A stretch of DNA of 64,000 bases. Origin: Modestobacter caceresii (GTDB taxonomy: Bacteria > Actinomycetota > Actinomycetes > Mycobacteriales > Geodermatophilaceae). The stretch lies in contig NZ_JPMX01000024.1 of NCBI RefSeq assembly GCF_000761485.1, positions 1 through 64,000 on the forward strand, in the 5' to 3' direction. The notes under the pieces were generated by a model. That model worked only from the letters and a program-made list of their open reading frames with translations, did not search any database and was not told the DNA's origin. The translations under genes and the position numbers were made by a program. Each line of letters begins with the position of its first letter. The first letter of the stretch is position 1. This document shows positions 1-64,000 of the stretch, piece by piece.

Positions 1-15
1 GGGCGGGGCTCGGCG

Positions 16-1863
16 ATGGCGGCGGCGGCGCCCACGCCGGTGCTGCGCCGGCTGGTCGCCCGGCTGCCCCCGACCGTCGACGACCCCGAGGTGCCGGCCG
101 ACCGCGCCCGCGCCGGCGACCGGGAGTTCTCGCTGTGGCGGCTGATCCGCCCGTTCCGGTGGCCGCTGGCCGGCGCGCTGGTCCTGGTGGCACTGGACAC
201 CGCGGCGCAGCTGGCGATCCCGGCGCTGGTGCGCGAGGGCGTCGACGACGGGATCACCGCCGGGTCGACGTCCCTGCTGTTCGCGGTCGCCGGCATCGCC
301 CTGCTCGTCGTCGGCGCCGGTCTGCTCGTGGGACGGGGCGCGGCGTGGCTCACCGGGCGCACCGGCGAGCGGCTGCTCTACACGCTGCGGGTGAAGACCT
401 TCGCCCAGCTCCAGCGGCTCGGGCTGGACTACTACGAGCGCGAGCTCGGCGGCCGGATCATGACCCGGATGACCACCGACGTCGACGCACTGTCGGCGTT
501 CCTGCAGACCGGGCTGACCACGGCGGTGATCAGCGTGCTGACCCTGGTCGGGGTGCTGGTCGTGGTGTTCCTCTACGACGTGGTGCTGGCACTGGTGCTC
601 GTCGCGTCGCTGCCGGTGCTGGCGGTCACCACCGTGTGGTTCCGGTCCCGGTCGGTGCCGGCCTACACCGAGGCCCGGGAGCGGGTCAGCGCGGTCAACG
701 CCCGGTTGCAGGAGGACGTCGCCGGCATCCGGGTGACCCAGGCCTTCGACCGGGCCAAGCACTCGACCGCCACCTTCCGCGGGTACGCGCAGGCCTACCG
801 CGACGTGCGGCTGCGGGCCCAGCGGTACATCGCCACCTACTTCCCGTTCGTCGAGTTCCTCTCCGAGGTGGCCGCCGCCGCGGTGCTGGCGGTGGGCGCC
901 GCACGGCTGGCTGCCGGCGACATCACCGCCGGCGTCCTGCTGGCCTTCGTGCTGTACGTGAACACGTTCTTCTCCCCGGTGCAGCAGCTGTCCCAGGTGT
1001 TCGACAGCTACCAGCAGGCCGCGGTGGGGCTTCGCCGGCTGCGCGACCTGCTGCGGACGCCGACCTCCACCCCGGCCGCGGCCGACCCGGCGCCGGTGGG
1101 CCGGCTGCGGGGGGAGGTGCGGCTGGTCGACGTCACGTTCAGCTACCGCGGCGCCCCGGCCCCGGCGCTGCGCGACGTCTCGCTGACCGTGGCGCCGGGG
1201 GAGACCCTGGCGCTGGTGGGCGAGACGGGGGCGGGCAAGTCGACGGTGGTGAAGCTGGTCGCCCGCTTCTACGACCCGACGTCCGGGGCGGTCTGCGTCG
1301 ACGGCGCCGACCTGCGCTCGCTGGACCTGCTGCAGTACCGGGCCCGACTCGGCGTCGTCCCGCAGGAGGCGTTCCTGTTCGCCGGCACGGTGCGCGACGC
1401 GGTCGCCTACGGCCGGCCGGACGCCTCGGACGCGGAGGTGGAGGCCGCGGCTCGCGCGGTGGGCGCGCACGAGATGGTCGCCGGGCTGCCGCAGGGCTAC
1501 CGGACGCGGGTGGGGGAGCGCGGGCGGTCGCTGTCGGCCGGGCAGCGGCAGCTGCTGGCGCTGGCCCGGGCCCAGCTGGTCGACCCCGACGTCCTGCTGC
1601 TGGACGAGGCGACGGCGTCACTGGACCTGGCCACCGAGGCGGCGGTCACCCGGGCGGCCGACGTCGTCGCCCGGCGGCGGACCACGCTGGTCGTGGCGCA
1701 CCGGCTCACCACCGCGGCCCGCGCCGACCGGGTGGCGGTGCTCGACGGCGGGCGGGTCGTCGAGGTGGGCCCGCACGCCGAGCTGCTGGCCGCCGGCGGC
1801 GCCTACGCCGCACTGTGGGCCGCCTACACCGCCGACGAGGACGCCGACCCGCTGATGGACTGA
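16..1863 (+). CDS. ABC exporter half-transporter (membrane domain fused to ATPase)
   Basis: A 615-residue half-transporter of the exporter (ABCB/MsbA-like) type that would dimerise in the cytoplasmic membrane and use ATP to export a substrate I cannot identify. After a basic N-terminus, about six hydrophobic segments occupy residues 50-330. The nucleotide-binding domain follows, with Walker A GETGAGKST near residue 402, signature LSAGQ near 506, Walker B VLLLDEA near 527 and the switch histidine in VAHRLTT near 560; all catalytic elements are intact. The ATG lies 15 bases into the window, so the promoter is not visible and a longer N-terminus cannot be excluded. Such genes are commonly paired with a second half-transporter, which could lie just upstream outside the window. 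It converges on a small membrane-protein gene 31 bases away. Confidence 0.92.
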   Translation: MAAAAPTPVLRRLVARLPPTVDDPEVPADRARAGDREFSLWRLIRPFRWPLAGALVLVALDTAAQLAIPALVREGVDDGITAGSTSLLFAVAGIALLVVGAGLLVGRGAAWLTGRTGERLLYTLRVKTFAQLQRLGLDYYERELGGRIMTRMTTDVDALSAFLQTGLTTAVISVLTLVGVLVVVFLYDVVLALVLVASLPVLAVTTVWFRSRSVPAYTEARERVSAVNARLQEDVAGIRVTQAFDRAKHSTATFRGYAQAYRDVRLRAQRYIATYFPFVEFLSEVAAAAVLAVGAARLAAGDITAGVLLAFVLYVNTFFSPVQQLSQVFDSYQQAAVGLRRLRDLLRTPTSTPAAADPAPVGRLRGEVRLVDVTFSYRGAPAPALRDVSLTVAPGETLALVGETGAGKSTVVKLVARFYDPTSGAVCVDGADLRSLDLLQYRARLGVVPQEAFLFAGTVRDAVAYGRPDASDAEVEAAARAVGAHEMVAGLPQGYRTRVGERGRSLSAGQRQLLALARAQLVDPDVLLLDEATASLDLATEAAVTRAADVVARRRTTLVVAHRLTTAARADRVAVLDGGRVVEVGPHAELLAAGGAYAALWAAYTADEDADPLMD

Positions 1864-1894
1864 GCAGCACGGCCCGGGGCAGAGGGGTCCGTCC

Positions 1895-2332
1895 TCAGTC
1901 CAGCCGCCACGACATGAGCGCCGCGCCCATCGGGGAGAAGTAGAACGCCAGTGCGGCGAGGCAGCTCAGGGCCACCAGCGCCAGACCGGCCGTCACCACC
2001 GGGGCGCTCCGCCGACGGCGCGGGGCCAGGCCGGTCAGTGCGGCGGTGAGCACGGCCAGCAGGCCGAGCGGCGTCAGACTGATGGCGAGCAGGCCGGCGA
2101 GCTGGGTGAGGCCGGCGAGTGGGCCCTGCGGCCAGAGGTCCTTGGGGTCGTACGCGCCACTGGACACCTCGGCCAGCGGCAGGACGTCGAGGTCGTTGAC
2201 GTAGTAGGGCACCAGGATGCCGGCCAGGTAGGGCGCCACCGCGAGCACGGTCGACCCGGCGAGCAGGGCGACCCGGCGACGACCCACCGGTCGGGGCGGG
2301 GCGCTGACCGTCCCCTGTGCCACGGCGCTCAT
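1895..2332 (-). CDS. small membrane protein, tandem paralogue A
   Basis: A 145-residue protein of unknown function with hydrophobic segments near residues 22-44, 75-100 and 113-135. It ends SPMGAALMSWRLD, almost the same ending as its neighbour at 2429-2872 (SPLGSALTSWQLD), and both carry an extracytoplasmic-looking DLD..LPL motif after the first helix, so the two are tandem duplicates. The ATG has no ribosome-binding site but a CAGCCT box ends 7 bases before it (2345-2340), and the same box at the same spacing precedes the paralogue. I see no catalytic motif and do not assign a function. Confidence 0.8.
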   Translation of the reverse strand: MSAVAQGTVSAPPRPVGRRRVALLAGSTVLAVAPYLAGILVPYYVNDLDVLPLAEVSSGAYDPKDLWPQGPLAGLTQLAGLLAISLTPLGLLAVLTAALTGLAPRRRRSAPVVTAGLALVALSCLAALAFYFSPMGAALMSWRLD

Positions 2333-2366
2333 GCCGGGAAGGCTGACAGGTCCGGCCCATCTGGAC

Positions 2367-2413
2367 CAGCAGGCCGTCGATCGTTCACCTGGTCGATGTC
2401 CACCGGCCTGCTG
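2367..2413. terminator. inverted repeat between the two membrane-protein paralogues
   Basis: AGCAGGCCG and its complement CGGCCTGCT face each other across about 27 bases, just beyond the stop codon of the paralogue at 2429-2872. It is a plausible minus-strand transcription stop. There is no T tract, which is usual in such GC-rich genomes. Confidence 0.4.
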
Positions 2414-2428
2414 AGGACGAGCTGGGAC

Positions 2429-2872
2429 TCAGTCCAGCTGCCAGCTGGTCAGCGCGCTGCCCAACGGCGAGAGGAACCAGTACAGGGTGGCCACGCTGCC
2501 GACGGCGACCAGCGCGAGCGCCGCCGCGACCCAGGGGGTGAGGGTGCGCCGGTCGGCGGGCAGCAGGGCGAGCAGCTGCAGCGCTGCGCCGCCGAGTGAC
2601 AGCAGGGCCCCCAGCAGAACCAGCACCAGTGCGGCGACCCCGGCGAGGTCCAGCGCTCCGCTGTGCGGCCACCCCGGGGCGAGCGCCCCGGCGGCGAGCT
2701 CGGGGAGCGGCAGCTCGTCCAGGTCGCTGGTCGCGAAGGGCACGAGCACGGTCAGGGTGTAGGCCAGCACGGGCAGCAGCAGGGCGGCGGCCAGGACGAC
2801 CACCGATCGCCGAGAGACCTGCTCGGCGGGCGCCTGCCCTGACGTCGCCGTGATGACCGCCCCGGTTTCCAT
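2429..2872 (-). CDS. small membrane protein, tandem paralogue B
   Basis: A 147-residue membrane protein of unknown function, homologous over its length to the adjacent gene at 1895-2332: an Ala/Ser-rich N-terminus, a first helix near residues 24-46, the motif SDLDELPLPEL, two more helices and the conserved end SPLGSALTSWQLD. Its upstream CAGCCT box (2885-2880) lies 7 bases before the ATG as in its twin, so the duplication included the promoter. It runs divergently from the acetyltransferase gene at 3058. Function not recognised. Confidence 0.8.
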   Translation of the reverse strand: METGAVITATSGQAPAEQVSRRSVVVLAAALLLPVLAYTLTVLVPFATSDLDELPLPELAAGALAPGWPHSGALDLAGVAALVLVLLGALLSLGGAALQLLALLPADRRTLTPWVAAALALVAVGSVATLYWFLSPLGSALTSWQLD

Positions 2873-3057
2873 GTCCGGCAGGCTGACAGACCCCCGCGTC
2901 CACGACCAGAACGTGCAGGCGTCCGCCGAGTGAGCAGTTGGTGCTGCCCGCGCCGGCGAGTCCGCGCGTGTCGTCGACCAGTTCTGCGCACTCGGGGTCC
3001 GACGAGCAGGGCCGCCGCGGTCGACACGTCGATCCGTCGACGTGTCAGGGTGCCGAC

Positions 3058-3555
3058 ATGTCGACAGGTGGACCGCCGGTGCGGGTGGCCGACGAGGAGG
3101 ACCTGCAGCAGCTCCCGGCCGTGGAGGCCGCCGCTGACGAGCTGTTCGTCCCGCTGGGCATCACCGACCTCCCGCTGCCCGCGACCGCCGGGGAGCGCGC
3201 CCGGGCCTGGCGGGTGCTGGTCGCCGGCCGCCCGGTCGCCGGGTTCGCCGTCCTGGAGCTGGTGGACGGCGCCGTCCACCTCGAGCAGCTGTCGGTGCAC
3301 CCGGCGCACGGCCGGCGGGGGATCGGCACCGCGCTGCTGGCGGCGTCCCTGGACGCGGCCCGGCAGTCCGGCGCCGACCGGGTCACGCTGCTCACCTACG
3401 CCGACGTCCCGTGGAACGCCCCGTTCTACGCCCGGCACGGCTGGTCGGTGACCACCGAGCTGACCCCCGGGCTGCAGGCGTTGCGCCGCCGGGAGACCGA
3501 GCTCGGACTGGACCGGCACGGGCCGCGGGTAGCGATGGTGCGAGTGGTCACCTGA
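3058..3555 (+). CDS. GNAT-family N-acetyltransferase
   Basis: A 165-residue acetyltransferase of the GNAT fold that would transfer an acetyl group from acetyl-CoA to an amine; substrate unknown. The acetyl-CoA-binding turn is HGRRGIGTALL (about residues 82-92), preceded by the strand VHLEQLSVHP and followed by the strand VTLLTYADVPWNAPFYARHGW, here split: VTLLTYADV then PWNAPFYARHG, a typical GNAT C-terminal half. The ATG at 3058 is chosen because a CAGGGT box (3046-3051) sits 6 bases before it, matching the leaderless-promoter pattern of this region; in-frame codons extend further upstream but have no signal. Confidence 0.85.
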   Translation: MSTGGPPVRVADEEDLQQLPAVEAAADELFVPLGITDLPLPATAGERARAWRVLVAGRPVAGFAVLELVDGAVHLEQLSVHPAHGRRGIGTALLAASLDAARQSGADRVTLLTYADVPWNAPFYARHGWSVTTELTPGLQALRRRETELGLDRHGPRVAMVRVVT

Positions 3556-3592
3556 CGGCGCAGCGGTGCCCACGCCACGGAGGGTGCTGTCC

Positions 3593-3636
3593 TACAGTCC
3601 CTCCCCGTGGCAACCGCGGTGCGAGGTAGGCGATGA
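3593..3636 (+). promoter_or_regulatory. leaderless promoter and 9-codon leader ORF coupled to the Nif3 gene
   Basis: TACAGT (3593-3598) lies 8 bases before GTG 3607, which opens a short frame encoding MATAVRGRR and stops with TGA at 3634-3636. That TGA overlaps the ATG of the Nif3 gene (3633) in the sequence ATGA. The arrangement suggests that ribosomes start on a leaderless message at 3607 and restart at the Nif3 gene. Whether the nonapeptide has any role of its own is unknown. Confidence 0.45.
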
Positions 3637-4487
3637 GCGGTCCGGCGGCCGAGCAGAGCGGCTCCGGCCGTTCCCTCGGTGCGGTGATCGCCGCGCTGGA
3701 GGCCCGCTACGACCCGGCGCTGGCCGAGCCGTGGGACGCCGTCGGGCTGGTCTGCGGCGACCCGGCGGAGCAGGTCCGTTCGGTGCTCTTCGCCGTCGAC
3801 CCGACCTCCGCCGTGGTCGACGAGGCCATCGCCGCCGGCGCCGACCTGCTGGTCACCCACCACCCGCTGCTGCTCACCCCGGTGCACGGCGTGCCGGCCG
3901 ACGACCCCAAGGGTCGCGTGGTGCACCGGCTGGTGCGCGCCGGCATCGGGCTGTTCGTCGCGCACACCAACGCCGACCGGGCCGCCGGCCACGGCGTCAG
4001 CGACGCGCTGGCCGCGGCCGTGGGGCTGGTCGATGCGGTGCCGCTGGAGCCGGCGGCCGCCCCCGGGGCGGGGCTCGGCCGGGTCGGGGTGCTCCGGGAG
4101 GGGATCAGCCTCGGACAGTTCGCCGAGCAGGTGGCGATGGCGCTGCCCACCACGCCCGGGGGCGTCCGGGTCGCCGGTGACCCCGAGCGGCTGGTGCGCA
4201 CCGTCGCCGTCTGCGGCGGCAGCGGCGGCTCACTGCTGGCCGCGGCTGCGGCGGCCGGCGCCGACGTCCTCCTGACCAGCGACGTCAAGCACCACCCGGC
4301 GGTCGACGCGGCCGAGGTCCCCGGTCCGGCCCTCTGCGACGTGGCGCACTACGCGTCCGAGTGGCCGTGGCTGCCGGTCGCCGCCGACCTGCTGCACCGG
4401 GACCTGGGCGGGCAGGTGCAGGTCACCGTCTCCGGCCGGCGCACCGACCCGTGGACGTTCCGCGTCGACGGCCGCCTCCGCCGCTGA
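3633..4487 (+). CDS. Nif3-like dinuclear metal-centre protein
   Basis: A 284-residue member of the NIF3/YbgI (DUF34) family, toroidal hexamers with a two-metal site; biochemical role still unsettled, with proposed GTP cyclohydrolase or metal-chaperone activities. The metal-binding landmarks are present: THHP (H76/H77), AHTNAD further on, and the C-terminal pairs SDVKHHP and HYASEWP. The order Nif3, zinc-ribbon protein, RNase HI/phosphatase matches Rv2230c-Rv2229c-Rv2228c of M. tuberculosis. The ATG overlaps the stop of a tiny upstream frame, pointing to coupled translation. Confidence 0.9.
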   Translation: MSGPAAEQSGSGRSLGAVIAALEARYDPALAEPWDAVGLVCGDPAEQVRSVLFAVDPTSAVVDEAIAAGADLLVTHHPLLLTPVHGVPADDPKGRVVHRLVRAGIGLFVAHTNADRAAGHGVSDALAAAVGLVDAVPLEPAAAPGAGLGRVGVLREGISLGQFAEQVAMALPTTPGGVRVAGDPERLVRTVAVCGGSGGSLLAAAAAAGADVLLTSDVKHHPAVDAAEVPGPALCDVAHYASEWPWLPVAADLLHRDLGGQVQVTVSGRRTDPWTFRVDGRLRR

Positions 4488-4553
4488 GCGCACCGGGCCG
4501 AGCCGTTGTGGAGGGGGCCGGGCCGGGTGGTCCGGCGGCCCCGGCGGCGCGGG

Positions 4554-4559
4554 TAGGTT
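4554..4559 (+). promoter_or_regulatory. -10 box of a leaderless promoter (zinc-ribbon gene)
   Basis: TAGGTT sits 6 bases before GTG 4566, and no Shine-Dalgarno sequence is present, so transcription probably starts at or next to the start codon. Confidence 0.6.
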
Positions 4560-4565
4560 GGCCCC

Positions 4566-5306
4566 GTGCAGGCTGACCACTTCGACCAGCAGAAGCTGCT
4601 GGCCCTCGCTGCGGAGGACGTCGCCCTCGCGCAACTCGCCCACCGCAAGCGCACCCTTCCCGAGCTCGCCGCCGTCGACGCCGCCCAGGAGGCGCAACGG
4701 GCCCTCGTCGACGACGTCGTCCGGGCCGAGACCGAGGTGCGGGACCTCGACCGCGAGCAGAAGCGGCTGGAGGGCGACGTCGACACCGTCCGGCAGCGGG
4801 CTGCCCGCGACCAGTCGCGGATGGACTCCGGCGGTGCCACCCCCAAGGAGATCACCGGCCTGCAGCACGAGCTGGAGTCGCTGAAGCGCCGGCAGGCCGA
4901 CCTGGAGGACCAGGTGCTCGAGCTGATGGAGCGCCGCGAGGCCGCCGACACCGCCCTCGCCACGGCGCAGGGCGGCCTGGCCGGGGCACAGGCCGACCAG
5001 GAGCAGGCCGAGCAGCGGCGGGACGCCGCTCTCGCCGACATCGCCGAGGCCACCGGCCAGCACCGGGCCAAGCGCGACGAGATCGCGGGCACCATCCCGG
5101 CCGACCTGCTCAAGGTCTACGACCGGGTCGCCACGCAGACCGGCAGCACCGGCGCCGCCGAGCTGAAGGCCCGTCGCTGCCAGGGCTGCCGGATCGAGTT
5201 CTACGGGACCGAGCTGGCCTCCTACCGCAACGCCGACCCGCACACCGTGCTGCGCTGCGAGAACTGCAACCGGGTCCTGGTGCGCACCGCCGAGTCCGGG
5301 CTGTGA
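4566..5306 (+). CDS. coiled-coil protein with C-terminal C4 zinc ribbon
   Basis: A 246-residue protein: residues about 10-195 form a long charged coiled coil, followed by a zinc ribbon with C205xxC208 and C231xxC234. It matches the actinobacterial family of Rv2229c (CT398-like, C4-type zinc ribbon, DksA-like fold). Function is not established; the family travels with Nif3 and RNase HI genes, as here. Structural relatives have been linked to flagellar or secretion assembly, but nothing like that is nearby. The GTG start is fixed by the leaderless -10 box 6 bases upstream. Confidence 0.88.
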   Translation: MQADHFDQQKLLALAAEDVALAQLAHRKRTLPELAAVDAAQEAQRALVDDVVRAETEVRDLDREQKRLEGDVDTVRQRAARDQSRMDSGGATPKEITGLQHELESLKRRQADLEDQVLELMERREAADTALATAQGGLAGAQADQEQAEQRRDAALADIAEATGQHRAKRDEIAGTIPADLLKVYDRVATQTGSTGAAELKARRCQGCRIEFYGTELASYRNADPHTVLRCENCNRVLVRTAESGL

Positions 5307-5385
5307 GGCGTCCGAAGACGAAGGTGTCGGGAGCATCGCAGGGAGCGCCAGCGACCGAGGAGCGGACCGAGACCGGAGTCGAGCA

Positions 5386-6477
5386 GTGAGGCGGCTCATC
5401 GTCGAGGCCGACGGCGGGTCGCGGGGCAACCCCGGGCCCGCCGGGTACGGCGCGCTGGTGAAGGACGCCGAGACCGGCCGGCTGCTCGCCGAGCGGGCCG
5501 AGTCCGTCGGCCGGGCCACCAACAACGTCGCCGAGTACGGCGGTCTCGTCGCCGGGCTGCAGGCCGCCCTCGACCTCGACCCCAGCTCGAGCGTCGAGGT
5601 GCGGATGGACTCCAAGCTCGTCGTGGAGCAGATGTCCGGCCGCTGGCAGATCAAGCACCCGGACATGAAGAAGCTCGCCCTGCAGGCCCGGGACATCGCC
5701 CGGCAGCTCGGCTCGGTGCGCTACACCTGGATCCCCCGGGCGCAGAACAGCGCCGCCGACGCGCTGGCCAACAGCGCGATGGACGGCAATCCGGTGCGCC
5801 GCGACCTGGCCACCGAACCCGTGGTGGTCGAGGACGACACCCAGCCGACCACGGAGCCCGCCCCCGTCGTCGTGACCGTGACCCACCTGCTGCGGCACGG
5901 GCGCACCGAGCACACCCCGGAGCGTCGGTTCAGTGGCAGCAGCGACCTGCCGCTGTCCGAGCTCGGGCGCGCGGACGCCGAGGCCGCGGCCCGGCACCTG
6001 GCCGGGCGGGGCATCGACGTGATCGTCAGCTCCCCGCTGCAGCGCACCCGGCAGACCGCCGAGGCGGCCGCGCAGGTGCTCGGCGTCCCGGTCGAGGTCG
6101 ACACCGACCTGCGCGAGCTGGACTTCGGCGCCTGGGAGGGGCTCACCGCGGCGGAGGCCCAGGCGAAGAGCCCGCTGGCGTTCCGGCGCTGGTCGGGGGC
6201 GACCGACGTCCGTCCGCCCGGCGGGGAGTCGGTGGCCGACGTCGCCACCCGCGTGGCCCGGGCCCGCGGCCGCATCCTGGACCGGCACGCCGGGGAGACC
6301 GTGCTGCTGGTCAGCCACATGATGCCGATCAAGCTGCTCTTGGCCGCCGGGCTCGGCGTGGGCGAGGACGTCGTGCACCGGGTGTTCCTGGAGGCCGCGT
6401 CGCTGTCGACGGTCACCTGGTCCTCCGACGGCCGCACCTCGGTGCGGCTGGTCAACGACACCTCCCACCTCGGCTGA
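5386..6477 (+). CDS. bifunctional ribonuclease HI / histidine acid phosphatase
   Basis: A 363-residue fusion. Residues 1-135 are an RNase HI domain that cuts RNA in RNA:DNA hybrids; the four metal-binding acids are visible as D9, E50, D75 and D125. Residues about 165-363 are a phosphoglycerate-mutase/CobC-type phosphatase with the catalytic LRHGRTEHT motif and a late SHMMPIK histidine. The same fusion in M. tuberculosis is Rv2228c, where the C-terminal domain is an acid phosphatase with alpha-ribazole phosphatase (CobC) likeness. The zinc-ribbon gene ends 79 bases upstream, so co-transcription is likely. Start is GTG 5386, immediately before the first strand RRLIVEAD. Confidence 0.92.
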
Positions 6478-6551
6478 CCGCCCGGGGAAGCCGGGGGCGT
6501 CCCCGGCTGTTGGACCAAGGAGTACCGAAGCCCGGCCTGCTGAGGAGTTCT

Positions 6552-7562
6552 GTGACCGCGACCGTCGCCGCCGATGACCGCACCATGTCCGCCACCGAGT
6601 ACGAGACGTGGGCGGCGGAGATCCGCCGGCTGGCCGACGAGCGCGGCGCCGTCGTCCTGGCGCACAACTACCAGGTGCCCGAGATCCAGGACGTCGCCCA
6701 CTTCACCGGCGACTCGCTGTACCTCTCCCGGGTCGCCGCCGAGACCGACGCCCGCGAGATCGTCTTCTGCGGCGTCCACTTCATGGCCGAGACGGCGAAG
6801 ATCCTGTCGCCGGACAAGACCGTGCTGCTGCCCGACCACGCCGCCGGCTGCTCACTCGCCGACAGCATCACCGCCGAGCAGTTGCGCGAGTGGAAGGCCG
6901 ATCACCCCGGCGCCGTCGTGGTCAGCTACGTCAACACCACGGCCGCGGTGAAGGCCGAGACCGACATCTGCTGCACGTCGTCCAACGCCGCCGACGTCGT
7001 GCGCTCGATCCCGGCGGACCAGGAGATCCTGTTCTGCCCGGACCAGTTCCTCGGCGCCCACGTCAAGCGGGTCACCGGCCGGGAGAACATCTCGATCTGG
7101 GCGGGGGAGTGCCACGTGCACGCCGGGATCAGCCCGGCCGACGTCCGGTCGCAGATCGCCGCGCACCCCGACGCGGAGATCCTGGTGCACCCCGAGTGCG
7201 GGTGCACGACCTCGGTGCTGGACCTGGTCAGCCACGGCGACCTGCCGGCCGACCGCACCCGGGTGCTGTCGACCGGGGGCATGGCCGACGCTGCCGCCGC
7301 GACCACGGCGGGCCAGGTGCTGGTGGCCACGGAGATCGGCATCCTGCACCAACTGCGCGCGCTGAACTCGAAGACCGAGTTCATCCCGATGAACGCCCGG
7401 GCGGCCTGCCGCTACATGAAGATGATCACCCCGGCCAAGCTGCTGCACACGCTGCGCACCGGCGAGGGCGCGATCGACGTCGACCCGGACACCGCCGCCC
7501 GCGCCCGCCGCGCGGTCGAGGCGATGATCGCGATTGGCGAGCCCGGCCGCGGCGGCGAGTGA
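6552..7562 (+). CDS. nadA: quinolinate synthase
   Basis: NadA condenses iminoaspartate with dihydroxyacetone phosphate to quinolinate in NAD biosynthesis, using a [4Fe-4S] cluster held by three cysteines. The 336-residue product has the diagnostic [10 protein letters not shown] near the N-terminus, [20 protein letters not shown], the C-C-TSSN segment, HPECGC and a final [12 protein letters not shown]; candidate cluster ligands lie in FCGVHF, CCTSSN and HPEC. I chose GTG 6552 because GAGGAG lies 7 bases before it and a 14-codon extension from TTG 6510 has no signal. nadB and nadC are not adjacent; the NAD synthetase gene is 24 kb away in this window. Confidence 0.93.
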
Positions 7563-7577
7563 GCCCCACCCGCAGTT

Positions 7578-7634
7578 GATCATCGACGAACGGTGGCCCG
7601 CCTCGGCGTGTCGAGCAGCCGTTCGCCGATGATC
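7578..7634. terminator. large inverted repeat between convergent nadA and permease genes
   Basis: Two 16-base arms, GATCATCGACGAACGG (7578-7593) and CCGTTCGCCGATGATC (7619-7634), pair with one mismatch around a 25-base spacer. The position between two convergent stop codons suggests a bidirectional terminator, although the spacer is long and no T run follows. Confidence 0.5.
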
Positions 7635-7650
7635 GACAGGGGCCCGGTGC

Positions 7651-8406
7651 TCAGCCGCGGAGGAACAGGTAGATCGACACGGCGATGCCGAACACCACGA
7701 TGAGCACGCGCAGCGGGGTGGTCGGGATGCGGGTCGCCACCTTCGCCCCGAGGAACCCGCCGAGCAGGGCGGCCGGTGCGCAGACGGCGACGTAGGCCCA
7801 CTCCACCGGGCCCCAGATGCCGAACACGACGACGGTGACCGACGCGGTGACCAGCGAGATCGCGCTCTTCATCGCGTTGGCCAGCTTGAGCCGACCCAGC
7901 CCCAGCCCGAGGACGCCGACCAGGATCACGCCCAGCGCACCGCCGAAGTAGCCGCCGTAGACGGTGGCCAGGAACAGCGCCACGTACAGCCAGGCCGGGT
8001 CGGCGTGGGCGACGCCGTCCTCCTGCTTCTTGAGCCGCTTGGTGATCATCGTCTGGAAGGCCAGCAGGATGCTGGCGAGGAACACCAGCAGCGGGACGAC
8101 GGTGTCGAAGGCCTCGGACGGCGTGGTCAGCAGCAACACCGACCCGGTCGTGCCGCCCAGCACCGCGACCACCGAGAACCGGATCATCCGGGCCCGCTGG
8201 CCGCCGTACTCCTTGCGGAAGCCGAGCACCCCGCCGATGTACCCGGGCCACTGGGCCACCGAGTTGGTGACGTTGGCCGCGACCGTCCCCAGCCCCAGGC
8301 CGACCAGCACGGGGAAGAGGATCAGCGACCCGCCGCCGGCGATCGAGTTGATGCCGCCGGCCAGGAGGGCGACCCCTGCGGCGATGAGCAGGTCGACAGG
8401 GGACAC
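7651..8406 (-). CDS. TauE/SafE (TSUP) family permease
   Basis: A 251-residue membrane protein with about eight hydrophobic helices, of the TSUP family that moves sulfite, sulfoacetate or related organosulfur anions across the membrane. Family marks are the N-terminal GGINSIAGGGSLI turn and the second-half repeat LLGGFLGAKVATRIPTTPLR, split here as LLGGFLGAKVA and RIPTTPLR. The substrate cannot be told from sequence. GTG 8406 is chosen over an ATG 54 bases upstream because TAGGCT ends 8 bases before it and because the longer form would overlap the divergent gene at 8432. A polar internal loop (KKQEDGVAHAD) separates the two halves. Confidence 0.88.
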   Translation of the reverse strand: MSPVDLLIAAGVALLAGGINSIAGGGSLILFPVLVGLGLGTVAANVTNSVAQWPGYIGGVLGFRKEYGGQRARMIRFSVVAVLGGTTGSVLLLTTPSEAFDTVVPLLVFLASILLAFQTMITKRLKKQEDGVAHADPAWLYVALFLATVYGGYFGGALGVILVGVLGLGLGRLKLANAMKSAISLVTASVTVVVFGIWGPVEWAYVAVCAPAALLGGFLGAKVATRIPTTPLRVLIVVFGIAVSIYLFLRG

Positions 8407-8414
8407 GGCCGCGG

Positions 8415-8424
8415 AGCCTACTGT
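8415..8424. promoter_or_regulatory. overlapping divergent leaderless promoters
   Basis: On the plus strand TACTGT (8419-8424) stands 7 bases before ATG 8432; on the minus strand TAGGCT (8420-8415) stands 8 bases before GTG 8406. The two -10 hexamers share the bases at 8419-8420, and the whole space between the two start codons is 25 bases. Confidence 0.6.
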
Positions 8425-8431
8425 CCGGCCC

Positions 8432-8794
8432 ATGAGGGACGACGTGCGCGCACTGGGCATGGCGGCGGGGATGACCGCGACCGGGGTCTTCCACCTGGTC
8501 CGCCCGCAGGCCTACGACTGGATGATCCCGCCGGAGCTGGGCGCGCCGCGGCCGTGGGTGCTCGGCAGCGGGGTGGTCGAGCTGGTCACCGCCGGGTTGC
8601 TGGCCGTGCCGGCCACGCGGCGGGCCGGGGGCTGGGCGGCGGTCGGGCTGCTGGTCGGCGTCCTGCCCGCACACGCGCAGACGGTGCGCGCGTTCCGGCG
8701 CCAGCCGGGGAAGCTGGCCCTCGCGGTGGCACGGATCCCCTTCCAGATCCCGATGCTCACCGCCGCGCTGAAGGTCGCCCGCGGCCGCCGCTGA
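8432..8794 (+). CDS. DoxX-like four-helix membrane protein
   Basis: A 120-residue membrane protein with four predicted helices. The segment FHLVRPQAYDWMIPPEL followed by WVLGSGVVELVTA is typical of the DoxX/SURF4-like superfamily of small membrane proteins, whose members act in redox or quinone-linked processes, mostly undefined. ATG 8432 follows a TACTGT box by 7 bases. It diverges from the TSUP permease gene and shares its promoter space, so the two are probably controlled together or antagonistically. Confidence 0.75.
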   Translation: MRDDVRALGMAAGMTATGVFHLVRPQAYDWMIPPELGAPRPWVLGSGVVELVTAGLLAVPATRRAGGWAAVGLLVGVLPAHAQTVRAFRRQPGKLALAVARIPFQIPMLTAALKVARGRR

Positions 8795-8843
8795 GCGGAC
8801 TCCGGAACGGCTCGTGGTCCGACCCGAGCTGGTGGGGGCCCCT

Positions 8844-9851
8844 TCAGCGGCCGCGGACCGGCGGCGGCTCGGGGTCGGTCAGCCGCGGCCCGTCCATCAG
8901 GCTGCCGGCCTGCTTGACCCGGCGCAGCACCGTGGAGGTCTCCAGGGTGCGCACCGGCAGCGCGCCGACCCGGTCGGTGAGGAACCGGTAGAGGTGGGCG
9001 GTGTCCCGGCAGGTCACCGCCACCATCAGGTTCGCCGGGCCGGTGACGACCGCGGTGAACCCGGTCTCCGGTGCCCGGGCCAGGGACTCGCCGACGTGCG
9101 CGAGGTCCTTCGGGGCGACACCGAGCCACAGCAGCGCGCTGACCGGGTGCCCGAGCAGCTCGGTGGCGATCTCCAGGTCGAAGTAGAGGGCGCCGGCCGA
9201 TCGCAGGGCCTCCACCCGCCGGGCCACCCGGCTCTCCGACCAGCCGGTGACCCCGGCGAGCTCGGCGTAGCTGAGCCGGCCGTCGGTGGCCAGCGCGGCC
9301 AACAGCAGCTCGTCCTCCGGGTCGAGGGCGACGGGGGTCGGGGTGGCCCGGGCCGAGTCGGAGCCGAGCGCGGCGATCTGCTCCTCGCTGAGCGGGTCGT
9401 CGAAGTCCGTCCACTCGTACGCGCCGCCGACGTAGGAGTGCAGCACCGAGAACGCGGCCAGGTCGATGACCTGGACGGTGCGGGGCAGCCGGTCCAGCAG
9501 CAGGGCGTCGCGCTGGCGGGTCGTGCGGGGCCGGGTGGAGCAGGTGATCTCGGCGCCGCCGGCGGTCAGGCTCACCCATGAGACGTCGGGACGGCGGGCC
9601 AGGGCGTCGGCGACGGCGCCCGCGGCGGCCGGCTGCACCCGCATCCGGATGTGCCAGCTGGGCTCGCTGGCCTCCGGGGTGGTCAGCCCGAGCACCCGGA
9701 CCACGCCATCGGCCCGCAGCCGTCGCCACCGGCGGGCCACGGTCTGCTCGGAGACGCCCAGGACGGCGCCGATGCGGCTGAACGGCGCCCGGCCGTCGAC
9801 CTGCATGGCGTGCACGATCTGGCGGTCCACGGCGTCGAGCACGGTCGCCAT
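8844..9851 (-). CDS. double-domain Lrp/AsnC-type transcriptional regulator
   Basis: A 335-residue DNA-binding protein made of two Lrp/AsnC units in tandem: a helix-turn-helix at residues 5-55 (AVDRQIVHAMQVDGR then FSRIGAVLGVSEQTVARRW), an effector-binding-like fold, a second helix-turn-helix near residues 175-225 (LDPEDELLLAALATDGR, YAELAGVTGWSESRVARR) and a second RAM-like domain. Duplicated Lrp proteins are common in actinobacteria. It faces the MFS exporter gene across 88 bases and is the likely regulator of it, probably sensing an amino acid or drug-like ligand; this is inferred from position only. Confidence 0.87.
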   Translation of the reverse strand: MATVLDAVDRQIVHAMQVDGRAPFSRIGAVLGVSEQTVARRWRRLRADGVVRVLGLTTPEASEPSWHIRMRVQPAAAGAVADALARRPDVSWVSLTAGGAEITCSTRPRTTRQRDALLLDRLPRTVQVIDLAAFSVLHSYVGGAYEWTDFDDPLSEEQIAALGSDSARATPTPVALDPEDELLLAALATDGRLSYAELAGVTGWSESRVARRVEALRSAGALYFDLEIATELLGHPVSALLWLGVAPKDLAHVGESLARAPETGFTAVVTGPANLMVAVTCRDTAHLYRFLTDRVGALPVRTLETSTVLRRVKQAGSLMDGPRLTDPEPPPVRGR

Positions 9852-9939
9852 CCTGCACCACGGACCTGTGGATGGAGGATCCCGTCACCGGCGGGCTCCT
9901 GGCGTGGGTCCCGTCGGTGGACCGTTGCACAGTGGGACC

Positions 9940-11460
9940 ATGCGCAAGTGGCTGCCGCTGGTCGCGATCTGCACCGGCACGTTCATGCTCCTCATCGACG
10001 TCACGATCGTGAACGTCGCCCTGCCCGACATGGCCACCGACCTGGACACCAGCTTCAGCCAGCTGCAGTGGGTCGTCGACGTCTACGCCCTGGCGCTGGC
10101 CGCCCTCGTGCTGGGCGCCGGTTCGCTGGCCGACCTGTACGGCCGGCGCCGGCTCTACCTGATCGGTCTGGGCCTGTTCGCGCTGGCGTCGCTGGCCTGT
10201 GGGCTCGCCCCGGGGGCGGAGCTGCTGATCGGGGCGCGGGCGGTGCAGGGCATCGGGGCGGCGGCCATGCTCGCCACCACCATCGCGCTGATCAACACCA
10301 GCTACGAGGGGCGTGACCGCGGGACGGCCTTCGGCGTCTGGGGGGCCGTGGTCGGTGCCGCCGCGGCCATGGGCCCGATCCTGGGCGGCGCGCTGACCGA
10401 GCTGGACTGGCGCTGGATCTTCTACGTCAACCTGCCGATCAGCGTGTTCGGCGTCGTGCTGACCCTCATCGCCGTGGAGGAAGCGCGCCAGCCGGGCGCC
10501 CCGCGTCCCGACGTCCCGGGCATCGTGCTGTTCACCCTCGGCGCCGGCGGGATCGTCTTCGGCCTCGTCCGGGCCGCCGCCGACGGGTGGGGTGCCCCGG
10601 TCGCCTGGGGCCCGCTGGCCGCCGGCGTCCTGGTGCTGGCCGCCTGGGTGCGCGTCGAGCGCAGCCGCCGGGCGCCGATGCTCGACGTCCGGCTGTTCGC
10701 CAACCGCTCCTTCACCGGGATCATGCTCGGTGCGCTGCTGCTGAACGGGGCGGCGTTCGCGCACAACCTCTACATCTCGCTGTGGCTGCAGTCGGTGCTG
10801 GGGCTCTCGCCGCTGCAGGGCGGGCTGGTGTTCATCCCGCTGTCGGCGTTCAGCTTCACCGTCGCCGCCTTCGCCGGGCGGTACCTCCAGACGCTGCCCC
10901 CGCGGTTCGTCGTCGGCGGTGGGCTGATCGTCATCGGCGTCGCCGCACTGCTGTTGGCCTCCATCCAGGCCGACTCCTCGTGGCGGGTCCTGGTCCCGGG
11001 GCTGGCCGTGCTCGGCATCGGGGTCGGGGTGGCCAACCCGACGCTGGCGTCGGCCGCGCTGGCCGCGGTGCCCCGCGAGCGCAGCGGGATGGCCTCGGGT
11101 GCGGTGAACACCGCCCGGCAGCTCGGGTTCGCCCTCGGCGTGGCGGTGCTGGGCAGCGTCTTCACCGCCCAGGCCGCAAGCGTGCTCCGGGACGGCGACG
11201 CGGCCGACCCCGAGGCCACCGCCGCGGCGCTCACCGCCGGGCAGACCGGGCAGCTCGTCGACGCAGCGCCCGCCGCGGACCGGGCCGGGCTCGCCGACCT
11301 GCTGGGCAGCGCCTACGCCAGCGGGCTGCGCGAGGTCTTCCTGGTCAGTGGCGGCGCCGGGATCGTCGGGGGGCTGCTGGTGCTGTGGCTGGTCCGCGCC
11401 GCGGCGCCGAGCCAGGGCGGACCGCGGGCCGCGGCGCCGGAGCCGGCCCCGGCGCGCTGA
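9940..11460 (+). CDS. MFS multidrug exporter, 14-helix (DHA2/EmrB-QacA type)
   Basis: A 506-residue proton-driven exporter with about 14 hydrophobic helices. Motif A (GSLADLYGRRR, residues 62-72), the early motif DVTIVNVALPDM typical of EmrB/QacA proteins, and motif C (GAVVGAAAAMGPILGG) are clear. ATG 9940 directly precedes the cytoplasmic RKWLPLVAI start of helix 1; earlier in-frame codons would run through the divergent regulator. Substrate is unknown. It is probably controlled by the Lrp-type protein encoded divergently. Confidence 0.9.
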   Translation: MRKWLPLVAICTGTFMLLIDVTIVNVALPDMATDLDTSFSQLQWVVDVYALALAALVLGAGSLADLYGRRRLYLIGLGLFALASLACGLAPGAELLIGARAVQGIGAAAMLATTIALINTSYEGRDRGTAFGVWGAVVGAAAAMGPILGGALTELDWRWIFYVNLPISVFGVVLTLIAVEEARQPGAPRPDVPGIVLFTLGAGGIVFGLVRAAADGWGAPVAWGPLAAGVLVLAAWVRVERSRRAPMLDVRLFANRSFTGIMLGALLLNGAAFAHNLYISLWLQSVLGLSPLQGGLVFIPLSAFSFTVAAFAGRYLQTLPPRFVVGGGLIVIGVAALLLASIQADSSWRVLVPGLAVLGIGVGVANPTLASAALAAVPRERSGMASGAVNTARQLGFALGVAVLGSVFTAQAASVLRDGDAADPEATAAALTAGQTGQLVDAAPAADRAGLADLLGSAYASGLREVFLVSGGAGIVGGLLVLWLVRAAAPSQGGPRAAAPEPAPAR

Positions 11461-11477
11461 GCGGGCAGACTCCGGGC

Positions 11478-12206
11478 ATGGCCTCCGCTCCCGCCCCGTT
11501 CCCCGACGACTGGCAGCGCGCACTCGTCGTCGCCGCGCACCCCGACGACATCGAGTACGGCCCCGCGGCCGCGGTCGCGGTGTGGACGGCGGCGGGCAAG
11601 GAGGTGCACTACCTGCTGGCCACCCGCGGCGAGGCGGGCATCGCCGGGCTGTCCCCGGCCGAGGCCGGTCCGCTGCGCGAGGAGGAGGAGCGCCGGTCGG
11701 CTGCCGTCGTCGGCGTCTCGGAGGTGGAGTTCCTCGACCACTCCGACGGCGTCCTCGTCGCCGACCTGCAGCTGCGCCGGGACCTCGCCGGGGCGCTGCG
11801 CCGACACCGGCCCGATCTGGTCGTGGTCATGCACGGCGGGGACACCTGGACCCCGCCGGAGGTCACCCCCGGCGCTCTGAACTCCGCCGACCACCGCGCG
11901 CTGACCCGGTCGCTGCTCGACGCCGTCGCCGACGCGGGCAACGAGTGGATCTTCCCCGACCTGACCGAGACACCGTGGTCGGGCGTGCAGTACGTCGCCG
12001 TGCACGCGGTCGGGTACCCGCCGCCGCACGTGGTCGGCGTCAGCGACGGCGTCGAGACCGCCGTCGCCTCCCTCGTCGAGCACCGCCGCTACCTCGAGGC
12101 GCTGTCCGACGACCCGGTCGAGGAGCAGGCCCGCCGCCAGGTCGACATGGCGACCCTGACCGAGGACGGCGGCCGGCAGGTCGGCTTCCGCCTCTACTGG
12201 GGCTGA
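11478..12206 (+). CDS. PIG-L family N-deacetylase
   Basis: A 242-residue zinc-dependent deacetylase of the LmbE/PIG-L family, relatives of which remove acetyl groups from GlcNAc conjugates (mycothiol MshB, GlcNAc-PI). The metal and catalytic motif AHPDDIEYG starts at A20 (H21, D23, D24) and the third metal ligand is the histidine in SADH near residue 141. It is shorter than MshB (about 300 residues) and its substrate is not predictable. ATG 11478 lies 6 bases after CAGACT, a weak leaderless-type -10 box, and only 17 bases after the MFS gene. Confidence 0.85.
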   Translation: MASAPAPFPDDWQRALVVAAHPDDIEYGPAAAVAVWTAAGKEVHYLLATRGEAGIAGLSPAEAGPLREEEERRSAAVVGVSEVEFLDHSDGVLVADLQLRRDLAGALRRHRPDLVVVMHGGDTWTPPEVTPGALNSADHRALTRSLLDAVADAGNEWIFPDLTETPWSGVQYVAVHAVGYPPPHVVGVSDGVETAVASLVEHRRYLEALSDDPVEEQARRQVDMATLTEDGGRQVGFRLYWG

Positions 12207-12216
12207 ACCGCCGGGG

Positions 12217-12222
12217 TAGGCT
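12217..12222 (+). promoter_or_regulatory. -10 box of rnpB
   Basis: TAGGCT lies 8 bases before the first base of the P1 helix of RNase P RNA (about 12231), the correct distance for a transcription start at 12229-12231. Confidence 0.6.
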
Positions 12223-12229
12223 GCCGGCA

Positions 12230-12640
12230 CGACGGACGAGTCGGCTGGGCGGTCGCGTCGGTGGGGGAGACCCTGCCGCCGAGGAACGTCCGGGCTCCAC
12301 AGGGCAGGGTGGTCGTCAACAGCGACCCGGGGTGACCCGCGGGACAGTGCCACAGAGAACAGACCGCCAGTGCGTGCACTGGTAAGGGTGAAACGGCGGT
12401 GTAAGAGACCACCGCACACCGGGTGACCGGTGTGGCTCGGTAAACCCCACCCGGAGCAAGGTCGAAAAGGGACGGCGGTCCGCCGCCGTCCTGCGCAGGC
12501 GTTCGAGGGCTGCCCGCCCGAGCCTGCGGGTGGACCGCTCGAGCCTGTCGGCAACGGCAGGCCTAGATGGATGGCCGCTCATCGGGACGCCGCGAGGCGC
12601 CCGGGGACAGAACCCGGCGTACAGGTCGACTCGTCCGTCG
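12230..12640 (+). ncRNA. rnpB: RNase P RNA, bacterial class A
   Basis: This stretch carries the universal landmarks of type A RNase P RNA, the catalytic RNA that trims tRNA 5' ends. After the P1 strand GACGGACGAGTC (12231-12242) come GAGGAACGTCCGGGCTCC, ACAGGGCAG, the GTGCCACAGAGA segment, AAGGGTGAAACGGCG, TAAGAGACCACCGC and the 3' segment AGAACCCGGCGTACAGG, ending with GACTCGTCCGTC (12628-12639), which pairs base for base with the start. Length is about 410 nt, as in other actinobacteria. No long reading frame is credible here. Ends are set by the P1 helix and may be off by a few bases. Confidence 0.95.
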
Positions 12641-12642
12641 CC

Positions 12643-12849
12643 TCAGCGCCCGGCGGTACCGCCGACCTCGGCGACGATCGCGCGGAACGTGGTGGTGTCC
12701 ACCTCGTCGTCGACGGTGACCCGCACGATGTCGGTGATCTGCTGGCTGGACGTCGTCCGGCAGGCGCTCACCCGGGCCGCGGCGATCAGCGTCAGCTGCT
12801 GGAGGCGGGCGGTGGGCTGGGGGACCGGGGGAAGTCGGTTCGGGCGCAT
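12643..12849 (-). CDS. 68-residue hypothetical protein
   Basis: A short gene ending 3 bases after the rnpB 3' end and facing it. The product starts MRPNRLPPVPQPTARLQQL and has a C-terminal half, SSQQITDIVRVTVDDEV then DTTTFRAIVAEVGG, that looks folded. Support for the start is a TACCGT box (12861-12856) exactly 6 bases before the ATG, the leaderless pattern of this genome. I do not recognise the family. It could also be a chance frame, but the promoter match argues otherwise. Confidence 0.5.
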   Translation of the reverse strand: MRPNRLPPVPQPTARLQQLTLIAAARVSACRTTSSQQITDIVRVTVDDEVDTTTFRAIVAEVGGTAGR

Positions 12850-13006
12850 GGACGGACGGTAGGCAGACCGTCCAGCCGATCCCGGCAGGTTGCAGCACCG
12901 TGTCGTCTCACGGCCGCCCCACAGGGCACACCAGCCGTCTCCGTCCCCGTGGGCACCCCCGCGGTCGGGTCCCCCGGTCGGGCGGTGGGGCTGGGAGACT
13001 TCCCGG

Positions 13007-13426
13007 GTGACGCGCTGGCTGACCTGGGTGGGCATCGCCGTGGCCGTCGTCCTGCTCAGCTGGGCGGTGCTCGTGCTGCTGGCGCGCACCCTCCCCCCGG
13101 GCACGGCCCGCGAGCTGGCCCGGTTCCTCCCCGCGTGCGGCACCGCTCTCCGCCGGCTGCGCCGGCACCCGGCGGTCCCTCGCCGGGCGAAGGTGGCGCT
13201 GCTGCTGGCCGGGCTGTGGGTGCTCTCGCCGATCGACCTGATCCCGGAGTTCCTGCCGGTGATCGGGCCACTGGACGACGTCGTGGTGGTCGCCCTGGCG
13301 CTGCGCTACGCCGCCCGCCGGGTGCCCCGGGGCGTGCTGCTGGATGCCTGGCCGGGTGACCGCCGCATCATCGAGCGGCTGCTCGGTCCAGGTGTGCCGG
13401 AGGCGCCCCGACCGACCGGGCACTGA
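13007..13426 (+). CDS. DUF1232 (YkvA-like) membrane protein
   Basis: A 139-residue protein with an N-terminal membrane helix (residues 4-26) and a DUF1232 core, recognised by RRAKVALLLAGLWVLSPIDL followed by IPEF and the GPLDDVVVVALALR helix. The family is widespread and of unknown function. GTG 13007 is preferred to an upstream in-frame codon because a GAGACT box lies 6 bases before it and the helix starts straight after. C-terminal residues are a soluble basic tail. Confidence 0.8.
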   Translation: MTRWLTWVGIAVAVVLLSWAVLVLLARTLPPGTARELARFLPACGTALRRLRRHPAVPRRAKVALLLAGLWVLSPIDLIPEFLPVIGPLDDVVVVALALRYAARRVPRGVLLDAWPGDRRIIERLLGPGVPEAPRPTGH

Positions 13427-13506
13427 GCCGGAGTCGGTGAGCCGACCGGACGCGCGGGCTCCCGGCCTGCCGGGTGCAGGAGTGGCGGCGTGTCAGGGTG
13501 GCCGCC

Positions 13507-13834
13507 GTGCGCCTGTCCGGTGACCCCGTGCTGACCGCGGTCACCGGCGGTGCCTTGCTGTTGCGGTGTGCACCGGCCTGACCGCGCTGCGCGTCGGGCC
13601 GACGGCGGCGCTGCCTGCCTTCCTGCTGCTCGCCGTCGTCGCCGTGCTGCTGGCCGTGGTGGACGTGCAGCACCGGCTGCTGCCCGACCGGATCGTGCTT
13701 CCCCGCGCTCGCCGCCGGCGCTCTGCCGCCTCGTCCTGCTCGCCGCCGGCCGGGTCCGGCGCGCCAGCGCCCTGCCGTTCGGACCGGCCATGCTGCTCGG
13801 GGCAGCTGTGGCAATCGCACTCCCCTTCTCCTGA
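13507..13834 (+). pseudogene. degenerate prepilin peptidase (A24 family) remnant
   Basis: Pieces of a type IV prepilin peptidase are readable in three frames. Frame 1 from GTG 13507 gives RLSGDPVLTAVTGGALLL before hitting a stop; the next frame gives LPAFLLLAVVAVLLAVVDVQ followed by HRLLPDRIVLP, including the first catalytic Asp region; then PALAAGAL in frame 1; then LVLLAAGRVRRASALPFGPA and a last helix in frame 2, stopping at 13834. The second catalytic motif GxGD and roughly 60 residues around it are missing. Several frameshifts plus a deletion are hard to explain by one sequencing error. It sits directly before the Flp pilin gene, where an intact copy would be expected. Confidence 0.7.
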
Positions 13835-14027
13835 CGCAGCCACGGGCAGCGGGGACCGCAACGCTGCGTGACGGTCTCCGGCGATCCACCCCGGATGGCT
13901 TGCATCGGTACTCCGGACGAGGGGTGTTGCTCAAGTTCGCCGCTCCGGAACTCGATGGTCTCGGTGCAGCCGCGAGGACGGGTCAGCCGACCCGCTCCAG
14001 TCGGCACGACCACCAGAGGAGCACCTC

Positions 14028-14240
14028 GTGACCCAGCTCTACACGACCCTGTTCACGCTCGCCTCCGTCGCCTCCGACCGGCTCAAGAAGGAGGAGAAGG
14101 GCGCCACCGCCGTCGAGTACGGCCTGATGGTCGGTCTGATCGCCGTCGTGATCATCGTCGCCGTCACCGCCCTCGGCGGTCAGCTGAACACCCTCTTCAC
14201 CAGCATCACCACGGAGCTCGGCGGGACCGTCACCCCCTGA
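14028..14240 (+). CDS. flp: Flp/Fap-type pilin
   Basis: The 70-residue major pilin of the Tad pilus. A class III leader (residues 1-25, ending KKEEKG) is followed by the processing site G25/A26 and the mature start ATAVEYGLMVGLIAVVIIVA with glutamate at +5, the standard Flp signature, then a short hydrophilic tail. Cleavage needs a prepilin peptidase; the copy beside it is broken, so another must act. GTG 14028 follows AGAGGAG by about 6 bases. Confidence 0.93.
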   Translation: MTQLYTTLFTLASVASDRLKKEEKGATAVEYGLMVGLIAVVIIVAVTALGGQLNTLFTSITTELGGTVTP

Positions 14241-14275
14241 CGTCCGCGCGCGTCCGAGTCCAGTAGCGGCTGCCC

Positions 14276-14309
14276 GGCGCGGCGGCCTCCTCCGGGGGGC
14301 CGCCGCGCC
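14276..14309 (+). terminator. intercistronic hairpin between flp and tadE
   Basis: GGCGCGGCGGCC (14276-14287) pairs perfectly with GGCCGCCGCGCC (14298-14309) around a 10-base loop, 36 bases after the flp stop. A hairpin here would stop part of the transcription or stabilise the pilin message, giving more pilin than assembly proteins. Confidence 0.55.
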
Positions 14310-14361
14310 GCTGCACACGCAGGGGACAGCTGCACCAGCCCGGACAACGAGGAGGTGGGAC

Positions 14362-14766
14362 ATGGTCGGACGCCGACTGCGCGACGAGCGCGGGGCGAGC
14401 GCGGTGGAGTTCGCGATGATCGTCCCGCTGCTCATCGCGCTCGTCCTCGGCATCGCCGAGTTCGGGCACGCCTTCTCGGTGCAGGGGACGCTGTCCGCGG
14501 CTGCTCGTGAAGGTGCCCGGGCGATGGCCCTGCAGAATGACCAGGCCGCCGCCCGCACCGCCGTCCGCGGTGCAGCCGCCACGCTGGACCCGGACATCAC
14601 CGACGCGCAGATCACGATCACGCCCGCGTCGTGCCCGCTCCTCGGTGGCATCGGCAGCAGCACGTACGTGAGCGTGACCATCAGCTACCCCAAGCCCTAC
14701 CTGACCGGGTTCTTCGGGTCGGGTCTGAGCCTGAGCGCCAAGGGGGTCATGCGGTGCAACGGCTGA
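14362..14766 (+). CDS. tadE: TadE-like pseudopilin
   Basis: A 134-residue TadE-family minor pilin. A short basic leader ending RDERG is followed by ASAVEFAMIVPLLIALVLGI, the pilin-type hydrophobic helix with Glu at +5, and a mature domain with REGARAMAL. Processed by the same peptidase as Flp in other systems and placed in the pilus base or tip. ATG 14362 follows GAGGAGGTGG. The C-terminus overlaps the next gene by 13 bases. Confidence 0.88.
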   Translation: MVGRRLRDERGASAVEFAMIVPLLIALVLGIAEFGHAFSVQGTLSAAAREGARAMALQNDQAAARTAVRGAAATLDPDITDAQITITPASCPLLGGIGSSTYVSVTISYPKPYLTGFFGSGLSLSAKGVMRCNG

Positions 14767-15728
14767 TCTCCCGGGTCACCTCCCGGACGGCGCGCCGGCT
14801 CGGCGACGAGCACGGGGCCGCCGCCGTCGTGCTGTCGCTGCTGATGGTCCCGATGCTCGGCTTCGCCGCGATCGCGGTCGACGTCGGTGCGCTCTACGCC
14901 GAGCGGGCCCGGCTCCAGGTCGCGGCCGACGCGGCCGCGTTCGCCGTCGCCCAGGACTGCGCCCGCGGCGCCTGCGGGGACATGGTCGCCACCGCATCCG
15001 CCCTGGTCGAGGCCAACGACGGCGACGCCAGTGCCGCCCCGCCGGTGCTGTCGAGCGACCCGCTCAGTGTCAGCGTCACCGGCAGCACCCCGGTGCAGCA
15101 CTGGTTCGCGCCGGTGATCGGGCACGACGCCACGGGGGTGACCGCCTCGGCCACCGTCGGCTGGGGCAGCCCGGACGCCGGCACGGCGGTGCTGCCGCTG
15201 ACCTTCTCGTGGTGTGAGTTCGAGCGGCAGACCCACGGCGGTCTGCCGTCGGCGACCACCGTGCACACGATCACCTTGACCAAGGGGACCGCGGACGCGA
15301 TGTCCTGCACCGGCCCCTCGGGCAACTTCGTCCCGGGCGGGTTCGGGTACCTGGACACCGAAACGGGCACGTGCAGCGTGGCGAGCGCCGTCGAACAGCG
15401 CTCGTACTCCTCGACGGGCAACACCCCGCCCTCGTCGTGCTCCGCGGCGGACGTGACGCAGTGGATCGACCGGATCGTGCTCCTGCCGATCTTCGACGAG
15501 TACGACGGCACGGGGAACAACGCGTGGTACCGGGTCTACGGCTACGCGGCGTTCCGGCTCACCGGCTTCCACTTCGGCGGCCAGTTCTCCACCAGCCCGA
15601 AGCCGTGCTCCGGGAACGACCGGTGCGTGAGCGGCTACTTCACCCGCTTCGTCGACCTCTCCGAGGCCTTCAGCTACAGCTCCGACGCGCCCGCGCTCGG
15701 CACCAACATCCTCCGACTCATCCGATAG
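14754..15728 (+). CDS. TadG-related pilus-locus protein
   Basis: A 324-residue protein beginning with a basic segment and the TadG/TadE-type membrane helix AAAVVLSLLMVPMLGFAAIA, then YAERARLQVAADAAAFAVAQ, a helix typical of TadG-related (RcpD/TadG N-terminal) proteins. The remaining 250 residues are extracytoplasmic with six or more cysteines that may form disulfides. It may anchor the pilus to the envelope; function is inferred from position. GTG 14754 gives a 13-base overlap with tadE, consistent with coupled translation. Confidence 0.85.
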   Translation: MQRLISRVTSRTARRLGDEHGAAAVVLSLLMVPMLGFAAIAVDVGALYAERARLQVAADAAAFAVAQDCARGACGDMVATASALVEANDGDASAAPPVLSSDPLSVSVTGSTPVQHWFAPVIGHDATGVTASATVGWGSPDAGTAVLPLTFSWCEFERQTHGGLPSATTVHTITLTKGTADAMSCTGPSGNFVPGGFGYLDTETGTCSVASAVEQRSYSSTGNTPPSSCSAADVTQWIDRIVLLPIFDEYDGTGNNAWYRVYGYAAFRLTGFHFGGQFSTSPKPCSGNDRCVSGYFTRFVDLSEAFSYSSDAPALGTNILRLIR

Positions 15729-15736
15729 GGGCTCCT

Positions 15737-16477
15737 GTGAGACGCCGACTGCTGGCCGCCTTCGCGGCCCTGGTCCTCGCCGTCGTCGGCACGGTGGTCC
15801 TGGTGGCCTACGTGCGCGGCGCCGACACCCGTGCCCTTGCCGGTGTCCAGACCGTCGAGGTGCTGGTCGTGGACCAGCTCGTCCCCGCAGGGACGGCGGC
15901 TCCCGAGCTGGCCGCCCTGGTCCGGCAGGAGCAGGTGCCGGCCAAGGCCGCGGTGGCGGGCCGGGTCACCGACCTCGCCGACCTGGTCGGCCAGGTGGCC
16001 ACCGTGGACCTGCAGCCGGGGGAGCAGGTGCTCGCCGCCCGCTTCGCCCGCCCGGACCAGCTGCAGGTCCCGGGCACGGTCGCTGTCCCGGCCGGCGCGC
16101 AGGAGGTCAGCGTGCTGCTCGAGCCCCAGCGCGCCGTGGGCGGCCGGCTCGCCGCCGGTGACACGGTCGGGGTCTTCGTGTCCGTGGGTGACCCGCCCAG
16201 CACGCACGTGATCCTGCACCGCGTGCTGGTCACCCAGGTGCAGGGCGCCCCGGCGCCGGTCGGGGAGGCAGCCGACGTCGAGACCGCGTCCGCCGGGTCC
16301 GCGGCGCCGGCGGCCAGCCTGATGGTCACCCTGGCGGTCACCGCCGAGCAGGCCGAGGGCGTCGTCTTCGGCGCCGAGCACGGCACGCTGTGGCTCTCCC
16401 TGGAACCCGACGGCGCCGACATCGACGGCACCGAGGTCATCACCCCGGGCAACGTGTACGGAAAGGACTGGTCATGA
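15737..16477 (+). CDS. cpaB: Flp pilus assembly protein CpaB/RcpC, SAF domain
   Basis: A 246-residue protein: one N-terminal membrane helix (residues 7-28), a SAF domain (about 35-110) including VDLQPGEQVLAARFA, and an RcpC/CpaB C-terminal part with VSVLLEPQRAVGGRLAAGD then TVGVFVS. CpaB acts in the envelope in Tad pilus assembly. In Gram-positive bacteria, which lack the secretin CpaC, its role is unclear; no secretin gene is present here either. The ATGA overlap with cpaE shows tight coupling. Confidence 0.88.
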   Translation: MRRRLLAAFAALVLAVVGTVVLVAYVRGADTRALAGVQTVEVLVVDQLVPAGTAAPELAALVRQEQVPAKAAVAGRVTDLADLVGQVATVDLQPGEQVLAARFARPDQLQVPGTVAVPAGAQEVSVLLEPQRAVGGRLAAGDTVGVFVSVGDPPSTHVILHRVLVTQVQGAPAPVGEAADVETASAGSAAPAASLMVTLAVTAEQAEGVVFGAEHGTLWLSLEPDGADIDGTEVITPGNVYGKDWS

Positions 16478-17664
16478 GCCGCGTCGTGCTCGCCGCGTCC
16501 GACGACGAGCTGGCCCGGCGGGTCTCCGCCGCCGCCGACGGCGACGTCCACGTGCTGCCGGCCGGCCGGCTGCCCGGCGACCCGGCACGCCTGTTCGAGC
16601 AGCTCACCGACGGCGAGCTGCCGGAGGTGCTGATGATCGGCCCGGGGGCGCCGGCTCCCGACGTGCTCGCGCTGGCTGCCCGGATGGACGCGCAGTGCCC
16701 CGGGATCAGCGTGGTGCTCGTCACCCGGCCGGAGCCCGAGCTGTGGCAGGCCGCCATGCGGGCCGGCATCCGCGACCTGCTGGACCCCGGCGCCGACGTC
16801 GGGGAGATCCGGGCGGCCATCGAGCGGGCCGCGCAGGCCGCGGCCGGCCGGCGGCGTGCGCTGCGCCCGGCCGACGACACCAGCCGCTACACGGGCCGGG
16901 TGATCACCGTCGCCTCCCCGAAGGGCGGGGTGGGCAAGACGACGGTTGCGACCAACCTGGCCATCGGGCTGACCGCCTCCGCGCCGCAGTCCACGGTGCT
17001 GGTCGACCTGGACGTGCAGTTCGGCGATGTCGCCTCGGCGCTGGGGCTGGTGCCCGAGCACACGCTGCCCGACGCCGTGCACGGCCCGGCGAGCCAGGAC
17101 ACCATGGTGCTCAAGACCTTCCTGACCGGGCACCCCAGCGGGCTGTACGCGGTGTGCGGCTCGGACTCCCCGGCGGCCGGTGACACCGTCTCCGCCGCGG
17201 ACGTCACCGCGCTGCTCACCTCGCTGGCCCGCGAGTTCCGCTACGTCGTGGTCGACACCGCCCCGGGTCTGTCCGAACAGACGCTCGCCGCCCTGGACCG
17301 GGCCACCGACGTCGTGATGCTCAGCAGCATGGACGTGCCCGGGGTGCGCGGCCTGCGCAAGGAGCTCGACGTCCTCCGCGAGCTCTGCATGATCCCGGCC
17401 GGCCGGCACGTGGTGATGAACTTCGCCGACCCGAAGGGTGGGCTGTCGGTGCGCGACGTGGAGACCACGATCGGCACCGGCGTGGACGTCGTCCTCCCGC
17501 GGTCGTCGGCCGTGCCGGCGTCGACCAACCAGGGGGTGCCCCTGCTGCAGAGCGGCGGCCGGGACCCGATGACCAAGGAGCTGCGCCGACTGGTGGCCCG
17601 GTTCGCCGCCACGCCCCTGGTCAGCCCCGGCCGTGTCCGCGCCCGGCACCGGGCGGCGTCCTGA
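16474..17664 (+). CDS. cpaE: CpaE-like MinD-family ATPase
   Basis: A 396-residue protein with an N-terminal receiver-like domain (residues 1-125, without a convincing phospho-acceptor set) and a ParA/MinD ATPase domain. The deviant Walker A is SPKGGVGKTT with signature lysine K150, followed by DLDVQFGDVASALGL and VVVDTAPGL. CpaE directs the Tad machine to its cellular site in Caulobacter and is part of most actinobacterial Tad loci. It overlaps cpaB by 4 bases and cpaF by 1. Confidence 0.9.
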   Translation: MSRVVLAASDDELARRVSAAADGDVHVLPAGRLPGDPARLFEQLTDGELPEVLMIGPGAPAPDVLALAARMDAQCPGISVVLVTRPEPELWQAAMRAGIRDLLDPGADVGEIRAAIERAAQAAAGRRRALRPADDTSRYTGRVITVASPKGGVGKTTVATNLAIGLTASAPQSTVLVDLDVQFGDVASALGLVPEHTLPDAVHGPASQDTMVLKTFLTGHPSGLYAVCGSDSPAAGDTVSAADVTALLTSLAREFRYVVVDTAPGLSEQTLAALDRATDVVMLSSMDVPGVRGLRKELDVLRELCMIPAGRHVVMNFADPKGGLSVRDVETTIGTGVDVVLPRSSAVPASTNQGVPLLQSGGRDPMTKELRRLVARFAATPLVSPGRVRARHRAAS

Positions 17665-19076
17665 TGAACCTCGCCTCCCGCCTGGACGCCGCCCGTGGCG
17701 TCGCCGTCGCGCCGGTACCGGTCGCGCCGGTCGCGCCGGTGACGACCGCGCCCGCCGCCGGCTTCACGGGTCCGCCCGTCCCCGACGCCCTGAGCCGGCT
17801 CAAGGACCGGGTCGGCAAGGCGCTGTTCGAGCGCATGGGCAGCCGGATGAACGACCCGAGCCTGAGCGAGGACCAGCTCCGCGCCATCGTGCTCGGCGAG
17901 CTCGACGAGGTGGTGGAGGAGGAGAGCGTCCCGCTCAGCAGCGACGAGCGGCAGCGGCTCACCGCCGAGCTGGCCGACGACGTCCTGGGTTACGGCCCGC
18001 TGCAGCGGCTGCTCGACGACCCCGCGGTCACCGAGATCATGGTGAACGGCCCGGACTCCATCTACGTCGAGCAGCACGGCCGGCTCAGCCGGACCGCGTC
18101 GCGCTTCACCTCCGAGGAGCACCTGCGCCGGGTCATCGACCGGATCGTCTCCCGGGTGGGACGGCGGATCGACGAGTCCTCGCCGCTGGTCGACGCACGC
18201 CTGGCCGACGGCTCCCGGGTCAACGCCGTCATCCCGCCGCTGGCCTTCAGCGGCTCCACGCTCACGATCCGCAAGTTCTCCAAGGACCCGTTCACCGTCG
18301 ACGACCTGATCGCCTTCGGCACCCTGTCACCGGAGATGGCCGAGCTGCTCGACGCCTGCGTGGCGGCGCGGCTCAACGTGATCGTCTCCGGTGGCACCGG
18401 CACCGGGAAGACGACGCTGCTCAACGTGCTGTCCTCGTTCATCCCCGAGGGCGAACGGATCGTCACCATCGAGGACGCCGTCGAGCTGCAGCTGCAACAG
18501 GACCACGTGGTCCGCCTGGAGTCCCGACCGCCCAACATCGAGGGCAAGGGCGCGATCACCATCCGCGACCTGGTGCGCAACTCACTCCGCATGCGACCCG
18601 ATCGCATCGTGGTGGGGGAGTGCCGCGGTGGTGAGTCGCTGGACATGCTGCAGGCGATGAACACCGGCCACGACGGCTCGCTGTCCACCGTCCACGCCAA
18701 CACCCCGCGCGACGCGATCGCCCGGCTGGAGACGCTCGTGCTGATGGCCGGGATGGACCTGCCGCTGCGGGCGATCCGCGAGCAGATCGCCTCCGCCGTC
18801 GACGTCGTCGTGCAGATCACCCGGTTGCGTGACGGCAGCCGGCGGGTCACCCACGTCACCGAGGTGCAGGGCATGGAGGGGGAGACGGTCACCCTGCAGG
18901 ACGCCTTCCTCTTCGACTACTCCGCGGGCGTCGACGCACACGGGAAGTTCCTCGGCAAGCCGGTGCCCACCGGGGTCCGCCCGCGGTTCACCGACAAGTT
19001 CGACGACCTCGGGATCACGCTCTCCCCGCGGGTCTTCGGCGCTCCGGAGGTCCCCCGCCAGCGGAGCTGGTCCTGA
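17664..19076 (+). CDS. cpaF: pilus assembly/secretion ATPase CpaF (TadA)
   Basis: The 470-residue hexameric ATPase that powers Tad pilus extension and retraction. Walker A GGTGTGKTT begins at G243; the Asp box (TIEDAVELQLQ), Walker B-type IVVGECRGGE and His box STVHANTPRDA follow in order. The N-terminus carries a Pro/Ala/Val low-complexity run (residues 14-30) before the N1 domain, an extension likely to be flexible. Start ATG overlaps the cpaE stop (TGATG). Confidence 0.95.
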   Translation: MNLASRLDAARGVAVAPVPVAPVAPVTTAPAAGFTGPPVPDALSRLKDRVGKALFERMGSRMNDPSLSEDQLRAIVLGELDEVVEEESVPLSSDERQRLTAELADDVLGYGPLQRLLDDPAVTEIMVNGPDSIYVEQHGRLSRTASRFTSEEHLRRVIDRIVSRVGRRIDESSPLVDARLADGSRVNAVIPPLAFSGSTLTIRKFSKDPFTVDDLIAFGTLSPEMAELLDACVAARLNVIVSGGTGTGKTTLLNVLSSFIPEGERIVTIEDAVELQLQQDHVVRLESRPPNIEGKGAITIRDLVRNSLRMRPDRIVVGECRGGESLDMLQAMNTGHDGSLSTVHANTPRDAIARLETLVLMAGMDLPLRAIREQIASAVDVVVQITRLRDGSRRVTHVTEVQGMEGETVTLQDAFLFDYSAGVDAHGKFLGKPVPTGVRPRFTDKFDDLGITLSPRVFGAPEVPRQRSWS

Positions 19077-20017
19077 TGGCCTCGGCGTTCCTCGTCCTGG
19101 GCGTGTCGGCTGTGCTGGCCGCGCTGCTCCTGACGGCTCTCGTCGTCCTGCCCGCGGGCCCCGCCCAGGTCCCGCTCAGCCGGCTGGACCCGGCCACCGC
19201 GCCGCCGTCCTCCGCGCTCGCCGGTGCCGGGGCGGCCGCCGGTGCGGCGGTGGGCAGGGTGCTGGAGAGGCGGGGCCGGGCGGCCTCGGGCACCGCCGCG
19301 CTGGAGCGGGCAGGGATCGCGACGGCGCTGCCGGACTTCGTCCTGCTGGTCGGCGTGGCCACGCTCGGCCTGGGTGCCACCGGGGCGCTGCTGGGCGGGC
19401 CGGTGCTCGGCGTCCTCGCCGCCCTTGCCGGGCCACTGGGTGTCAGGCTGCTGCTGAAGGTCAGGGCCGCACGACGGCGGGCCGCGTTCGCCGACCAGCT
19501 CGACGACTCCCTGCAGCTGATGGCCAGCAGCCTGCGGGCCGGGCACAGCCTGCTCCGGTCGGTCGACTCGGTGTCCCACGAGGCCGAGGCGCCGACGTCG
19601 GAGGAGTTCGCCCGGATCGTCAACGAGACCCGGGTGGGACGCGACCTCAGCGACGCCCTGGACGAGGTGGCCGCGCGGATGGGCAGCGACGACTTCGTCT
19701 GGGTCGCGCAGGCCATCGCCATCCACCGGGAAGTGGGCGGGAACCTCGCGGAGGTGCTGGACGCGGTCGGCCACACCATCCGGGAGCGCAACGCGATCCG
19801 CCGTCAGGTGAAGGCGCTGTCCGCGGAAGGGAAGCTGTCGGCGACCGTGCTGATGGCGTTGCCGTTCGGCATCGTCGCCTTCCTCTCGGTGACCAACCCG
19901 GCCTACCTGGCCAAGTTCACCCAGAGCCTCGCCGGCTACGCCATGCTCGCGGTGGCCGCGGTGATGATGGCCGTCGGCGGCTTCTGGCTCAAGAAGACCG
20001 TGGCGATCCGGTTCTGA
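19076..20017 (+). CDS. tadB: TadB-like inner-membrane platform protein
   Basis: A 313-residue type II secretion F-domain protein: two N-terminal helices (residues 3-25 and about 88-125), the cytoplasmic F domain beginning FADQLDDSLQLMASSLRAGH, and two C-terminal helices after VKALSAEGKLSA. With TadC it forms the membrane platform driven by CpaF. It overlaps cpaF by one base (TGATGG) and tadC by one base. Confidence 0.9.
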   Translation: MASAFLVLGVSAVLAALLLTALVVLPAGPAQVPLSRLDPATAPPSSALAGAGAAAGAAVGRVLERRGRAASGTAALERAGIATALPDFVLLVGVATLGLGATGALLGGPVLGVLAALAGPLGVRLLLKVRAARRRAAFADQLDDSLQLMASSLRAGHSLLRSVDSVSHEAEAPTSEEFARIVNETRVGRDLSDALDEVAARMGSDDFVWVAQAIAIHREVGGNLAEVLDAVGHTIRERNAIRRQVKALSAEGKLSATVLMALPFGIVAFLSVTNPAYLAKFTQSLAGYAMLAVAAVMMAVGGFWLKKTVAIRF

Positions 20018-20910
20018 TGATGGACCTGCCCCTCGTCGTGCTGACGGCCGCCGTCGCGTTGGCCCTCGCGCTGCCGGTGCTCGGCTGGGCCACCCTCAGC
20101 CGACCCGCGCCGGCCGCTGTCCAGGCACGGGAGAACCTCACCCGCGGTCTGGACCTGGGCTCTGCCTCCGCGGCCCGGTCCGGGTCCCGGGCGGGCGCCG
20201 GCCTGGTCCGGGCGCTGACGCCGCGCGGCACCGTCGCCCGGCTCAACCGGCTGGCCGGCACCGCCGGCCGCCCGGCGGCCTGGCCGCTGCCCCGGCTCAT
20301 CGCGGCGAAGCTGGTGCTCGCCGTCGTTGCTGCGGGCCTGGGGCTCGTGGTCGTCTCCGGTCGCCCTGGTCTCCTGCCCGGCCTCCTCGCCGTGGCGGTG
20401 ACCGGCGTGGCCTACTTCGTGCCGGAGCTGCTGCTGTACAGCCGCGGGCAGGAGCGGCAGCAGGCCATCAGCCTGGAGCTGGCCGACACGCTGGACCAGA
20501 TGACCATCGCCGTGGAGGCGGGGCTGGGCTTCGAGTCGGCGATGGCCCGGGCCGGGAAGAACGGCACCGGCCCGCTCGCCGAGGAGCTGGTGCGCACCCT
20601 CCAGGACATCGCGGTCGGCCAGCCCCGCCGGGAGGCCTACCTCGCTCTCGCCGAGCGCACCGCCGTCCCGGACCTGCGCCGGTTCATCCGCGCGGTGGTC
20701 CAGGCCGACCAGTACGGGGTCTCGATCGCCGACGTGCTGCGGACCCAGGCCCAGGAGATGCGCCTCAAGCGCCGCCAGCGGGCCGAGGAGAAGGCCATGC
20801 AGATCCCGGTCAAGGTGATCTTCCCGCTGATCCTCTGCATCTTGCCGACCCTGTTCATCGTCCTGCTCGGGCCGGCCGTCATGGACATCGTGGCGGCCTT
20901 CAGCGACTGA
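20017..20910 (+). CDS. tadC: TadC-like inner-membrane platform protein
   Basis: A 297-residue second F-domain platform protein. Helices at residues 5-27 and about 88-130 precede the F domain (ELADTLDQMTIAVEAGLGFE), which ends with the conserved KRRQRAEEKAMQIPVKVIFP run and a final helix. Two consecutive ATG codons (20017 and 20020) are available; the first overlaps the tadB stop. A hairpin terminator follows immediately, so this is the last gene of the pilus operon. Confidence 0.9.
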   Translation: MMDLPLVVLTAAVALALALPVLGWATLSRPAPAAVQARENLTRGLDLGSASAARSGSRAGAGLVRALTPRGTVARLNRLAGTAGRPAAWPLPRLIAAKLVLAVVAAGLGLVVVSGRPGLLPGLLAVAVTGVAYFVPELLLYSRGQERQQAISLELADTLDQMTIAVEAGLGFESAMARAGKNGTGPLAEELVRTLQDIAVGQPRREAYLALAERTAVPDLRRFIRAVVQADQYGVSIADVLRTQAQEMRLKRRQRAEEKAMQIPVKVIFPLILCILPTLFIVLLGPAVMDIVAAFSD

Positions 20911-20943
20911 GCCGGCCGCCGTCCGGAGAGCCCGGCGGCCGGC
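20911..20943. terminator. terminator after the Tad operon
   Basis: GCCGGCCGCCG (20911-20921) pairs with CGGCGGCCGGC (20933-20943), starting right after the tadC stop codon. The facing gene at 20964 stops 21 bases beyond it, so it can serve both strands. Confidence 0.65.
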
Positions 20944-20963
20944 CCGTCACTGATAGCGGCCGG

Positions 20964-21308
20964 TCAGCCCGTGGAGCGGGGCTGGGCGGGGTTCGTCGGG
21001 TCGCCCTGGGACGGCGGGTTGATCTTCGGGCCGGTGGTCGCCTCGGAGACCTGCGAGCCACCCGAGGGCGCGGGAGCGTGCTCGGGCTGGGCGGCGGCGG
21101 GGTCTCCACCGGAGGGCTGGGCGCCGGCCTCGAGGTCGGCCAGTCGGTGCTTCATCGCCTGCACCACCTGCACCCGGTTGGCGTGGGCCTGCTCATAGGT
21201 GAGCAGGGTCCGCAGGTCGTCGACGGCCAGGGTGCGAATGCGGGAGGTGAGGCTCCCCACCGGCAGATGGTCGTAGTCGGGCAGCGGGAGGGTGTCGTGC
21301 TCGGGCAT
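20964..21308 (-). CDS. DUF8129-like actinobacterial protein
   Basis: A 114-residue acidic protein. Its first 65 residues, starting MPEHDTLPLPDYDHLPVGSL and continuing through LLTYEQAHANR and VVQAMKHRLADLEAGA, match a conserved actinobacterial module I recall as DUF8129; the rest is a Pro/Gly/Ala-rich disordered tail. No enzymatic motif. AAGGAG precedes the ATG. It diverges from the Rv2629-like gene and shares a mirror-symmetric promoter region with it, suggesting joint stress control. Confidence 0.75.
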   Translation of the reverse strand: MPEHDTLPLPDYDHLPVGSLTSRIRTLAVDDLRTLLTYEQAHANRVQVVQAMKHRLADLEAGAQPSGGDPAAAQPEHAPAPSGGSQVSEATTGPKINPPSQGDPTNPAQPRSTG

Positions 21309-21347
21309 CCCAGCTCCTTCCGGTTGCGGGAACGTGTCCCGGACCGC

Positions 21348-21405
21348 CTACCCGGACCGGGCCCGCTGACACACCCGGGTGTGAGACGACCGGACCGGTG
21401 GGTAG
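21348..21405. promoter_or_regulatory. mirror-symmetric divergent promoter region with GGGTAG boxes
   Basis: GGGTAG occurs on the minus strand (21353-21348) and on the plus strand (21400-21405), each about 15-17 bases from a GTGT/GTGA element lying in a perfect central palindrome CACACCCGGGTGTG (21370-21383). GGGTA-type -10 boxes with GTTT-like -35 boxes belong to SigB/SigF-class sigma factors in actinobacteria; the -35 match here is partial. The region serves the genes at 20964-21308 and 21486-22613. Confidence 0.45.
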
Positions 21406-21485
21406 GCCGCGACGACGCACCGCTCGGGGCCGAGTCTCCGGCCCCGTCCGTTTCCATCGACCACATCGAAGGAGCCACCCGTCCC

Positions 21486-22613
21486 ATGGACGTGACCTTC
21501 CTGGAACAGGTGTTCAGCGCGCCGGGCCCGTACGCCACGATCTGCGCCGATGTCACCCACACCACCGAGAACGCCGACGCCGAGGTCGAACTGCGAGTCC
21601 GCGCGGTCTGCGAGGAGCTGGCCGCCGGCGGCGCACCCGAGGGGGTGGTCGAGTCGGTGCGCAGTCAGCTGCTGCAGGCCAACGACGGTGGTGAGATCGC
21701 CACCCTGCGCGGCCGCGCCCTGATCGTGGCCGCCGACGGCTCCGTGGTGCTGGACGAGGCGCTGGCCGACGTCCCGCGCGACCCGGTCGCCCGCTGGTCG
21801 CCCCACCCGGACCTGCTGCCGGTGTTGCGCCAGCTGGCCGGCCGGGTGCCGCACGTGGTCGTCGTCGCCGACCGGGTCGGCGCCGACCTCTCGGTGGCCA
21901 CCACGCCCGGGCGCCCCACGGACGAGGAGACCGTCGAGGGCGACACCTTCCACATGCGCAAGGTCAAGGTCGGCGGGTGGGCGCACAACACCTACATGCA
22001 CACCGCGGAGAACCAGTGGGAGGAGAACGCCGGTCAGGTGGCCGACCACCTCCACCGGCTGGTCACCGGGAGCGGCGCCCAGTTCGTCCTGGTCGCCGGG
22101 GACGTCCGGGCCCGTCAGCTGATCGCCGACAAGGCCAGCAAGGAGGTCGGCGACATCCTGATCTCGATGGAGGAGGGCGGCCGCGCCGCCGGGGCGGACC
22201 GCGCGCCGATCGAGCGCCGGGCGCTGGAGCTCGTCGCCGAGTACGAGGGGCACGGGCAGGCGGGAGCGGTGGAGCAGGTCCAGGCGGCCTCTGCCCACGG
22301 ACTGGCCGTCACCGGCACCGCGTCGGTCGTCGAGGCTCTGCGCAAGGCCCAGGTCGAGACCCTGGTGCTCGCCGACCAGGCCGACGACGAGCAGCTGCTC
22401 GTCGGCACCGATCCGTTGCAGATCGGCGTGGACGAGGCGGACATGACCGCCGTGGGGGTCTCCGACGCCCAGCGCGTCCCGGTCGACCAGGCGCTGCTGC
22501 GCGCCGCCGTCGGCAGCGATGCGGCGGTCGTCGTCGTACGGCGGTCGGCGATGCCCGACGGCGTCTCGGTGGCCGCCGTCCTGCGCTACACCGACGCCTC
22601 CACCCCCAGCTGA
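21486..22613 (+). CDS. Rv2629/Balon-like eRF1-related protein (baeRF2 type)
   Basis: A 375-residue protein of the bacterial archaeo-eukaryotic release-factor group that includes M. tuberculosis Rv2629; mycobacterial relatives of this group were described as Balon-type ribosome hibernation factors. Residues 1-130 form the first domain, the segment HMRKVKVGGWAHNTYMH then TAENQWEENAGQVADHL marks the middle domain, and the C-terminal ribosomal-L7Ae-like domain begins near residue 230 and includes GTASVVEALRKAQVETLVL. No GGQ peptide-release motif is present, so it is not a classical release factor. AAGGAG lies 12 bases before the ATG. Confidence 0.82.
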   Translation: MDVTFLEQVFSAPGPYATICADVTHTTENADAEVELRVRAVCEELAAGGAPEGVVESVRSQLLQANDGGEIATLRGRALIVAADGSVVLDEALADVPRDPVARWSPHPDLLPVLRQLAGRVPHVVVVADRVGADLSVATTPGRPTDEETVEGDTFHMRKVKVGGWAHNTYMHTAENQWEENAGQVADHLHRLVTGSGAQFVLVAGDVRARQLIADKASKEVGDILISMEEGGRAAGADRAPIERRALELVAEYEGHGQAGAVEQVQAASAHGLAVTGTASVVEALRKAQVETLVLADQADDEQLLVGTDPLQIGVDEADMTAVGVSDAQRVPVDQALLRAAVGSDAAVVVVRRSAMPDGVSVAAVLRYTDASTPS

Positions 22614-22672
22614 CCCACGGGTCACCCCCACCCCCAGGCCGCGCCGCGGCCGATCGAGACGAGGAGCACCCC

Positions 22673-22930
22673 ATGACCGACCCCCGCCAGCCCGCCACTT
22701 CCCCCGGCACCGACCCGGCCGACATCGAGCACCGGGCCGCGATCGCCGAGGCGCTGGGCAAGGAGGTGTGGCCGGCCGACAAGGCCACCCTGGTCGCCAA
22801 GGCCCAGGAGTCGAACGCCCAGGACCGCGTGCTCGCCGACCTGAACCGGCTGCCGGCCGGCACCGAGTTCACCAACGTCCAGGAGGTCGCTGAGGCCCTC
22901 GGGATCCACACCGAGCAACAGCGCTTCTGA
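22673..22930 (+). CDS. DUF2795 domain protein
   Basis: An 85-residue protein dominated by a DUF2795 domain (residues 18-80): IAEALGKEVWPADKATLVAK followed by VLADLNRLPAGTEFTNVQEV and a last EALGI helix. This helical domain is common in actinobacterial stress proteins; function unknown. GAGGAG precedes the ATG by 7 bases. The upstream Rv2629-like gene ends 59 bases away, so the two may be co-transcribed. Confidence 0.82.
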   Translation: MTDPRQPATSPGTDPADIEHRAAIAEALGKEVWPADKATLVAKAQESNAQDRVLADLNRLPAGTEFTNVQEVAEALGIHTEQQRF

Positions 22931-22971
22931 TCAGCAGGCGTCGGCTCGGGGGACGTGGGTAGGGCAGCACC

Positions 22972-23223
22972 ATGCCCTCCATGAAGGACCCGTCCCCCGA
23001 GGCGATCGCCAACGTCACCGAGCACAACGTCGAGACCCGGGCGCAGTTGCTGCCCGAGGAGCAGTCCGTCGAGGGTGACACCGACCCCACCAACGACGGC
23101 CTGGACCCCAAAGTGCAGGCCGCGGTCATCCTCGCCGAGTCGGAGGAGCGCACCGTGCACGCCGACCCCGACGACGCGCAGGGCGGGCACCGGCAGTCCG
23201 CCGAGACCGCCGACCTGCCCTAG
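22972..23223 (+). CDS. small acidic hypothetical protein
   Basis: An 83-residue, highly acidic and probably disordered protein. It has no recognisable domain; the middle segment DPKVQAAVILAESEERT may form a helix. GGGTAG lies 9 bases upstream of ATG 22972, like the boxes at 21348 and 21400, hinting at the same regulon. An internal ATG three codons in (22981) is an alternative start. It follows the DUF2795 gene in the same direction. Confidence 0.6.
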   Translation: MPSMKDPSPEAIANVTEHNVETRAQLLPEEQSVEGDTDPTNDGLDPKVQAAVILAESEERTVHADPDDAQGGHRQSAETADLP

Positions 23224-23235
23224 GCAGGGCGCCGC

Positions 23236-24261
23236 TCAGCCCACGGAGCGGGGCGGGGCGGTGCTCTCCCGGACGACGAGCCGCGTCGACAGCTCCAGCC
23301 GGGGGGTCTCCAGGTGCTCGCCCCGCACCAACCGCAGGACGGTGCGGGCGGCGAGCGACCCCATCTCCGACAGCGGCTGGTGCACCGTGGTCAGCGGCGG
23401 GGAGGACCACTGGGCCACGGGCAGGTCGTCGAAGCCGATCACGCTGACGTCCTCGGGCACCCGCAGCCCCGCGCGACGGACCGCCTCGAACACCCCGAAG
23501 GCCATCTGGTCGTTCGCGGCCACGATGGCGGTGGGCGGCTCGGGCAGCTGCAGCAGCTCGGTCGCCGCACGGAAACCCGCCTCGTGGCTGAAGTCGCCGA
23601 CATGGTGCAGCTCGGGATCGACGGTGAGACCGGCCGCCTCCAACGCGGCACGGTGACCGTCCTGGCGGGCCCGGCTGGACAGGAGGGTGGGCGTGCCGGC
23701 CACGACGCCGATCCGGCGGTGGCCCAGGCCGATCAGGTGCTCGGTGGCGGTGAGGCCGCCGGCCCAGTTGGTCGCACCGATCGTCGGCACGTCCAGTTCC
23801 GGGACCCCGGCCGGGTCGATCACCACGGCCGGCACGTGCAGCCGGCGCAGCTCCGCGTGTAGCGACGGGTCGACGTCGCTGGTCACCAGGATCGCGCCGT
23901 CGCTGTTCCGCCCGGCGAGGTTGTCCAGCCACGAGCGGGTGTCGCTGGCCCGCCGGTGGATCGCGGTGACGACGGTGCCCACCCCCTCGGCGTGGGCGGC
24001 GTCCTCGACGCCCCGGATGATCTCGACCGCCCAGGGGCTGTCGAGGTCGTTGAAGACGAGGTCGATCAGTCGGGCGGCGTTGGGGGGCCGACTCCCGCGG
24101 CGCCGGTAGCCGTGGTCGCGCAGCAGTCGCTCGACCCGCTCCCGGGTGTGCGGGGCGACGTCCGAGCGGCCGTTGAGGACGCGCGAGACGGTGGGTACGG
24201 ACACCCCTGCCTCGGCCGCGATGGCCGCGATGGTGACCGTGCGCGTCTGGGTGTCGGACAC
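23236..24261 (-). CDS. LacI-family transcriptional regulator
   Basis: A 341-residue LacI/GalR regulator. The N-terminal helix-turn-helix reads VTIAAIAAEAGVSVPTVSRV with the hinge helix after LNGRSDVAPHTRERVERLL; residues about 68-340 form a periplasmic-binding-protein-like sugar-sensing domain (VNF-type start LIDLVFNDLDSPWAVEIIRG, effector loops ANDQMAFGV and GFDDLPVA). GTG 24261 follows GAGGAGGAGG. It is divergent from the xylanase gene and very likely represses it, releasing DNA on binding a xylo-oligosaccharide. Confidence 0.92.
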   Translation of the reverse strand: MSDTQTRTVTIAAIAAEAGVSVPTVSRVLNGRSDVAPHTRERVERLLRDHGYRRRGSRPPNAARLIDLVFNDLDSPWAVEIIRGVEDAAHAEGVGTVVTAIHRRASDTRSWLDNLAGRNSDGAILVTSDVDPSLHAELRRLHVPAVVIDPAGVPELDVPTIGATNWAGGLTATEHLIGLGHRRIGVVAGTPTLLSSRARQDGHRAALEAAGLTVDPELHHVGDFSHEAGFRAATELLQLPEPPTAIVAANDQMAFGVFEAVRRAGLRVPEDVSVIGFDDLPVAQWSSPPLTTVHQPLSEMGSLAARTVLRLVRGEHLETPRLELSTRLVVRESTAPPRSVG

Positions 24262-24354
24262 CGACCCCTCCTCCTCGTGGACGGGCCCACCCTACGGCCA
24301 GGGGGCGTGCCCACCAGCCCCGGCCGGGTGACACCAGGACACGCCGGGCACCTG

Positions 24355-24383
24355 TTGTCAGGACGGTCGGTGGTTCGTAATGT
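24355..24383 (+). promoter_or_regulatory. xylanase promoter (-35/-10)
   Basis: TTGTCA (24355-24360) and TAATGT (24378-24383) are separated by 17 bases, close to the housekeeping consensus. The expected start point is near 24390, about 50 bases before the signal-peptide ATG. Confidence 0.6.
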
Positions 24384-24395
24384 GCCGCGCAGCAC

Positions 24396-24410
24396 TTCCG
24401 GAAACTACCG
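24396..24410. promoter_or_regulatory. candidate LacI-family operator for the xylanase
   Basis: TTCCGGAA (24396-24403) overlaps the imperfect palindrome CGGAAACTACCG (24399-24410). This resembles the CGAAACTTTCG-type element described for Streptomyces xylanase genes and sits just downstream of the predicted start point, a good place for repression by the LacI protein encoded next door. Confidence 0.5.
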
Positions 24411-24442
24411 ACATGGCAACGATGCCGACGAGAGGTTGCGCC

Positions 24443-25627
24443 ATGCGCTCCCAGCGGTCCCTGTCCCGAACGTTCGTCCGTTGCGCGGTGGGGGTGGGCA
24501 TGCTGCCCGTCCTCCTCGGCGCCACCCTCGCCCCGGCAGCGGCCGGGGAGCGTGGTCGGGTTCCCGACCATGCCGTGGAACAACGCGTCCACAAGGCCCT
24601 CGACCGGCTCGGCCTGCGCGACGTGGCGCCGCGCGACCTGGAGATCGGCACCGCCGTCGCCGGGGGTGGGCACCACCTCGAGCAGGACTACCCCGACCCG
24701 TTCACCTACGACCAGACCTACCGCAAGGCCCTGGCGCGCGAGTTCAGCTCCCTCTCGCCGGAGAACCAGATGAAGTGGGAGTTCATCCACCCGGAGCAGG
24801 GCGAGTACAACTTCGCCCCCATGGACGCGATCGTCGAGTTCGCCCAGCGCCACGGGCAGGAGGTGCGGGGCCACACCCTGCTGTGGCACAGCCAGAACCC
24901 GGCGTGGCTGACGGAGGGCGACTTCACCCCGGACGAGCTGCGCGCGATCCTCAAGGACCACATCCAGACCGTGGTCGGCCGCTACGCCGGCAAGATCGAG
25001 CAGTGGGACGTCGCCAACGAGATCTTCACCGACGGGCCGAACCCGACTCTCCGCCCGGAGAACATCTGGATCAGCGCGCTCGGCCCGGGCATCATCGCCG
25101 ACGCCTTCCGCTGGGCGCACGAGGCCGACCCGACGGCGAAGCTGTTCCTCAACGACTACGCGGTCGACGACATCGGGCCCAAGAGCGACGCCTACTACGC
25201 CCTCTCCCAGGAGCTCCTGGCCCAGGGCGTGCCGCTGCACGGCTTCGCCACCCAGGCGCACCTGAGCTTCGGGTACCCGTTCCCGGCGACGCTCGAGCTG
25301 AACCTGCAGCGCTTCGACGACCTCGGCCTGGAGACGGCGATCACCGAGCTCGACGTCCGCATGCCCCTCGGGGAGAACGGCCGGCCCACCCAGCAGCAGC
25401 TGGAGCAGCAGGCCGACTGGTACCGCTGGGCGCTGGAGGCCTGCCTCGGCGTCGAGGACTGCAACTCCTTCACCATTTGGGGCTTCAACGACAAGTACTC
25501 CTGGGTGCCGGTTTTCTTCGAGGGCACCGGCGCGGCCAACGTGATGTTCGAGGACTACACCCGCAAGCCCGCCTACTGGGCGCTGGCCGTGACCCTCGCC
25601 AAGGCCCGCTGGCTGGGCGTGCGGTGA
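24443..25627 (+). CDS. secreted endo-1,4-beta-xylanase, family GH10
   Basis: A 394-residue secreted xylanase that hydrolyses the xylan backbone with retention. A signal peptide (basic MRSQRSLSRTFVR, hydrophobic core, cut near APAAA-GER, residue 36) is followed by a single GH10 barrel without a carbohydrate-binding module. Acid/base is E193 in WDVANEIF, nucleophile E302 in ITELDV; ENQMKWE, GHTLLWHSQ and the late WGFNDKYSW complete the family pattern. ATG 24443 is chosen as it opens directly into the signal peptide; ATG 24413 is possible. Regulated by the divergent LacI gene, then closed by a 17-bp terminator. Confidence 0.95.
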   Translation: MRSQRSLSRTFVRCAVGVGMLPVLLGATLAPAAAGERGRVPDHAVEQRVHKALDRLGLRDVAPRDLEIGTAVAGGGHHLEQDYPDPFTYDQTYRKALAREFSSLSPENQMKWEFIHPEQGEYNFAPMDAIVEFAQRHGQEVRGHTLLWHSQNPAWLTEGDFTPDELRAILKDHIQTVVGRYAGKIEQWDVANEIFTDGPNPTLRPENIWISALGPGIIADAFRWAHEADPTAKLFLNDYAVDDIGPKSDAYYALSQELLAQGVPLHGFATQAHLSFGYPFPATLELNLQRFDDLGLETAITELDVRMPLGENGRPTQQQLEQQADWYRWALEACLGVEDCNSFTIWGFNDKYSWVPVFFEGTGAANVMFEDYTRKPAYWALAVTLAKARWLGVR

Positions 25628-25645
25628 CCGACGGGATCGCCTGAC

Positions 25646-25686
25646 CCCGGTGGGGAGCCCGGTGACTGGCCGGGCTCCCCACCGGG
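25646..25686 (+). terminator. strong hairpin terminator after the xylanase gene
   Basis: A 17-base-pair stem (CCCGGTGGGGAGCCCGG at 25646-25662 against 25670-25686) with a 7-base loop lies 18 bases past the stop codon. No T run. Confidence 0.75.
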
Positions 25687-25730
25687 TAGCCGTTCGAGGC
25701 CGACCGTCCCGACGACCGAGGAGAACGGCC

Positions 25731-26153
25731 ATGCCGAAGACCACGAAGAGCGGCGACGCGAAGCAGGACGAGATCCCCAGCACCCTGCAGCGCTCGGACG
25801 AGAAGGCGCAGCGGACCTTCGCCAAGGCGCACGACTCCGCCGCCGACTCCTACGGCGACGAGCAGCGGGCCAACCAGGTCGCCTGGAGCGCGGTGAAGCA
25901 CACGCACGAGAAGGTGGGCGACCACTGGGAACCCAAGGACCACAAGGGGCCGAGTGATCCCCAGGCCGAGGGCGGCCGGGACACCGACCGGGAGACCAAG
26001 GGCGGCGTGGACGCGAACGCCTCCAAGTCCCACCTCTACGACGTCGCCAAGGAGCTGGACGTGGAGGGCCGGTCGACGATGGACAAGGACGAACTGGTCG
26101 ACGCCATCCAGAAGGCCAACGACGAGAAGACCGCCGAGGCGCGCGAGAAGTGA
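25731..26153 (+). CDS. ChaB-family protein with C-terminal Rho N-terminal-like domain
   Basis: A 140-residue hydrophilic protein. Residues 10-75 match the ChaB family (LQRSDEKAQRTFAKAHDSAA, then AWSAVKHTHEKVGDHWEPK); residues 98-135 resemble the SAP/Rho-N nucleic-acid-binding helix bundle (LYDVAKELDVEGRSTMDKDE then LVDAIQKAN). Actinobacterial ChaB proteins are often stress-linked, not cation exchangers. GAGGAG precedes the ATG, and a GGGTAG sequence lies 42 bases upstream at the edge of the xylanase terminator. Confidence 0.85.
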   Translation: MPKTTKSGDAKQDEIPSTLQRSDEKAQRTFAKAHDSAADSYGDEQRANQVAWSAVKHTHEKVGDHWEPKDHKGPSDPQAEGGRDTDRETKGGVDANASKSHLYDVAKELDVEGRSTMDKDELVDAIQKANDEKTAEAREK

Positions 26154-26171
26154 CCCGGCGACACTGACCGG

Positions 26172-26981
26172 GTGCACCGGGAGGAGATGCGGGCCCGCTA
26201 CGAGCGGGCCAGCCAGTGGCCGTTGGTCGTCGTGGCCGTGCTGTTCGTCGTGGCCTACGCCTGGCGGGTGCTGCAGCCCGGCTTCCCGGGCTGGGTGCAG
26301 ACGGTCCTGCTGGTGGTGACCGTCGGGGTGTGGCCGGTGTTCCTGGCCGACTACGTCATCCGGCTGGCGCTGGCCGAGCACCGGTGGCGGTTCGTCCGGC
26401 AGAACTGGCTCGACGGCCTGGCCGTGCTCCTGCCGCTGCTGCGCCCGCTGCGGATCATCAGCCTCGTCCGGGTCGCCCGGGTGCTCGACCGCAAGCTCAC
26501 CGTCTCGCTGCACGGACGGGTCGCCTACTACGTCACCTCGATCTCCGCTCTCGTCGTCTTCATGGCCTCACTGGCCGTGTACGACGCCGAGCGGGACGCC
26601 CCCGACGCCGTCATCACCGACTACGGGGACGCCGTCTGGTGGGGGCTGACCACGATCACCACCGTCGGCTACGGCGACGAGTACCCGGTCACCGGCGAGG
26701 GGCGGCTGGTGGCGGCCCTGCTGATGGTCGGCGGCATCGCCCTGCTCGGTGTGGTCACCGCCGCGGTCGCCTCCTGGTTCGTCGGCCGGGTCGCCGACGC
26801 CGCCCATGCCCAGGACGAGGCGGACGACGCCGTGTTGCGTGCGCAGCTGGCCGACCTGACCGAGGAGGTCCGCCGGCTGCGCAGCGACCTCGCCGGGCAG
26901 CCCCTCGGCGAGCTCACGCCGACGGGATCAGGATCAGCTCGGTCTGCCGCTGGTCCAGGTACTCCACGCCTGCAGCCGTGA
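26172..26981 (+). CDS. voltage-gated-type potassium channel
   Basis: A 269-residue membrane protein with six hydrophobic segments. S4-like arginines are visible (RPLRIISLVRVARVLDRK) and the pore carries the K+ selectivity filter TITTVGYGD near residue 162. A cytoplasmic coiled coil (residues 215-245) follows the last helix. It would conduct K+ out of or into the cell in response to voltage. The last 23 codons overlap the 3' end of the convergent M24 peptidase gene, so the extreme C-terminus is shaped by both frames. Confidence 0.9.
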   Translation: MHREEMRARYERASQWPLVVVAVLFVVAYAWRVLQPGFPGWVQTVLLVVTVGVWPVFLADYVIRLALAEHRWRFVRQNWLDGLAVLLPLLRPLRIISLVRVARVLDRKLTVSLHGRVAYYVTSISALVVFMASLAVYDAERDAPDAVITDYGDAVWWGLTTITTVGYGDEYPVTGEGRLVAALLMVGGIALLGVVTAAVASWFVGRVADAAHAQDEADDAVLRAQLADLTEEVRRLRSDLAGQPLGELTPTGSGSARSAAGPGTPRLQP

Positions 26982-28236
26982 GCGCGATGCCCTGCTCCAG
27001 CGCCATCCGCACCAGCTGACCGCCCCACTCCGCGACCGGCACCCGCACACACAGCTCCAGGGCGTAGACGGTGTCCGGGTGCACCGGCGCCGAGCCCGCG
27101 CCGGGGACGCCGTCCTGCTGGTCCCACATCCCGATGGCCGGGCCGGCGCCGTGACCGTGCACCCCGACCGGGTGGGAGTAGACGTCGCCGTCGATGCCCG
27201 CCGCAGCTGCGGCGGCGCGGGCGGCGGCGAGCACCTCGTCGCCGGTCCGGCCCGGCTGCAGTGCTGCGGTCGTCAGGTCCTGCATCCGGTTGCCGACGCC
27301 CAGCGCCGCGACCAGCCCGGCCGGGGCGGCGCCCTCCCCGGGGCGGAGCACGTAGGCGTTGCGCTGGGTGTCGGTCATCAGGCCCAGGCTGGAGAGCCCG
27401 ACGTCGCAGTGCACCAGGTCACCGGGTTCGATGACCGCGTCGTAGCGGACGCCGGGCAGCACGGTGCCGCGCTCGTCGGCGAGCGGGCTGCCGGCCCGCT
27501 GCAGCCCCACGGTGGGCTGGAACCAGGCGTCCACCCCGAGGTCGGCGAAGCGCTGGCGGATCCACCAGGCGACGTCGAGCGCCGTCGTCTCGCCCACGGT
27601 GATGACGGCCGGTGAGAACGCCTCGTCGATGACCTCGTGGGCCAGCCGGTTCAGGGCGTGCAGGGCGGCGATCTCCTCGGGCAGCCGGGTCTCCAGCCAG
27701 CCCACCGCGAGCTGCTCGGCCGAGACCAGCTCCTCCGCGTGCGGGCCCAGTGCCTGCACCAGCAGGTCGTGCTCGGTGTGGGCCAGGCCGTCGGCGTGGG
27801 CGAAGGTGGCCGAGACGTCCACGCCGATCGTGCGCGGCGCAGCCTGGTCCACGAAGCGGCGGACGGCGGTCCACTGCGACTCCTCCGCCGTCAGCCCCGG
27901 CTGCTCGTCGGCGTCCCAGGAGCTGAGGAACTGACCGACCGGGTACCGGGAGACCGCCGCGGCCGTGACGCCGTCGTCGCTGCGGTGGAACAGCAGGATG
28001 GTGCGCCGCCGGGCCGACAGCCAGGTCGCCGGCAGCAGGGTCGGGAGCACCGGGTCCTCGTTGTACTCGCGTCCGATGACCACCCACAGGTCGATCTCCG
28101 CGCGGTCCATCAGCCCAGGGAGCACGTCGAGCAGACGCTGGGTCAGCCAGCGGTCCCGGACGTCGGCCTGCTCGCGCAGCGACAGCGGCACGGTGCGGGT
28201 GGGGTCCGGGACTCCCGGCTCTGCGGTCGCGATCAT
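26914..28236 (-). CDS. M24-family metallopeptidase (aminopeptidase P/creatinase fold)
   Basis: A 440-residue two-domain protein. The C-terminal pita-bread domain has metal-ligand candidates in VHCDVGLSSLGLMTDTQR, the histidine of YSHPVGVHGHGAGPA and the glutamate of VYALELCVRV. The final ligand region reads VRMALEQGI instead of the usual VRIED, but ends in RQTELILIPS, so this looks like a separate subfamily. Peptidase activity on Xaa-Pro bonds is plausible but not certain. No signal peptide, so cytoplasmic. Convergent with the K+ channel gene and overlapping it by 68 bases. Confidence 0.85.
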   Translation of the reverse strand: MIATAEPGVPDPTRTVPLSLREQADVRDRWLTQRLLDVLPGLMDRAEIDLWVVIGREYNEDPVLPTLLPATWLSARRRTILLFHRSDDGVTAAAVSRYPVGQFLSSWDADEQPGLTAEESQWTAVRRFVDQAAPRTIGVDVSATFAHADGLAHTEHDLLVQALGPHAEELVSAEQLAVGWLETRLPEEIAALHALNRLAHEVIDEAFSPAVITVGETTALDVAWWIRQRFADLGVDAWFQPTVGLQRAGSPLADERGTVLPGVRYDAVIEPGDLVHCDVGLSSLGLMTDTQRNAYVLRPGEGAAPAGLVAALGVGNRMQDLTTAALQPGRTGDEVLAAARAAAAAAGIDGDVYSHPVGVHGHGAGPAIGMWDQQDGVPGAGSAPVHPDTVYALELCVRVPVAEWGGQLVRMALEQGIALTAAGVEYLDQRQTELILIPSA

Positions 28237-28296
28237 GCTGGCAGGAAAGCAGACCGCCGACCGGGCCGCCCGGGGACGGTGGGTCGCCGCTCCCGC

Positions 28297-29472
28297 TCAG
28301 GCCATCCCGCCGCCGCCCGGACCACGCCGTGAGCCACCGGCGACCGGGGGGCGGGGGGCGAGCAGGCTGCCGGCCACGACCACCCGGTCCCGACCGCCCT
28401 GCTTCGCCTCGTACATGGCGGCGTCGGCGCGGTCGACCAGCCGCCACAGCGCGTCGGTGGGGTCCTCGCCGTCGACCGGGCCGGCCAGCGCGACCCCGAT
28501 CGAGGCGGTCACCCCCCGCTGCCGTCCGCACTCGCTGTCCACGACGGCCAACCGGAGTCGCTGCGCCAGCCGCCAGGCCACGTCGGGGTCGGACACCAGC
28601 CCGAGCACGACGAGCTCCTCCCCGCCGGTGCGCGCCAACATGTCGGCCGGGCGCACGCTGGCGGCCAGGGCGTCGGACACCTCGCGGAGGACGGCGTCGC
28701 CGACAGCGTGGCCGTAGGTGTCGTTGAGCCGCTTGAAGTGGTCCAGGTCCAGGACCAGGGCCGCCACCCGCTGGCCGTCGCGCCGGGCCTGCCGCCAGAT
28801 CCGTGGCGCCTGGTCGACCAGGGACCGCCGGTTCGCCAGGCCGGTCAGCGGGTCGGTGGAGGACAGCGCCTGGGTCGCCGTCAGCAGGCGCTGCACCCGC
28901 CGGCGCAGCACGAAGACCCCGAAGGTGGCGGCGTTGAGCAGCCCGGCGCTGGCCGTCACGGCGACGACGAGCCCGGCGGTGCCCGGGTAGCTGTCGGCCA
29001 GGGCGAGCCAGCAGGCCACGACGACGGCGACCATGTGCACCGCGAGCGCACGGATGCCGAGGAACCAGGCGGCGACGAGGCAGGTGAACAGCAGCATCAG
29101 GGGAGGGGCGTAGCGCAGCGGGTCGCCGGTCGCCCAGGCGAACACCACGTAGACCAGGTCGCCGAACAGCACGAGGGCGACGGTCGCGGCCTCACCGGCG
29201 CGCCGGTGCACCCCGAGGGCAGCGGCGAGCAGGAGGCAGGCGCCCAGCGTGACGGCGTAGACCGGACGGCTGGCGCCCTCGCGTACAGCTCCGTCGATGA
29301 AGAGGTTGATCGAGCCCAGGACCGCGCTCACCGCGAGCAGCACCGCCAGCGCCCCGGCGACCAGGGCGCTCTCCGGCCCCCGACCGGGGCGCAGGGGATC
29401 GAGCGCCGCACGGGTCGACTCCCCGTCGCGCCGTGTGCTGGGCGTGTGGCCCCCCGTCATGGGCAGGAGCAT
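28297..29472 (-). CDS. membrane-bound diguanylate cyclase (GGDEF)
   Basis: A 391-residue protein with about six to eight N-terminal membrane helices (residues 35-200) and a C-terminal GGDEF domain that makes cyclic di-GMP from two GTP. The domain starts at SSTDPLTGLANRRSLVDQ; the active-site loop is TGGEELVVL (GGEEL, an accepted active variant) near residue 281. No RxxD inhibitory site is evident just before it. ATG 29472 or ATG 29460 could be the start; neither has a clear ribosome site. Confidence 0.9.
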   Translation of the reverse strand: MLLPMTGGHTPSTRRDGESTRAALDPLRPGRGPESALVAGALAVLLAVSAVLGSINLFIDGAVREGASRPVYAVTLGACLLLAAALGVHRRAGEAATVALVLFGDLVYVVFAWATGDPLRYAPPLMLLFTCLVAAWFLGIRALAVHMVAVVVACWLALADSYPGTAGLVVAVTASAGLLNAATFGVFVLRRRVQRLLTATQALSSTDPLTGLANRRSLVDQAPRIWRQARRDGQRVAALVLDLDHFKRLNDTYGHAVGDAVLREVSDALAASVRPADMLARTGGEELVVLGLVSDPDVAWRLAQRLRLAVVDSECGRQRGVTASIGVALAGPVDGEDPTDALWRLVDRADAAMYEAKQGGRDRVVVAGSLLAPRPPVAGGSRRGPGGGGMA

Positions 29473-29650
29473 GCCGCAGGTGAGGGCTCAGCAGAACGGG
29501 ATGGGGCGTGTCATTTCCGGAACCGGTTCTGTTGCCAGGCGCAACGGCCGGGCCCACGGCGAGGACGACCAGCGGATGCGAGGCTGGACGTCACGAGCCG
29601 GAGACCACCAGCTGGACACGACGAGCCGGACACCACGAGAGGAGCCGACG

Positions 29651-29839
29651 ATGGCGCAGGGACCGTGGTTCTACTGCCTGAAGCACCACGCCGTCGAGAC
29701 GCGGGACGGCTGTGCCGAGCGGCACCGCCTGGGCCCGTACGACGACCGTGCGGAGGCCGAGGCCGCCCTGGAGAAGGTCGCCGAGCGGAACGAGGCGGCC
29801 GACGCCGCCGACCGCGCCTGGGAGGAGGGCCGGGGCTGA
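29651..29839 (+). CDS. 62-residue conserved actinobacterial protein
   Basis: A short soluble protein: WFYCLKHHAVETRDGC at the start, then RLGPYDDRAEAEAALEKVAE, resembling a small SPOR-like fold I recall from many actinobacteria, often without a name. Two cysteines (about residues 9 and 21) and a HH pair could bind metal. GAGAGGAG precedes ATG 29651. Function unknown. Upstream (29473-29650) there is a palindromic TTCCGGAACCGGTT patch at 29515-29528 but no gene. Confidence 0.7.
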   Translation: MAQGPWFYCLKHHAVETRDGCAERHRLGPYDDRAEAEAALEKVAERNEAADAADRAWEEGRG

Positions 29840-29927
29840 GCCGACCCGCGCGGCCGGGTGCGGTCGCGCGGGGCATGATCGTCGGCAGGGGGCGTCCGTG
29901 AGGGCGCCCGGAGGATCAGGAGGAGTC

Positions 29928-30623
29928 GTGACGGACGGACGCGCGATGGAGGACCTCGTCGTCGGCGTGCTCGGGGGCACGGGGCCGCAGGGGCGGGGCC
30001 TGGCGGTGCGGCTGGCCGCGGCCGGGCAGCGGGTGCTGCTGGGATCCCGGGACGCCGCACGCGCCGAGGAGGTCGCCGGCGAGGTGGCCACCCGGGCCGA
30101 TGCAGCCGCCGGCGGCGTCGGGGTGTCGGTCCGGGGTGGCTCCAACGACGACGTGGCCGGTGCTGCGGACCTGGTGATCGTCGCCGTCCCGTACGCCGGG
30201 CACGCCGACACCCTCGCCGAGCTGGCGACCCCGCTGGCAGGGAAGGTCGTCGTCGACTGCGTCGTCCCGATGGGCTGGGACGAGCTGGGCGCCTACGTGC
30301 TGGACGTTGCCGAGGGCAGTGTGTGCCAGCAGGCCGCCGCCCTGCTGCCGGACAGCTCCGTCGTCGGCGCCTTCCACCACCTCTCGGCCGTGACGCTGGA
30401 GGACCTCTCCCAGCCGACGCTCGAGGGCGACGTGATGGTGGTCGGCGACGTCCGGGAGGCCACCGACCTGGTGCAGGCCCTCGCCGGCCGGCTGCCGGGG
30501 ATGCGCGGGGTCTACGCCGGCCGGCTGCGCAACGCCCGCCAGGTCGAGGCGCTGACGATCAACCTGGTGTCGGTCAACCGCCGCTACAAGGCCCACGCCG
30601 GCGTCCGCATCACCGACGTGTAG
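29928..30623 (+). CDS. fno: NADPH:F420 oxidoreductase
   Basis: A 231-residue enzyme that exchanges hydride between NADPH and coenzyme F420, supplying F420H2 to F420-dependent enzymes. The Rossmann start VGVLGGTGPQGRGLAVRLA, NADPH-phosphate selecting GSRDAARAEE, and VIVAVPYAGHADTL are typical; the C-terminal half carries VGAFHHLSA and the F420-site helix. AGGAGGAG lies 4 bases before GTG 29928. Two other F420-linked genes (54653 and 63556) occur in the window. Confidence 0.88.
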   Translation: MTDGRAMEDLVVGVLGGTGPQGRGLAVRLAAAGQRVLLGSRDAARAEEVAGEVATRADAAAGGVGVSVRGGSNDDVAGAADLVIVAVPYAGHADTLAELATPLAGKVVVDCVVPMGWDELGAYVLDVAEGSVCQQAAALLPDSSVVGAFHHLSAVTLEDLSQPTLEGDVMVVGDVREATDLVQALAGRLPGMRGVYAGRLRNARQVEALTINLVSVNRRYKAHAGVRITDV

Positions 30624-30650
30624 TCGCGCTCTTGCGGCCGGGAGGCCGCT

Positions 30651-30694
30651 GTCCGGGCTCGGCGCGGGGCCGGAGGCTCCCGCCGGGCCCGGAC
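30651..30694. terminator. hairpin between convergent fno and panB
   Basis: GTCCGGGC and GCCCGGAC frame an imperfect stem extending to GCGGG/CCCGC around a CCGGAGG loop. It lies between two convergent stop codons. Confidence 0.5.
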
Positions 30695-30751
30695 CAAGCG
30701 GCTCAGTGGCAGCCGGGACGGCTCCTGGCCGCGATGCGGCCCGGGGGGTCG

Positions 30752-31582
30752 CTATTCAAAAGAGTGCTCCGGCCCCGGGAAGGAGCCCTCGCGGACCTCT
30801 GCCGCGTACTCCTGGGCGGCCCGGAGCAGCTCGCCGCGCAGGTCGGCGTACTTCTTCACGAACTTCGGCACCCGCCCCGAGGTCATCCCGGCCATGTCCG
30901 GCCAGACGAGCACCTGGGCGTCGCAGTCGGGCCCGGCACCGATCCCGATCGTCGGGATGGACAGCTCCTTGGTGACCTGCCCGGCGACCTCGGCCGGCAC
31001 CATCTCCATGACGACGGCGAACGCGCCGGCGTCCTGCACCGCGTGCGCGTCGGCGAGCAGCTGCTCGGCCCCGGCGCCACGGCCCTGCACCCGGAAACCG
31101 CCCAGGGCGTGCTCGCTCTGCGGGGTGAAGCCGATGTGCGCCATCACCGGGATGCCGGCCTCGGTGAGCAGCCGGATCTGCGGCGCCACCCGGACGCCGC
31201 CCTCCAACTTGACCGCCTGCGCCCCGCCCTCCTTCATCAACCGCACCGCGGTGTCGAAGGCCTGCTGCGGGCCGGACTCGTAGCTGCCGAACGGCAGGTC
31301 GGCGACGATCAGCGAGCGCTTCGTGGAGCGGGTGACCGCCTTGGTCATCAGCAGCAGGTCCTCCACCGTCACCGGCACGGTCGAGGTGTGCCCGAGGACG
31401 ACGTTGCCCGCGGAGTCACCGACCAGCAGCACCGGGATGCCGGCCTCCTCGAACACCGCGGCCGCATAGGTGTCGTAGGCGGTGAGCATCGCCCACTTCT
31501 CGCCGCGCTCCTTGGCCTGCTGCAGGTGGTGGACGCGCACCCGGGCGGTGGCGGTGCCGCCGTAGAGGGGGGACTCGGTCAT
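30752..31582 (-). CDS. panB: 3-methyl-2-oxobutanoate hydroxymethyltransferase
   Basis: PanB makes ketopantoate from 2-oxoisovalerate and methylene-tetrahydrofolate, the first step to pantothenate and CoA. The 276-residue decamer-forming TIM barrel shows [20 protein letters not shown], the Mg2+-binding [18 protein letters not shown] and AHIGFTPQ, all conserved. Its ATG overlaps the nadE stop by 4 bases (ATGA), so the two genes form one translationally coupled unit. panC/panD are not nearby. In M. tuberculosis panB (Rv2225) lies in the same broader neighbourhood. Confidence 0.95.
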
Positions 31583-33432
31583 CGGGCCGCTCCTTCGCGG
31601 ACGCTGGGCAGGCTCTCCCGCCAGCGGTTGGTGATGGGCAGCCGGCGGTCCCGGCCGAACGCCTTGAGCGAGATCTTGGTGCCCGGCGCGGACTGGCGGC
31701 GCTTGAACTCGGCCAGGTCGACCAGCCGCAGCACCCGGGCCACCACCTCGGGGTCGTGGCCGCGCTCGAGCAGCTGAGCCAGCCCCAGGTCACGGTCGAC
31801 GTAGTCGGCGATGACGGCGTCGAGCTCCTCGTAGGAGGGGAGCGAGTCGCTGTCCTGCTGCCCGGGGGCCAGCTCGGCCGACGGTGGCTTGTCGATGGAG
31901 TTCTGCGGGATCGGCTCCACCTGGCCGCGATCCCGGGCGTGCGCGTTGCGCCACCGCGCGAGGTCCCAGACGAGGGTCTTGAGCACGTCCTTGATCGGGG
32001 CGAAGCCACCGGCGGCGTCGCCGTAGAGCGTGGAGTAACCGACGGCCACCTCGCTCTTGTTGCTCGTGGCCAGCAGCAGGTGGCCGTGCTGGTTGGACAG
32101 CCCCATCAGCAGCGTCCCGCGCACCCGGGCCTGGACGTTCTCCGCGGCGACGCCGGACAGCTCAACCGCCTCCTCGAACGCCGTCACGACCGGGGCGATC
32201 GGGACGACGGAGTAGTGCATGCCCAGGCGCTCCGCCGAGTCCGCGGCGTCGGCCAGGGAGTGCTCGCTGGACCACCGCGAGGGCAGCCCGACGCCGAACA
32301 CCCGGTCGGCGCCCAGGGCGTCGACGGCCAGCGCGGCCACCACCGCCGAGTCGATGCCGCCGGACATGCCGAGCACCACGGAGGGCATGCCGTTCTTGTC
32401 GATGAAGTCGCGCAGCCCCAGCACCAGGGCCCGCCAGACCTCCTCGCAGTCGCTCAGCGGCTCGGCCACCGTGCCCGGCTGCGCCGGGTAGGCGGCCACC
32501 GGCTGCTCGGACACCAGGTGCCGGGTGACGGTCATCGGGCCGATCCGGCCCTGCCGTCGGTCCGGCACGGCCGCCGGGTCCACCGCCAGGTCGACGGTGA
32601 GCAGGTGCTCGACGAACTGCGGGGCGCGGGCGAGCAACTCGCCGGCGGCGGAGACGGCCAGCGAGTCGCCGTCGAAGACCAGCTCGTCCTGGCCGCCCAC
32701 CTGGTTGCAGTAGACGATCGGGGCGTTCGCCTCCGCGGCGCGACGCTGGACCAGCGGCAACCGCAGGTCGTCCTTGGCGCGCTCGTAGGGGGAGGCGTTG
32801 GGGGAGACGACGAGGTCGACGCCGGCCTGCCCGGCCACCCCGCACGGGCCGCCCTCCACCCAGAGGTCCTCGCAGACGGTCAGCGCGACGTCGACGCCGT
32901 GCAGCCGCACGATCGGCAGCTCGGTGCCGGGCACGAAGTAGCGGGCCTCGTCGAAGACGCCGTAGTTGGGCAGGTGGCGCTTGTGGTAGCGGGCCACGAC
33001 CTCCCCGCCGTGCAGCAGGGCGGCGGCGTTGCGCGGGGCGCCCCGGCGGGGGTTGGCGTCGCCGGGGGCGTCGTCCGCGTCGGTCGGGATCGCGTCCACC
33101 GGGGCGGGGCCGGCTCCCTCGGTGTGCGCCAGGTAGCCGACGACGACGGCGGTGCCGCCCAGGCCCTGCTCGGCCAGCGTGCCCGCCAGCTCGACCAGCG
33201 TCTGCTCGCTGGCCCGGGCGAAGGACTCCCGGAGCACCAGGTCCTCGGCCGGGTAGCCGGTCAGCGTCATCTCCGGGAACACCACGAGGTGGGCATCGCG
33301 GCCGGCGGCCCGCTGGGTCCACTCGACGACCAGCTCCGCGTTGCCCGCGAGGTCGCCGACCCGGGTGTCGACCTGGGCCAGGGCCACCCGCAACTGCCGC
33401 GCCGACTCCGCCGTCCGCTGCTGATCACTCAC
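31579..33432 (-). CDS. nadE: glutamine-dependent NAD+ synthetase
   Basis: A 617-residue two-domain enzyme that amidates nicotinate adenine dinucleotide to NAD+. Residues 1-300 are a nitrilase-type glutaminase with the Glu-Lys-Cys triad (E54 in [10 protein letters not shown], Lys in [10 protein letters not shown], Cys in [10 protein letters not shown]); residues about 330-617 are the synthetase with P-loop [16 protein letters not shown] 33432 is chosen because the conserved sequence begins a few residues later and the longer frame would run through glnA2's promoter. The octameric mycobacterial enzyme has the same architecture and length range. Confidence 0.94.
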
Positions 33433-33608
33433 ACCGGAGAGTGTGGTCGCCGCCCCACCCGGTCGCCCAGGTGGGGACTCCCCGGGCGGGTGTGGTTCAC
33501 GCCACATGAGCGGCGGCGTGCGACCGGTCCGGGGTGCCTGTTCCGCCCGGCCCCTCCGAGGGGGCAGGCTGGGACCACGTAACACCGTTGTCACGACTGG
33601 AGTGGAGC

Positions 33609-34958
33609 ATGGCGAGCATGGACCGCCAGCAGGAGTTCGTCCTGCGCACCCTGGAGGAGCGCGACATCCGCTTCGTGCGGCTGTGGTTCACCGACGTCTC
33701 CGGCTACCTGAAGGCCGTCGCGGTGGCCCCGGCCGAGATCGAGGCCGCGTTCGCGGAGGGCATCGGCTTCGACGGCTCGGCGATCGAGGGCTTCGCCCGG
33801 GTCTACGAGTCCGACATGCTGGCCAAGCCCGACCCGGCCACGTTCCAGGTCATGCCGGGCTCCCGTGGGCAGGCGAGCGAGACCGCGCGGATGTTCTGCG
33901 ACATCACGCTGCCCGATGGTTCACCGGCCTGGGCAGACCCGCGGCACGTGCTGCGGCGGGCGCTGGGCAAGGCCGCCGACATGGGGTTCACCTTCTACAC
34001 CCACCCCGAGATCGAGTTCTTCCTGCTCAAGGACCTGCCCAGCGACGGCACGCCCCCCGAGCCGGCCGACGTCGGGGGCTACTTCGACCTCTCCACGCAC
34101 AACGTGGCCCACGACTTCCGCCGGGAGGCGGTCTTCGCGCTGGAGGCGATGGGCATCTCGGTGGAGTTCAGCCACCACGAGGTCGCCCCGGGCCAGCAGG
34201 AGATCGACCTGCGCTACGCCGACGCACTGTCGATGGCCGACAACATCATGACGCTGCGGCACGTCGTCCGGGAGGTGGCGCTGGCCCAGGGCGTGCACGC
34301 GACGTTCATGCCCAAGCCCTTCACCGAGCTGGCCGGCTCGGCGATGCACACCCACCTGTCGCTGTTCGAGGGCGACCGCAACGCCTTCCACGACCCGGCG
34401 GACCCGATGCGGCTGTCGACCACCGGCAAGCAGTTCATCGCCGGGCTGCTCACCCACGCCCGGGAGATGACCGCGGTCACCAACCAGACGGTCAACTCCT
34501 ACCGGCGGCTGCTGGCCGGCACCGAGGCGCCCACCGCGGCGACCTGGGGCCGGGCCAACCGGTCGGCGCTGGTGCGGCTGCCCTCCTACAAGCCGAACAA
34601 GGGCAACTCCGCCCGGGTCGAGGTCCGCTCGCCGGACTCCGCGTGCAACCCCTACCTCACCTTCGCGGTGCTGCTGGCCGCCGGCCTGCGCGGCATCGAG
34701 AAGGGCTACGAGCTGCCGCCCGAGGCCGAGGACGACGTCTGGTCGCTGACCGACACGGAGCGGCGGGCGGCCGGGTACGAGGACCTGCCGGTCTCCCTCG
34801 GCGAGGCGCTCACCGCGATGCAGGGCAGCGAGCTCGTCGCCGAGACCCTCGGGGAGCACGTCTTCGACTTCTTCCTGCGGAACAAGTGGGAGGAGTTCAA
34901 CTCCTACCGCCAGAACGTCACCCCCTTCGAGCTGAAGCGCTACCTCCCCGGCCTGTAG
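33609..34958 (+). CDS. glnA2: glutamine synthetase-like enzyme GlnA2
   Basis: A 449-residue class I glutamine synthetase fold protein, close to M. tuberculosis GlnA2 (446 residues, the length obtained from the second ATG at 33618). ATP/metal motifs EIEFFLL, FSHHEVAPGQQEIDLRYADA and MHTHLSLFEG are intact, and the loop equivalent to the adenylylation site reads KGYELPPEAED. In Streptomyces, GlnA2 has been reported as a gamma-glutamylpolyamine synthetase, so glutamine synthesis is not assured. GGAGTGGAG precedes ATG 33609. It is divergent from nadE. Confidence 0.92.
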   Translation: MASMDRQQEFVLRTLEERDIRFVRLWFTDVSGYLKAVAVAPAEIEAAFAEGIGFDGSAIEGFARVYESDMLAKPDPATFQVMPGSRGQASETARMFCDITLPDGSPAWADPRHVLRRALGKAADMGFTFYTHPEIEFFLLKDLPSDGTPPEPADVGGYFDLSTHNVAHDFRREAVFALEAMGISVEFSHHEVAPGQQEIDLRYADALSMADNIMTLRHVVREVALAQGVHATFMPKPFTELAGSAMHTHLSLFEGDRNAFHDPADPMRLSTTGKQFIAGLLTHAREMTAVTNQTVNSYRRLLAGTEAPTAATWGRANRSALVRLPSYKPNKGNSARVEVRSPDSACNPYLTFAVLLAAGLRGIEKGYELPPEAEDDVWSLTDTERRAAGYEDLPVSLGEALTAMQGSELVAETLGEHVFDFFLRNKWEEFNSYRQNVTPFELKRYLPGL

Positions 34959-34963
34959 AAGGA

Positions 34964-35014
34964 CCCCCTCGCCCCCCAGGCCTCGCCAGCTCGGCCCGGA
35001 GCCCTGCGAGGGGG
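34964..35014 (+). terminator. possible terminator after glnA2
   Basis: CCCCCTCGC (34964-34972) pairs with GCGAGGGGG (35006-35014) across a GC-rich 33-base interior. Weak but well placed. Confidence 0.4.
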
Positions 35015-35044
35015 CCGTTCCAGTCCAGACCCGACGCCGCTCAC

Positions 35045-35050
35045 TACGCT
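35045..35050 (+). promoter_or_regulatory. -10 box of a leaderless promoter (amidotransferase-glnE)
   Basis: TACGCT sits 6 bases before ATG 35057. It would drive the amidotransferase gene and, 2 bases after it, glnE. Confidence 0.6.
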
Positions 35051-35056
35051 GCGAAC

Positions 35057-35788
35057 ATGGCCCGTCTGCTCGTCGTCGTCCCCTCCGACACCGACCCGCC
35101 GACCCGGCTGGGGGAGTGGTTGCGCGACGCCGGGCTGGAGCTGGACGAGCGGCGGCTGTCCGGCGGTGAGCCGTTGCCGGCGGACCTGACCGAGGTCGAC
35201 GGGCTGCTGGTGATGGGCGGCCCGCAGTCCTCGCTGGACGACGAGCAGACCTCACCCGAGCTGGTCGGCGTGCGGCACCTGCTCGGCCAGGCGGTCGCGG
35301 CCGACATCCCGACCCTGGCGATCTGCCTGGGCGCCCAGCTGCTGGCCCAGGTCGGTGGCGGCAGCACCCGGGTCGGCGCCGACGGCCCGGAGGTGGGGGC
35401 CACGCTGGTGGCCAAGCGGGACTCCGCCGACGCCGACCCGCTGTTCGCGCCGCTGCCGCTGTCGCCGGACGTGCTCCAGTGGCACCACGACGAGATCGAC
35501 CGGCTGCCCGCCGGCGCGACCCTGCTGGCCAGCAACCCGCGGTACCAGCACCAGGCCTACCGGGTCGGTGAGCACGTCTACGGCCTGCAGTTCCACATCG
35601 AGACCGACCCGGCGCTGGTGCGGCAGTGGGCCGACGGCGACGCGGTCGGGGTGGCCAGCAGCGGCCTGGACGTCGAGACGATCTGTGCCCGCGCGACCGC
35701 CGTGCACCCGGACCTCGCCGAGGTCTGGGCGCCCTTCGCGGCCCGGTTCGCCGACCTGGTGCGCGCTCGCGCCACCGCCAGGGGCTGA
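35057..35788 (+). CDS. class I glutamine amidotransferase-like protein
   Basis: A 243-residue stand-alone triad amidotransferase/hydrolase: nucleophile C90 in AICLGAQLLA, H180 and E182 in LQFHIETD, oxyanion-hole MGGPQSSLDD. Related proteins act as GMP-synthase-like glutaminases or gamma-glutamyl hydrolases (PuuD type). It lies between glnA2 and glnE and is 2 bases from glnE, an arrangement absent from M. tuberculosis; a role in cleaving gamma-glutamyl compounds made by GlnA2 is possible but speculative. Start fixed by the leaderless -10 box at 35045. Confidence 0.85.
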   Translation: MARLLVVVPSDTDPPTRLGEWLRDAGLELDERRLSGGEPLPADLTEVDGLLVMGGPQSSLDDEQTSPELVGVRHLLGQAVAADIPTLAICLGAQLLAQVGGGSTRVGADGPEVGATLVAKRDSADADPLFAPLPLSPDVLQWHHDEIDRLPAGATLLASNPRYQHQAYRVGEHVYGLQFHIETDPALVRQWADGDAVGVASSGLDVETICARATAVHPDLAEVWAPFAARFADLVRARATARG

Positions 35789-35790
35789 CG

Positions 35791-38700
35791 GTGGCGGCCG
35801 CTCCGCAGCTCGACGACGAGGTGCCCCGCCGCGCCGTCGTCCGGCTGGTGCGCTTCGGCTTCGACGACGGCGCCCGGGTGGCCCGGCTGCTGGCATCCCC
35901 GGAGCTGGGCCTGTGGGACCTGGAGCGCAACGAGCCGGCCGACCCCGAGGCGGCGCCGGTGGTCTCCGCGCTGGCCCGCGCCGGCGACCCGGACCTCGCC
36001 GTCCGCTCGCTGGCCCGGCTGGTCGAGGCCCTCGACGCCGCCGACTCCGACGGCGAGCTCGCGGCCGCGCTGCTGGCCCGGCTGCGGGGCTCGTCGACGG
36101 TGCGCTCCCGGCTGCTCGCCGTGCTGGGGGCCTCCGCCGGTCTCGCCGACCACCTGGCCGCCCACCCGACCGACTGGGTCGTGCTGGACACCGAGGACCG
36201 CGCCGCCCGCCCCAGCCCGCAGGAGCTCGAGCAGCAGCTGCTGTTCGCCGTCGGGGCCGACCCGCACGACCCGCCGTGGGGGGTCCGGCTGGGCACCGCC
36301 GCACCCGACGCCGACCCCGCCCGGGTCCGCGACCTCCGGCACGCCCACCTGCGCGCCGTCCTCTCGCTGGCCGGCCGTGACCTCGGCGACGGGCTGCCCG
36401 CCGACGAGGTGGCCGCCGAGCTGTCCGACATCGCCGGGGCCGTGCTCACCGCCGGCCTCGCCGTGGCCCTCGCCGAGCAGCCGGCCGACGCCACCCCGTG
36501 CCGGCTGGCCGTCATCGCGCTGGGCAAGTGCGGTGGCCGGGAGCTGAACTACGTGAGCGACGTCGACGTGGTCTTCGTGGCCGAGCCCGTCGACGGGGAG
36601 GACGACGCCGCGGCGACGGCCGGCGCGGCGCGCGTGGCCAGTGCGCTGATGCGGATCTGCGGGCAGGCCGCCTGGGAGGTGGACGCAGCGCTGCGCCCGG
36701 ACGGCAAGGCCGGTGCACTGGTGCGCACCGTCGCCGGGCACCGCGCGTACTACGACCAGTGGGCCAGCACCTGGGAGTTCCAGGCCCTGCTCAAGATGCG
36801 GCCGGTGGCCGGGGACCCCGGGCTCGGCCGGGAGTACGTGGACGAGATCTGGCCGCTGGTCTGGAAGGCCGGGGACCGCCCCGGCTTCGTCGCGGAGATC
36901 CAGGCGATGCGCCGCCGGGTGGAGCAGAACATCCCGGCCGCCCAGGCCGAGCGGCAGCTCAAGCTCGGCCGCGGCGGGCTCCGCGACGTCGAGTTCAGCG
37001 TCCAGCTCCTGCAGCTGGTGCACGGCCGGGCCGACGTCTCGCTGCGCGCCGGCGGCACGATCCCGGCGCTGACCGTGCTCGGCGCCGGCGGGTACATCGG
37101 GCGGGACGACGCCGCCACGCTCATCGCCTCCTACCGCTTCCTGCGCACCGTCGAGCACCGGCTGCAGCTGCTGCGGCTGCGGCGCACCCACCTGCTCCCG
37201 GTGGCCGGTGACCAGCTGCGCTGGCTGGCCCGCTCGCTGGGCTACAAGCCCGACGACCGCGGCGACTCGGTCGCCGTCCTGCAGGCCGAGCTGGCCCTGC
37301 ACACCCGGGTGGTGCGCCGGCTGCACGAGAAGCTCTTCTACCGGCCGCTGCTGTCCTCGGTCGCCCGGGTGCCGGGCGAGCAGCTGCAGCTGGGTCCGAA
37401 GGCAGCGGGGGAGTGGCTGCGGGCGCTCGGCTTCGCCGACCCCGACGGCGCGCTGCGGCACCTCACCGCGCTCACCGGTGGACTGAGCCGGTCGGCGTCG
37501 ATGCAGCGCTACCTGCTGCCGGTGCTGCTGCAGACCTTCGCCTCCTGCGCCGACCCCGACGCCGGGCTGCTGGCCTACCGCAAGGTCAGCGAGGCGCTGG
37601 GCAAGGACCAGTGGTTCCTGCGGCTGCTGCGGGACGAGGGCCAGGCCGCCGAGCGGCTCGCCGTGCTGCTGGGCTCGAGCCAGTACGTCGCCGGCCTGCT
37701 CACCCGGACGCCGGAGGCGATGCGGATCCTCGCCGACGACGCCCAGCTGGAGCCCCGCAGCGCGGATGCGCTCACCTCGGCGTGGCGGCAGGCGGTGGCC
37801 CGGGCCGACAACCCGAGCGCCGGCGTGCAGGTGCTGCGGTCGCTGCGCCGCCAGGAGCTGCTGCGGATCGCCTGCGCCGACCTGCTCGGCCGGCTGGACG
37901 TGCTCCGGGTCGGCCAGGCCCTGTACGACGTCGCGGTGGCCACGCTGCGCGCCGGCCTGGACGCCGCGGTGCGCAGCTGGGCGGCCGAGACCGGGCTGGC
38001 GGTCGCCGACGTCCCGGTCGACGTCGCGGTCATCGGGATGGGCCGGCTGGGCGGTGCGGAGCTGGGCTACGGCTCGGACGCCGACGTCCTCTTCGTGCAC
38101 CGCGTCCGCCCGGGCGCGGACGAGGGCCGGGCCACGTCGGCGGCCACCGCCATCGCGCACGCCCTGCGCCGGCTGCTGAGCGAACCCGCGCCCGACCCGG
38201 CCTTCGAGGTGGACGCCAACCTGCGCCCCGAGGGCCGGCAGGGCGCGATGTCTCGGAGCCTGAGCGCGTTCGCCGAGTACTACGAGCGCTGGGTCTCCAC
38301 CTGGGAGGTGCAGGCACTGCTGCGTGCCGAGCCGGTGGCCGGGGACGAGGCGCTGGGCCGGGAGTTCGTGGCGCTGATCGACCCGCTGCGCTACCCGGCC
38401 GCCGGGCTGTCGACCGAGCAGGTGGCCGAGATCCGTCGGATCAAGGCCCGGGTGGACAGCGAACGGCTGCCCCGCGGCGCCGACCCGGCCACGCACACCA
38501 AGCTCGGCCGGGGTGGGCTGGCCGACGTCGAGTGGACCGCGCAGCTGCTGCAACTCCAGCACGCCGCGACGCACCCGGCGCTGCGGGTCACCGGCACGGT
38601 GGCGGCCCTGGAGGCGCTGGCGGAGACAGGCCTGCTCGACGACGAGGAGCGGGACGCGCTGCGGGCGGCCTGGGAGCTGGCCAGCCGGGCACGCAACGCG

Positions 38701-38892
38701 GTCTTCCTGGTCCGCGGTCGGCCGGGTGACCAGCTGCCCCGGCAGGGGCTCGAGCTCAGCGGGGTGGCGCGGGCGTGCGGGTACGGGCCGGAGACCGACG
38801 CCGGGCAGTTCCTGGACGAGTACCGGCGGGTCACCCGGCACGCACGCACGGTCGTGGAGCGGGTCTTCTACGGCCGGACCGAGGAGGGCTGA
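35791..38892 (+). CDS. glnE: bifunctional glutamine synthetase adenylyltransferase/adenylyl-removing enzyme
   Basis: The 1033-residue GlnE attaches and removes AMP on glutamine synthetase according to nitrogen status. Two nucleotidyltransferase domains are evident: the N-terminal (removing) one with GKCGGRELNYVSDVDVVFV near residue 245 and the C-terminal (adding) one with GMGRLGGAELGYGSDADVLF near 749, both with the DxD metal pair; helical linkers bearing KLGRGGLRDVEF and KLGRGGLADVEW follow each. GTG 35791 begins 2 bases after the amidotransferase stop, so both are surely one transcript. Its target GlnA is encoded 9 kb downstream. Confidence 0.95.
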   Translation: MAAAPQLDDEVPRRAVVRLVRFGFDDGARVARLLASPELGLWDLERNEPADPEAAPVVSALARAGDPDLAVRSLARLVEALDAADSDGELAAALLARLRGSSTVRSRLLAVLGASAGLADHLAAHPTDWVVLDTEDRAARPSPQELEQQLLFAVGADPHDPPWGVRLGTAAPDADPARVRDLRHAHLRAVLSLAGRDLGDGLPADEVAAELSDIAGAVLTAGLAVALAEQPADATPCRLAVIALGKCGGRELNYVSDVDVVFVAEPVDGEDDAAATAGAARVASALMRICGQAAWEVDAALRPDGKAGALVRTVAGHRAYYDQWASTWEFQALLKMRPVAGDPGLGREYVDEIWPLVWKAGDRPGFVAEIQAMRRRVEQNIPAAQAERQLKLGRGGLRDVEFSVQLLQLVHGRADVSLRAGGTIPALTVLGAGGYIGRDDAATLIASYRFLRTVEHRLQLLRLRRTHLLPVAGDQLRWLARSLGYKPDDRGDSVAVLQAELALHTRVVRRLHEKLFYRPLLSSVARVPGEQLQLGPKAAGEWLRALGFADPDGALRHLTALTGGLSRSASMQRYLLPVLLQTFASCADPDAGLLAYRKVSEALGKDQWFLRLLRDEGQAAERLAVLLGSSQYVAGLLTRTPEAMRILADDAQLEPRSADALTSAWRQAVARADNPSAGVQVLRSLRRQELLRIACADLLGRLDVLRVGQALYDVAVATLRAGLDAAVRSWAAETGLAVADVPVDVAVIGMGRLGGAELGYGSDADVLFVHRVRPGADEGRATSAATAIAHALRRLLSEPAPDPAFEVDANLRPEGRQGAMSRSLSAFAEYYERWVSTWEVQALLRAEPVAGDEALGREFVALIDPLRYPAAGLSTEQVAEIRRIKARVDSERLPRGADPATHTKLGRGGLADVEWTAQLLQLQHAATHPALRVTGTVAALEALAETGLLDDEERDALRAAWELASRARNAVFLVRGRPGDQLPRQGLELSGVARACGYGPETDAGQFLDEYRRVTRHARTVVERVFYGRTEEG

Positions 38893-38967
38893 GCAGGTGG
38901 ACGGCCGCCCGCGCACAGCCGACGGGGTGGTCGGTTGAGCACGACCGGTCCCGGGCACCATCGACCG

Positions 38968-39330
38968 GTGCCCACCGATGAGAGCTCGGTCCCCGTGTCC
39001 GCCGACGCCGCCGACGTGACCGACGCCCGGGTGCGCGACGAGCCCCCGGCCGACGAGCCGACGGCCACCATCACGCCCTACCGGGACGGCCCGCTGATCG
39101 TGCGCGGCAACTTCCAGCTGGTGGACACCGACGGCCAGGAGATCGATCCGGGTCGCAAGACGGTGGCGCTGTGCCGCTGCGGGAAGTCCGGGATCAAGCC
39201 CTTCTGCGACGGCACCCACAAGCTCGCCGGGTTCCACTCCGGCAGCGCCCCGTCGCGTCCACGCCCGGCGGCCCGGCTGTTCCAGGAGGCCGGCCGCGAG
39301 GCCGACGACGGGCAGCGGCCCCCGGCCTGA
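38968..39330 (+). CDS. CDGSH iron-sulfur domain protein
   Basis: A 120-residue protein with a single CDGSH-type [2Fe-2S] motif, C69xC71..PFC80DGTH84, preceded by the beta-strand region GPLIVRGNFQLVDTDG. The first 35 residues and last 30 are disordered. Such proteins carry redox-labile clusters; role unknown. Start is uncertain: GTG 38968 is my choice, TTG 38935 and GTG 38995 are possible. It follows glnE by about 75 bases. Confidence 0.8.
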   Translation: MPTDESSVPVSADAADVTDARVRDEPPADEPTATITPYRDGPLIVRGNFQLVDTDGQEIDPGRKTVALCRCGKSGIKPFCDGTHKLAGFHSGSAPSRPRPAARLFQEAGREADDGQRPPA

Positions 39331-39437
39331 GCGGACGTCGGCCCTGGTCCACCGCGTGTTCGCCGGTGGGCCACCTGCTGGCCGTGCGGGCGTACCAGGG
39401 TCGGCGGCGACCCTGACCCGAACTCCCGAGGTGGCCC

Positions 39438-40712
39438 GTGCTCCGTCGTCCGCTCCGTCCCGTCACCGCCGTGCTCTCGCTCAGCGCGCTCGCCCTGCTG
39501 GCCGCCGCCGGCCCGGCCGCCGCCGCACCGGCGCGCACCTTCACGCCGCTGGCCACGTTCCCGGTGGCGGGTGAGGTGGCCGAGATCATCTCCGCGACGC
39601 CGGACGGGCGGACGGTCGTCTACAGCGACTCCGAGCTCGGTCGGATCGGACTGGTCGACCTAAGCGACCCCCGCGCACTGCGGGACCGGGGCGCCATCGA
39701 CGTGGGTGGCTCACCGACCTCGGTGACGATCACCTCCAGCGCGCGGTACGCCCTGGTCGCCGTCAACACCACCACCGACCTGGCCTCTCCCTCGGGCCAC
39801 CTGGCGGTCGTCGACCTGCCCCGGCGCGCGATCGTGCGGACCATCGACCTGGGCGGCCAGCCGGACTCGATCGACATCGGCCCCAGCGGCGTCTTCGCGG
39901 CCATCGCCATCGAGAACCAGCGCGACGAGGAGATCGAGGTCGGGGACGTGGAGGGTGGCCTCCCGCAGCTGCCGGCCGGCTTCCTCTCGGTGGTCGACCT
40001 GCGCGGCCCGGTGAGCGCGTGGACGGTCGGCCGGGTGGAGCTGACCGGGCTGCCGGGCGCCGTGTTCGCCGAGGACCCGGAGCCGGAGTTCGTCGACGTC
40101 GACGGCCGGGACATCGCCGCCGTGACCCTTCAGGAGAACAACGCGATCGCGCTGGTCGACCTGGCCCGCCACACGGTGGTCGGCTCCTTCTCGGCCGGCA
40201 CGGTCACCCGCACCGACGCCGACACCGCTGACGACGACGTCGTCGCCTTCGACGACCCGCTGGTCGCCCCCCGTGAGCCGGACACGGTGCAGTGGACGCT
40301 GCGGGGCAACCTGGTCACCGCCGACGAGGGGGACCTGGCCGACGAGCCCAGCGGTGGCCGTGGCTGGACGGTGTTCGGTCAGGACGGCACGGTGCTGCAC
40401 AGCAGCGGCAGCTCCGCCGAGCGGGCACTGGCTGCCGCCCGTGCCTACCCGGACGGGCGCAGCGACGACAAGGGCGCGGAGTTCGAGGGCGCCGAGGTGG
40501 CCCGGATGCGCGGGGTCGACCACACGTTCATCGGCGCCGAGCGCGGTGACGCCGTGCTGGTCTACGACACCGACCGCGACGCCGCACCGGAGCTGCTCCA
40601 AGTGCTGCCGGTGGGCGACGCACCGGAAGGGCTGCTCGCCATCCCGTCCCGCGGCCTGTTCGTCGCCAGCAACGAGGACGACGGCACCCTCTCCGTCTTC
40701 GGCCTCCGCTGA
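39438..40712 (+). CDS. secreted beta-propeller-like protein of unknown function
   Basis: A 424-residue exported protein. The signal peptide spans residues 1-31 (RRPLRP, hydrophobic stretch, AAAAPA). The mature part has recurring strands such as GRTVVYSDSELGRIGLVDLS, GHLAVVDLPRRAIVRTIDLG and FLSVVDL, typical of a YncE-like or choice-of-anchor propeller repeat that scores time-ordered data in secreted proteins. No catalytic residues recognised. GAGG precedes GTG 39438. It ends at a hairpin shared with the next, convergent gene. Confidence 0.75.
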   Translation: MLRRPLRPVTAVLSLSALALLAAAGPAAAAPARTFTPLATFPVAGEVAEIISATPDGRTVVYSDSELGRIGLVDLSDPRALRDRGAIDVGGSPTSVTITSSARYALVAVNTTTDLASPSGHLAVVDLPRRAIVRTIDLGGQPDSIDIGPSGVFAAIAIENQRDEEIEVGDVEGGLPQLPAGFLSVVDLRGPVSAWTVGRVELTGLPGAVFAEDPEPEFVDVDGRDIAAVTLQENNAIALVDLARHTVVGSFSAGTVTRTDADTADDDVVAFDDPLVAPREPDTVQWTLRGNLVTADEGDLADEPSGGRGWTVFGQDGTVLHSSGSSAERALAAARAYPDGRSDDKGAEFEGAEVARMRGVDHTFIGAERGDAVLVYDTDRDAAPELLQVLPVGDAPEGLLAIPSRGLFVASNEDDGTLSVFGLR

Positions 40713-40718
40713 GGCCGG

Positions 40719-40750
40719 GCAGCCGGTCGCCTCAGGCGGCGACCGGCTGC
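40719..40750. terminator. bidirectional hairpin
   Basis: GCAGCCGGTCGCC (40719-40731) pairs with GGCGACCGGCTGC (40738-40750). Its right arm covers the last codons and stop of the convergent gene at 40732-41757. Confidence 0.6.
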
Positions 40751-41757
40751 TCCTCACGCAGACCGGAACGCCCGGCCTCCCAGGCGCCCAGCAGGTGCTC
40801 GGCGGTCAGGCCGTCGAGGGCCAGCGAGCACTGGGCGCCGAACAGGACGTCGGCGGCCAGTGACGGGTCCTCGGACACCAGCGAGCCGCACATGTCGACC
40901 GAGGCGATCTGCTCGTGCACGGCGTCGGCCTCCACGTGCTCGTCGTAGAAGACGCTGGTCTGCTCCCCGAATCCGAGGCGCCGCAGCCCGGAGGAGTAGC
41001 GGCGGCTGGGCTCCGAGGAGGTCATCTCCACCGCGGCCAGGTGGCCCAGGCACGCCCCGCGGAACCGGCGGTGCAGCCCGAACAGCGACATGGTGTTGAC
41101 CGACGTGAACGCCACCGCGGGGGCGTCGTCCCAGAGCGCGCCGTACCCGGTGTCCAGGTCGAGGTCGGCCATCATCCCGGCGAACAGCTGGCTGTGCATG
41201 CGCTCGGCCGACCCGCCGCCGTACTCGTCGGCCTGGATCTCCACCATTGCCGCCTTGGCCCGCCCGCTGATCCGCGGGATGGCCCAGGTGTGCGGGTCGC
41301 CCTCCTTGAGGTGGTAGACCGACCGCAGCGTGAGGTACTCCTGCCACTGCTCGCGGGTGCCGTGCCTGGCCAGATACCTCGACAGCGACGGTCCGTCATC
41401 GGCGGCGATCACGGCGGTGAGCTGCTGGTCGACCGGTTCGTCGGTGACCTCCACCGGGGTGACCAGGGCCCGCAGCGCTGCGAGGTGCCGCTGCTCGAGC
41501 AGGGCGCGCAGCCGCAGCAGCTCCGGGTCCCACTCCCAGGCGTCGTCCACCTCGTCGAAGCCCCGGTAGTGCAGCTCGTAGCAGACGGCCAGGGTCAGCT
41601 GGAGGTCGTCGTCGGTCAGCGGGTCGGCCACCGAGGCGGCCAGCCCCTCGGCGGCGGCGAGCGTGCGGGGGCTGAGGGTCGACCCGGCGGTGAGGTCCGC
41701 GCACAGCGCGGCGCTGACGGGACCCCGTGGCTTGGGAAGGCGCATGGACCCGGTCAT
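40732..41757 (-). CDS. iron-containing redox enzyme (haem-oxygenase-like fold)
   Basis: A 341-residue helical protein of the iron-containing redox enzyme family (haem-oxygenase-like di-iron fold). Candidate iron ligands are in the central helices: AVCYELHYRGFDEVDDAWEW early, EIQADEYGGGSAERMHS, and FYDEHVEADAVHE late. Relatives include SznF/CADD-type N-oxygenases and desaturases, but the substrate here is open. It stands alone. ATG 41757 is taken as the start; ATG 41745 is possible. Confidence 0.8.
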   Translation of the reverse strand: MTGSMRLPKPRGPVSAALCADLTAGSTLSPRTLAAAEGLAASVADPLTDDDLQLTLAVCYELHYRGFDEVDDAWEWDPELLRLRALLEQRHLAALRALVTPVEVTDEPVDQQLTAVIAADDGPSLSRYLARHGTREQWQEYLTLRSVYHLKEGDPHTWAIPRISGRAKAAMVEIQADEYGGGSAERMHSQLFAGMMADLDLDTGYGALWDDAPAVAFTSVNTMSLFGLHRRFRGACLGHLAAVEMTSSEPSRRYSSGLRRLGFGEQTSVFYDEHVEADAVHEQIASVDMCGSLVSEDPSLAADVLFGAQCSLALDGLTAEHLLGAWEAGRSGLREEQPVAA

Positions 41758-41857
41758 GCCCAGCCGGTCGGCGTCCGGAACCTCTCGCGGCGGATCGGTG
41801 GTGCGCCATCTGCTGCCGGGCCCCGGAACTCGGGTCGGGGCCCGGCGTGCTGCGAGG

Positions 41858-43417
41858 TCAGATGTCCCGGTCGAAGGCGGAGGCCATCCGGGCCTGCTCC
41901 TCCAGCACCTCACCGATCCGGGCCTGGACGGCGTCCAGCTGACCGATGATCTCCCCGGTGGTGTGGATGCCGTCGGCCACCGCCTTGCTGCTGGCCTGGA
42001 TCCCGGCGACCTGGTCGGACACCTTCTGCGTGGCGTTGGCGGTCTCGCGGGCGAGGTCCTTGACCTCGCTGGCCACGACCGCGAAGCCCTTGCCCAGCTC
42101 ACCGGCGCGCGCCGCCTCGATCGTGGCGTTCAGCGCGAGCAGGTTGGTCTGGTCGGCGATGCCGGAGATGATCCGGATGACCTCGCCGACCGCGGCCGAC
42201 GCCTCGTCCAGCGCCTCGACCTCACTGGTCATCGTGGACGCCTGGCTGACCGCGCTCTCCGCCACCCGGCCGGCGTCCCCGGCGGCCTCACGGAGCCGGG
42301 AGACGGTGTCCAGCAGCTCGCGGGCGTTGTCCGCCGACTCCTCCGTGCGGCGCAGCACGTCCAGCCGCTGGGAGACCAGCTGCTGCACGTTGCGCAGCGC
42401 CGAACGGCGGGAGTCTGACAGCTCGATGGTCGCGGTGACGAAGAAGTCCATCGTGCCGACGACCCGGCCACCGACCATCAGCGGGAAGCACACACCGGAC
42501 TTGACCCCGGCGCGCTGGGCCGCGGGGGCACGCACGCAGTCGGTCATCTCGCCGATGTCGCGGACGATGAACAGGTCCCGGGACCGCCAGGTGCGCCCGG
42601 ACAGGCCGACCCCCTCGGCGAAGCTCGCCGCCAGGGTGACCTTGCGGAACTCCTCACCGGCCGAACCCGACTCCTGCTGGAAGCGCAGCACGTTCGCGCT
42701 CTCGTCCAGTGCCCAGTAGGAGCCGTAGGCCCAGCCGAACGCCTCCCGCACGGTGTCCAGCGCGATCCGCAGGGCGGCCTGCTGGTCGCGGGCCGCGCTG
42801 ACCTCGGTGACGACCGTGGTGACCGCGACCCGGTCGTCGAGGGTCTCCTGCAGCTCGGCCCTGCCCAGGGCGGACCGGCGGGCATGGGTGAGCAGGCGGC
42901 CGAGGGAGTCCCACTTGCCCTGGCGGGCACCGAAGAAGGGGAGCTCGCCGGCGTTGTAGTACTCGTAGAGCGCGACGACCCGGCCGTGCTCCACCAGCGG
43001 CACGATGCACCCGGCGGTGGCGCCGGCGGCGAGGGCCGCCGCCCAGCGCAGGCACTTCCTGGGGTCGCTGCTGGAGTCGGTCACCAGCGCCTTCTTGTTC
43101 CGGATCGCCTCACCGCCGTAGCCGTCGGAGGTGGTCATCTGCAGCGCCTGGTTCCCGAAGCCCGCGGCGATGGTCGGTGCGAGGGGGCCGGACTCGTGGG
43201 TCAGGTGGAAGCTGCCGCGGTCACCGGCCAGCCACACGGCGCCGTAGGCGATGCCGAGCTCCTGGACGAGCGTCTCGAGGATCAGCTGATGGGCGTGGGG
43301 CTCGTCGGTGACGCCCTGTTCGAGCCGTGCGATCACGGCCTCCACCGCCTCGACGTCCCGGGGCATCTGCCCCGCCTCGATCGCGGGCGTGACCGGGGTG
43401 CTGGTGCGCCGCCTCAT
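41858..43417 (-). CDS. cytoplasmic GAF-domain chemoreceptor (methyl-accepting type)
   Basis: A 519-residue soluble chemoreceptor without membrane helices. Two GAF-type sensor domains (about residues 25-180 and 205-360; the second contains [20 protein letters not shown]) precede a signalling helix bundle with the conserved hairpin tip [20 protein letters not shown] followed by [18 protein letters not shown]. The bundle is short, so it may lack methylation sites. No che genes are nearby. GGAGG lies about 8 bases before ATG 43417. Confidence 0.87.
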
Positions 43418-43614
43418 CCATGTCCTCCATCGCAGGCCGTGGCCGGCCTGCGGGGATCGCAGCCGGCGTGCTGTGCTGCCCGGCCCCCGGCAGCGGTCGG
43501 CGCAGTCCACCCAGAGAATCGGCAGGTCGGGGCGGAAGTTGAACCGGGGGCGACTCGATCGTGTGCGGTCGAGTCGGCTGGTCGTTCGACACCGCCCGGA
43601 GGCCCTCCCCGCAG

Positions 43615-45234
43615 GTGTTTGCGGCCCGTTCCGGTGGCAAGGGCCACAGGGTCAGGAAGACACAACGCGACCGGATCGGGGTCTGCCTCGTGAACACCTT
43701 CCTCGCACTCTCCTTGTCCCTGCTGCTGGCGACCAGCGGACTGGTGGGCGGCGCCAGCGCCGCTCCGTCGGCCGGACCACCCGCCCCGGTGCCACTGGCC
43801 GGACCACTGGCTCCGGCGACCGAACCCGTGGGCACACCCGGCACCGGCCCGGAGCAGGCAGGCGACTTCCCTGCCGTGACCGGGCCGACGGCCCACCTGA
43901 CCGACGTGCGGACCGCCCGGCAGGACGGCTTCGACCGCGTGGTCCTGGAGTTCGCCGGCACGGCGGCGCCCGGGTACCGGGTCTCCTACGTCCAGCCGCC
44001 GATCACCGAGGACGGCTCCGGCGCCGAGGTCCCGGTGCCCGGTGCGGCGTTCCTCGAGGTGCGGGCCGCGCCGGCCAGCGGCGTGGACCTCTCCGGCGAC
44101 GAGCCGCAGGAGACCTACACCGGGCCCGACCGGGTCGCCCCGACCGACGGCGGCGTCGTCACCGAGATCGTCCGGACCGGCGACTTCGAGGGACAGCTGG
44201 CCTGGACGATCGGCCTGCAACAGCGCGTGCCCTTCGGCGTGGCGGTGCTCGAGGAGCCGACCCGGTTGGTCGTGGACGTGCACCACGAGCCGGGACGGTC
44301 GATCGAGCCGATCGGGGCCGGGGACACCGCCGACTCCGTGGTCGCCGGCGCCGGGGCCCCGGTCGTGGTCACCGACGTGCGGTTGGGTGCCCACCCCGGC
44401 TTCGACCGGATCGTCCTCGAGGTCGCCGGCGAGGGGGAGGCCGGCTGGCGGATCGGGTACACCGACAACCCGCGGGCCCAGGGCTCCGGTGCGCCCGTCG
44501 AGGTGCCGGGGGACGCCGTCCTCGGCATGACGCTGACCAACGTCGCCCTGCCCGGCGACGCGCCGGACGGGGTGCAGCCCTGGGACGGTCCCGACCGGCA
44601 GCAGGTGCCCGGGGCCTCCACCCTGCAGGCGCTGGTGGAGGACACCGTGTTCGAGGGGCACCACACGTTCTTCGCCGGGCTCGACGCCGAACGGCCGTTC
44701 GCGGTGTCCCGGCTGTCCTCGCCGCAGCGGATCGTGGTCGACGTGCTGGCCCAGGACGGGCTGCCACCGGTCGACCTGGGCAGCCGGTGCGAGCACCCCG
44801 ACGGCTTCGCGCTCAGCTACCCCGGGTCGTGGACGACCAACACCGGTGACGTGCTGCCGCCCTGCTCGCGGTTCGCGCCGGAGCCGTTCACGCTGACCGC
44901 GGGGACCGACGTGCGGACGGCCCCGATCGCCGCCTCGGTGGAGCCGGTGCCGTACGCCCGGGTGAGCGCTCCCCAGGAGGGCATCGAGGAGAGCCGGAGC
45001 GGCACCGTCGTCGACGGGCGGCAGGGCGTCCGGATCCAGCGCACCTGGGACGGCGAGGGACTGTGGCCGGAGGGCACCCGGACCACCACCTACGCCATCG
45101 ACCTGGGTGCGGACGGGCCGGACGGCCCGGCCACGCTCGTGGTGGACACGGTGGGGCTGCCGGAGTTCGACTACGAGCGGAACGTCCGGGTCCTCGACCA
45201 CATGGTGCACACGCTGGACATCACGGCCGGCTGA
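43615..45234 (+). CDS. secreted protein with two AMIN-like domains
   Basis: A 539-residue exported protein. After a basic N-region ([11 protein letters not shown]) comes a hydrophobic signal core ending GGASA-AP. Two homologous AMIN-like domains follow: [20 protein letters not shown] near residue 95 and [20 protein letters not shown] near 255, each ending in a [11 protein letters not shown] / [11 protein letters not shown] strand. A C-terminal domain starts [15 protein letters not shown] (PsbP-like look). AMIN domains target proteins to the cell envelope. GTG 43615 is my choice; GTG 43690 would remove the positive charges of the signal peptide. Confidence 0.78.
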
Positions 45235-45243
45235 CCGGTCGCG

Positions 45244-45276
45244 GCACGGCCCGCCTCCGCCGGAGGCGGGCCGTGC
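45244..45276. terminator. bidirectional hairpin terminator
   Basis: A 15-base-pair perfect stem GCACGGCCCGCCTCC (45244-45258) with its complement (45262-45276) and a 3-base loop between two convergent genes. Confidence 0.75.
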
Positions 45277-45309
45277 GGTGCGCCCGTGCGCCCTGGGACC
45301 GACCGGAGG

Positions 45310-46143
45310 TCAGACCCGCTCGACCAGCCGGAGCACCGCCTCCGCGACCACGTCGGGGCGGTCGGCGGGGACGAAGTGGCTGGCGTCGTCGACCCAGGTG
45401 AGTCGCGCACCGGGCAGGTCGTCGGCCAGTCGCTGACCGTGTTCGGGCTTCATCTGGTGGTCCTGCCGACCCCAGACCACCTCGGCAGGGACGGTGAGCC
45501 GCGGGAGGAACGGGGCGACCGTCTGGGTGTAGACGGAGTCGAGCGAGCGGAGGTGCCGGCTCAGCAGGCGGGGGCCGTCCGGCCGTTCCCACGGCTCGAC
45601 GAACCGGTCCAGGAAGGGCTTCGCACGCTCCTGGTGGGCGAACAGCGTGCGCAGTGCCGGCCGCAGCGCCGTGCCGAGGGCCGCGGGGGGCAGCTGCCGG
45701 ACCAGCGGCCAGCCGGCCTTCATCGCGCGCACCAGCGGCACCGGCCACGCGTCGTAGCAGACGCCGTCGACGACCCCCAGGCCGGCGACCCGTTCGCTCG
45801 CCGTCGTGGCGAGGATCTGCGCCACCCCGCCACCGAGGTCGTGTCCCACCACGACGACCCGCTCCAGGTCGAGCGCGTCGAGCAGCCCGAGCAGGCGGGC
45901 GGCCTGGGCGGCGAGGTCCACCGGCTGGCCGTCGGGTGCGGGGGAGTCGCCGTAGCCGGCCATGTCCACGGCCAGCACCCGGGCCCGCTGGGCCACGGTC
46001 GGGACGACGTCCCACCACAACCGGTGGTTGGTCGGGATGCCGTGGACGAGCAGGACGGTGGGTCCGTCGTCCCCGGCCGTCCAGACGTTCATCGGGCTGT
46101 CGCCCACGGGGATGAGCTGGGTCTCTCCCATCGGTAGGTCCAT
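45310..46143 (-). CDS. alpha/beta hydrolase with Asp nucleophile (epoxide hydrolase/dehalogenase-like)
   Basis: A 277-residue alpha/beta hydrolase. The nucleophile elbow GHDLGG has aspartate (D102) in place of the more common serine, and the oxyanion region is HGIPTN (residues 35-40), both features of epoxide hydrolases and haloalkane dehalogenases. The acid is in VWGRQDH and the base is the His of DDASHFVPAD. Substrate unknown. Start ATG 46143; ATG 46131 is also possible and neither has a ribosome site. Confidence 0.82.
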   Translation of the reverse strand: MDLPMGETQLIPVGDSPMNVWTAGDDGPTVLLVHGIPTNHRLWWDVVPTVAQRARVLAVDMAGYGDSPAPDGQPVDLAAQAARLLGLLDALDLERVVVVGHDLGGGVAQILATTASERVAGLGVVDGVCYDAWPVPLVRAMKAGWPLVRQLPPAALGTALRPALRTLFAHQERAKPFLDRFVEPWERPDGPRLLSRHLRSLDSVYTQTVAPFLPRLTVPAEVVWGRQDHQMKPEHGQRLADDLPGARLTWVDDASHFVPADRPDVVAEAVLRLVERV

Positions 46144-46261
46144 GGCAGCACCAGTGCCCGCGACGGCCGGGTCGGCATGCGCGGTGTGACGAATTCGGGT
46201 GAAGTGCTTCAGCTCGGGCCGGGCCCCGTCGATGGGACCAACGAGGCCCCGAGGAGGGAAC

Positions 46262-47500
46262 GTGGAGAAGAGACGGTCGGACACCGACCAGAAGGTCGCT
46301 GAGCTGCTGCGGACCGCGAAGGAGTCGCTGCAGCTGTCCGTGGCGTTCCTCTCCCGGCTGGACGGGACCACCCAGCACCTGGAGGTCGTCGAGTCGTCGG
46401 TGCCGTTCCTCTTCCAGGAGGGGAACCAGCAGCGCCAGGAGACGTCCCTCTGCCAGGCCGTCCTCGACGGCGAGCTGCCCGCGGTGATCCCCGACCTCCG
46501 CCGGCACCCGGCGGCCATGGCGTTGCCGGCCGCCCGTCTGCCGAGGATCCGCAGCTACGTCTCGGTGCCCGTGGTGCTCAGCGACGGGGAGCTCTACGGC
46601 ACCTTCTGCGCCGCCGGCCTCACCACGGACAAGGGGCTGACCAAGCGGGACCAGTCCCTGATGACCGTCCTCGCCTCGGCCGCGGCCGTGCTCATCGAAC
46701 CCTCGGTGCGCGAGCGGGAGCGCCGCGGGGAACTGCTGAGCCGACTGGTGCCGGTGGTCACCGCTGGTGGCCCGATCGTCGTCCTGCAGCCCATCGTCGA
46801 CCTGGCCACCGGGCTCCGGGTCGGGCAGGAGGCGCTCAGCCGGTTCCCGGCAGCGTGGGGCAAGGCGCCGGACGTGTGCTTCGAGGAGGCGCACAGCGTG
46901 GGGCTGGGACACGAGATGGAACTGCTGGCGCTGCGTCGCGCGGCCGACCACCTGGCGGCCGTCGACGGGTACGTCGCCATGAACATCTCCCCGGCGACGC
47001 TGGTGCAGCCGGAGTTCGCAGCACTGATGGACACGTTGCCGCTGGACCGAGTGCTGCTCGAGCTCTCCGAACACGACCAGGTGGCGGACTACGCGGCCCT
47101 GGCTGCCGTGCTGAGCCCGCTGCGGGCCCGGGGGATGCGGCTGGCCATCGACGACGTCGGCGCCGGGTTCTCCTCGTTGCGGCACATCGTGATCACCGCA
47201 CCGGACGTCATCAAGCTGGACCGCAGCATCGTCTCCGGGGTCGACGTCGACCCGGTGCTGACCCGGCTGGTCTCGTCCCTGGTCGAGTTCGGACACAGCT
47301 GCGGCGCGAGTGTCGTGGCCGAGGGCGTGGAGACGGCCGCGGAGGCCTCGGCGCTGCGTGGGCTCGGGGTGGACCTCGGTCAGGGATGGCACTTCGGTCG
47401 ACCGGAGCTGCCCGGGGCGACGGTCACCCTGCCGACCGTGCAGGTGCCGGCCCCCCGGACCCCGGTGGCGACCCCGCCAGTGCCCGCGGTCGCCGGCTGA
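46262..47500 (+). CDS. GAF-EAL cyclic-di-GMP phosphodiesterase
   Basis: A 412-residue cytoplasmic protein: a GAF domain (about residues 10-150) and an EAL domain (165-395) that hydrolyses cyclic di-GMP. The catalytic set is complete: E190 in QEALSRF, MNISP, LLELSE, AIDDVGAGFSS, VIKLD and VAEGVET with the final GWHFGRP. So activity is expected. GGAGG lies 5 bases before GTG 46262. Along with the GGDEF protein at 28297 it implies cyclic-di-GMP signalling in this organism. Confidence 0.9.
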   Translation: MEKRRSDTDQKVAELLRTAKESLQLSVAFLSRLDGTTQHLEVVESSVPFLFQEGNQQRQETSLCQAVLDGELPAVIPDLRRHPAAMALPAARLPRIRSYVSVPVVLSDGELYGTFCAAGLTTDKGLTKRDQSLMTVLASAAAVLIEPSVRERERRGELLSRLVPVVTAGGPIVVLQPIVDLATGLRVGQEALSRFPAAWGKAPDVCFEEAHSVGLGHEMELLALRRAADHLAAVDGYVAMNISPATLVQPEFAALMDTLPLDRVLLELSEHDQVADYAALAAVLSPLRARGMRLAIDDVGAGFSSLRHIVITAPDVIKLDRSIVSGVDVDPVLTRLVSSLVEFGHSCGASVVAEGVETAAEASALRGLGVDLGQGWHFGRPELPGATVTLPTVQVPAPRTPVATPPVPAVAG

Positions 47501-47530
47501 GCGGTGCCCGCGGCGCGGGTCGCCCACGAC

Positions 47531-47568
47531 AGCGCAGCCCCCGCCGGGAGACCGGCGGGGGCTGCGCT
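47531..47568. terminator. bidirectional terminator between EAL gene and glnA
   Basis: AGCGCAGCCCCCGCCGG (47531-47547) pairs with 47552-47568 over 17 base pairs around the loop GAGA. Both neighbouring genes converge on it. Confidence 0.8.
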
Positions 47569-47603
47569 GTCGAACGGGTCAGGGCCGGTGAGGACCCCGT
47601 CGA

Positions 47604-49037
<1,434 letters not shown>

Positions 49038-49070
49038 CGATCCTCCGGGAGTGGACGGAAAGCCACCCGC

Positions 49071-49076
49071 AAGTTA
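49071..49076 (-). promoter_or_regulatory. -10 box of glnA
   Basis: TAACTT on the minus strand, 11 bases downstream of the GlnR site and 33 bases before the ATG. The -35 region would fall inside the GlnR site, as in activated glnA promoters. Confidence 0.5.
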
Positions 49077-49086
49077 CGAGTGCGGG

Positions 49087-49124
49087 GTTGCTCCGGGGTG
49101 TCTCTCGTGTTTCGTCGCTGTAAC
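49087..49124 (-). promoter_or_regulatory. GlnR-binding site upstream of glnA
   Basis: Read on the minus strand: GTTAC (49124-49120), 6 bases, GAAAC (49113-49109), 6 bases, GACAC (49102-49098), 6 bases, GCAAC (49091-49087). This reproduces the actinobacterial GlnR a1-b1-a2-b2 box (gTnAC-n6-GaAAC repeated), with the first pair a perfect match and the second a one-base variant at each half. Confidence 0.75.
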
Positions 49125-49213
49125 ACCGTCCTCCGGCGTGTCGCGGAGGTGGCGGTCGAGCCGCTGCTCACCCCACCGGACGGCTCCCGACCGGGACGGC
49201 GTCGGGCAGGACA

Positions 49214-49219
49214 TACGCT
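49214..49219 (+). promoter_or_regulatory. -10 box of a leaderless promoter (RDD gene)
   Basis: TACGCT is 6 bases before GTG 49226, the same hexamer and spacing as at 35045. Confidence 0.55.
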
Positions 49220-49225
49220 GGTGGA

Positions 49226-49648
49226 GTGGCCAGGGACGACGCTCAACCCTCTCAGGAGCGCGCCCGCGGCGACGCACTGGGGCTGCCCGGCACCGGACCG
49301 GGCTCACTGGCGTCCTTCGGGCAGCGGGTCGTCGCCTTCCTCGTCGACGCGCTGGCCGCGGCGCTGGTCGCCGGCCTGGTCACCGCGCCGGAGCTGCCCC
49401 GCAACTGGAGTCTGCTGGCCTTCGTGCTGATCACCGTGGCCTTCCTGGTGCTGGCCGGTCAGACACCGGGCATGCGGCTGCTCGGGCTGCGGCTGGCCCA
49501 CCCGGAGCCGGAGCGGCGGCTCGCCCTCTGGCGTGCGCTCGTGCGCACCGGGCTGCTCGTGCTGCTGGTGCCGGCGCTGATCGTGGACGTCGACGGCCGG
49601 GGCCTGCACGACCGGTGGACCAGCACCGCGGTCGTCCGCGACCGCTGA
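49226..49648 (+). CDS. RDD-family membrane protein
   Basis: A 140-residue membrane protein with three hydrophobic segments and the RDD motif region FGQRVVAFLVDALAAALVAG. It corresponds in position to Rv2219A of M. tuberculosis, next to glnA1. The family is widespread with unknown transport-like roles. Leaderless start at GTG 49226. It is divergent from glnA and convergent with the inserted regulator gene 5 bases further on. Confidence 0.82.
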   Translation: MARDDAQPSQERARGDALGLPGTGPGSLASFGQRVVAFLVDALAAALVAGLVTAPELPRNWSLLAFVLITVAFLVLAGQTPGMRLLGLRLAHPEPERRLALWRALVRTGLLVLLVPALIVDVDGRGLHDRWTSTAVVRDR

Positions 49649-49653
49649 GGCCG

Positions 49654-50451
49654 TCACGCCCGGGCGGCCGTCTCGGCGAACCACCGGCGGGTGGTCTCGT
49701 CCGCCGGGAGGAACGTCTCGATGGCGAGCTCGCTCGCGGCGACGTCCAGCGGGGTGCCGAAGGTGGCGACGGTGCTGTACGTCCGCAGCACGGCGCCGTC
49801 CACCTGAAGCTCCAGGGGCAGCGCGAACGTCGGGCCGGGCTGCACCGGGGTGGCCGAGGGCCGGCACGGGTACCCCTCCACCTCGCGCAGCAGGGCCCGT
49901 AGGTCCGCCGACGGTGCGGCGGCAGCGTGCCGGCGGACCTGCCGGAGCAGGTGCGCGCGCCAGGCGGCGTGGTCCACGATCCGGTCGGCCAGTCCGCGTG
50001 GGTGCAGCATCACCCGGACCACGTTGACCGGCGGGTCGAGCAGCTCCGGGTCGACCAGGGCCATCAGCCGGTCGACGGCTGCGTTGGTGGCGACGACGTC
50101 GAAGTGGGCGTCGATGACCAGCGCCGGCCACGGGTCGTGTGCGGCGAGGGCCAGCTCGAGCACCTCGAGCAGGTACCGGGTGGCCGTGGCGTCGCGTCGG
50201 GCGTCCGGGAACTCCGGCGCGTGTCCCGCGGCGAGCAGGACCTGGTTCTGGTCGGCCAGTGGCATCTGCAGTGCCTCGCCGAGCCTGAGCACCATCTGGC
50301 GGCTCGGCCGGGACCTCCCCGTCTCGACGTAGGACAGGTGTCTGGTGGAGGTCTGCGCCAGGTCGGCCAGGTCGAGCTGGCTCAGCCGCCGGCGCTCCCG
50401 CCACTCCTTCAGCAGGGCGCCGGCGACCGGGGGCCGGAGGGTCGCCGTCAC
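49654..50451 (-). CDS. XRE-type regulator with MmyB-like ligand-binding domain
   Basis: A 265-residue regulator. Residues 8-70 hold a helix-turn-helix (LKEWRERRRLSQLDLADLAQ then TSTRHLSYVETGRSRPS); residues 95-260 match the MmyB-like sensor domain that in relatives binds a fatty-acid-like ligand (AHFDVVATNAAVDRL, TFALPLELQVDGAVLRTY). Such regulators usually govern an adjacent redox or membrane gene; the membrane-protein gene lies 82 bases upstream in the same direction. GTG 50451 is the start. Confidence 0.85.
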   Translation of the reverse strand: MTATLRPPVAGALLKEWRERRRLSQLDLADLAQTSTRHLSYVETGRSRPSRQMVLRLGEALQMPLADQNQVLLAAGHAPEFPDARRDATATRYLLEVLELALAAHDPWPALVIDAHFDVVATNAAVDRLMALVDPELLDPPVNVVRVMLHPRGLADRIVDHAAWRAHLLRQVRRHAAAAPSADLRALLREVEGYPCRPSATPVQPGPTFALPLELQVDGAVLRTYSTVATFGTPLDVAASELAIETFLPADETTRRWFAETAARA

Positions 50452-50533
50452 GGCACGACGCCCGGCGCCGTCGTGACCTGCCGGCCGGGAGGGGCCGACG
50501 ACGTGGGCCCGGGTGCCGGGATCACGCTCCTGC

Positions 50534-50920
50534 TCACCGCCGGCCGGCCCGCAGCTGGACGAGGGCGAGCGCGCCGACGGCCAGTCCCTGAGCGGCGACG
50601 AGGACCCGACCCGCCGTGCTGAGGTCGGCGAACGCGGCGACCGCCAGGCTCGCCACCTCCCAGCCGATGTTCCCGATGGCGGCCGCCCGCAGCGCCGTGC
50701 GGGCCCAGCGGGTGCGGGAGCTGACGACCAGGCCGACGGCGTAGACCACCAGCGCGATCCCGACCCCGCGGACGACACCGGTCGCGTCGGTGCCCAGGAG
50801 CTCGGCGACCGGACCGGCGGCGATCCCCATGACCAGTCCCATGGCGGCGCAGAGCACGCCGTCGAGCTGGAGCAACCGGACTGGTGCCGTGCGGGCCGGG
50901 GGCAGGGTGAGCGCGGTCAT
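50534..50920 (-). CDS. four-helix membrane protein
   Basis: A 128-residue membrane protein with hydrophobic segments near residues 18-38, 46-66, 78-96 and 100-120; no recognised family with confidence. It precedes the MmyB-like regulator in an apparent two-gene unit inserted between the RDD and DUF4191 genes. AGAGGA lies near the ATG at 50920; an upstream in-frame ATG at 50971 is less likely. Confidence 0.7.
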   Translation of the reverse strand: MTALTLPPARTAPVRLLQLDGVLCAAMGLVMGIAAGPVAELLGTDATGVVRGVGIALVVYAVGLVVSSRTRWARTALRAAAIGNIGWEVASLAVAAFADLSTAGRVLVAAQGLAVGALALVQLRAGRR

Positions 50921-50995
50921 GGTGGGTCCTCTCGACGGAGCCGACGCGGCCGGTCGTCCGGCCAGGACCACCGTCGCCGGTCCGTGGCGCGCCGT

Positions 50996-51016
50996 CCATG
51001 ACCCCGCAGGTCATGG
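50996..51016. promoter_or_regulatory. candidate operator (inverted repeat)
   Basis: CCATGACC (50996-51003), a 5-base spacer, GGTCATGG (51009-51016). It lies 76 bases upstream of the membrane-protein start, a sensible binding site for the XRE-type regulator of the same unit. Confidence 0.4.
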
Positions 51017-51064
51017 CCGGACCGAGGGGCCGACCGACCCGCCTGGCGGGCGACCAGTCGGACG

Positions 51065-51105
51065 CACGACGCCCCGACCGCTGGGGCAGCGGCCGGGGCG
51101 TCGTG
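51065..51105 (-). terminator. terminator after the DUF4191 gene
   Basis: CACGACGCCCCG (51065-51076) plus CCGCTG pair with CAGCGG plus CGGGGCGTCGTG (51094-51105), 18 pairs with a single mismatch and a 3-base loop, 18 bases beyond the minus-strand stop. Confidence 0.65.
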
Positions 51106-51122
51106 GTGCTGTGCTCGCGAGG

Positions 51123-51995
51123 TCAGCGGCGGCGGACCTGGCGCTGGCTGACCGACATCTGCCGGCCACCGGGGAGCGGGCCCCCGGGCACCGGCGGGCG
51201 GGGGCCGCCCAGCGCCGACATCCGCTTGCCGAGTGCGTTGACCTCGCCGCCGGAGAGGTTGCGCGGCAGCTTCATCACGTGGGCGCTGAGCTTCTTCAGC
51301 GGCACCTGGCCTTCACCGTCGCCGACGGTGACGTCGTAGATCGGGGTCTCGCCGACGACCTTGGCGATCCGACGCTTCTCGGCCGCGATCAGGCCGCGGA
51401 CCCGCTGCGGATCGCCCTCACCCACCAGCACGATGCCCGGCCGCCCGAGCACCCGGTGGACGGAGTCCAGCTCGCGGTTGCCGGCGACGCCGGAGCTGAC
51501 CCGCCAGTCGCCGCGCATGCCCTCCAGGACCCAGGACGCCGCACCCGGCCGGCCCTCGACCTGCCGGTACGCCGAGCCCTGCGCCCGGCGGCCGAAGATG
51601 ATCAGCGCCGCCAGCAGACCGAGCAGGACGGCGAAGGGCAGGAAGAGGAACGGTGAGCTGAGCAGGATGCCGACCAGCTCGACCACGCCGGCCACCGCCA
51701 CGAAGGCGATGAGCATCACCCAGGGCAGCTTCGGGTCGTTCTTGTAGGTCATCGAGTAGGCCTGCCGGATCATCCCGGCCTGGCGCTTCAGCTTGGTCAG
51801 CCGCGAGACCTTCGGCTGGCCGTCCTTGCCCAGCTTGGGTGCCTTCCCTGCCTTGCTGCGCCGGCCCTTGCCCGTCGCGTCGGGCGCGCCGACCGCGGTC
51901 GAGCCCTTGCTGCCGCGCCCGGGCGGGGCGCCAGCCGGGCCGCGGCCCGCGGCGCCGGCGGGGGCGGAGGTGTCGGTGGACCTGCTGCGTGCCAT
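51123..51995 (-). CDS. DUF4191 membrane protein (Rv2219-like)
   Basis: A 290-residue protein: a disordered basic N-terminus (1-75), two membrane helices (about 92-112 and 118-138), and a cytoplasmic domain containing GRPGIVLVGEGDPQRVRGLI and AEKRRIAKVVGETPIYDVTVG. It corresponds to Rv2219, lying next to lipA in mycobacteria. Function unknown. A TATCGT box (52008-52003) lies 7 bases before the ATG, so the message is probably leaderless. Confidence 0.85.
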   Translation of the reverse strand: MARSRSTDTSAPAGAAGRGPAGAPPGRGSKGSTAVGAPDATGKGRRSKAGKAPKLGKDGQPKVSRLTKLKRQAGMIRQAYSMTYKNDPKLPWVMLIAFVAVAGVVELVGILLSSPFLFLPFAVLLGLLAALIIFGRRAQGSAYRQVEGRPGAASWVLEGMRGDWRVSSGVAGNRELDSVHRVLGRPGIVLVGEGDPQRVRGLIAAEKRRIAKVVGETPIYDVTVGDGEGQVPLKKLSAHVMKLPRNLSGGEVNALGKRMSALGGPRPPVPGGPLPGGRQMSVSQRQVRRR

Positions 51996-52002
51996 GCCAC
52001 CC

Positions 52003-52008
52003 ACGATA
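52003..52008 (-). promoter_or_regulatory. -10 box of a leaderless promoter (DUF4191 gene)
   Basis: TATCGT on the minus strand, 7 bases before ATG 51995. Confidence 0.5.
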
Positions 52009-52081
52009 GTCGGAGGAGCGGCCGCCCTCCCGCCACTCGCGAGCTCGCGGCGGGCCGCCCGCAACTGGCCGGGGGAGGAGC

Positions 52082-53080
52082 TCAGCGGGTGACGGTGAGC
52101 CCGCGGGCCTCGGCGGCCTGCTGGTAGAGCCGGCCGGCGCGGTAGGAGCTGCGCACCAGCGGACCGGCCAGGACGCCCGGGAACCCGATCCGCTCGGCCT
52201 CGGCGGCGAAGCCGACGAACTCGTCGGGCTTGACCCACCGGACCACCGGGTGGTGCCGGACGCTGGGCCGCAGGTACTGGGTGATGGTGAGCAGGTCGCA
52301 GCCGGCGTCGTGCAGCGCCTGCATGGTCTCCACGACCTCCTGCGGCTCCTCGCCCATGCCCAGGATCAGGTTGGACTTGGTGACCAGGCCGGCCTCGCGG
52401 GCGGCGGTGATCACCGACAGGGACCGCTCGAAGCGGAAGCCGGGGCGGATCCGCTTGAAGATGCGCGGCACCGTCTCGACGTTGTGCGCCAGCACCTCCG
52501 GCCGGGAGGAGAACACCTCGGCCAGCTGGTCGGGCTCGGCGTTGAAGTCGGGGATGAGCAGCTCGACGCCGCAGCCGGGGATCTGCTCGTGGATCTGGCG
52601 CACCGTCTCGGCGTACAGCCATGCGCCGCCGTCGGGCAGGTCGTCGCGGGCGACGCCGGTGATGGTGGCGTAGCGCAGGCCCATCGTGGCCACGCTCTCG
52701 GCGACCCGGCGGGGCTCGTCGGCGTCGAAGTCGGCGGGCTTGCCGGTGTCGATCTGGCAGAAGTCGCAGCGCCGGGTGCACTGGTCACCGCCGATGAGGA
52801 AGGTGGCCTCGCGGTCCTCCCAGCACTCGTAGATGTTGGGACAGCCGGCCTCCTCGCACACCGTGTGCAGGCCCTCGCGCTTGACCAGCGACTTGAGCTC
52901 GGTGTACTCCGGCCCCGTCTTGAGCTTGGTCTTGATCCACTCGGGCTTGCGCTCGATCGGCGTCTGGCTGTTGCGGACCTCCAGGCGCAGCAGCTTGCGG
53001 CCGGCCGGCCCGATCGGCGAGGACGTCGTGGACGTCTCCGGCGCTGCAGTCGTGGCTGCCTCCTCCATGCCCAGGCTCAT
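52082..53080 (-). CDS. lipA: lipoyl synthase
   Basis: The radical-SAM enzyme that inserts two sulfurs into protein-bound octanoyl groups. The 332-residue product has the auxiliary cluster cysteines C75, C80, C86 ([12 protein letters not shown]), the radical-SAM cysteines C101, C105, C108 (CTRRCDFC), and the C-terminal RSSY serine ligand. TACCGT (53093-53088) is 7 bases before ATG 53080, again leaderless. lipB is not in the window; the gene order lipA-DUF4191 matches mycobacteria. Confidence 0.95.
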
Positions 53081-53087
53081 GTCCAGC

Positions 53088-53093
53088 ACGGTA
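53088..53093 (-). promoter_or_regulatory. -10 box of a leaderless promoter (lipA)
   Basis: TACCGT on the minus strand, 7 bases before ATG 53080; the same hexamer is used at 12861. Confidence 0.55.
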
Positions 53094-53132
53094 CTCCCGC
53101 CGATCGCCCCCGCTCGGGGCCCGGAGACGGCT

Positions 53133-53163
53133 CGAGGGCCCAGCCGGATCGGCTGGGCCCTCG
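53133..53163 (-). terminator. terminator after the coiled-coil gene
   Basis: CGAGGGCCCAGCCG (53133-53146) and CGGCTGGGCCCTCG (53150-53163) form a perfect 14-pair stem with a GAT loop, about 20 bases past the stop of the upstream minus-strand gene. Confidence 0.8.
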
Positions 53164-53184
53164 GGTCGGTGTGGTGCGGGGAGG

Positions 53185-54522
53185 TCAGTCCTCGCTGGGC
53201 ATCTTGCCCAGGCTGGACGGCGTGTCGGACGGCCCGGCCGTCTTCGACGGGGTGTCGCCGGCGTCCTTCGTGCCGGTGGCGGAGTCCGGGCGGTCCTGGT
53301 TGCTGGACTCGCCGGGACCGGACGCAGGCTGGGCGGTCTGCGCGCCGAGGTCGCTGTCGGGCGGGGTCGCGTCGCCCACGGCGTTCTCGGCCGTGGAGAC
53401 GGTCTTGCCCTGGGCCTCGGGGCTCTCGGTTCCGCCTGCGGGGGTGCTCGGGGAGGTGGGCACGGGGTCCTCTCGGTAACTGGGCACGGGGCCGTCGCCG
53501 GTCGGCGCCGGGGTCCAGGGGTCGCTGGCGTTCTTCTTGCGCAACACCACGGCGACCGCGGCGAGGACGGCGAGGACGGCGACCACCCACGGCCAGCGCC
53601 GGGGCTCGGGCTCTACGCCGATGCGCCGCTTGACCGTCGTGACGGTCTTCGCCGTGCGCTTGCCGGCCTCCTTGCGGGCCCGGCCGGCGGCCTTCTCCAG
53701 CTCGGTGCGCCGCTTGGCCGCCTTCTTGGACAGCTTGTCGGCCCGCTTGCCCAGCTTGTCGGCCTTCTTGCCGGCGGCCTTGCGGTTGGTCTCGGCGGCG
53801 GCGCGCACCGCGGCGACCCGCAGCGCAGCCTGCGCACGAGCGGCGTCGGCGGCAGCAGCGGCGTCCTGGCGGACCTTGTCGCCCTGCTTCGCGGTGGCCG
53901 CACCGAGGGTCGCCGCGGTGGCGGCGAGCTCCGCGCTGCGGGCGTCCAGCTGGGCCCGCGCCGCCTCGACGCTGGTGGCCAGGCCGGCGCGGGCGTCGGC
54001 CAGCGCGGGGCCGGCTGCACCGCGAGCGGCCTCGATCCGGGGCGCCGTGGCGGCGATCGCCGCCTCCAGGTTGGCCCGGGCGGACTTGGCGGCGGCGTCG
54101 AACGCCGGGCCGCTGGCCTCACGGGCGGCCTCGAGCCGTGGGACGGCGGTGGCCACCGCCAGCTCCAGGTTGGCCCGCGCGGCCCGGGTGGCCGCGTCGA
54201 GACGTGGGACCAGGTCCTTCTCGTAGGCCTTCTGTGCCGCGTCGATGCGCGGTCCGAGGTTCTTCTGCGCCGCCTCCAGCCGCGGGACCAGCACCTCACG
54301 GGCGGCGTCCAGCTGGGGGGCGAGTGCGGCCACGGCCGCCCCGACCCGGGGGGCCACGTCAGCGGCGTAGGCGGTCTGGGCCGCCTTCGTCGCGGCCGCC
54401 ACCTGAGGGGCGAGCTGCTCCGCCGTCGCCCGACGGGCCTCGGTGACCGCCGCGCCGATGTGGGCGAACCCCTCTTGCAACTCGGTCCCGATGACCTCTG
54501 TCGAGCTCTTCTTGCGGAACAC
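53185..54522 (-). CDS. Ala-rich amphipathic repeat protein with one membrane helix
   Basis: A 445-residue protein of unrecognised family. Residues 35-200 hold about ten repeats of the form (A/V)P(R/Q)(L/I)(D/E)AA(R/Q), spaced 11 or about 22 residues apart with Pro at each boundary (for example [44 protein letters not shown]), like the amphipathic 11/22-mers of apolipoproteins. A Lys-rich helix (250-305), one membrane helix ([18 protein letters not shown], near 313-330) and an acidic disordered tail follow. A lipid- or membrane-surface-binding role is inferred. Its terminator separates it from lipA. Confidence 0.75.
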
Positions 54523-54652
54523 TCCAGCACCTCCGAGTTGATCGCTTCAGCGATCATCCTGCCCGCTGGCGTCCCCGGGCACACCCCGAACCCCCACCGC
54601 AGTCGGCGAGAGGCCCGAACCGAGCGGCCGCGCCGCTGGCAGACTCGACCGG

Positions 54653-55582
54653 GTGCAGCTACGGATCTTCACCGAACCCCAGATGGGCGCCACCTACGAC
54701 GACCTGCTCGCGGTGGCCCGGCGCACCGAGGAGACCGGCTTCGACGCCTTCTTCCGCTCTGACCACTACCTGACCATGGGCGGGGACGGCCTGCCCGGCC
54801 CGACCGACGCGTGGGTGACCCTGGCCGGCCTCGCCCGGGAGACCTCCCGGATCCGGCTCGGCACGCTGATGACGGCGGCGACCTTCCGGCTGCCCGGGCC
54901 ACTGGCCATCGCGGTGGCGCAGGTCGACCAGATGAGCGGCGGGCGGGTGGAGCTGGGCATCGGCTCGGGGTGGTTCGCCGCGGAGCACCGCGCCTACGGC
55001 ATCCCGTTCCCCGAGGTGGGGGAGCGGTTCGACCGCTACGAGGAGCAGCTCGCGGTCATCAGCGGGCTGTGGGCCACCCCGCTGGGAGAGACCTTCGACT
55101 TCGCCGGTGACCACCACCAGCTCACCGGCTCCCCGGCGCTGCCCAAGCCGGTGCAGCCCGGCGGCGTCCCGATCCTGATCGGCGGGACGGGCAAGAAGCG
55201 CACCCCGCGGCTGGCGGCGCGGTACGCGGCCGAGTTCAACGTGCCCTTTGCCTCCGCCGAGGAGAACGCCCGGCTGTTCGCCGGCGTCCGGGACGCGTGC
55301 ACCGAGGCCGGCCGCGACCCCGGTGACCTGGTCTACAGCTCCGCGCTGGTGCTGTGCGTCGGCCGGGACGAGTCCGAGCTGGCCCGCCGGGCCGCCGCCA
55401 TCGGCCGGGACGTCGACGAGCTGCGCGCCAACGGAGTGGCCGGCACGCCCGCCGAGGCCGTGGACACCCTGGGCCGGTACGCCGAGGCCGGCGCGAGCCG
55501 GGTCTACCTGCAGGTCCTGGACCTGGCCGACCTGGACCACCTGGACCTGGTGGCCGCCGAGGTCGCCCCGCAGCTGGGCTGA
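54653..55582 (+). CDS. LLM-class F420-dependent oxidoreductase
   Basis: A 309-residue luciferase-like barrel enzyme that should reduce or oxidise a substrate with F420H2/F420. Signature parts are FTEPQMGATYDDLLAVARRT, RSDHYLTMGG, RIRLGTLMTAATFRLPG and the F420/phosphate-binding GIGSGWFAAEHRAYGIP. Substrate unknown. GTG 54653 follows CAGACT by 7 bases, a weak leaderless promoter. It stands alone between a minus-strand gene start and a convergent operon. Confidence 0.88.
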   Translation: MQLRIFTEPQMGATYDDLLAVARRTEETGFDAFFRSDHYLTMGGDGLPGPTDAWVTLAGLARETSRIRLGTLMTAATFRLPGPLAIAVAQVDQMSGGRVELGIGSGWFAAEHRAYGIPFPEVGERFDRYEEQLAVISGLWATPLGETFDFAGDHHQLTGSPALPKPVQPGGVPILIGGTGKKRTPRLAARYAAEFNVPFASAEENARLFAGVRDACTEAGRDPGDLVYSSALVLCVGRDESELARRAAAIGRDVDELRANGVAGTPAEAVDTLGRYAEAGASRVYLQVLDLADLDHLDLVAAEVAPQLG

Positions 55583-55588
55583 GCAGCA

Positions 55589-55623
55589 CTGCGCCCCGCC
55601 CGCCGGTGGCGGACGGGGCGCAG
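55589..55623. terminator. bidirectional terminator
   Basis: CTGCGCCCCG..CCGCC and GGCGG..CGGGGCGCAG form a 15-pair stem with one mismatch and a 3-base loop just past the LLM stop codon. Confidence 0.7.
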
Positions 55624-55624
55624 G

Positions 55625-55666
55625 GACCTCAGCACAGCGACCTCAGTGCGGTGACCTCAGCGCAGT
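55625..55666. repeat. 14-bp tandem repeat, three copies
   Basis: GACCTCAGCACAGC (55625), GACCTCAGTGCGGT (55639) and GACCTCAGCGCAGT (55653) follow head to tail. The third copy contains the stop codon and last codons of the nucleotidyltransferase gene, so the array grew outward from the 3' end of that gene. Confidence 0.7.
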
Positions 55667-56493
55667 TCGGAGGCGAGTGGCTCCAGCGCGGCCCGGGAGC
55701 CCAGCCAGGTGTTCGCCCGCTGCAGGTCGTCGTCGAAGTCGATCTCCACCGCGGAGAACCGGGAGATGTCCAGCGGCCGGAAACGGACGCCCGCCCGCTG
55801 GATCGCCAGCTCCATGCCGCGCTCGAAGTAGTCCGAGGCCTCGCAGGCGCTGAGGTGCTCGATGAGCGCGGCCTTGTCCGCCCCCGAGACGTAGTTGATG
55901 CCGACCGCCTCGCCGAGGCCACCGGCCACGGTCTTGGACAGCTCCCGGACGAACCCGTCGGCGTCGAGGGTGTACTTGACCTCCTCGTCGGCGACCGTGG
56001 AGGTGTCCACGCAGACGAAGCTCTCGTCGGCCTGCACCAGCGGTGCGGCGTGGTCGAGCACCGCCGGGTCGAACACCACGTCGCCGTTCAGCCACAGCAC
56101 GCCGCCGGGCTGCGAGGTGCGCAGCGCGCGGAGCAGGCTCTGCGAGGTGTTCGTGACGGCGAAGTCGGGGTTGAACGCGAACAGCAGGTCGGGCTGGGCG
56201 CGCATGACCGCCTTGGCCCGGTAGCCCACCACCGCGGTGATCGGGGTGGCATCGCCGAAGACGGTGCGGATGCCCTCCAGCTGCTGCTGCATGATGCTGC
56301 GGCCGTCCATCAGCGGGGTGAGCGGCTTGGGCAGCTTGCGGCCCAGCCGGGTTCCCATGCCGGCGGCCAGCACGACCACCTGGGGAGCGGTGGGCGTCGG
56401 ACTGGTGGGCGCGGTGGCGGAGGAGCGGCCGGGAGCCGCCCGACGCGACCGCTGATCGCGGCCCCCGGTCAGGATCGGGTCAGTAGTCCGCAT
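55657..56493 (-). CDS. sugar/polyol-phosphate nucleotidyltransferase (LicC/MobA-like)
   Basis: A 278-residue nucleotidyltransferase, last gene of a four-gene operon. After a 38-residue disordered lead, the core begins VVVLAAGMGTRLGRKLPKPL, the nucleotide-binding signature of phosphocholine/polyol-phosphate cytidylyltransferases; LWLNGDVVFD supplies the metal-binding Asp and the C-terminal AVEIDFDDDLQRAN a second acidic pair. It would activate a phosphorylated alcohol as an NDP (likely CDP) derivative. AAAGAGGAG precedes ATG 56493, 3 bases after the previous gene. Confidence 0.85.
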   Translation of the reverse strand: MRTTDPILTGGRDQRSRRAAPGRSSATAPTSPTPTAPQVVVLAAGMGTRLGRKLPKPLTPLMDGRSIMQQQLEGIRTVFGDATPITAVVGYRAKAVMRAQPDLLFAFNPDFAVTNTSQSLLRALRTSQPGGVLWLNGDVVFDPAVLDHAAPLVQADESFVCVDTSTVADEEVKYTLDADGFVRELSKTVAGGLGEAVGINYVSGADKAALIEHLSACEASDYFERGMELAIQRAGVRFRPLDISRFSAVEIDFDDDLQRANTWLGSRAALEPLASELR

Positions 56494-56495
56494 GC

Positions 56496-57617
56496 TCAAC
56501 TCCTCTTTCCGTCGTGCGTGGGTGCAGCCGTCGGCCCGGGAGGGCCGGCCGGGAAGAACAGCTGGAGGACCCGCTCGGTGGCGCGGCCGTCCTCCAGCGA
56601 GCAGAAGGCCTCGTGGAAGCGGTTGTACCGCTCCGTGGGGACCCAGGGCACCCGGCCGAGCTCGGCGATGGCGGCCAGCACCTCCTCGCTGCTGCTGAGC
56701 AGCGGGCCCGGTGCGGCCTCGGCGAGGTCGAAGTAGAAGCCCCGCAGTTCGTTCTGGAAGTACTCCAGGTCGTACGTGAAGTTGATGATCGGCTTCCCGG
56801 TGACGGCGAAGTCGAACATCGTCGAGGAGTAGTCGGTGACCAGGACGTCGGCGGCCAGGTAGAGGAAGCGGATGTCCGGGTAGCTGGACACGTCGCGGAT
56901 GGGCGCCCCCGACGCGAGGTCCAGCCGGTCGGAGACCATCTGGTGCACCCGCAGTAGCAGGACGTGGTCCTCGCCCAGCGCGGCGGCGAACTCGCCGAGG
57001 TCGAGCGGGAACGAGTGCTGAGGTCCACCGTCGGCGGCGTTGAACACCTGGTCGTCGCGCCACGTCGGGGTGTAGAGGACCGCCGTGGCGCCCTCGGGGA
57101 TGCCGAGCTCGGCCCGCACCTGTGCCCGCAGTCGGTCCGCGTCGGGGGAGGAGAGCACGTCGTTGCGCGGGTAGCCGGTCTCGTGCACCGGCCCGGTGAA
57201 CCCGAAGGCCTTCTGGAAGCGCGGAGTGCTCACCGCGTTGGGCGACAGCAGCGCGTCCCAGCGGGCGATCTCGGTGTCCAGGTAGGCCAGCCGGCCCTCC
57301 GGTGCCCACAGCACGTCGTTGTGGATCCGCTTCAGCGGCGTGCCGTGCCAGGTCTGCAGGTATGTCGTGCCGGGGGACTTGTCCCAGTCGAAGCCGATGT
57401 GGTCGTTGGAGACCACGACGTCGGCGGCCTCCAGCGCGGCGACCGCCGCAGGGGTGCCGAACTCGACCGTCGACGTGCCGGCGGGGAAGTCTCCGACCCG
57501 GTCGGCAGCGGCGAGCCAGGTGACGTCGACGTCGTCGCCGCGCTCGACCAGGGCCTCGAAGAGGGCGCGCGGGCTGTCGGAGTACATCCCGCGGAAGCTG
57601 TTGAAGACGACCTTCAC
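56496..57617 (-). CDS. CDP-glycerol glycerophosphotransferase-like protein (TagB/TagF family)
   Basis: A 373-residue GT-B-type transferase of the teichoic-acid polymerase/primase family, which moves a polyol phosphate from CDP-polyol to an acceptor. Typical motifs are TYLQTWHGTPLKRI (catalytic His), YTPTWRDDQ, LLLRVHQMV, and the C-terminal ADVLVTDYSSTMFDFA. No membrane anchor is seen, so it probably acts at the inner membrane face. GTG 57617 overlaps the HAD gene stop by 4 bases (GTGA). Its partner nucleotidyltransferase follows directly. Confidence 0.88.
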   Translation of the reverse strand: MKVVFNSFRGMYSDSPRALFEALVERGDDVDVTWLAAADRVGDFPAGTSTVEFGTPAAVAALEAADVVVSNDHIGFDWDKSPGTTYLQTWHGTPLKRIHNDVLWAPEGRLAYLDTEIARWDALLSPNAVSTPRFQKAFGFTGPVHETGYPRNDVLSSPDADRLRAQVRAELGIPEGATAVLYTPTWRDDQVFNAADGGPQHSFPLDLGEFAAALGEDHVLLLRVHQMVSDRLDLASGAPIRDVSSYPDIRFLYLAADVLVTDYSSTMFDFAVTGKPIINFTYDLEYFQNELRGFYFDLAEAAPGPLLSSSEEVLAAIAELGRVPWVPTERYNRFHEAFCSLEDGRATERVLQLFFPAGPPGPTAAPTHDGKRS

Positions 57618-58444
57618 CGCTGACCACCCGTCTGCAGTAGGGAGGGCCGGGACGCCGGGCGGCGCTCCAGCACCGGGAGGACCAGCTCGGTCAGCTCGGC
57701 CCAGGTGGAGACCACCGCGAGGACGCCGGCGTCCCACAGCTGCGCCTCACGCTCGGCGCGCTCGGCCGGGGCCACGAAACGCAGGTTGCCCACGGTCGGG
57801 CAGCCGGCCCGGACGGCGGACAGTGCACCGGGCACGGAGTCCTCCACGGCCAGGCCCTGGGCCGGGGAGATCCCGATCCGGGCGCACGCGTGCAGGTAGA
57901 CCGCGGGGTCGGGCTTGCTGGTCGGGATGGGGAGGGAGTCCTCGGCGCTGTAGCGGCCGGCCGGGGGAACCAGCTCGTCCAGGCTGGTGGCGGTGAAGCA
58001 CCCGGCCAGGCGGGTGAGGGCGCTGGAGCTGACCGCGGCGAGGGTGAGGTGCCGGCCCAGCGCGCTCAGCGCGGCGGTGACCTCGGCATCCGGGCGCAGC
58101 ACCTGGGAGAGGTGCGCGGTGACGGCCTGCTTCTCCTCGGCGACCCAGCTGTCCAGGTCGGTCACGGGTACGCCGGCCGCAGCGGCCAGCTCAGCGGCCG
58201 TCGTCCGGAAGTTCTTCCCGGTGGTGGCCAGGCGCAGCTCCTCGGCGGTGAACCGCCGGTCGACGCCGTGCGCGGCCAGGAACCGGTTGGTGACGTCGGC
58301 GGAGGCGACGAAGGCCGGCTCCTCGGAGGGGAAGAGGTTCCCGTCCGCGTCGCAGAGCAGCGCCTCGAGTGGCTCGATGAGCGCGTCGATGAGCCGGGGC
58401 ATGGGGGGCGCCTCCTCCGTGGGGTCGGTCGGACGGGTGGTCAT
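57614..58444 (-). CDS. HAD-superfamily phosphatase
   Basis: A 276-residue HAD subfamily IA hydrolase (beta-phosphoglucomutase/phosphatase type): catalytic pair D32 and D34 in LLCDADGNLF, SSSALTRL as motif II and KPDP..GLAVEDSVPGA as motifs III/IV. It would dephosphorylate a sugar or polyol phosphate. In Acinetobacter a HAD domain is fused to a mannitol-1-phosphate dehydrogenase; here the pair is two overlapping genes (ATGA), which supports a joint polyol pathway. Confidence 0.87.
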   Translation of the reverse strand: MTTRPTDPTEEAPPMPRLIDALIEPLEALLCDADGNLFPSEEPAFVASADVTNRFLAAHGVDRRFTAEELRLATTGKNFRTTAAELAAAAGVPVTDLDSWVAEEKQAVTAHLSQVLRPDAEVTAALSALGRHLTLAAVSSSALTRLAGCFTATSLDELVPPAGRYSAEDSLPIPTSKPDPAVYLHACARIGISPAQGLAVEDSVPGALSAVRAGCPTVGNLRFVAPAERAEREAQLWDAGVLAVVSTWAELTELVLPVLERRPASRPSLLQTGGQR

Positions 58445-60021
58445 GCCGGCAGCAGGGCGCCGGACAGTGGGGAGTGGGCCGGTGCGGGGACCGCGGCCGC
58501 GTCGCCCTCGGCGAGCGCGTAGGCCACCGCGCCCCGGACGCCGAGCTCCTCCAGCTGCCGCAGCGCGGTGGCGAGCGCGGTGACGAACGACTCGTCCCGG
58601 CCGAGGTCTCCGAAGACTGCGTCGACGGCGAGCAGCGGCCGCGGGTCGGTGCCGCCGGCGCGGGCCAGGACACCGAGTTCCTCGGCGCGGTCGTCGGCCA
58701 GCGCGAGCGGGCGGCCGGCGAGGTCGGTGCCCTGCAGGTATCGACACCACCCGGCGACGGCGAGGGTGAGCAGCCGGGAGGGGCGGCCCTGCTCCCGCGC
58801 GGTGAGCAGGGAGGGCAGCACGTAGAGCGGGATCTTCGACGAGCCGCGACGGCACAGCCGGTCCAGCCGGTCACCGATGGCCGGGTCGGTGAAACGGCGC
58901 AGCAGGCTCTGCTGGTACTCGCCCAGGTCGATGCCATCGGGCGAGGGCAGCAGCGGCGCGACCTCCCGGGCCATCAGCCGGGTCACGTAGCGGCCCAGCA
59001 CCGGGTCGGCCAGGAACTCGTCGACCCGCGCGACGCCGGCCAGCTCGCCCAGGTGCCCCATCGCGGAGTGGCTGCCGTTGAGCAGCCGGGTCTTCATCAG
59101 CTCGTGGTGGCCGACGTCGGCGACGAACTGCACGCCCACCTGCTCCAGCGGCGGGCGGCCGTTGCAGAAGGAGTCCTCCAGGACCCATTGGGAGAACGGC
59201 TCGGTGATCACCGGCCAGCGGTCGGCGACGCCGAACAAGCGGGTGACCTCGTCCCGGTCGGAGAGGCTGGTGGAGGGGGTGATCCGGTCGACCATGCTGC
59301 CGGGGAAGGTGACCTGCTCGTCGATCCAGGCGGCCAGTCCCGGGTCGCGCAGCTGGGCGAAGCCCACCACCGCGGCGCGGGCGGCCTCGCCGTTGGACTG
59401 CATGTTGTCGCAGGACAGCACGGTGAACGGGGCCAGCCCTGCCCGCCGCCGGACGTCGAGGGCCTCGACGATGTAGCCGAACAGGGTCTGCGGATGGTGC
59501 GGGTCGGCGAGGTCGGCGTGTACCGCGGCGTCGGGGACGAACCGGCCGGTGCCGGCGTCGATCCTGTAGGCGTTGCCGGTGATGGTCATGGTGACCAGCC
59601 GGGTGCGCTCGTCGGTGAGGACGGCCAGCACTGCCTCCGGGGAGTCCGGGGCGAAGAGGTAGTCGATCAGCGAGCCGATCACGCGGGCGTGCTCGCCGGC
59701 GCTGCTGCGCTCCACCACGGTGTACAGGTGGTCCTGCGGCTGAAGGGCATCGCGCATCTGCGGTGAGCGCAGCCCAACGCCGACGACGCCCCAGTCGGTA
59801 CAGCCGGACTCGGCCAGGTCGTCGAGGTAGACCAGCTGGTGCGCCCGGTGGAACCCGCCCACGCTGAAGTGGACGACTGCGGGGGTGAGCGCGGCCCGGT
59901 CGTAGGTGGGCACGCGGACGTTGGCCGCGTGGTGGGGGAGCGTCAGCTCGGACAGCGAGGCCGCCGCGGAGGCGGTGGGGGCGCCGGTGGGGTCGGTGCC
60001 GTGCTGGGCGAGCTGTTCCAT
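58441..60021 (-). CDS. mannitol dehydrogenase-family polyol dehydrogenase
   Basis: A 526-residue long-chain polyol dehydrogenase, first gene of the operon. The Rossmann start VVHFSVGGFHRAHQLVYLDD binds NAD(P), and the catalytic lysine/Asn/His motif appears as MKTRLLNGSHSAMGHLG near residues 308-322. It interconverts a polyol (mannitol, arabinitol or similar) and the ketose, with or without phosphate; which one cannot be read from sequence. ACAGGAGG precedes ATG 60021. Confidence 0.88.
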   Translation of the reverse strand: MEQLAQHGTDPTGAPTASAAASLSELTLPHHAANVRVPTYDRAALTPAVVHFSVGGFHRAHQLVYLDDLAESGCTDWGVVGVGLRSPQMRDALQPQDHLYTVVERSSAGEHARVIGSLIDYLFAPDSPEAVLAVLTDERTRLVTMTITGNAYRIDAGTGRFVPDAAVHADLADPHHPQTLFGYIVEALDVRRRAGLAPFTVLSCDNMQSNGEAARAAVVGFAQLRDPGLAAWIDEQVTFPGSMVDRITPSTSLSDRDEVTRLFGVADRWPVITEPFSQWVLEDSFCNGRPPLEQVGVQFVADVGHHELMKTRLLNGSHSAMGHLGELAGVARVDEFLADPVLGRYVTRLMAREVAPLLPSPDGIDLGEYQQSLLRRFTDPAIGDRLDRLCRRGSSKIPLYVLPSLLTAREQGRPSRLLTLAVAGWCRYLQGTDLAGRPLALADDRAEELGVLARAGGTDPRPLLAVDAVFGDLGRDESFVTALATALRQLEELGVRGAVAYALAEGDAAAVPAPAHSPLSGALLPA

Positions 60022-60404
60022 CGACGTCCTCCTGTCAGCCGTTCAACGCTCCGCGTGCACGGATGTGCCCATTGCCTGCACCCGGGGAGCGGCGGCCTGT
60101 CGGATGCCGCCTGCCGAACAGGTGACGCCCGCTGCCGGCGACGAACTCCACCGGGGGCTCGGGCCGGACGACAGGGGAGTGTCGTCGGCCTCGTGCCCGC
60201 CGGGAGCGCGCTGTCGGCGCGGACGTGCGCAGGCGGCGCTGCTGCTCAACGCCGGACAGGTGTGATGCCCGGAACGGTCGTTGGGCAAACCCACGGTGAT
60301 CATGAACATACGGGTCGGGACCGGTCGTTGGCCAGCGTGCGCCCCACCGTGCTCCCTACGGGTGTGGCGCAGCTCGCTCTCCCGGGGCACCAGGTGGCGC
60401 GCGC
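60022..60404. other. long intergenic region between the polyol operon and leuS leader
   Basis: About 380 bases without a convincing gene. CGGTCGTTGG occurs twice (60275-60284 and 60322-60331), and TATGTT (minus strand, near 60312) could be a -10 box for the polyol operon, which would give it a leader of nearly 300 bases. Short frames on the minus strand exist but lack promoter or ribosome-site support. Confidence 0.4.
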
Positions 60405-60410
60405 TAGGAT
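60405..60410 (+). promoter_or_regulatory. -10 box of the leuS leader transcript
   Basis: TAGGAT lies 7 bases before GTG 60418, the leaderless pattern used throughout the window. Confidence 0.6.
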
Positions 60411-60417
60411 CGGCGCC

Positions 60418-60453
60418 GTGACCGGCGGACTCCTGCTTCCCCAGCCGTGCTGA
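60418..60453 (+). CDS. leuS leader peptide
   Basis: An 11-residue peptide, [11 protein letters not shown], with three consecutive Leu codons (CTC CTG CTT at 60430-60438), starting on a leaderless promoter 127 bases before leuS. The stop codon lies inside the 5' arm of a hairpin that is followed by a terminator. This is the classical layout of ribosome-mediated attenuation; attenuators of this kind were predicted upstream of leuS in some Streptomyces. The frame is too short to be found by homology alone, but promoter, codon content and downstream structure agree. Confidence 0.75.
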
Positions 60454-60506
60454 TCTGACCTGGAGCAGACCAGCACGGCGACCCCTCCTGTGTGAGGGGT
60501 CTTTTT
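60444..60506 (+). promoter_or_regulatory. leuS attenuator: hairpin plus intrinsic terminator
   Basis: Hairpin 1: 60444-60457 pairs with 60466-60479 (13 pairs, one mismatch, 8-base loop) and includes the leader stop codon. Terminator: GACCCCTC (60480-60487) pairs with GAGGGGTC (60494-60501), 6-base loop, then TTTTT at 60502-60506, the only true T-tract terminator I found in the window. The Leu-codon segment 60433-60440 can alternatively pair with GGAGCAG (60462-60468), which could form the switch. Confidence 0.75.
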
Positions 60507-60544
60507 CTGTCCGCCGCCAGATCCTTCCCGTGGGAGCACCGACG

Positions 60545-63454
60545 ATGAGCCAGACGGCCAGCCAGCACACCGAGCCCACCGCCGACGGGGTGCCGCCGCA
60601 CCGGTACACCCCCGCGCTGGCGCAGCAGATCGAGCTCGCCTGGCAGGACCGCTGGGAGGCCGAGGGCACGTTCCACACGCCCAACCCGGTCGGCCGGCTG
60701 AGCGAGGGCTTCGACCGGGTGGCCGACCGGCCCAAGGCCTTCCTGATGGACATGTTCCCGTACCCCTCCGGTGCCGGGCTGCACGTCGGGCACCCGCTGG
60801 GCTACCTGGGCACCGACGTCACCAGCCGCTTCCTGCGGATGGACGGGCACAACGTGCTGCACCCGATGGGGTACGACGCCTTCGGCCTGCCCGCCGAGCA
60901 GTTCGCCGTGCAGACCGGCCAGCACCCGCGGGTCACCACCGAGGCCAACATCGCCGCGATCAGTGCCCAGCTGCGCCGGCTGGGTGTCGACCACGACACC
61001 CGCCGTACCTTCGCCACGATCGACCCGGGCTACTACAAGTGGACCCAGTGGATCTTCCGGCAGATCTTCGAGGCCTGGTTCGACGAGTCCGCCGACGGCG
61101 GTCGGGGCAGGGCCCGGCCGATCCCCGAGCTGGTCGCCGAGCTGGACGCCGGCACCCGGCAGCCCGCTGCGGGCACGCTGCCCGAGGGGCGCGACTGGGC
61201 CGAGCTGTCCGACGTGGAGCGCCGGAGGGTCGTCGACGCGCACCGGCTGGCCTACCGGCACCAGGCGCCGGTGAACTGGTGCCCCGGGCTGGGCACGGTG
61301 CTGTCCAACGAGGAGGTCACCCCGGACGGCAGGTCCGAGCGGGGCAACTTCCCGGTTTTCCGCCGTCCGCTGACCCAGTGGATGGTGCGGATCACCTCCT
61401 ACGCCGAGCGGCTGCTGACCGACCTGGACCGGCTGGACTGGTCGGACTCCCTGAAGCAGATGCAGCGCAACTGGATCGGCCGGTCGACCGGCGCCCGGGT
61501 GCGGTTCGCCACCGGGGCTGAGTCCATCGAGGTGTTCACCACCCGGCCGGACACCCTGTTCGGCGCCACCTACCTGGTGCTGGCGCCCGAGCACCCGCTG
61601 GTCGGCACGCTGACCGCCGGCCAGTGGCCCGAGGGCACCGACCCCCGGTGGACCGCCGGCGCGCCCACCCCGGCCGAGGCCGTCGCCGCCTACCAGCGGC
61701 AGGCCTCCCGCCGCTCGGAGCTGGACCGGCAGGCCGAGGGCCGGGAGAAGACCGGGGTCTGGCTGGGCGCCACCGCCCGCAACCCGCTGACCGGGGCCGA
61801 CCTGCCGGTGTTCATCGCCGACTACGTGCTCACCGGCTACGGCACCGGCGCGATCATGGCGGTGCCCGGCGAGGACGCCCGGGACTGGGACTTCGCGCAG
61901 GAGTTCGGGCTGCCCGTCGTCCGCACCGTGCAGCCGCCGGCCGACTTCGACGGCGGTGCGTACACCGGCACCGGCCCGATGATCAACAGCTCGAACGAGC
62001 ACCTGTCGCTGGACGGTCTGGACAAGGCCGCCGCCATCGCCCGGGTGACCGAGTGGCTGGTGGCGAAGGGGGTCGGCGAGGCGACCACGACCTACAAGCT
62101 GCGCGACTGGCTGTTCAGCCGGCAGCGGTACTGGGGCGAGCCGTTCCCGGTGGTCTACGCCGTCGACGGTGACGACGCCGACCTGCCGGTCGCCGTCCCG
62201 GAGTCGATGCTGCCGGTGCTGCTGCCCGAGGTCGACGACTACTCGCCCAAGACGTTCGCCGACGACGACGCCGACTCCCAGCCCGAGCCGCCGCTGTCCC
62301 GGGCCACCGAGTGGACGACGGTCACCCTGGACCTGGGCGACGGCCCTCGCCGGTACCGCCGCGAGACCAACACCATGCCCAACTGGGCCGGCTCGTGCTG
62401 GTACTACCTGCGCTACCTGGACCCGGCGAACGACGAGCGGTTCGTCGACCCGGAGCTGGAGGCCTACTGGATGGGCCCGCGGGAGCCCGGTGACGTCGGC
62501 GGCGTCGACCTGTACGTCGGCGGTGTGGAGCACGCGGTGCTGCACCTGCTGTACGCCCGGTTCTGGCACAAGGTGCTGTTCGACCTGGGTCACGTCTCCA
62601 GCGAGGAGCCGTTCCGCCGGCTGGTCAACCAGGGCTACATCTCCGCCTTCGCCTACACCGACGCCCGGGGCTTCTACGTGCCCGCCGCCGAGGTGGTGGA
62701 GAAGGACGGCCAGTTCCTCTACCAGGGGGAGCCGGTCAGCCGGGAGTACGGGAAGATCGGCAAGAGCCTGAAGAACATGGTCACGCCGGACGAGATGATC
62801 GGGCAGTACGGGGCCGACACGTTCCGGGTCTACGAGATGTCGACCGGGCCGCTGGACCAGTCCCGCCCGTGGGAGACCAAGGCCGTGGTCGGCTCGCAGC
62901 GGCTGCTGCAGCGGGTCTGGCGGGTCGTGGTCGACGAGGAGTCCGGCGCGGTGCGCGCCGGCGACGTCGAGCCGGACGACGAGACCTCGCGCGCCCTGCA
63001 CCGGGCGATCGAGGCCGTGCGCGACGGCATGACGACCCTGCGGTTCAACATCGCCATCGCCCGGATCACCGAGCTGACCAACCACCTGACCTCGGCCTGC
63101 CCGCCGGGGACGCCGGTGCCGCGCTCGGTCGCCGAGTCGCTGGTGCTGCTGGTCGCGCCGCTGGCCCCGCACCTGGCCGAGGAGCTGTGGGCCCGGCTGG
63201 GGCACTCTGACTCCGTGGCCTGGGCGTCCTTCCCGGTGGCCGACCCGCAGTGGCTGGTCGACGAGACGGTGCAGGTCGCCGTCCAGGTCAACGGCAAGGT
63301 GCGGGCCCAGGTGGCCGTACCGGCCGACGCGGACGCCGCGGCGCTGGAGGCGGCGGCCCGGGCGGACGAGCGGATCGCCGGCTACCTCGACGGCGCGACC
63401 GTGCGCAGGGTGGTCGCGGTGCCGGGCCGGCTGGTCAACTTCGTCCTGGGCTGA
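60545..63454 (+). CDS. leuS: leucyl-tRNA synthetase
   Basis: A 969-residue class I synthetase charging tRNA-Leu. The HIGH motif is HVGHP near residue 80; an editing (CP1) domain lies about 230-430 with [20 protein letters not shown]; the KMSKS counterpart is KIGKS near residue 737, the usual variant in actinobacteria; a C-terminal anticodon-binding and tail domain follows ([15 protein letters not shown]). ATG 60545 has GGGAG 9 bases upstream; GTG 60530 is less likely. Expression is controlled by the upstream leader and terminator. Confidence 0.95.
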
Positions 63455-63475
63455 CCGCCGCGCGGGGTGTCAGCG

Positions 63476-63561
63476 CTGATCAGGTGACCTGATCAGGAAC
63501 TGTCCTACCGCATCAACGCTGGTGGGGGAGGACAGTCAGTGATCAGGTGACCTGATCACTG
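63476..63561. repeat. paired 19-bp palindrome with inner inverted repeat
   Basis: TGATCAGGTGACCTGATCA, itself a perfect palindrome, occurs at 63477-63495 and 63540-63558; with flanks the copies are 21 and 25 bases of perfect symmetry. Between them ACTGTCCT (63499-63506) faces AGGACAGT (63529-63536). The whole block can fold as one large hairpin, or each palindrome can bind a dimeric protein. The second copy covers the last codons of the minus-strand gene that stops at 63556. Confidence 0.8.
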
Positions 63562-63999
63562 TCGGGCGGCGGGGGTGATGCGGATCATCGTCTGGCGTTC
63601 CCGCCCGCGGTGCGTGAACCGCGCCGCGATGCGGGAGGTGCCGTAGGTGATCCGCCACTGCCAGCCGTAGCGCCGGGCGAGGGCAGCCCGCGCGCCGGGC
63701 CACTCGGACGGCTCGAGGAACTCGGCGAGACCGTCGACCGCCGGACCCTCGAGCCGGCCCCGCATGTCGCAGGGGGCGACGGTGACCCGGCTGGTGTGCC
63801 GCAGCCGCTTCACCTTGCCGGAGTCCGCCCGGGTCCAGACCACCAGAGAAAGGACCTCGTCCCCCTCCCTCCTCGCCCGCTCGGAGCGAGCCTCTGGACG
63901 AGGCCCGACCGGCGCCGCCCAGACTGGGGTGGGCACGGCCTCGCCGGTGCGCCGGAAGGTGGTCAGGCTGACGTACCGGCTGGTGGGGAGACTGGTCAT
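63556..63999 (-). CDS. PPOX-class F420-dependent oxidoreductase-like protein
   Basis: A 147-residue split-barrel flavin/F420-binding protein of the pyridoxamine-phosphate-oxidase-like class: YVSLTTFRRTGEAVPTPVWA at the N-terminus, then SLVVWTRADSGKVKRLRHTS and VTVAPCDMRG, a pattern typical of F420-dependent actinobacterial members (TIGR03666-like). It would reduce an unknown substrate with F420H2. The start codon abuts the window edge, so an upstream extension or promoter cannot be judged. Confidence 0.82.
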   Translation of the reverse strand: MTSLPTSRYVSLTTFRRTGEAVPTPVWAAPVGPRPEARSERARREGDEVLSLVVWTRADSGKVKRLRHTSRVTVAPCDMRGRLEGPAVDGLAEFLEPSEWPGARAALARRYGWQWRITYGTSRIAARFTHRGRERQTMIRITPAARQ

Positions 64000-64000
64000 G

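Follow-up and report, generated by a model that had tools for sequence, protein, structure and literature searches.

A probable leucine attenuator before leuS in Modestobacter caceresii, with a hairpin abutting its terminator

Attenuators before leuS were predicted in Streptomyces coelicolor and S. avermitilis by Seliverstov et al. in 2005 (PMC1262725), and the preliminary description of the locus studied here had cited that paper correctly; in its accessible text the elements are described as classical, with an antiterminator. In S. lividans TK24 the leader leuL2 is reported, on RNA-seq evidence, to be leaderless and is followed by a hairpin and a U stretch, and the consensus -10 box of this organism is TAnnnT (PMC8079986, accessible passages). 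For C. glutamicum ilvBNC, the excerpted text of PMC11857589 gives a three-hairpin model in which the hairpins overlap by a shared GCC trinucleotide. The LEU element before actinobacterial leuA forms a pseudoknot with the Shine-Dalgarno box and was taken as non-classical attenuation (PMC1262725, accessible text).

We analysed a 64,000-nt stretch of M. caceresii DNA (NZ_JPMX01000024.1, positions 1 to 64,000; hereafter the window) in which leuS is preceded by a leader of related design. Like the Streptomyces elements of PMC1262725, it has a leader reading frame with Leu codons, a hairpin and a terminator before leuS; unlike them, as far as that paper's accessible text describes them, it has no pairing antiterminator that we could find. 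With leuL2 as presented in the accessible part of PMC8079986 it shares a hairpin and U stretch and a leaderless short reading frame with a Leu run directly before leuS, judged by sequence and -10 position, whereas its peptide differs from the leuL2 peptide (MRAVRLLLSEPR) and starts with GTG. C. glutamicum ilvBNC (PMC11857589) and the ilvB-II motif (PMC10272879), in the passages available, likewise have branched-chain leader codons including CUU and a hairpin adjacent to the terminator, but the GCC overlap of ilvBNC has no counterpart in the leader studied here. The LEU element of leuA is also an actinobacterial leader with a Leu run; the accessible text describes a pseudoknot with the Shine-Dalgarno box for it, and in the present leader an intrinsic terminator follows. 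A leuS attenuator is of a kind predicted since 2005 and, as far as the open-access literature shows, is new to Geodermatophilaceae: we found no report of one from this family in that literature.

Parts of the leuS leader

The preliminary description had proposed a ribosome-mediated attenuator made up of a TAGGAT box, 7 nt, a GTG-started leaderless frame of 11 codons with CTC CTG CTT in a row, a 13-pair hairpin containing the stop codon and an 8-pair stem with T5. The promoter and leader parts were all present where it had placed them, and both hairpins were confirmed by reading and by folding. The features are as follows, all on the + strand; the leader frame, control codons and Shine-Dalgarno-like motif were read directly from the DNA.

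60405 to 60410, +: -10 box TAGGAT of a predicted leaderless promoter without a clear -35, 7 nt from the GTG at 60418
60418 to 60453, +: leader peptide reading frame of 11 codons, GTG at 60418, TGA at 60451-60453
60423 to 60430, +: 5' arm of outer stem P0, pairing with 60509-60516 in the MFE fold
60430 to 60438, +: control codons CTC CTG CTT (three Leu codons)
60444 to 60479, +: hairpin P1, core arms GCCGTGCTG (60444-60452) and CAGCACGGC (60471-60479)
60480 to 60506, +: intrinsic terminator T, stem 60480-60487 / 60494-60501 (8 pairs, 6-nt loop), T5 at 60502-60506, directly adjoining P1
60480 to 60490, +: candidate RNA polymerase pause site after P1, with G-10 Y-1 G+1 as G60480, T60489 and G60490
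60509 to 60516, +: 3' arm of P0 in the MFE fold, downstream of the U tract
60532 to 60536, +: Shine-Dalgarno-like GGGAG, 8 nt upstream of the leuS ATG
60545 to 63454, +: leuS, leucine--tRNA ligase of 969 aa (NCBIfam and Pfam matches)

P1 consists of 9 pairs, one mismatch and 4 further pairs (13 pairs in all) around an 8-nt loop, with the leader TGA inside. The downstream gene is a genuine leuS, as had been claimed: it scored 867 bits against TIGR00396 with a cut-off of 548 (NCBIfam), and Pfam agrees. The region 60417-60545 folded to -60.4 kcal/mol, compared with -45.3 +/- 3.6 for shuffled sequences (n=200; z -4.2; none of the 200 as good). A terminator scan of 55000-64000 gave two sites against 0.8 expected, and both were versions of the T structure. 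In Rfam there was no match at the gathering score at the leuS leader, and the 13 sub-threshold matches included no T-box or attenuator. Elsewhere in the window, Rfam placed a bacterial class A RNase P RNA at 12237-12637 (RF00010, 272 bits).

We found that control codons for the gene's own amino acid and an intrinsic terminator before the gene, both features of trp-type attenuators, are present, while an antiterminator exclusive with T by pairing was not found (pseudoknots were covered through loop-arm complementarity only). We consider the leader to be a leucine-sensing, ribosome-mediated transcription attenuator with a probability of about 0.8, a reading drawn from sequence comparison. Its assignment to this known type follows from the shared anatomy, the covariation and the identity with LeuL2 in Streptomyces described below. 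The proposal made for the leader is supported by its parts, their conservation and their covariation.

Conservation and covariation of the element

The family set comprised 53 leuS upstream regions out of 100 family genomes with a LeuS match, taken as closest matches or as a drawn sample. Leader, Leu run, P1 and T were found in 53/53. All of these leaders start with GTG, carry at least two Leu codons, end in P-C-stop with the stop inside P1, and have P1 set against T; one in-frame start was listed for each. TAnnnT lies 6 or 7 nt upstream of the leader start in every one of the 53 and, since it was not required when the loci were picked, these count as evidence for the -10 box. By LeuS, the closest named records among the matches listed were two Blastococcus. 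The Leu codons and terminator stem are thus kept in close relatives, where their loss would have counted against an attenuator. One locus of the same genus, L003, has a C-C mismatch in P1 (GCCCTGCTG against CAGCACGGC) and, being very closely related, could serve as a natural test of this hairpin.

P1 and T are nearly invariant in the 45 family loci that were aligned, and covariation was therefore sought in more distant genomes with a covariance model built from these 45. The model gave a single match in its own genome and at least 111 matches in at least 108 of 296 genomes of the class, stricter filters making both figures lower bounds. Of 246 genomes sampled across the phylum, 13 matched, one of them (G619) outside the class; an order-level relative, L063, gave no model match. 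The distribution of the element extends beyond S. coelicolor and S. avermitilis, for which the accessible text of PMC1262725 names it.

For the class alignment, 97 matches from 98 sources were fitted to the model. Paired cells amounted to 97.7%, and double changes were seen in 14 of 17 pairs, compared with a mean of 5.5 pairs in shuffled alignments, none of which reached 14 in 500 trials; double-change cells numbered 120 against 17.8 in the shuffles. Both structures contributed, the P1 core with double changes in 7/9 pairs (98.8% of cells paired) and T with 7/8. Because this alignment had been fitted to the model, we ran an unfitted control: 89 leuS elements aligned with MAFFT still showed double changes in 11/17 pairs, 5/9 in P1 (98.7% of cells paired) and 6/8 in T (92.5%). 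The preliminary description had proposed looking upstream of relatives' leuS for covariation and for a conserved Leu run; both were found class-wide.

Eight of the 97 matches do not precede leuS: four stand before ilvB (4/4 by NCBIfam), three lie upstream of citramalate synthase-like genes, of which NCBIfam identified one and inspection by eye two, and one is a chance match on tRNA-like sequence. A tblastn search with the N-terminus of the window LeuS succeeded at E <= 1e-5 in 76 of 92 class loci; the 16 without a match were 7 ilvB or cimA-like loci, the tRNA-like chance match and 8 others. At L069, L118, L126 and L134 the downstream gene was assigned by eye to a second LeuS type, L098, L112, L149 and L150 were counted without a tblastn match to the window LeuS N-terminus, and at L131 the second-type LeuS was confirmed by the family model. 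LeuS genes of two distinct types are found downstream of the element. Genome G464 seemingly carries it before both (L105 and L106, from tblastn strength and reading frame), which suggests that the leader can go with more than one synthetase lineage.

Among 48 named loci (L154-L201) fetched by LeuS protein, the element was present in 40. It was absent from two Cellulomonas, one Janibacter, two Nocardia, one Mycolicibacterium and two MAGs, the last two being from Acidimicrobiaceae and Ilumatobacteraceae, which we take to be another class.

Leader decoding covered 107 elements taken as leuS, namely 89 model matches and 18 of the 40 matching named loci. Decoding succeeded in 100; T was not found in four of the remainder and a leader in three. 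As the decoding rule called for TAnnnT 4-10 nt before an in-frame start, these 100 leaders are no evidence for the -10 box. The Leu run was of three codons in 73 leaders, four in 14, two in 12 and one in a single case. CTT was its final codon in 86/100. The same codon is rare in leuS, with 22 occurrences among 2324 Leu codons in the leuS parts of 47 named loci and none among the 80 of the window gene. Rare control codons occur in other attenuators. The model built on the family also finds Streptomyces leuS loci, LeuL2 among them: of 12 named Streptomyces leaders decoded, six were exactly MRAVRLLLSEPR and the other six differed at one or two residues, and MRAVRLLLSEPR occurred in 17 of all 100. 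TCCG follows directly on the U tract in 52/99 elements.

These observations bear on the possibility that T is a constitutive terminator beside a coincidental short reading frame, with leuS served by another promoter. The conserved reading frame and its rare Leu codon argue against it, as do the leaderless start and LeuL2 reported for S. lividans (PMC8079986, accessible passages). A search for the dinucleotide TA between the T stem and the leuS ATG also found none, which leaves this interval without the TAnnnT -10 box that a later promoter would use. We regard this explanation as scarcely credible.

The hairpin abutting the terminator

The preliminary description had remarked that it was not obvious how the first hairpin and the terminator exclude each other, and had proposed alternative folds with the ribosome placed on the leader. 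Such folds, with the ribosome in three states, revealed no antiterminator pairing with T, and no mutual exclusion by pairing was found. T was about as stable in all three: its mean probability with no ribosome, a stalled ribosome and a ribosome at the stop codon was 0.88, 0.90 and 0.89 in a set of 79 elements that included six from ilvB or cimA, and 0.88, 0.89 and 0.90 over 73 leuS elements, 16 of the 89 having been left out where the stop codon or U tract was not found by patterns. The computed states therefore give no proof of the switch step, T folding about equally well in each.

The element could still be a classical attenuator whose antiterminator, a pseudoknot or a pairing of the leader with the T 3' arm, was missed by the folds, as the description of the Streptomyces elements in the accessible text of PMC1262725, as classical and with antiterminator hairpins, would lead one to expect. 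The Leu-codon segment does match the T 3' arm better than its own shuffles do (-8.6 against -7.2 kcal/mol, p 8e-12, uncorrected for relatedness), but the Leu codons lie under the stalled ribosome, so that they could pair with this arm only when the leader is untranslated. In L086, L098 and L127 a stalled ribosome left T weaker than a terminating one did, which is the behaviour expected of a pairing switch. Against such a switch, the T 5' arm is mostly free in transcripts ending short of the T 3' arm when a ribosome occupies the first Leu codon: its mean pairing was then 0.12 (above 0.5 in 2/100), compared with 0.31 for a free leader (19/100) and 0.37 with the ribosome at the stop codon (18/100). 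The P1 loop likewise showed no excess complementarity to either T arm when pseudoknots were sought in this way. We consider a missed antiterminator unlikely, though it deserves to be kept in mind.

Exchange at the boundary of P1 and T would make the leader a fast attenuator as in C. glutamicum ilvBNC, where the hairpin bases are likewise adjacent (accessible text of PMC11857589), with shared boundary nucleotides and branch migration. We found that an extension of P1 into T, even by a single pair, is possible in 5/89 elements and one of T into P1 in 0/89; the window allows neither, so that the ilvBNC exchange does not apply, and such a mechanism is very improbable here. The outer stem P0 was also tried as a switch and dismissed, its 3' arm lying beyond the U tract. 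Own P0 arms paired better than swapped ones over 99 elements (-18.4 against -17.0, p 0.0006), a signal that is mostly family-level, being strong in 13 family members (-25.7 against -20.6) and slight in the other 86 (-17.3 against -16.4, p 0.019).

We next considered the spacing of P1 and T. In the 89 model-placed elements the linker between them is 0 nt in 56, 1 nt in 32 and 2 nt in one. Measured without model coordinates in the 40 named loci it is 0-3 nt in 34, five having no strong hairpin and one no terminator. Of 13 terminators taken as controls, eight proved to be copies of the element. None of the five other terminators, sorted by eye, has a strong upstream hairpin; this sample is too small for the control to carry much weight.

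For the ribosome footprint we assumed an edge lying 12 nt past the first base of the A-site codon. Among the 100 decoded leaders, nine of which have their stop just before P1, the entire 5' core of P1 (9 nt) lies under a ribosome at the stop codon in 100/100. With the ribosome at the first Leu codon the core is clear of it in 84 leaders; the overlap is 1-2 nt in 14 leaders, 5 nt in one and 8 nt in another. At the last Leu codon the ribosome covers 5 nt in 80/100, so that P1 would be partly open, a poor fit if CTT is the sensor. The leaders with the stop just before P1, and not inside it, are the shortened ones of L112, L116, L118, L121, L123, L137, L140, L193 and L201; in these nine P1 is kept though it is no longer coding. 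For RNA polymerase pausing the consensus is G-10 Y-1 G+1, which we scored after P1: 58 of 100 elements have it in register, against 42 at a shift of -1, 21 at +1 and 0-9 at the other shifts tested.

We infer that the leader is translated, in which direction it regulates, and how folded P1 defeats T. Transcription would begin at the leader GTG, and a ribosome would load on the bare 5' end, while P1 would form behind RNA polymerase and probably pause it. With charged Leu-tRNA at hand, the ribosome would reach the stop codon, its footprint would lie over the 5' arm of P1, P1 would be open, T would fold and transcription would stop. With Leu-tRNA scarce, the ribosome would stall on CTC CTG CTT, P1 would stay folded and leuS would be read. 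The folded P1 would act sterically and prevent closure of T within the exit channel of RNA polymerase: as no unpaired nucleotides separate the two hairpins, the geometry of that channel would force P1 into the place, beside the RNA-DNA hybrid, at which the T stem must close at its base. A terminating ribosome, by opening P1, would supply the single-stranded linker that T needs.

Two published results were counted against these proposals. Codon changes in the S. coelicolor ilvB leader had no effect on regulation, in work cited in the accessible text of PMC1262725, which weighs against the attenuator reading. In M. smegmatis, two tandem hairpins behind gyrA terminate better than single ones (PMC8355165, accessible passages), which weighs against a gate formed by P1. 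From this one case P1 and T could equally be read as a tandem terminator that a ribosome weakens by opening P1, with leuS read more at plentiful leucine. This would lower leuS when charged Leu-tRNA is short, the opposite of what a run of rare Leu codons implies, and we judge it quite improbable. The Mn riboswitch, with a helix in the exit channel (PMC11087558), is no precedent for a steric gate, as in the accessible text it works by strand overlap. In the portions of the open-access literature available we found no description of a hairpin that gates a terminator by adjoining it.

The same layout before ilvB and cimA

Two further leaders of the same genome have this layout. An ilvB leader, VPRTRLLVAIH with stop TAG (L242, 2543-2639, minus strand), ends at the base of a hairpin that is separated from the terminator by a 1-nt linker. 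A gene for a cimA-like citramalate synthase has the leader MDATRTIIS, with two Ile codons and stop TAG (L243, 2344-2428, minus strand); here the stop lies at the base of a 10-pair hairpin, with 0 nt to the terminator. It is possible that the cimA leader is an Ile attenuator. In other genomes, the citramalate synthase-like loci L135, L136 and L139 have Ile-rich stretches before the same hairpin pair. No TAnnnT at leaderless distance was listed for the ilvB and cimA leaders of this genome, and their starts are less sure for that reason.

When folded, the leuS, ilvB and cimA leaders all held P1 and T side by side in the stall and no-ribosome states. In the stop-codon fold of cimA T itself was lost, which speaks against reading cimA as a gate formed by P1.

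We tentatively propose, while regarding it as doubtful, that leuS, ilvB and cimA of this genome belong to a class-wide form of attenuation without an antiterminator, in which a ribosome-gated hairpin with zero linker sterically blocks the terminator. Textbook attenuation consists of two RNA structures competing for the same bases; the covarying pair P1 and T shows no such competition, yet its geometry tracks the ribosome footprint. Should folded P1 suffice to suppress T, a terminator could be gated by the structure that abuts it. If true, this might be the reason that antiterminators are difficult to discern in some leaders of actinobacteria, and switches of this type could be sought by a simple rule of spacing.
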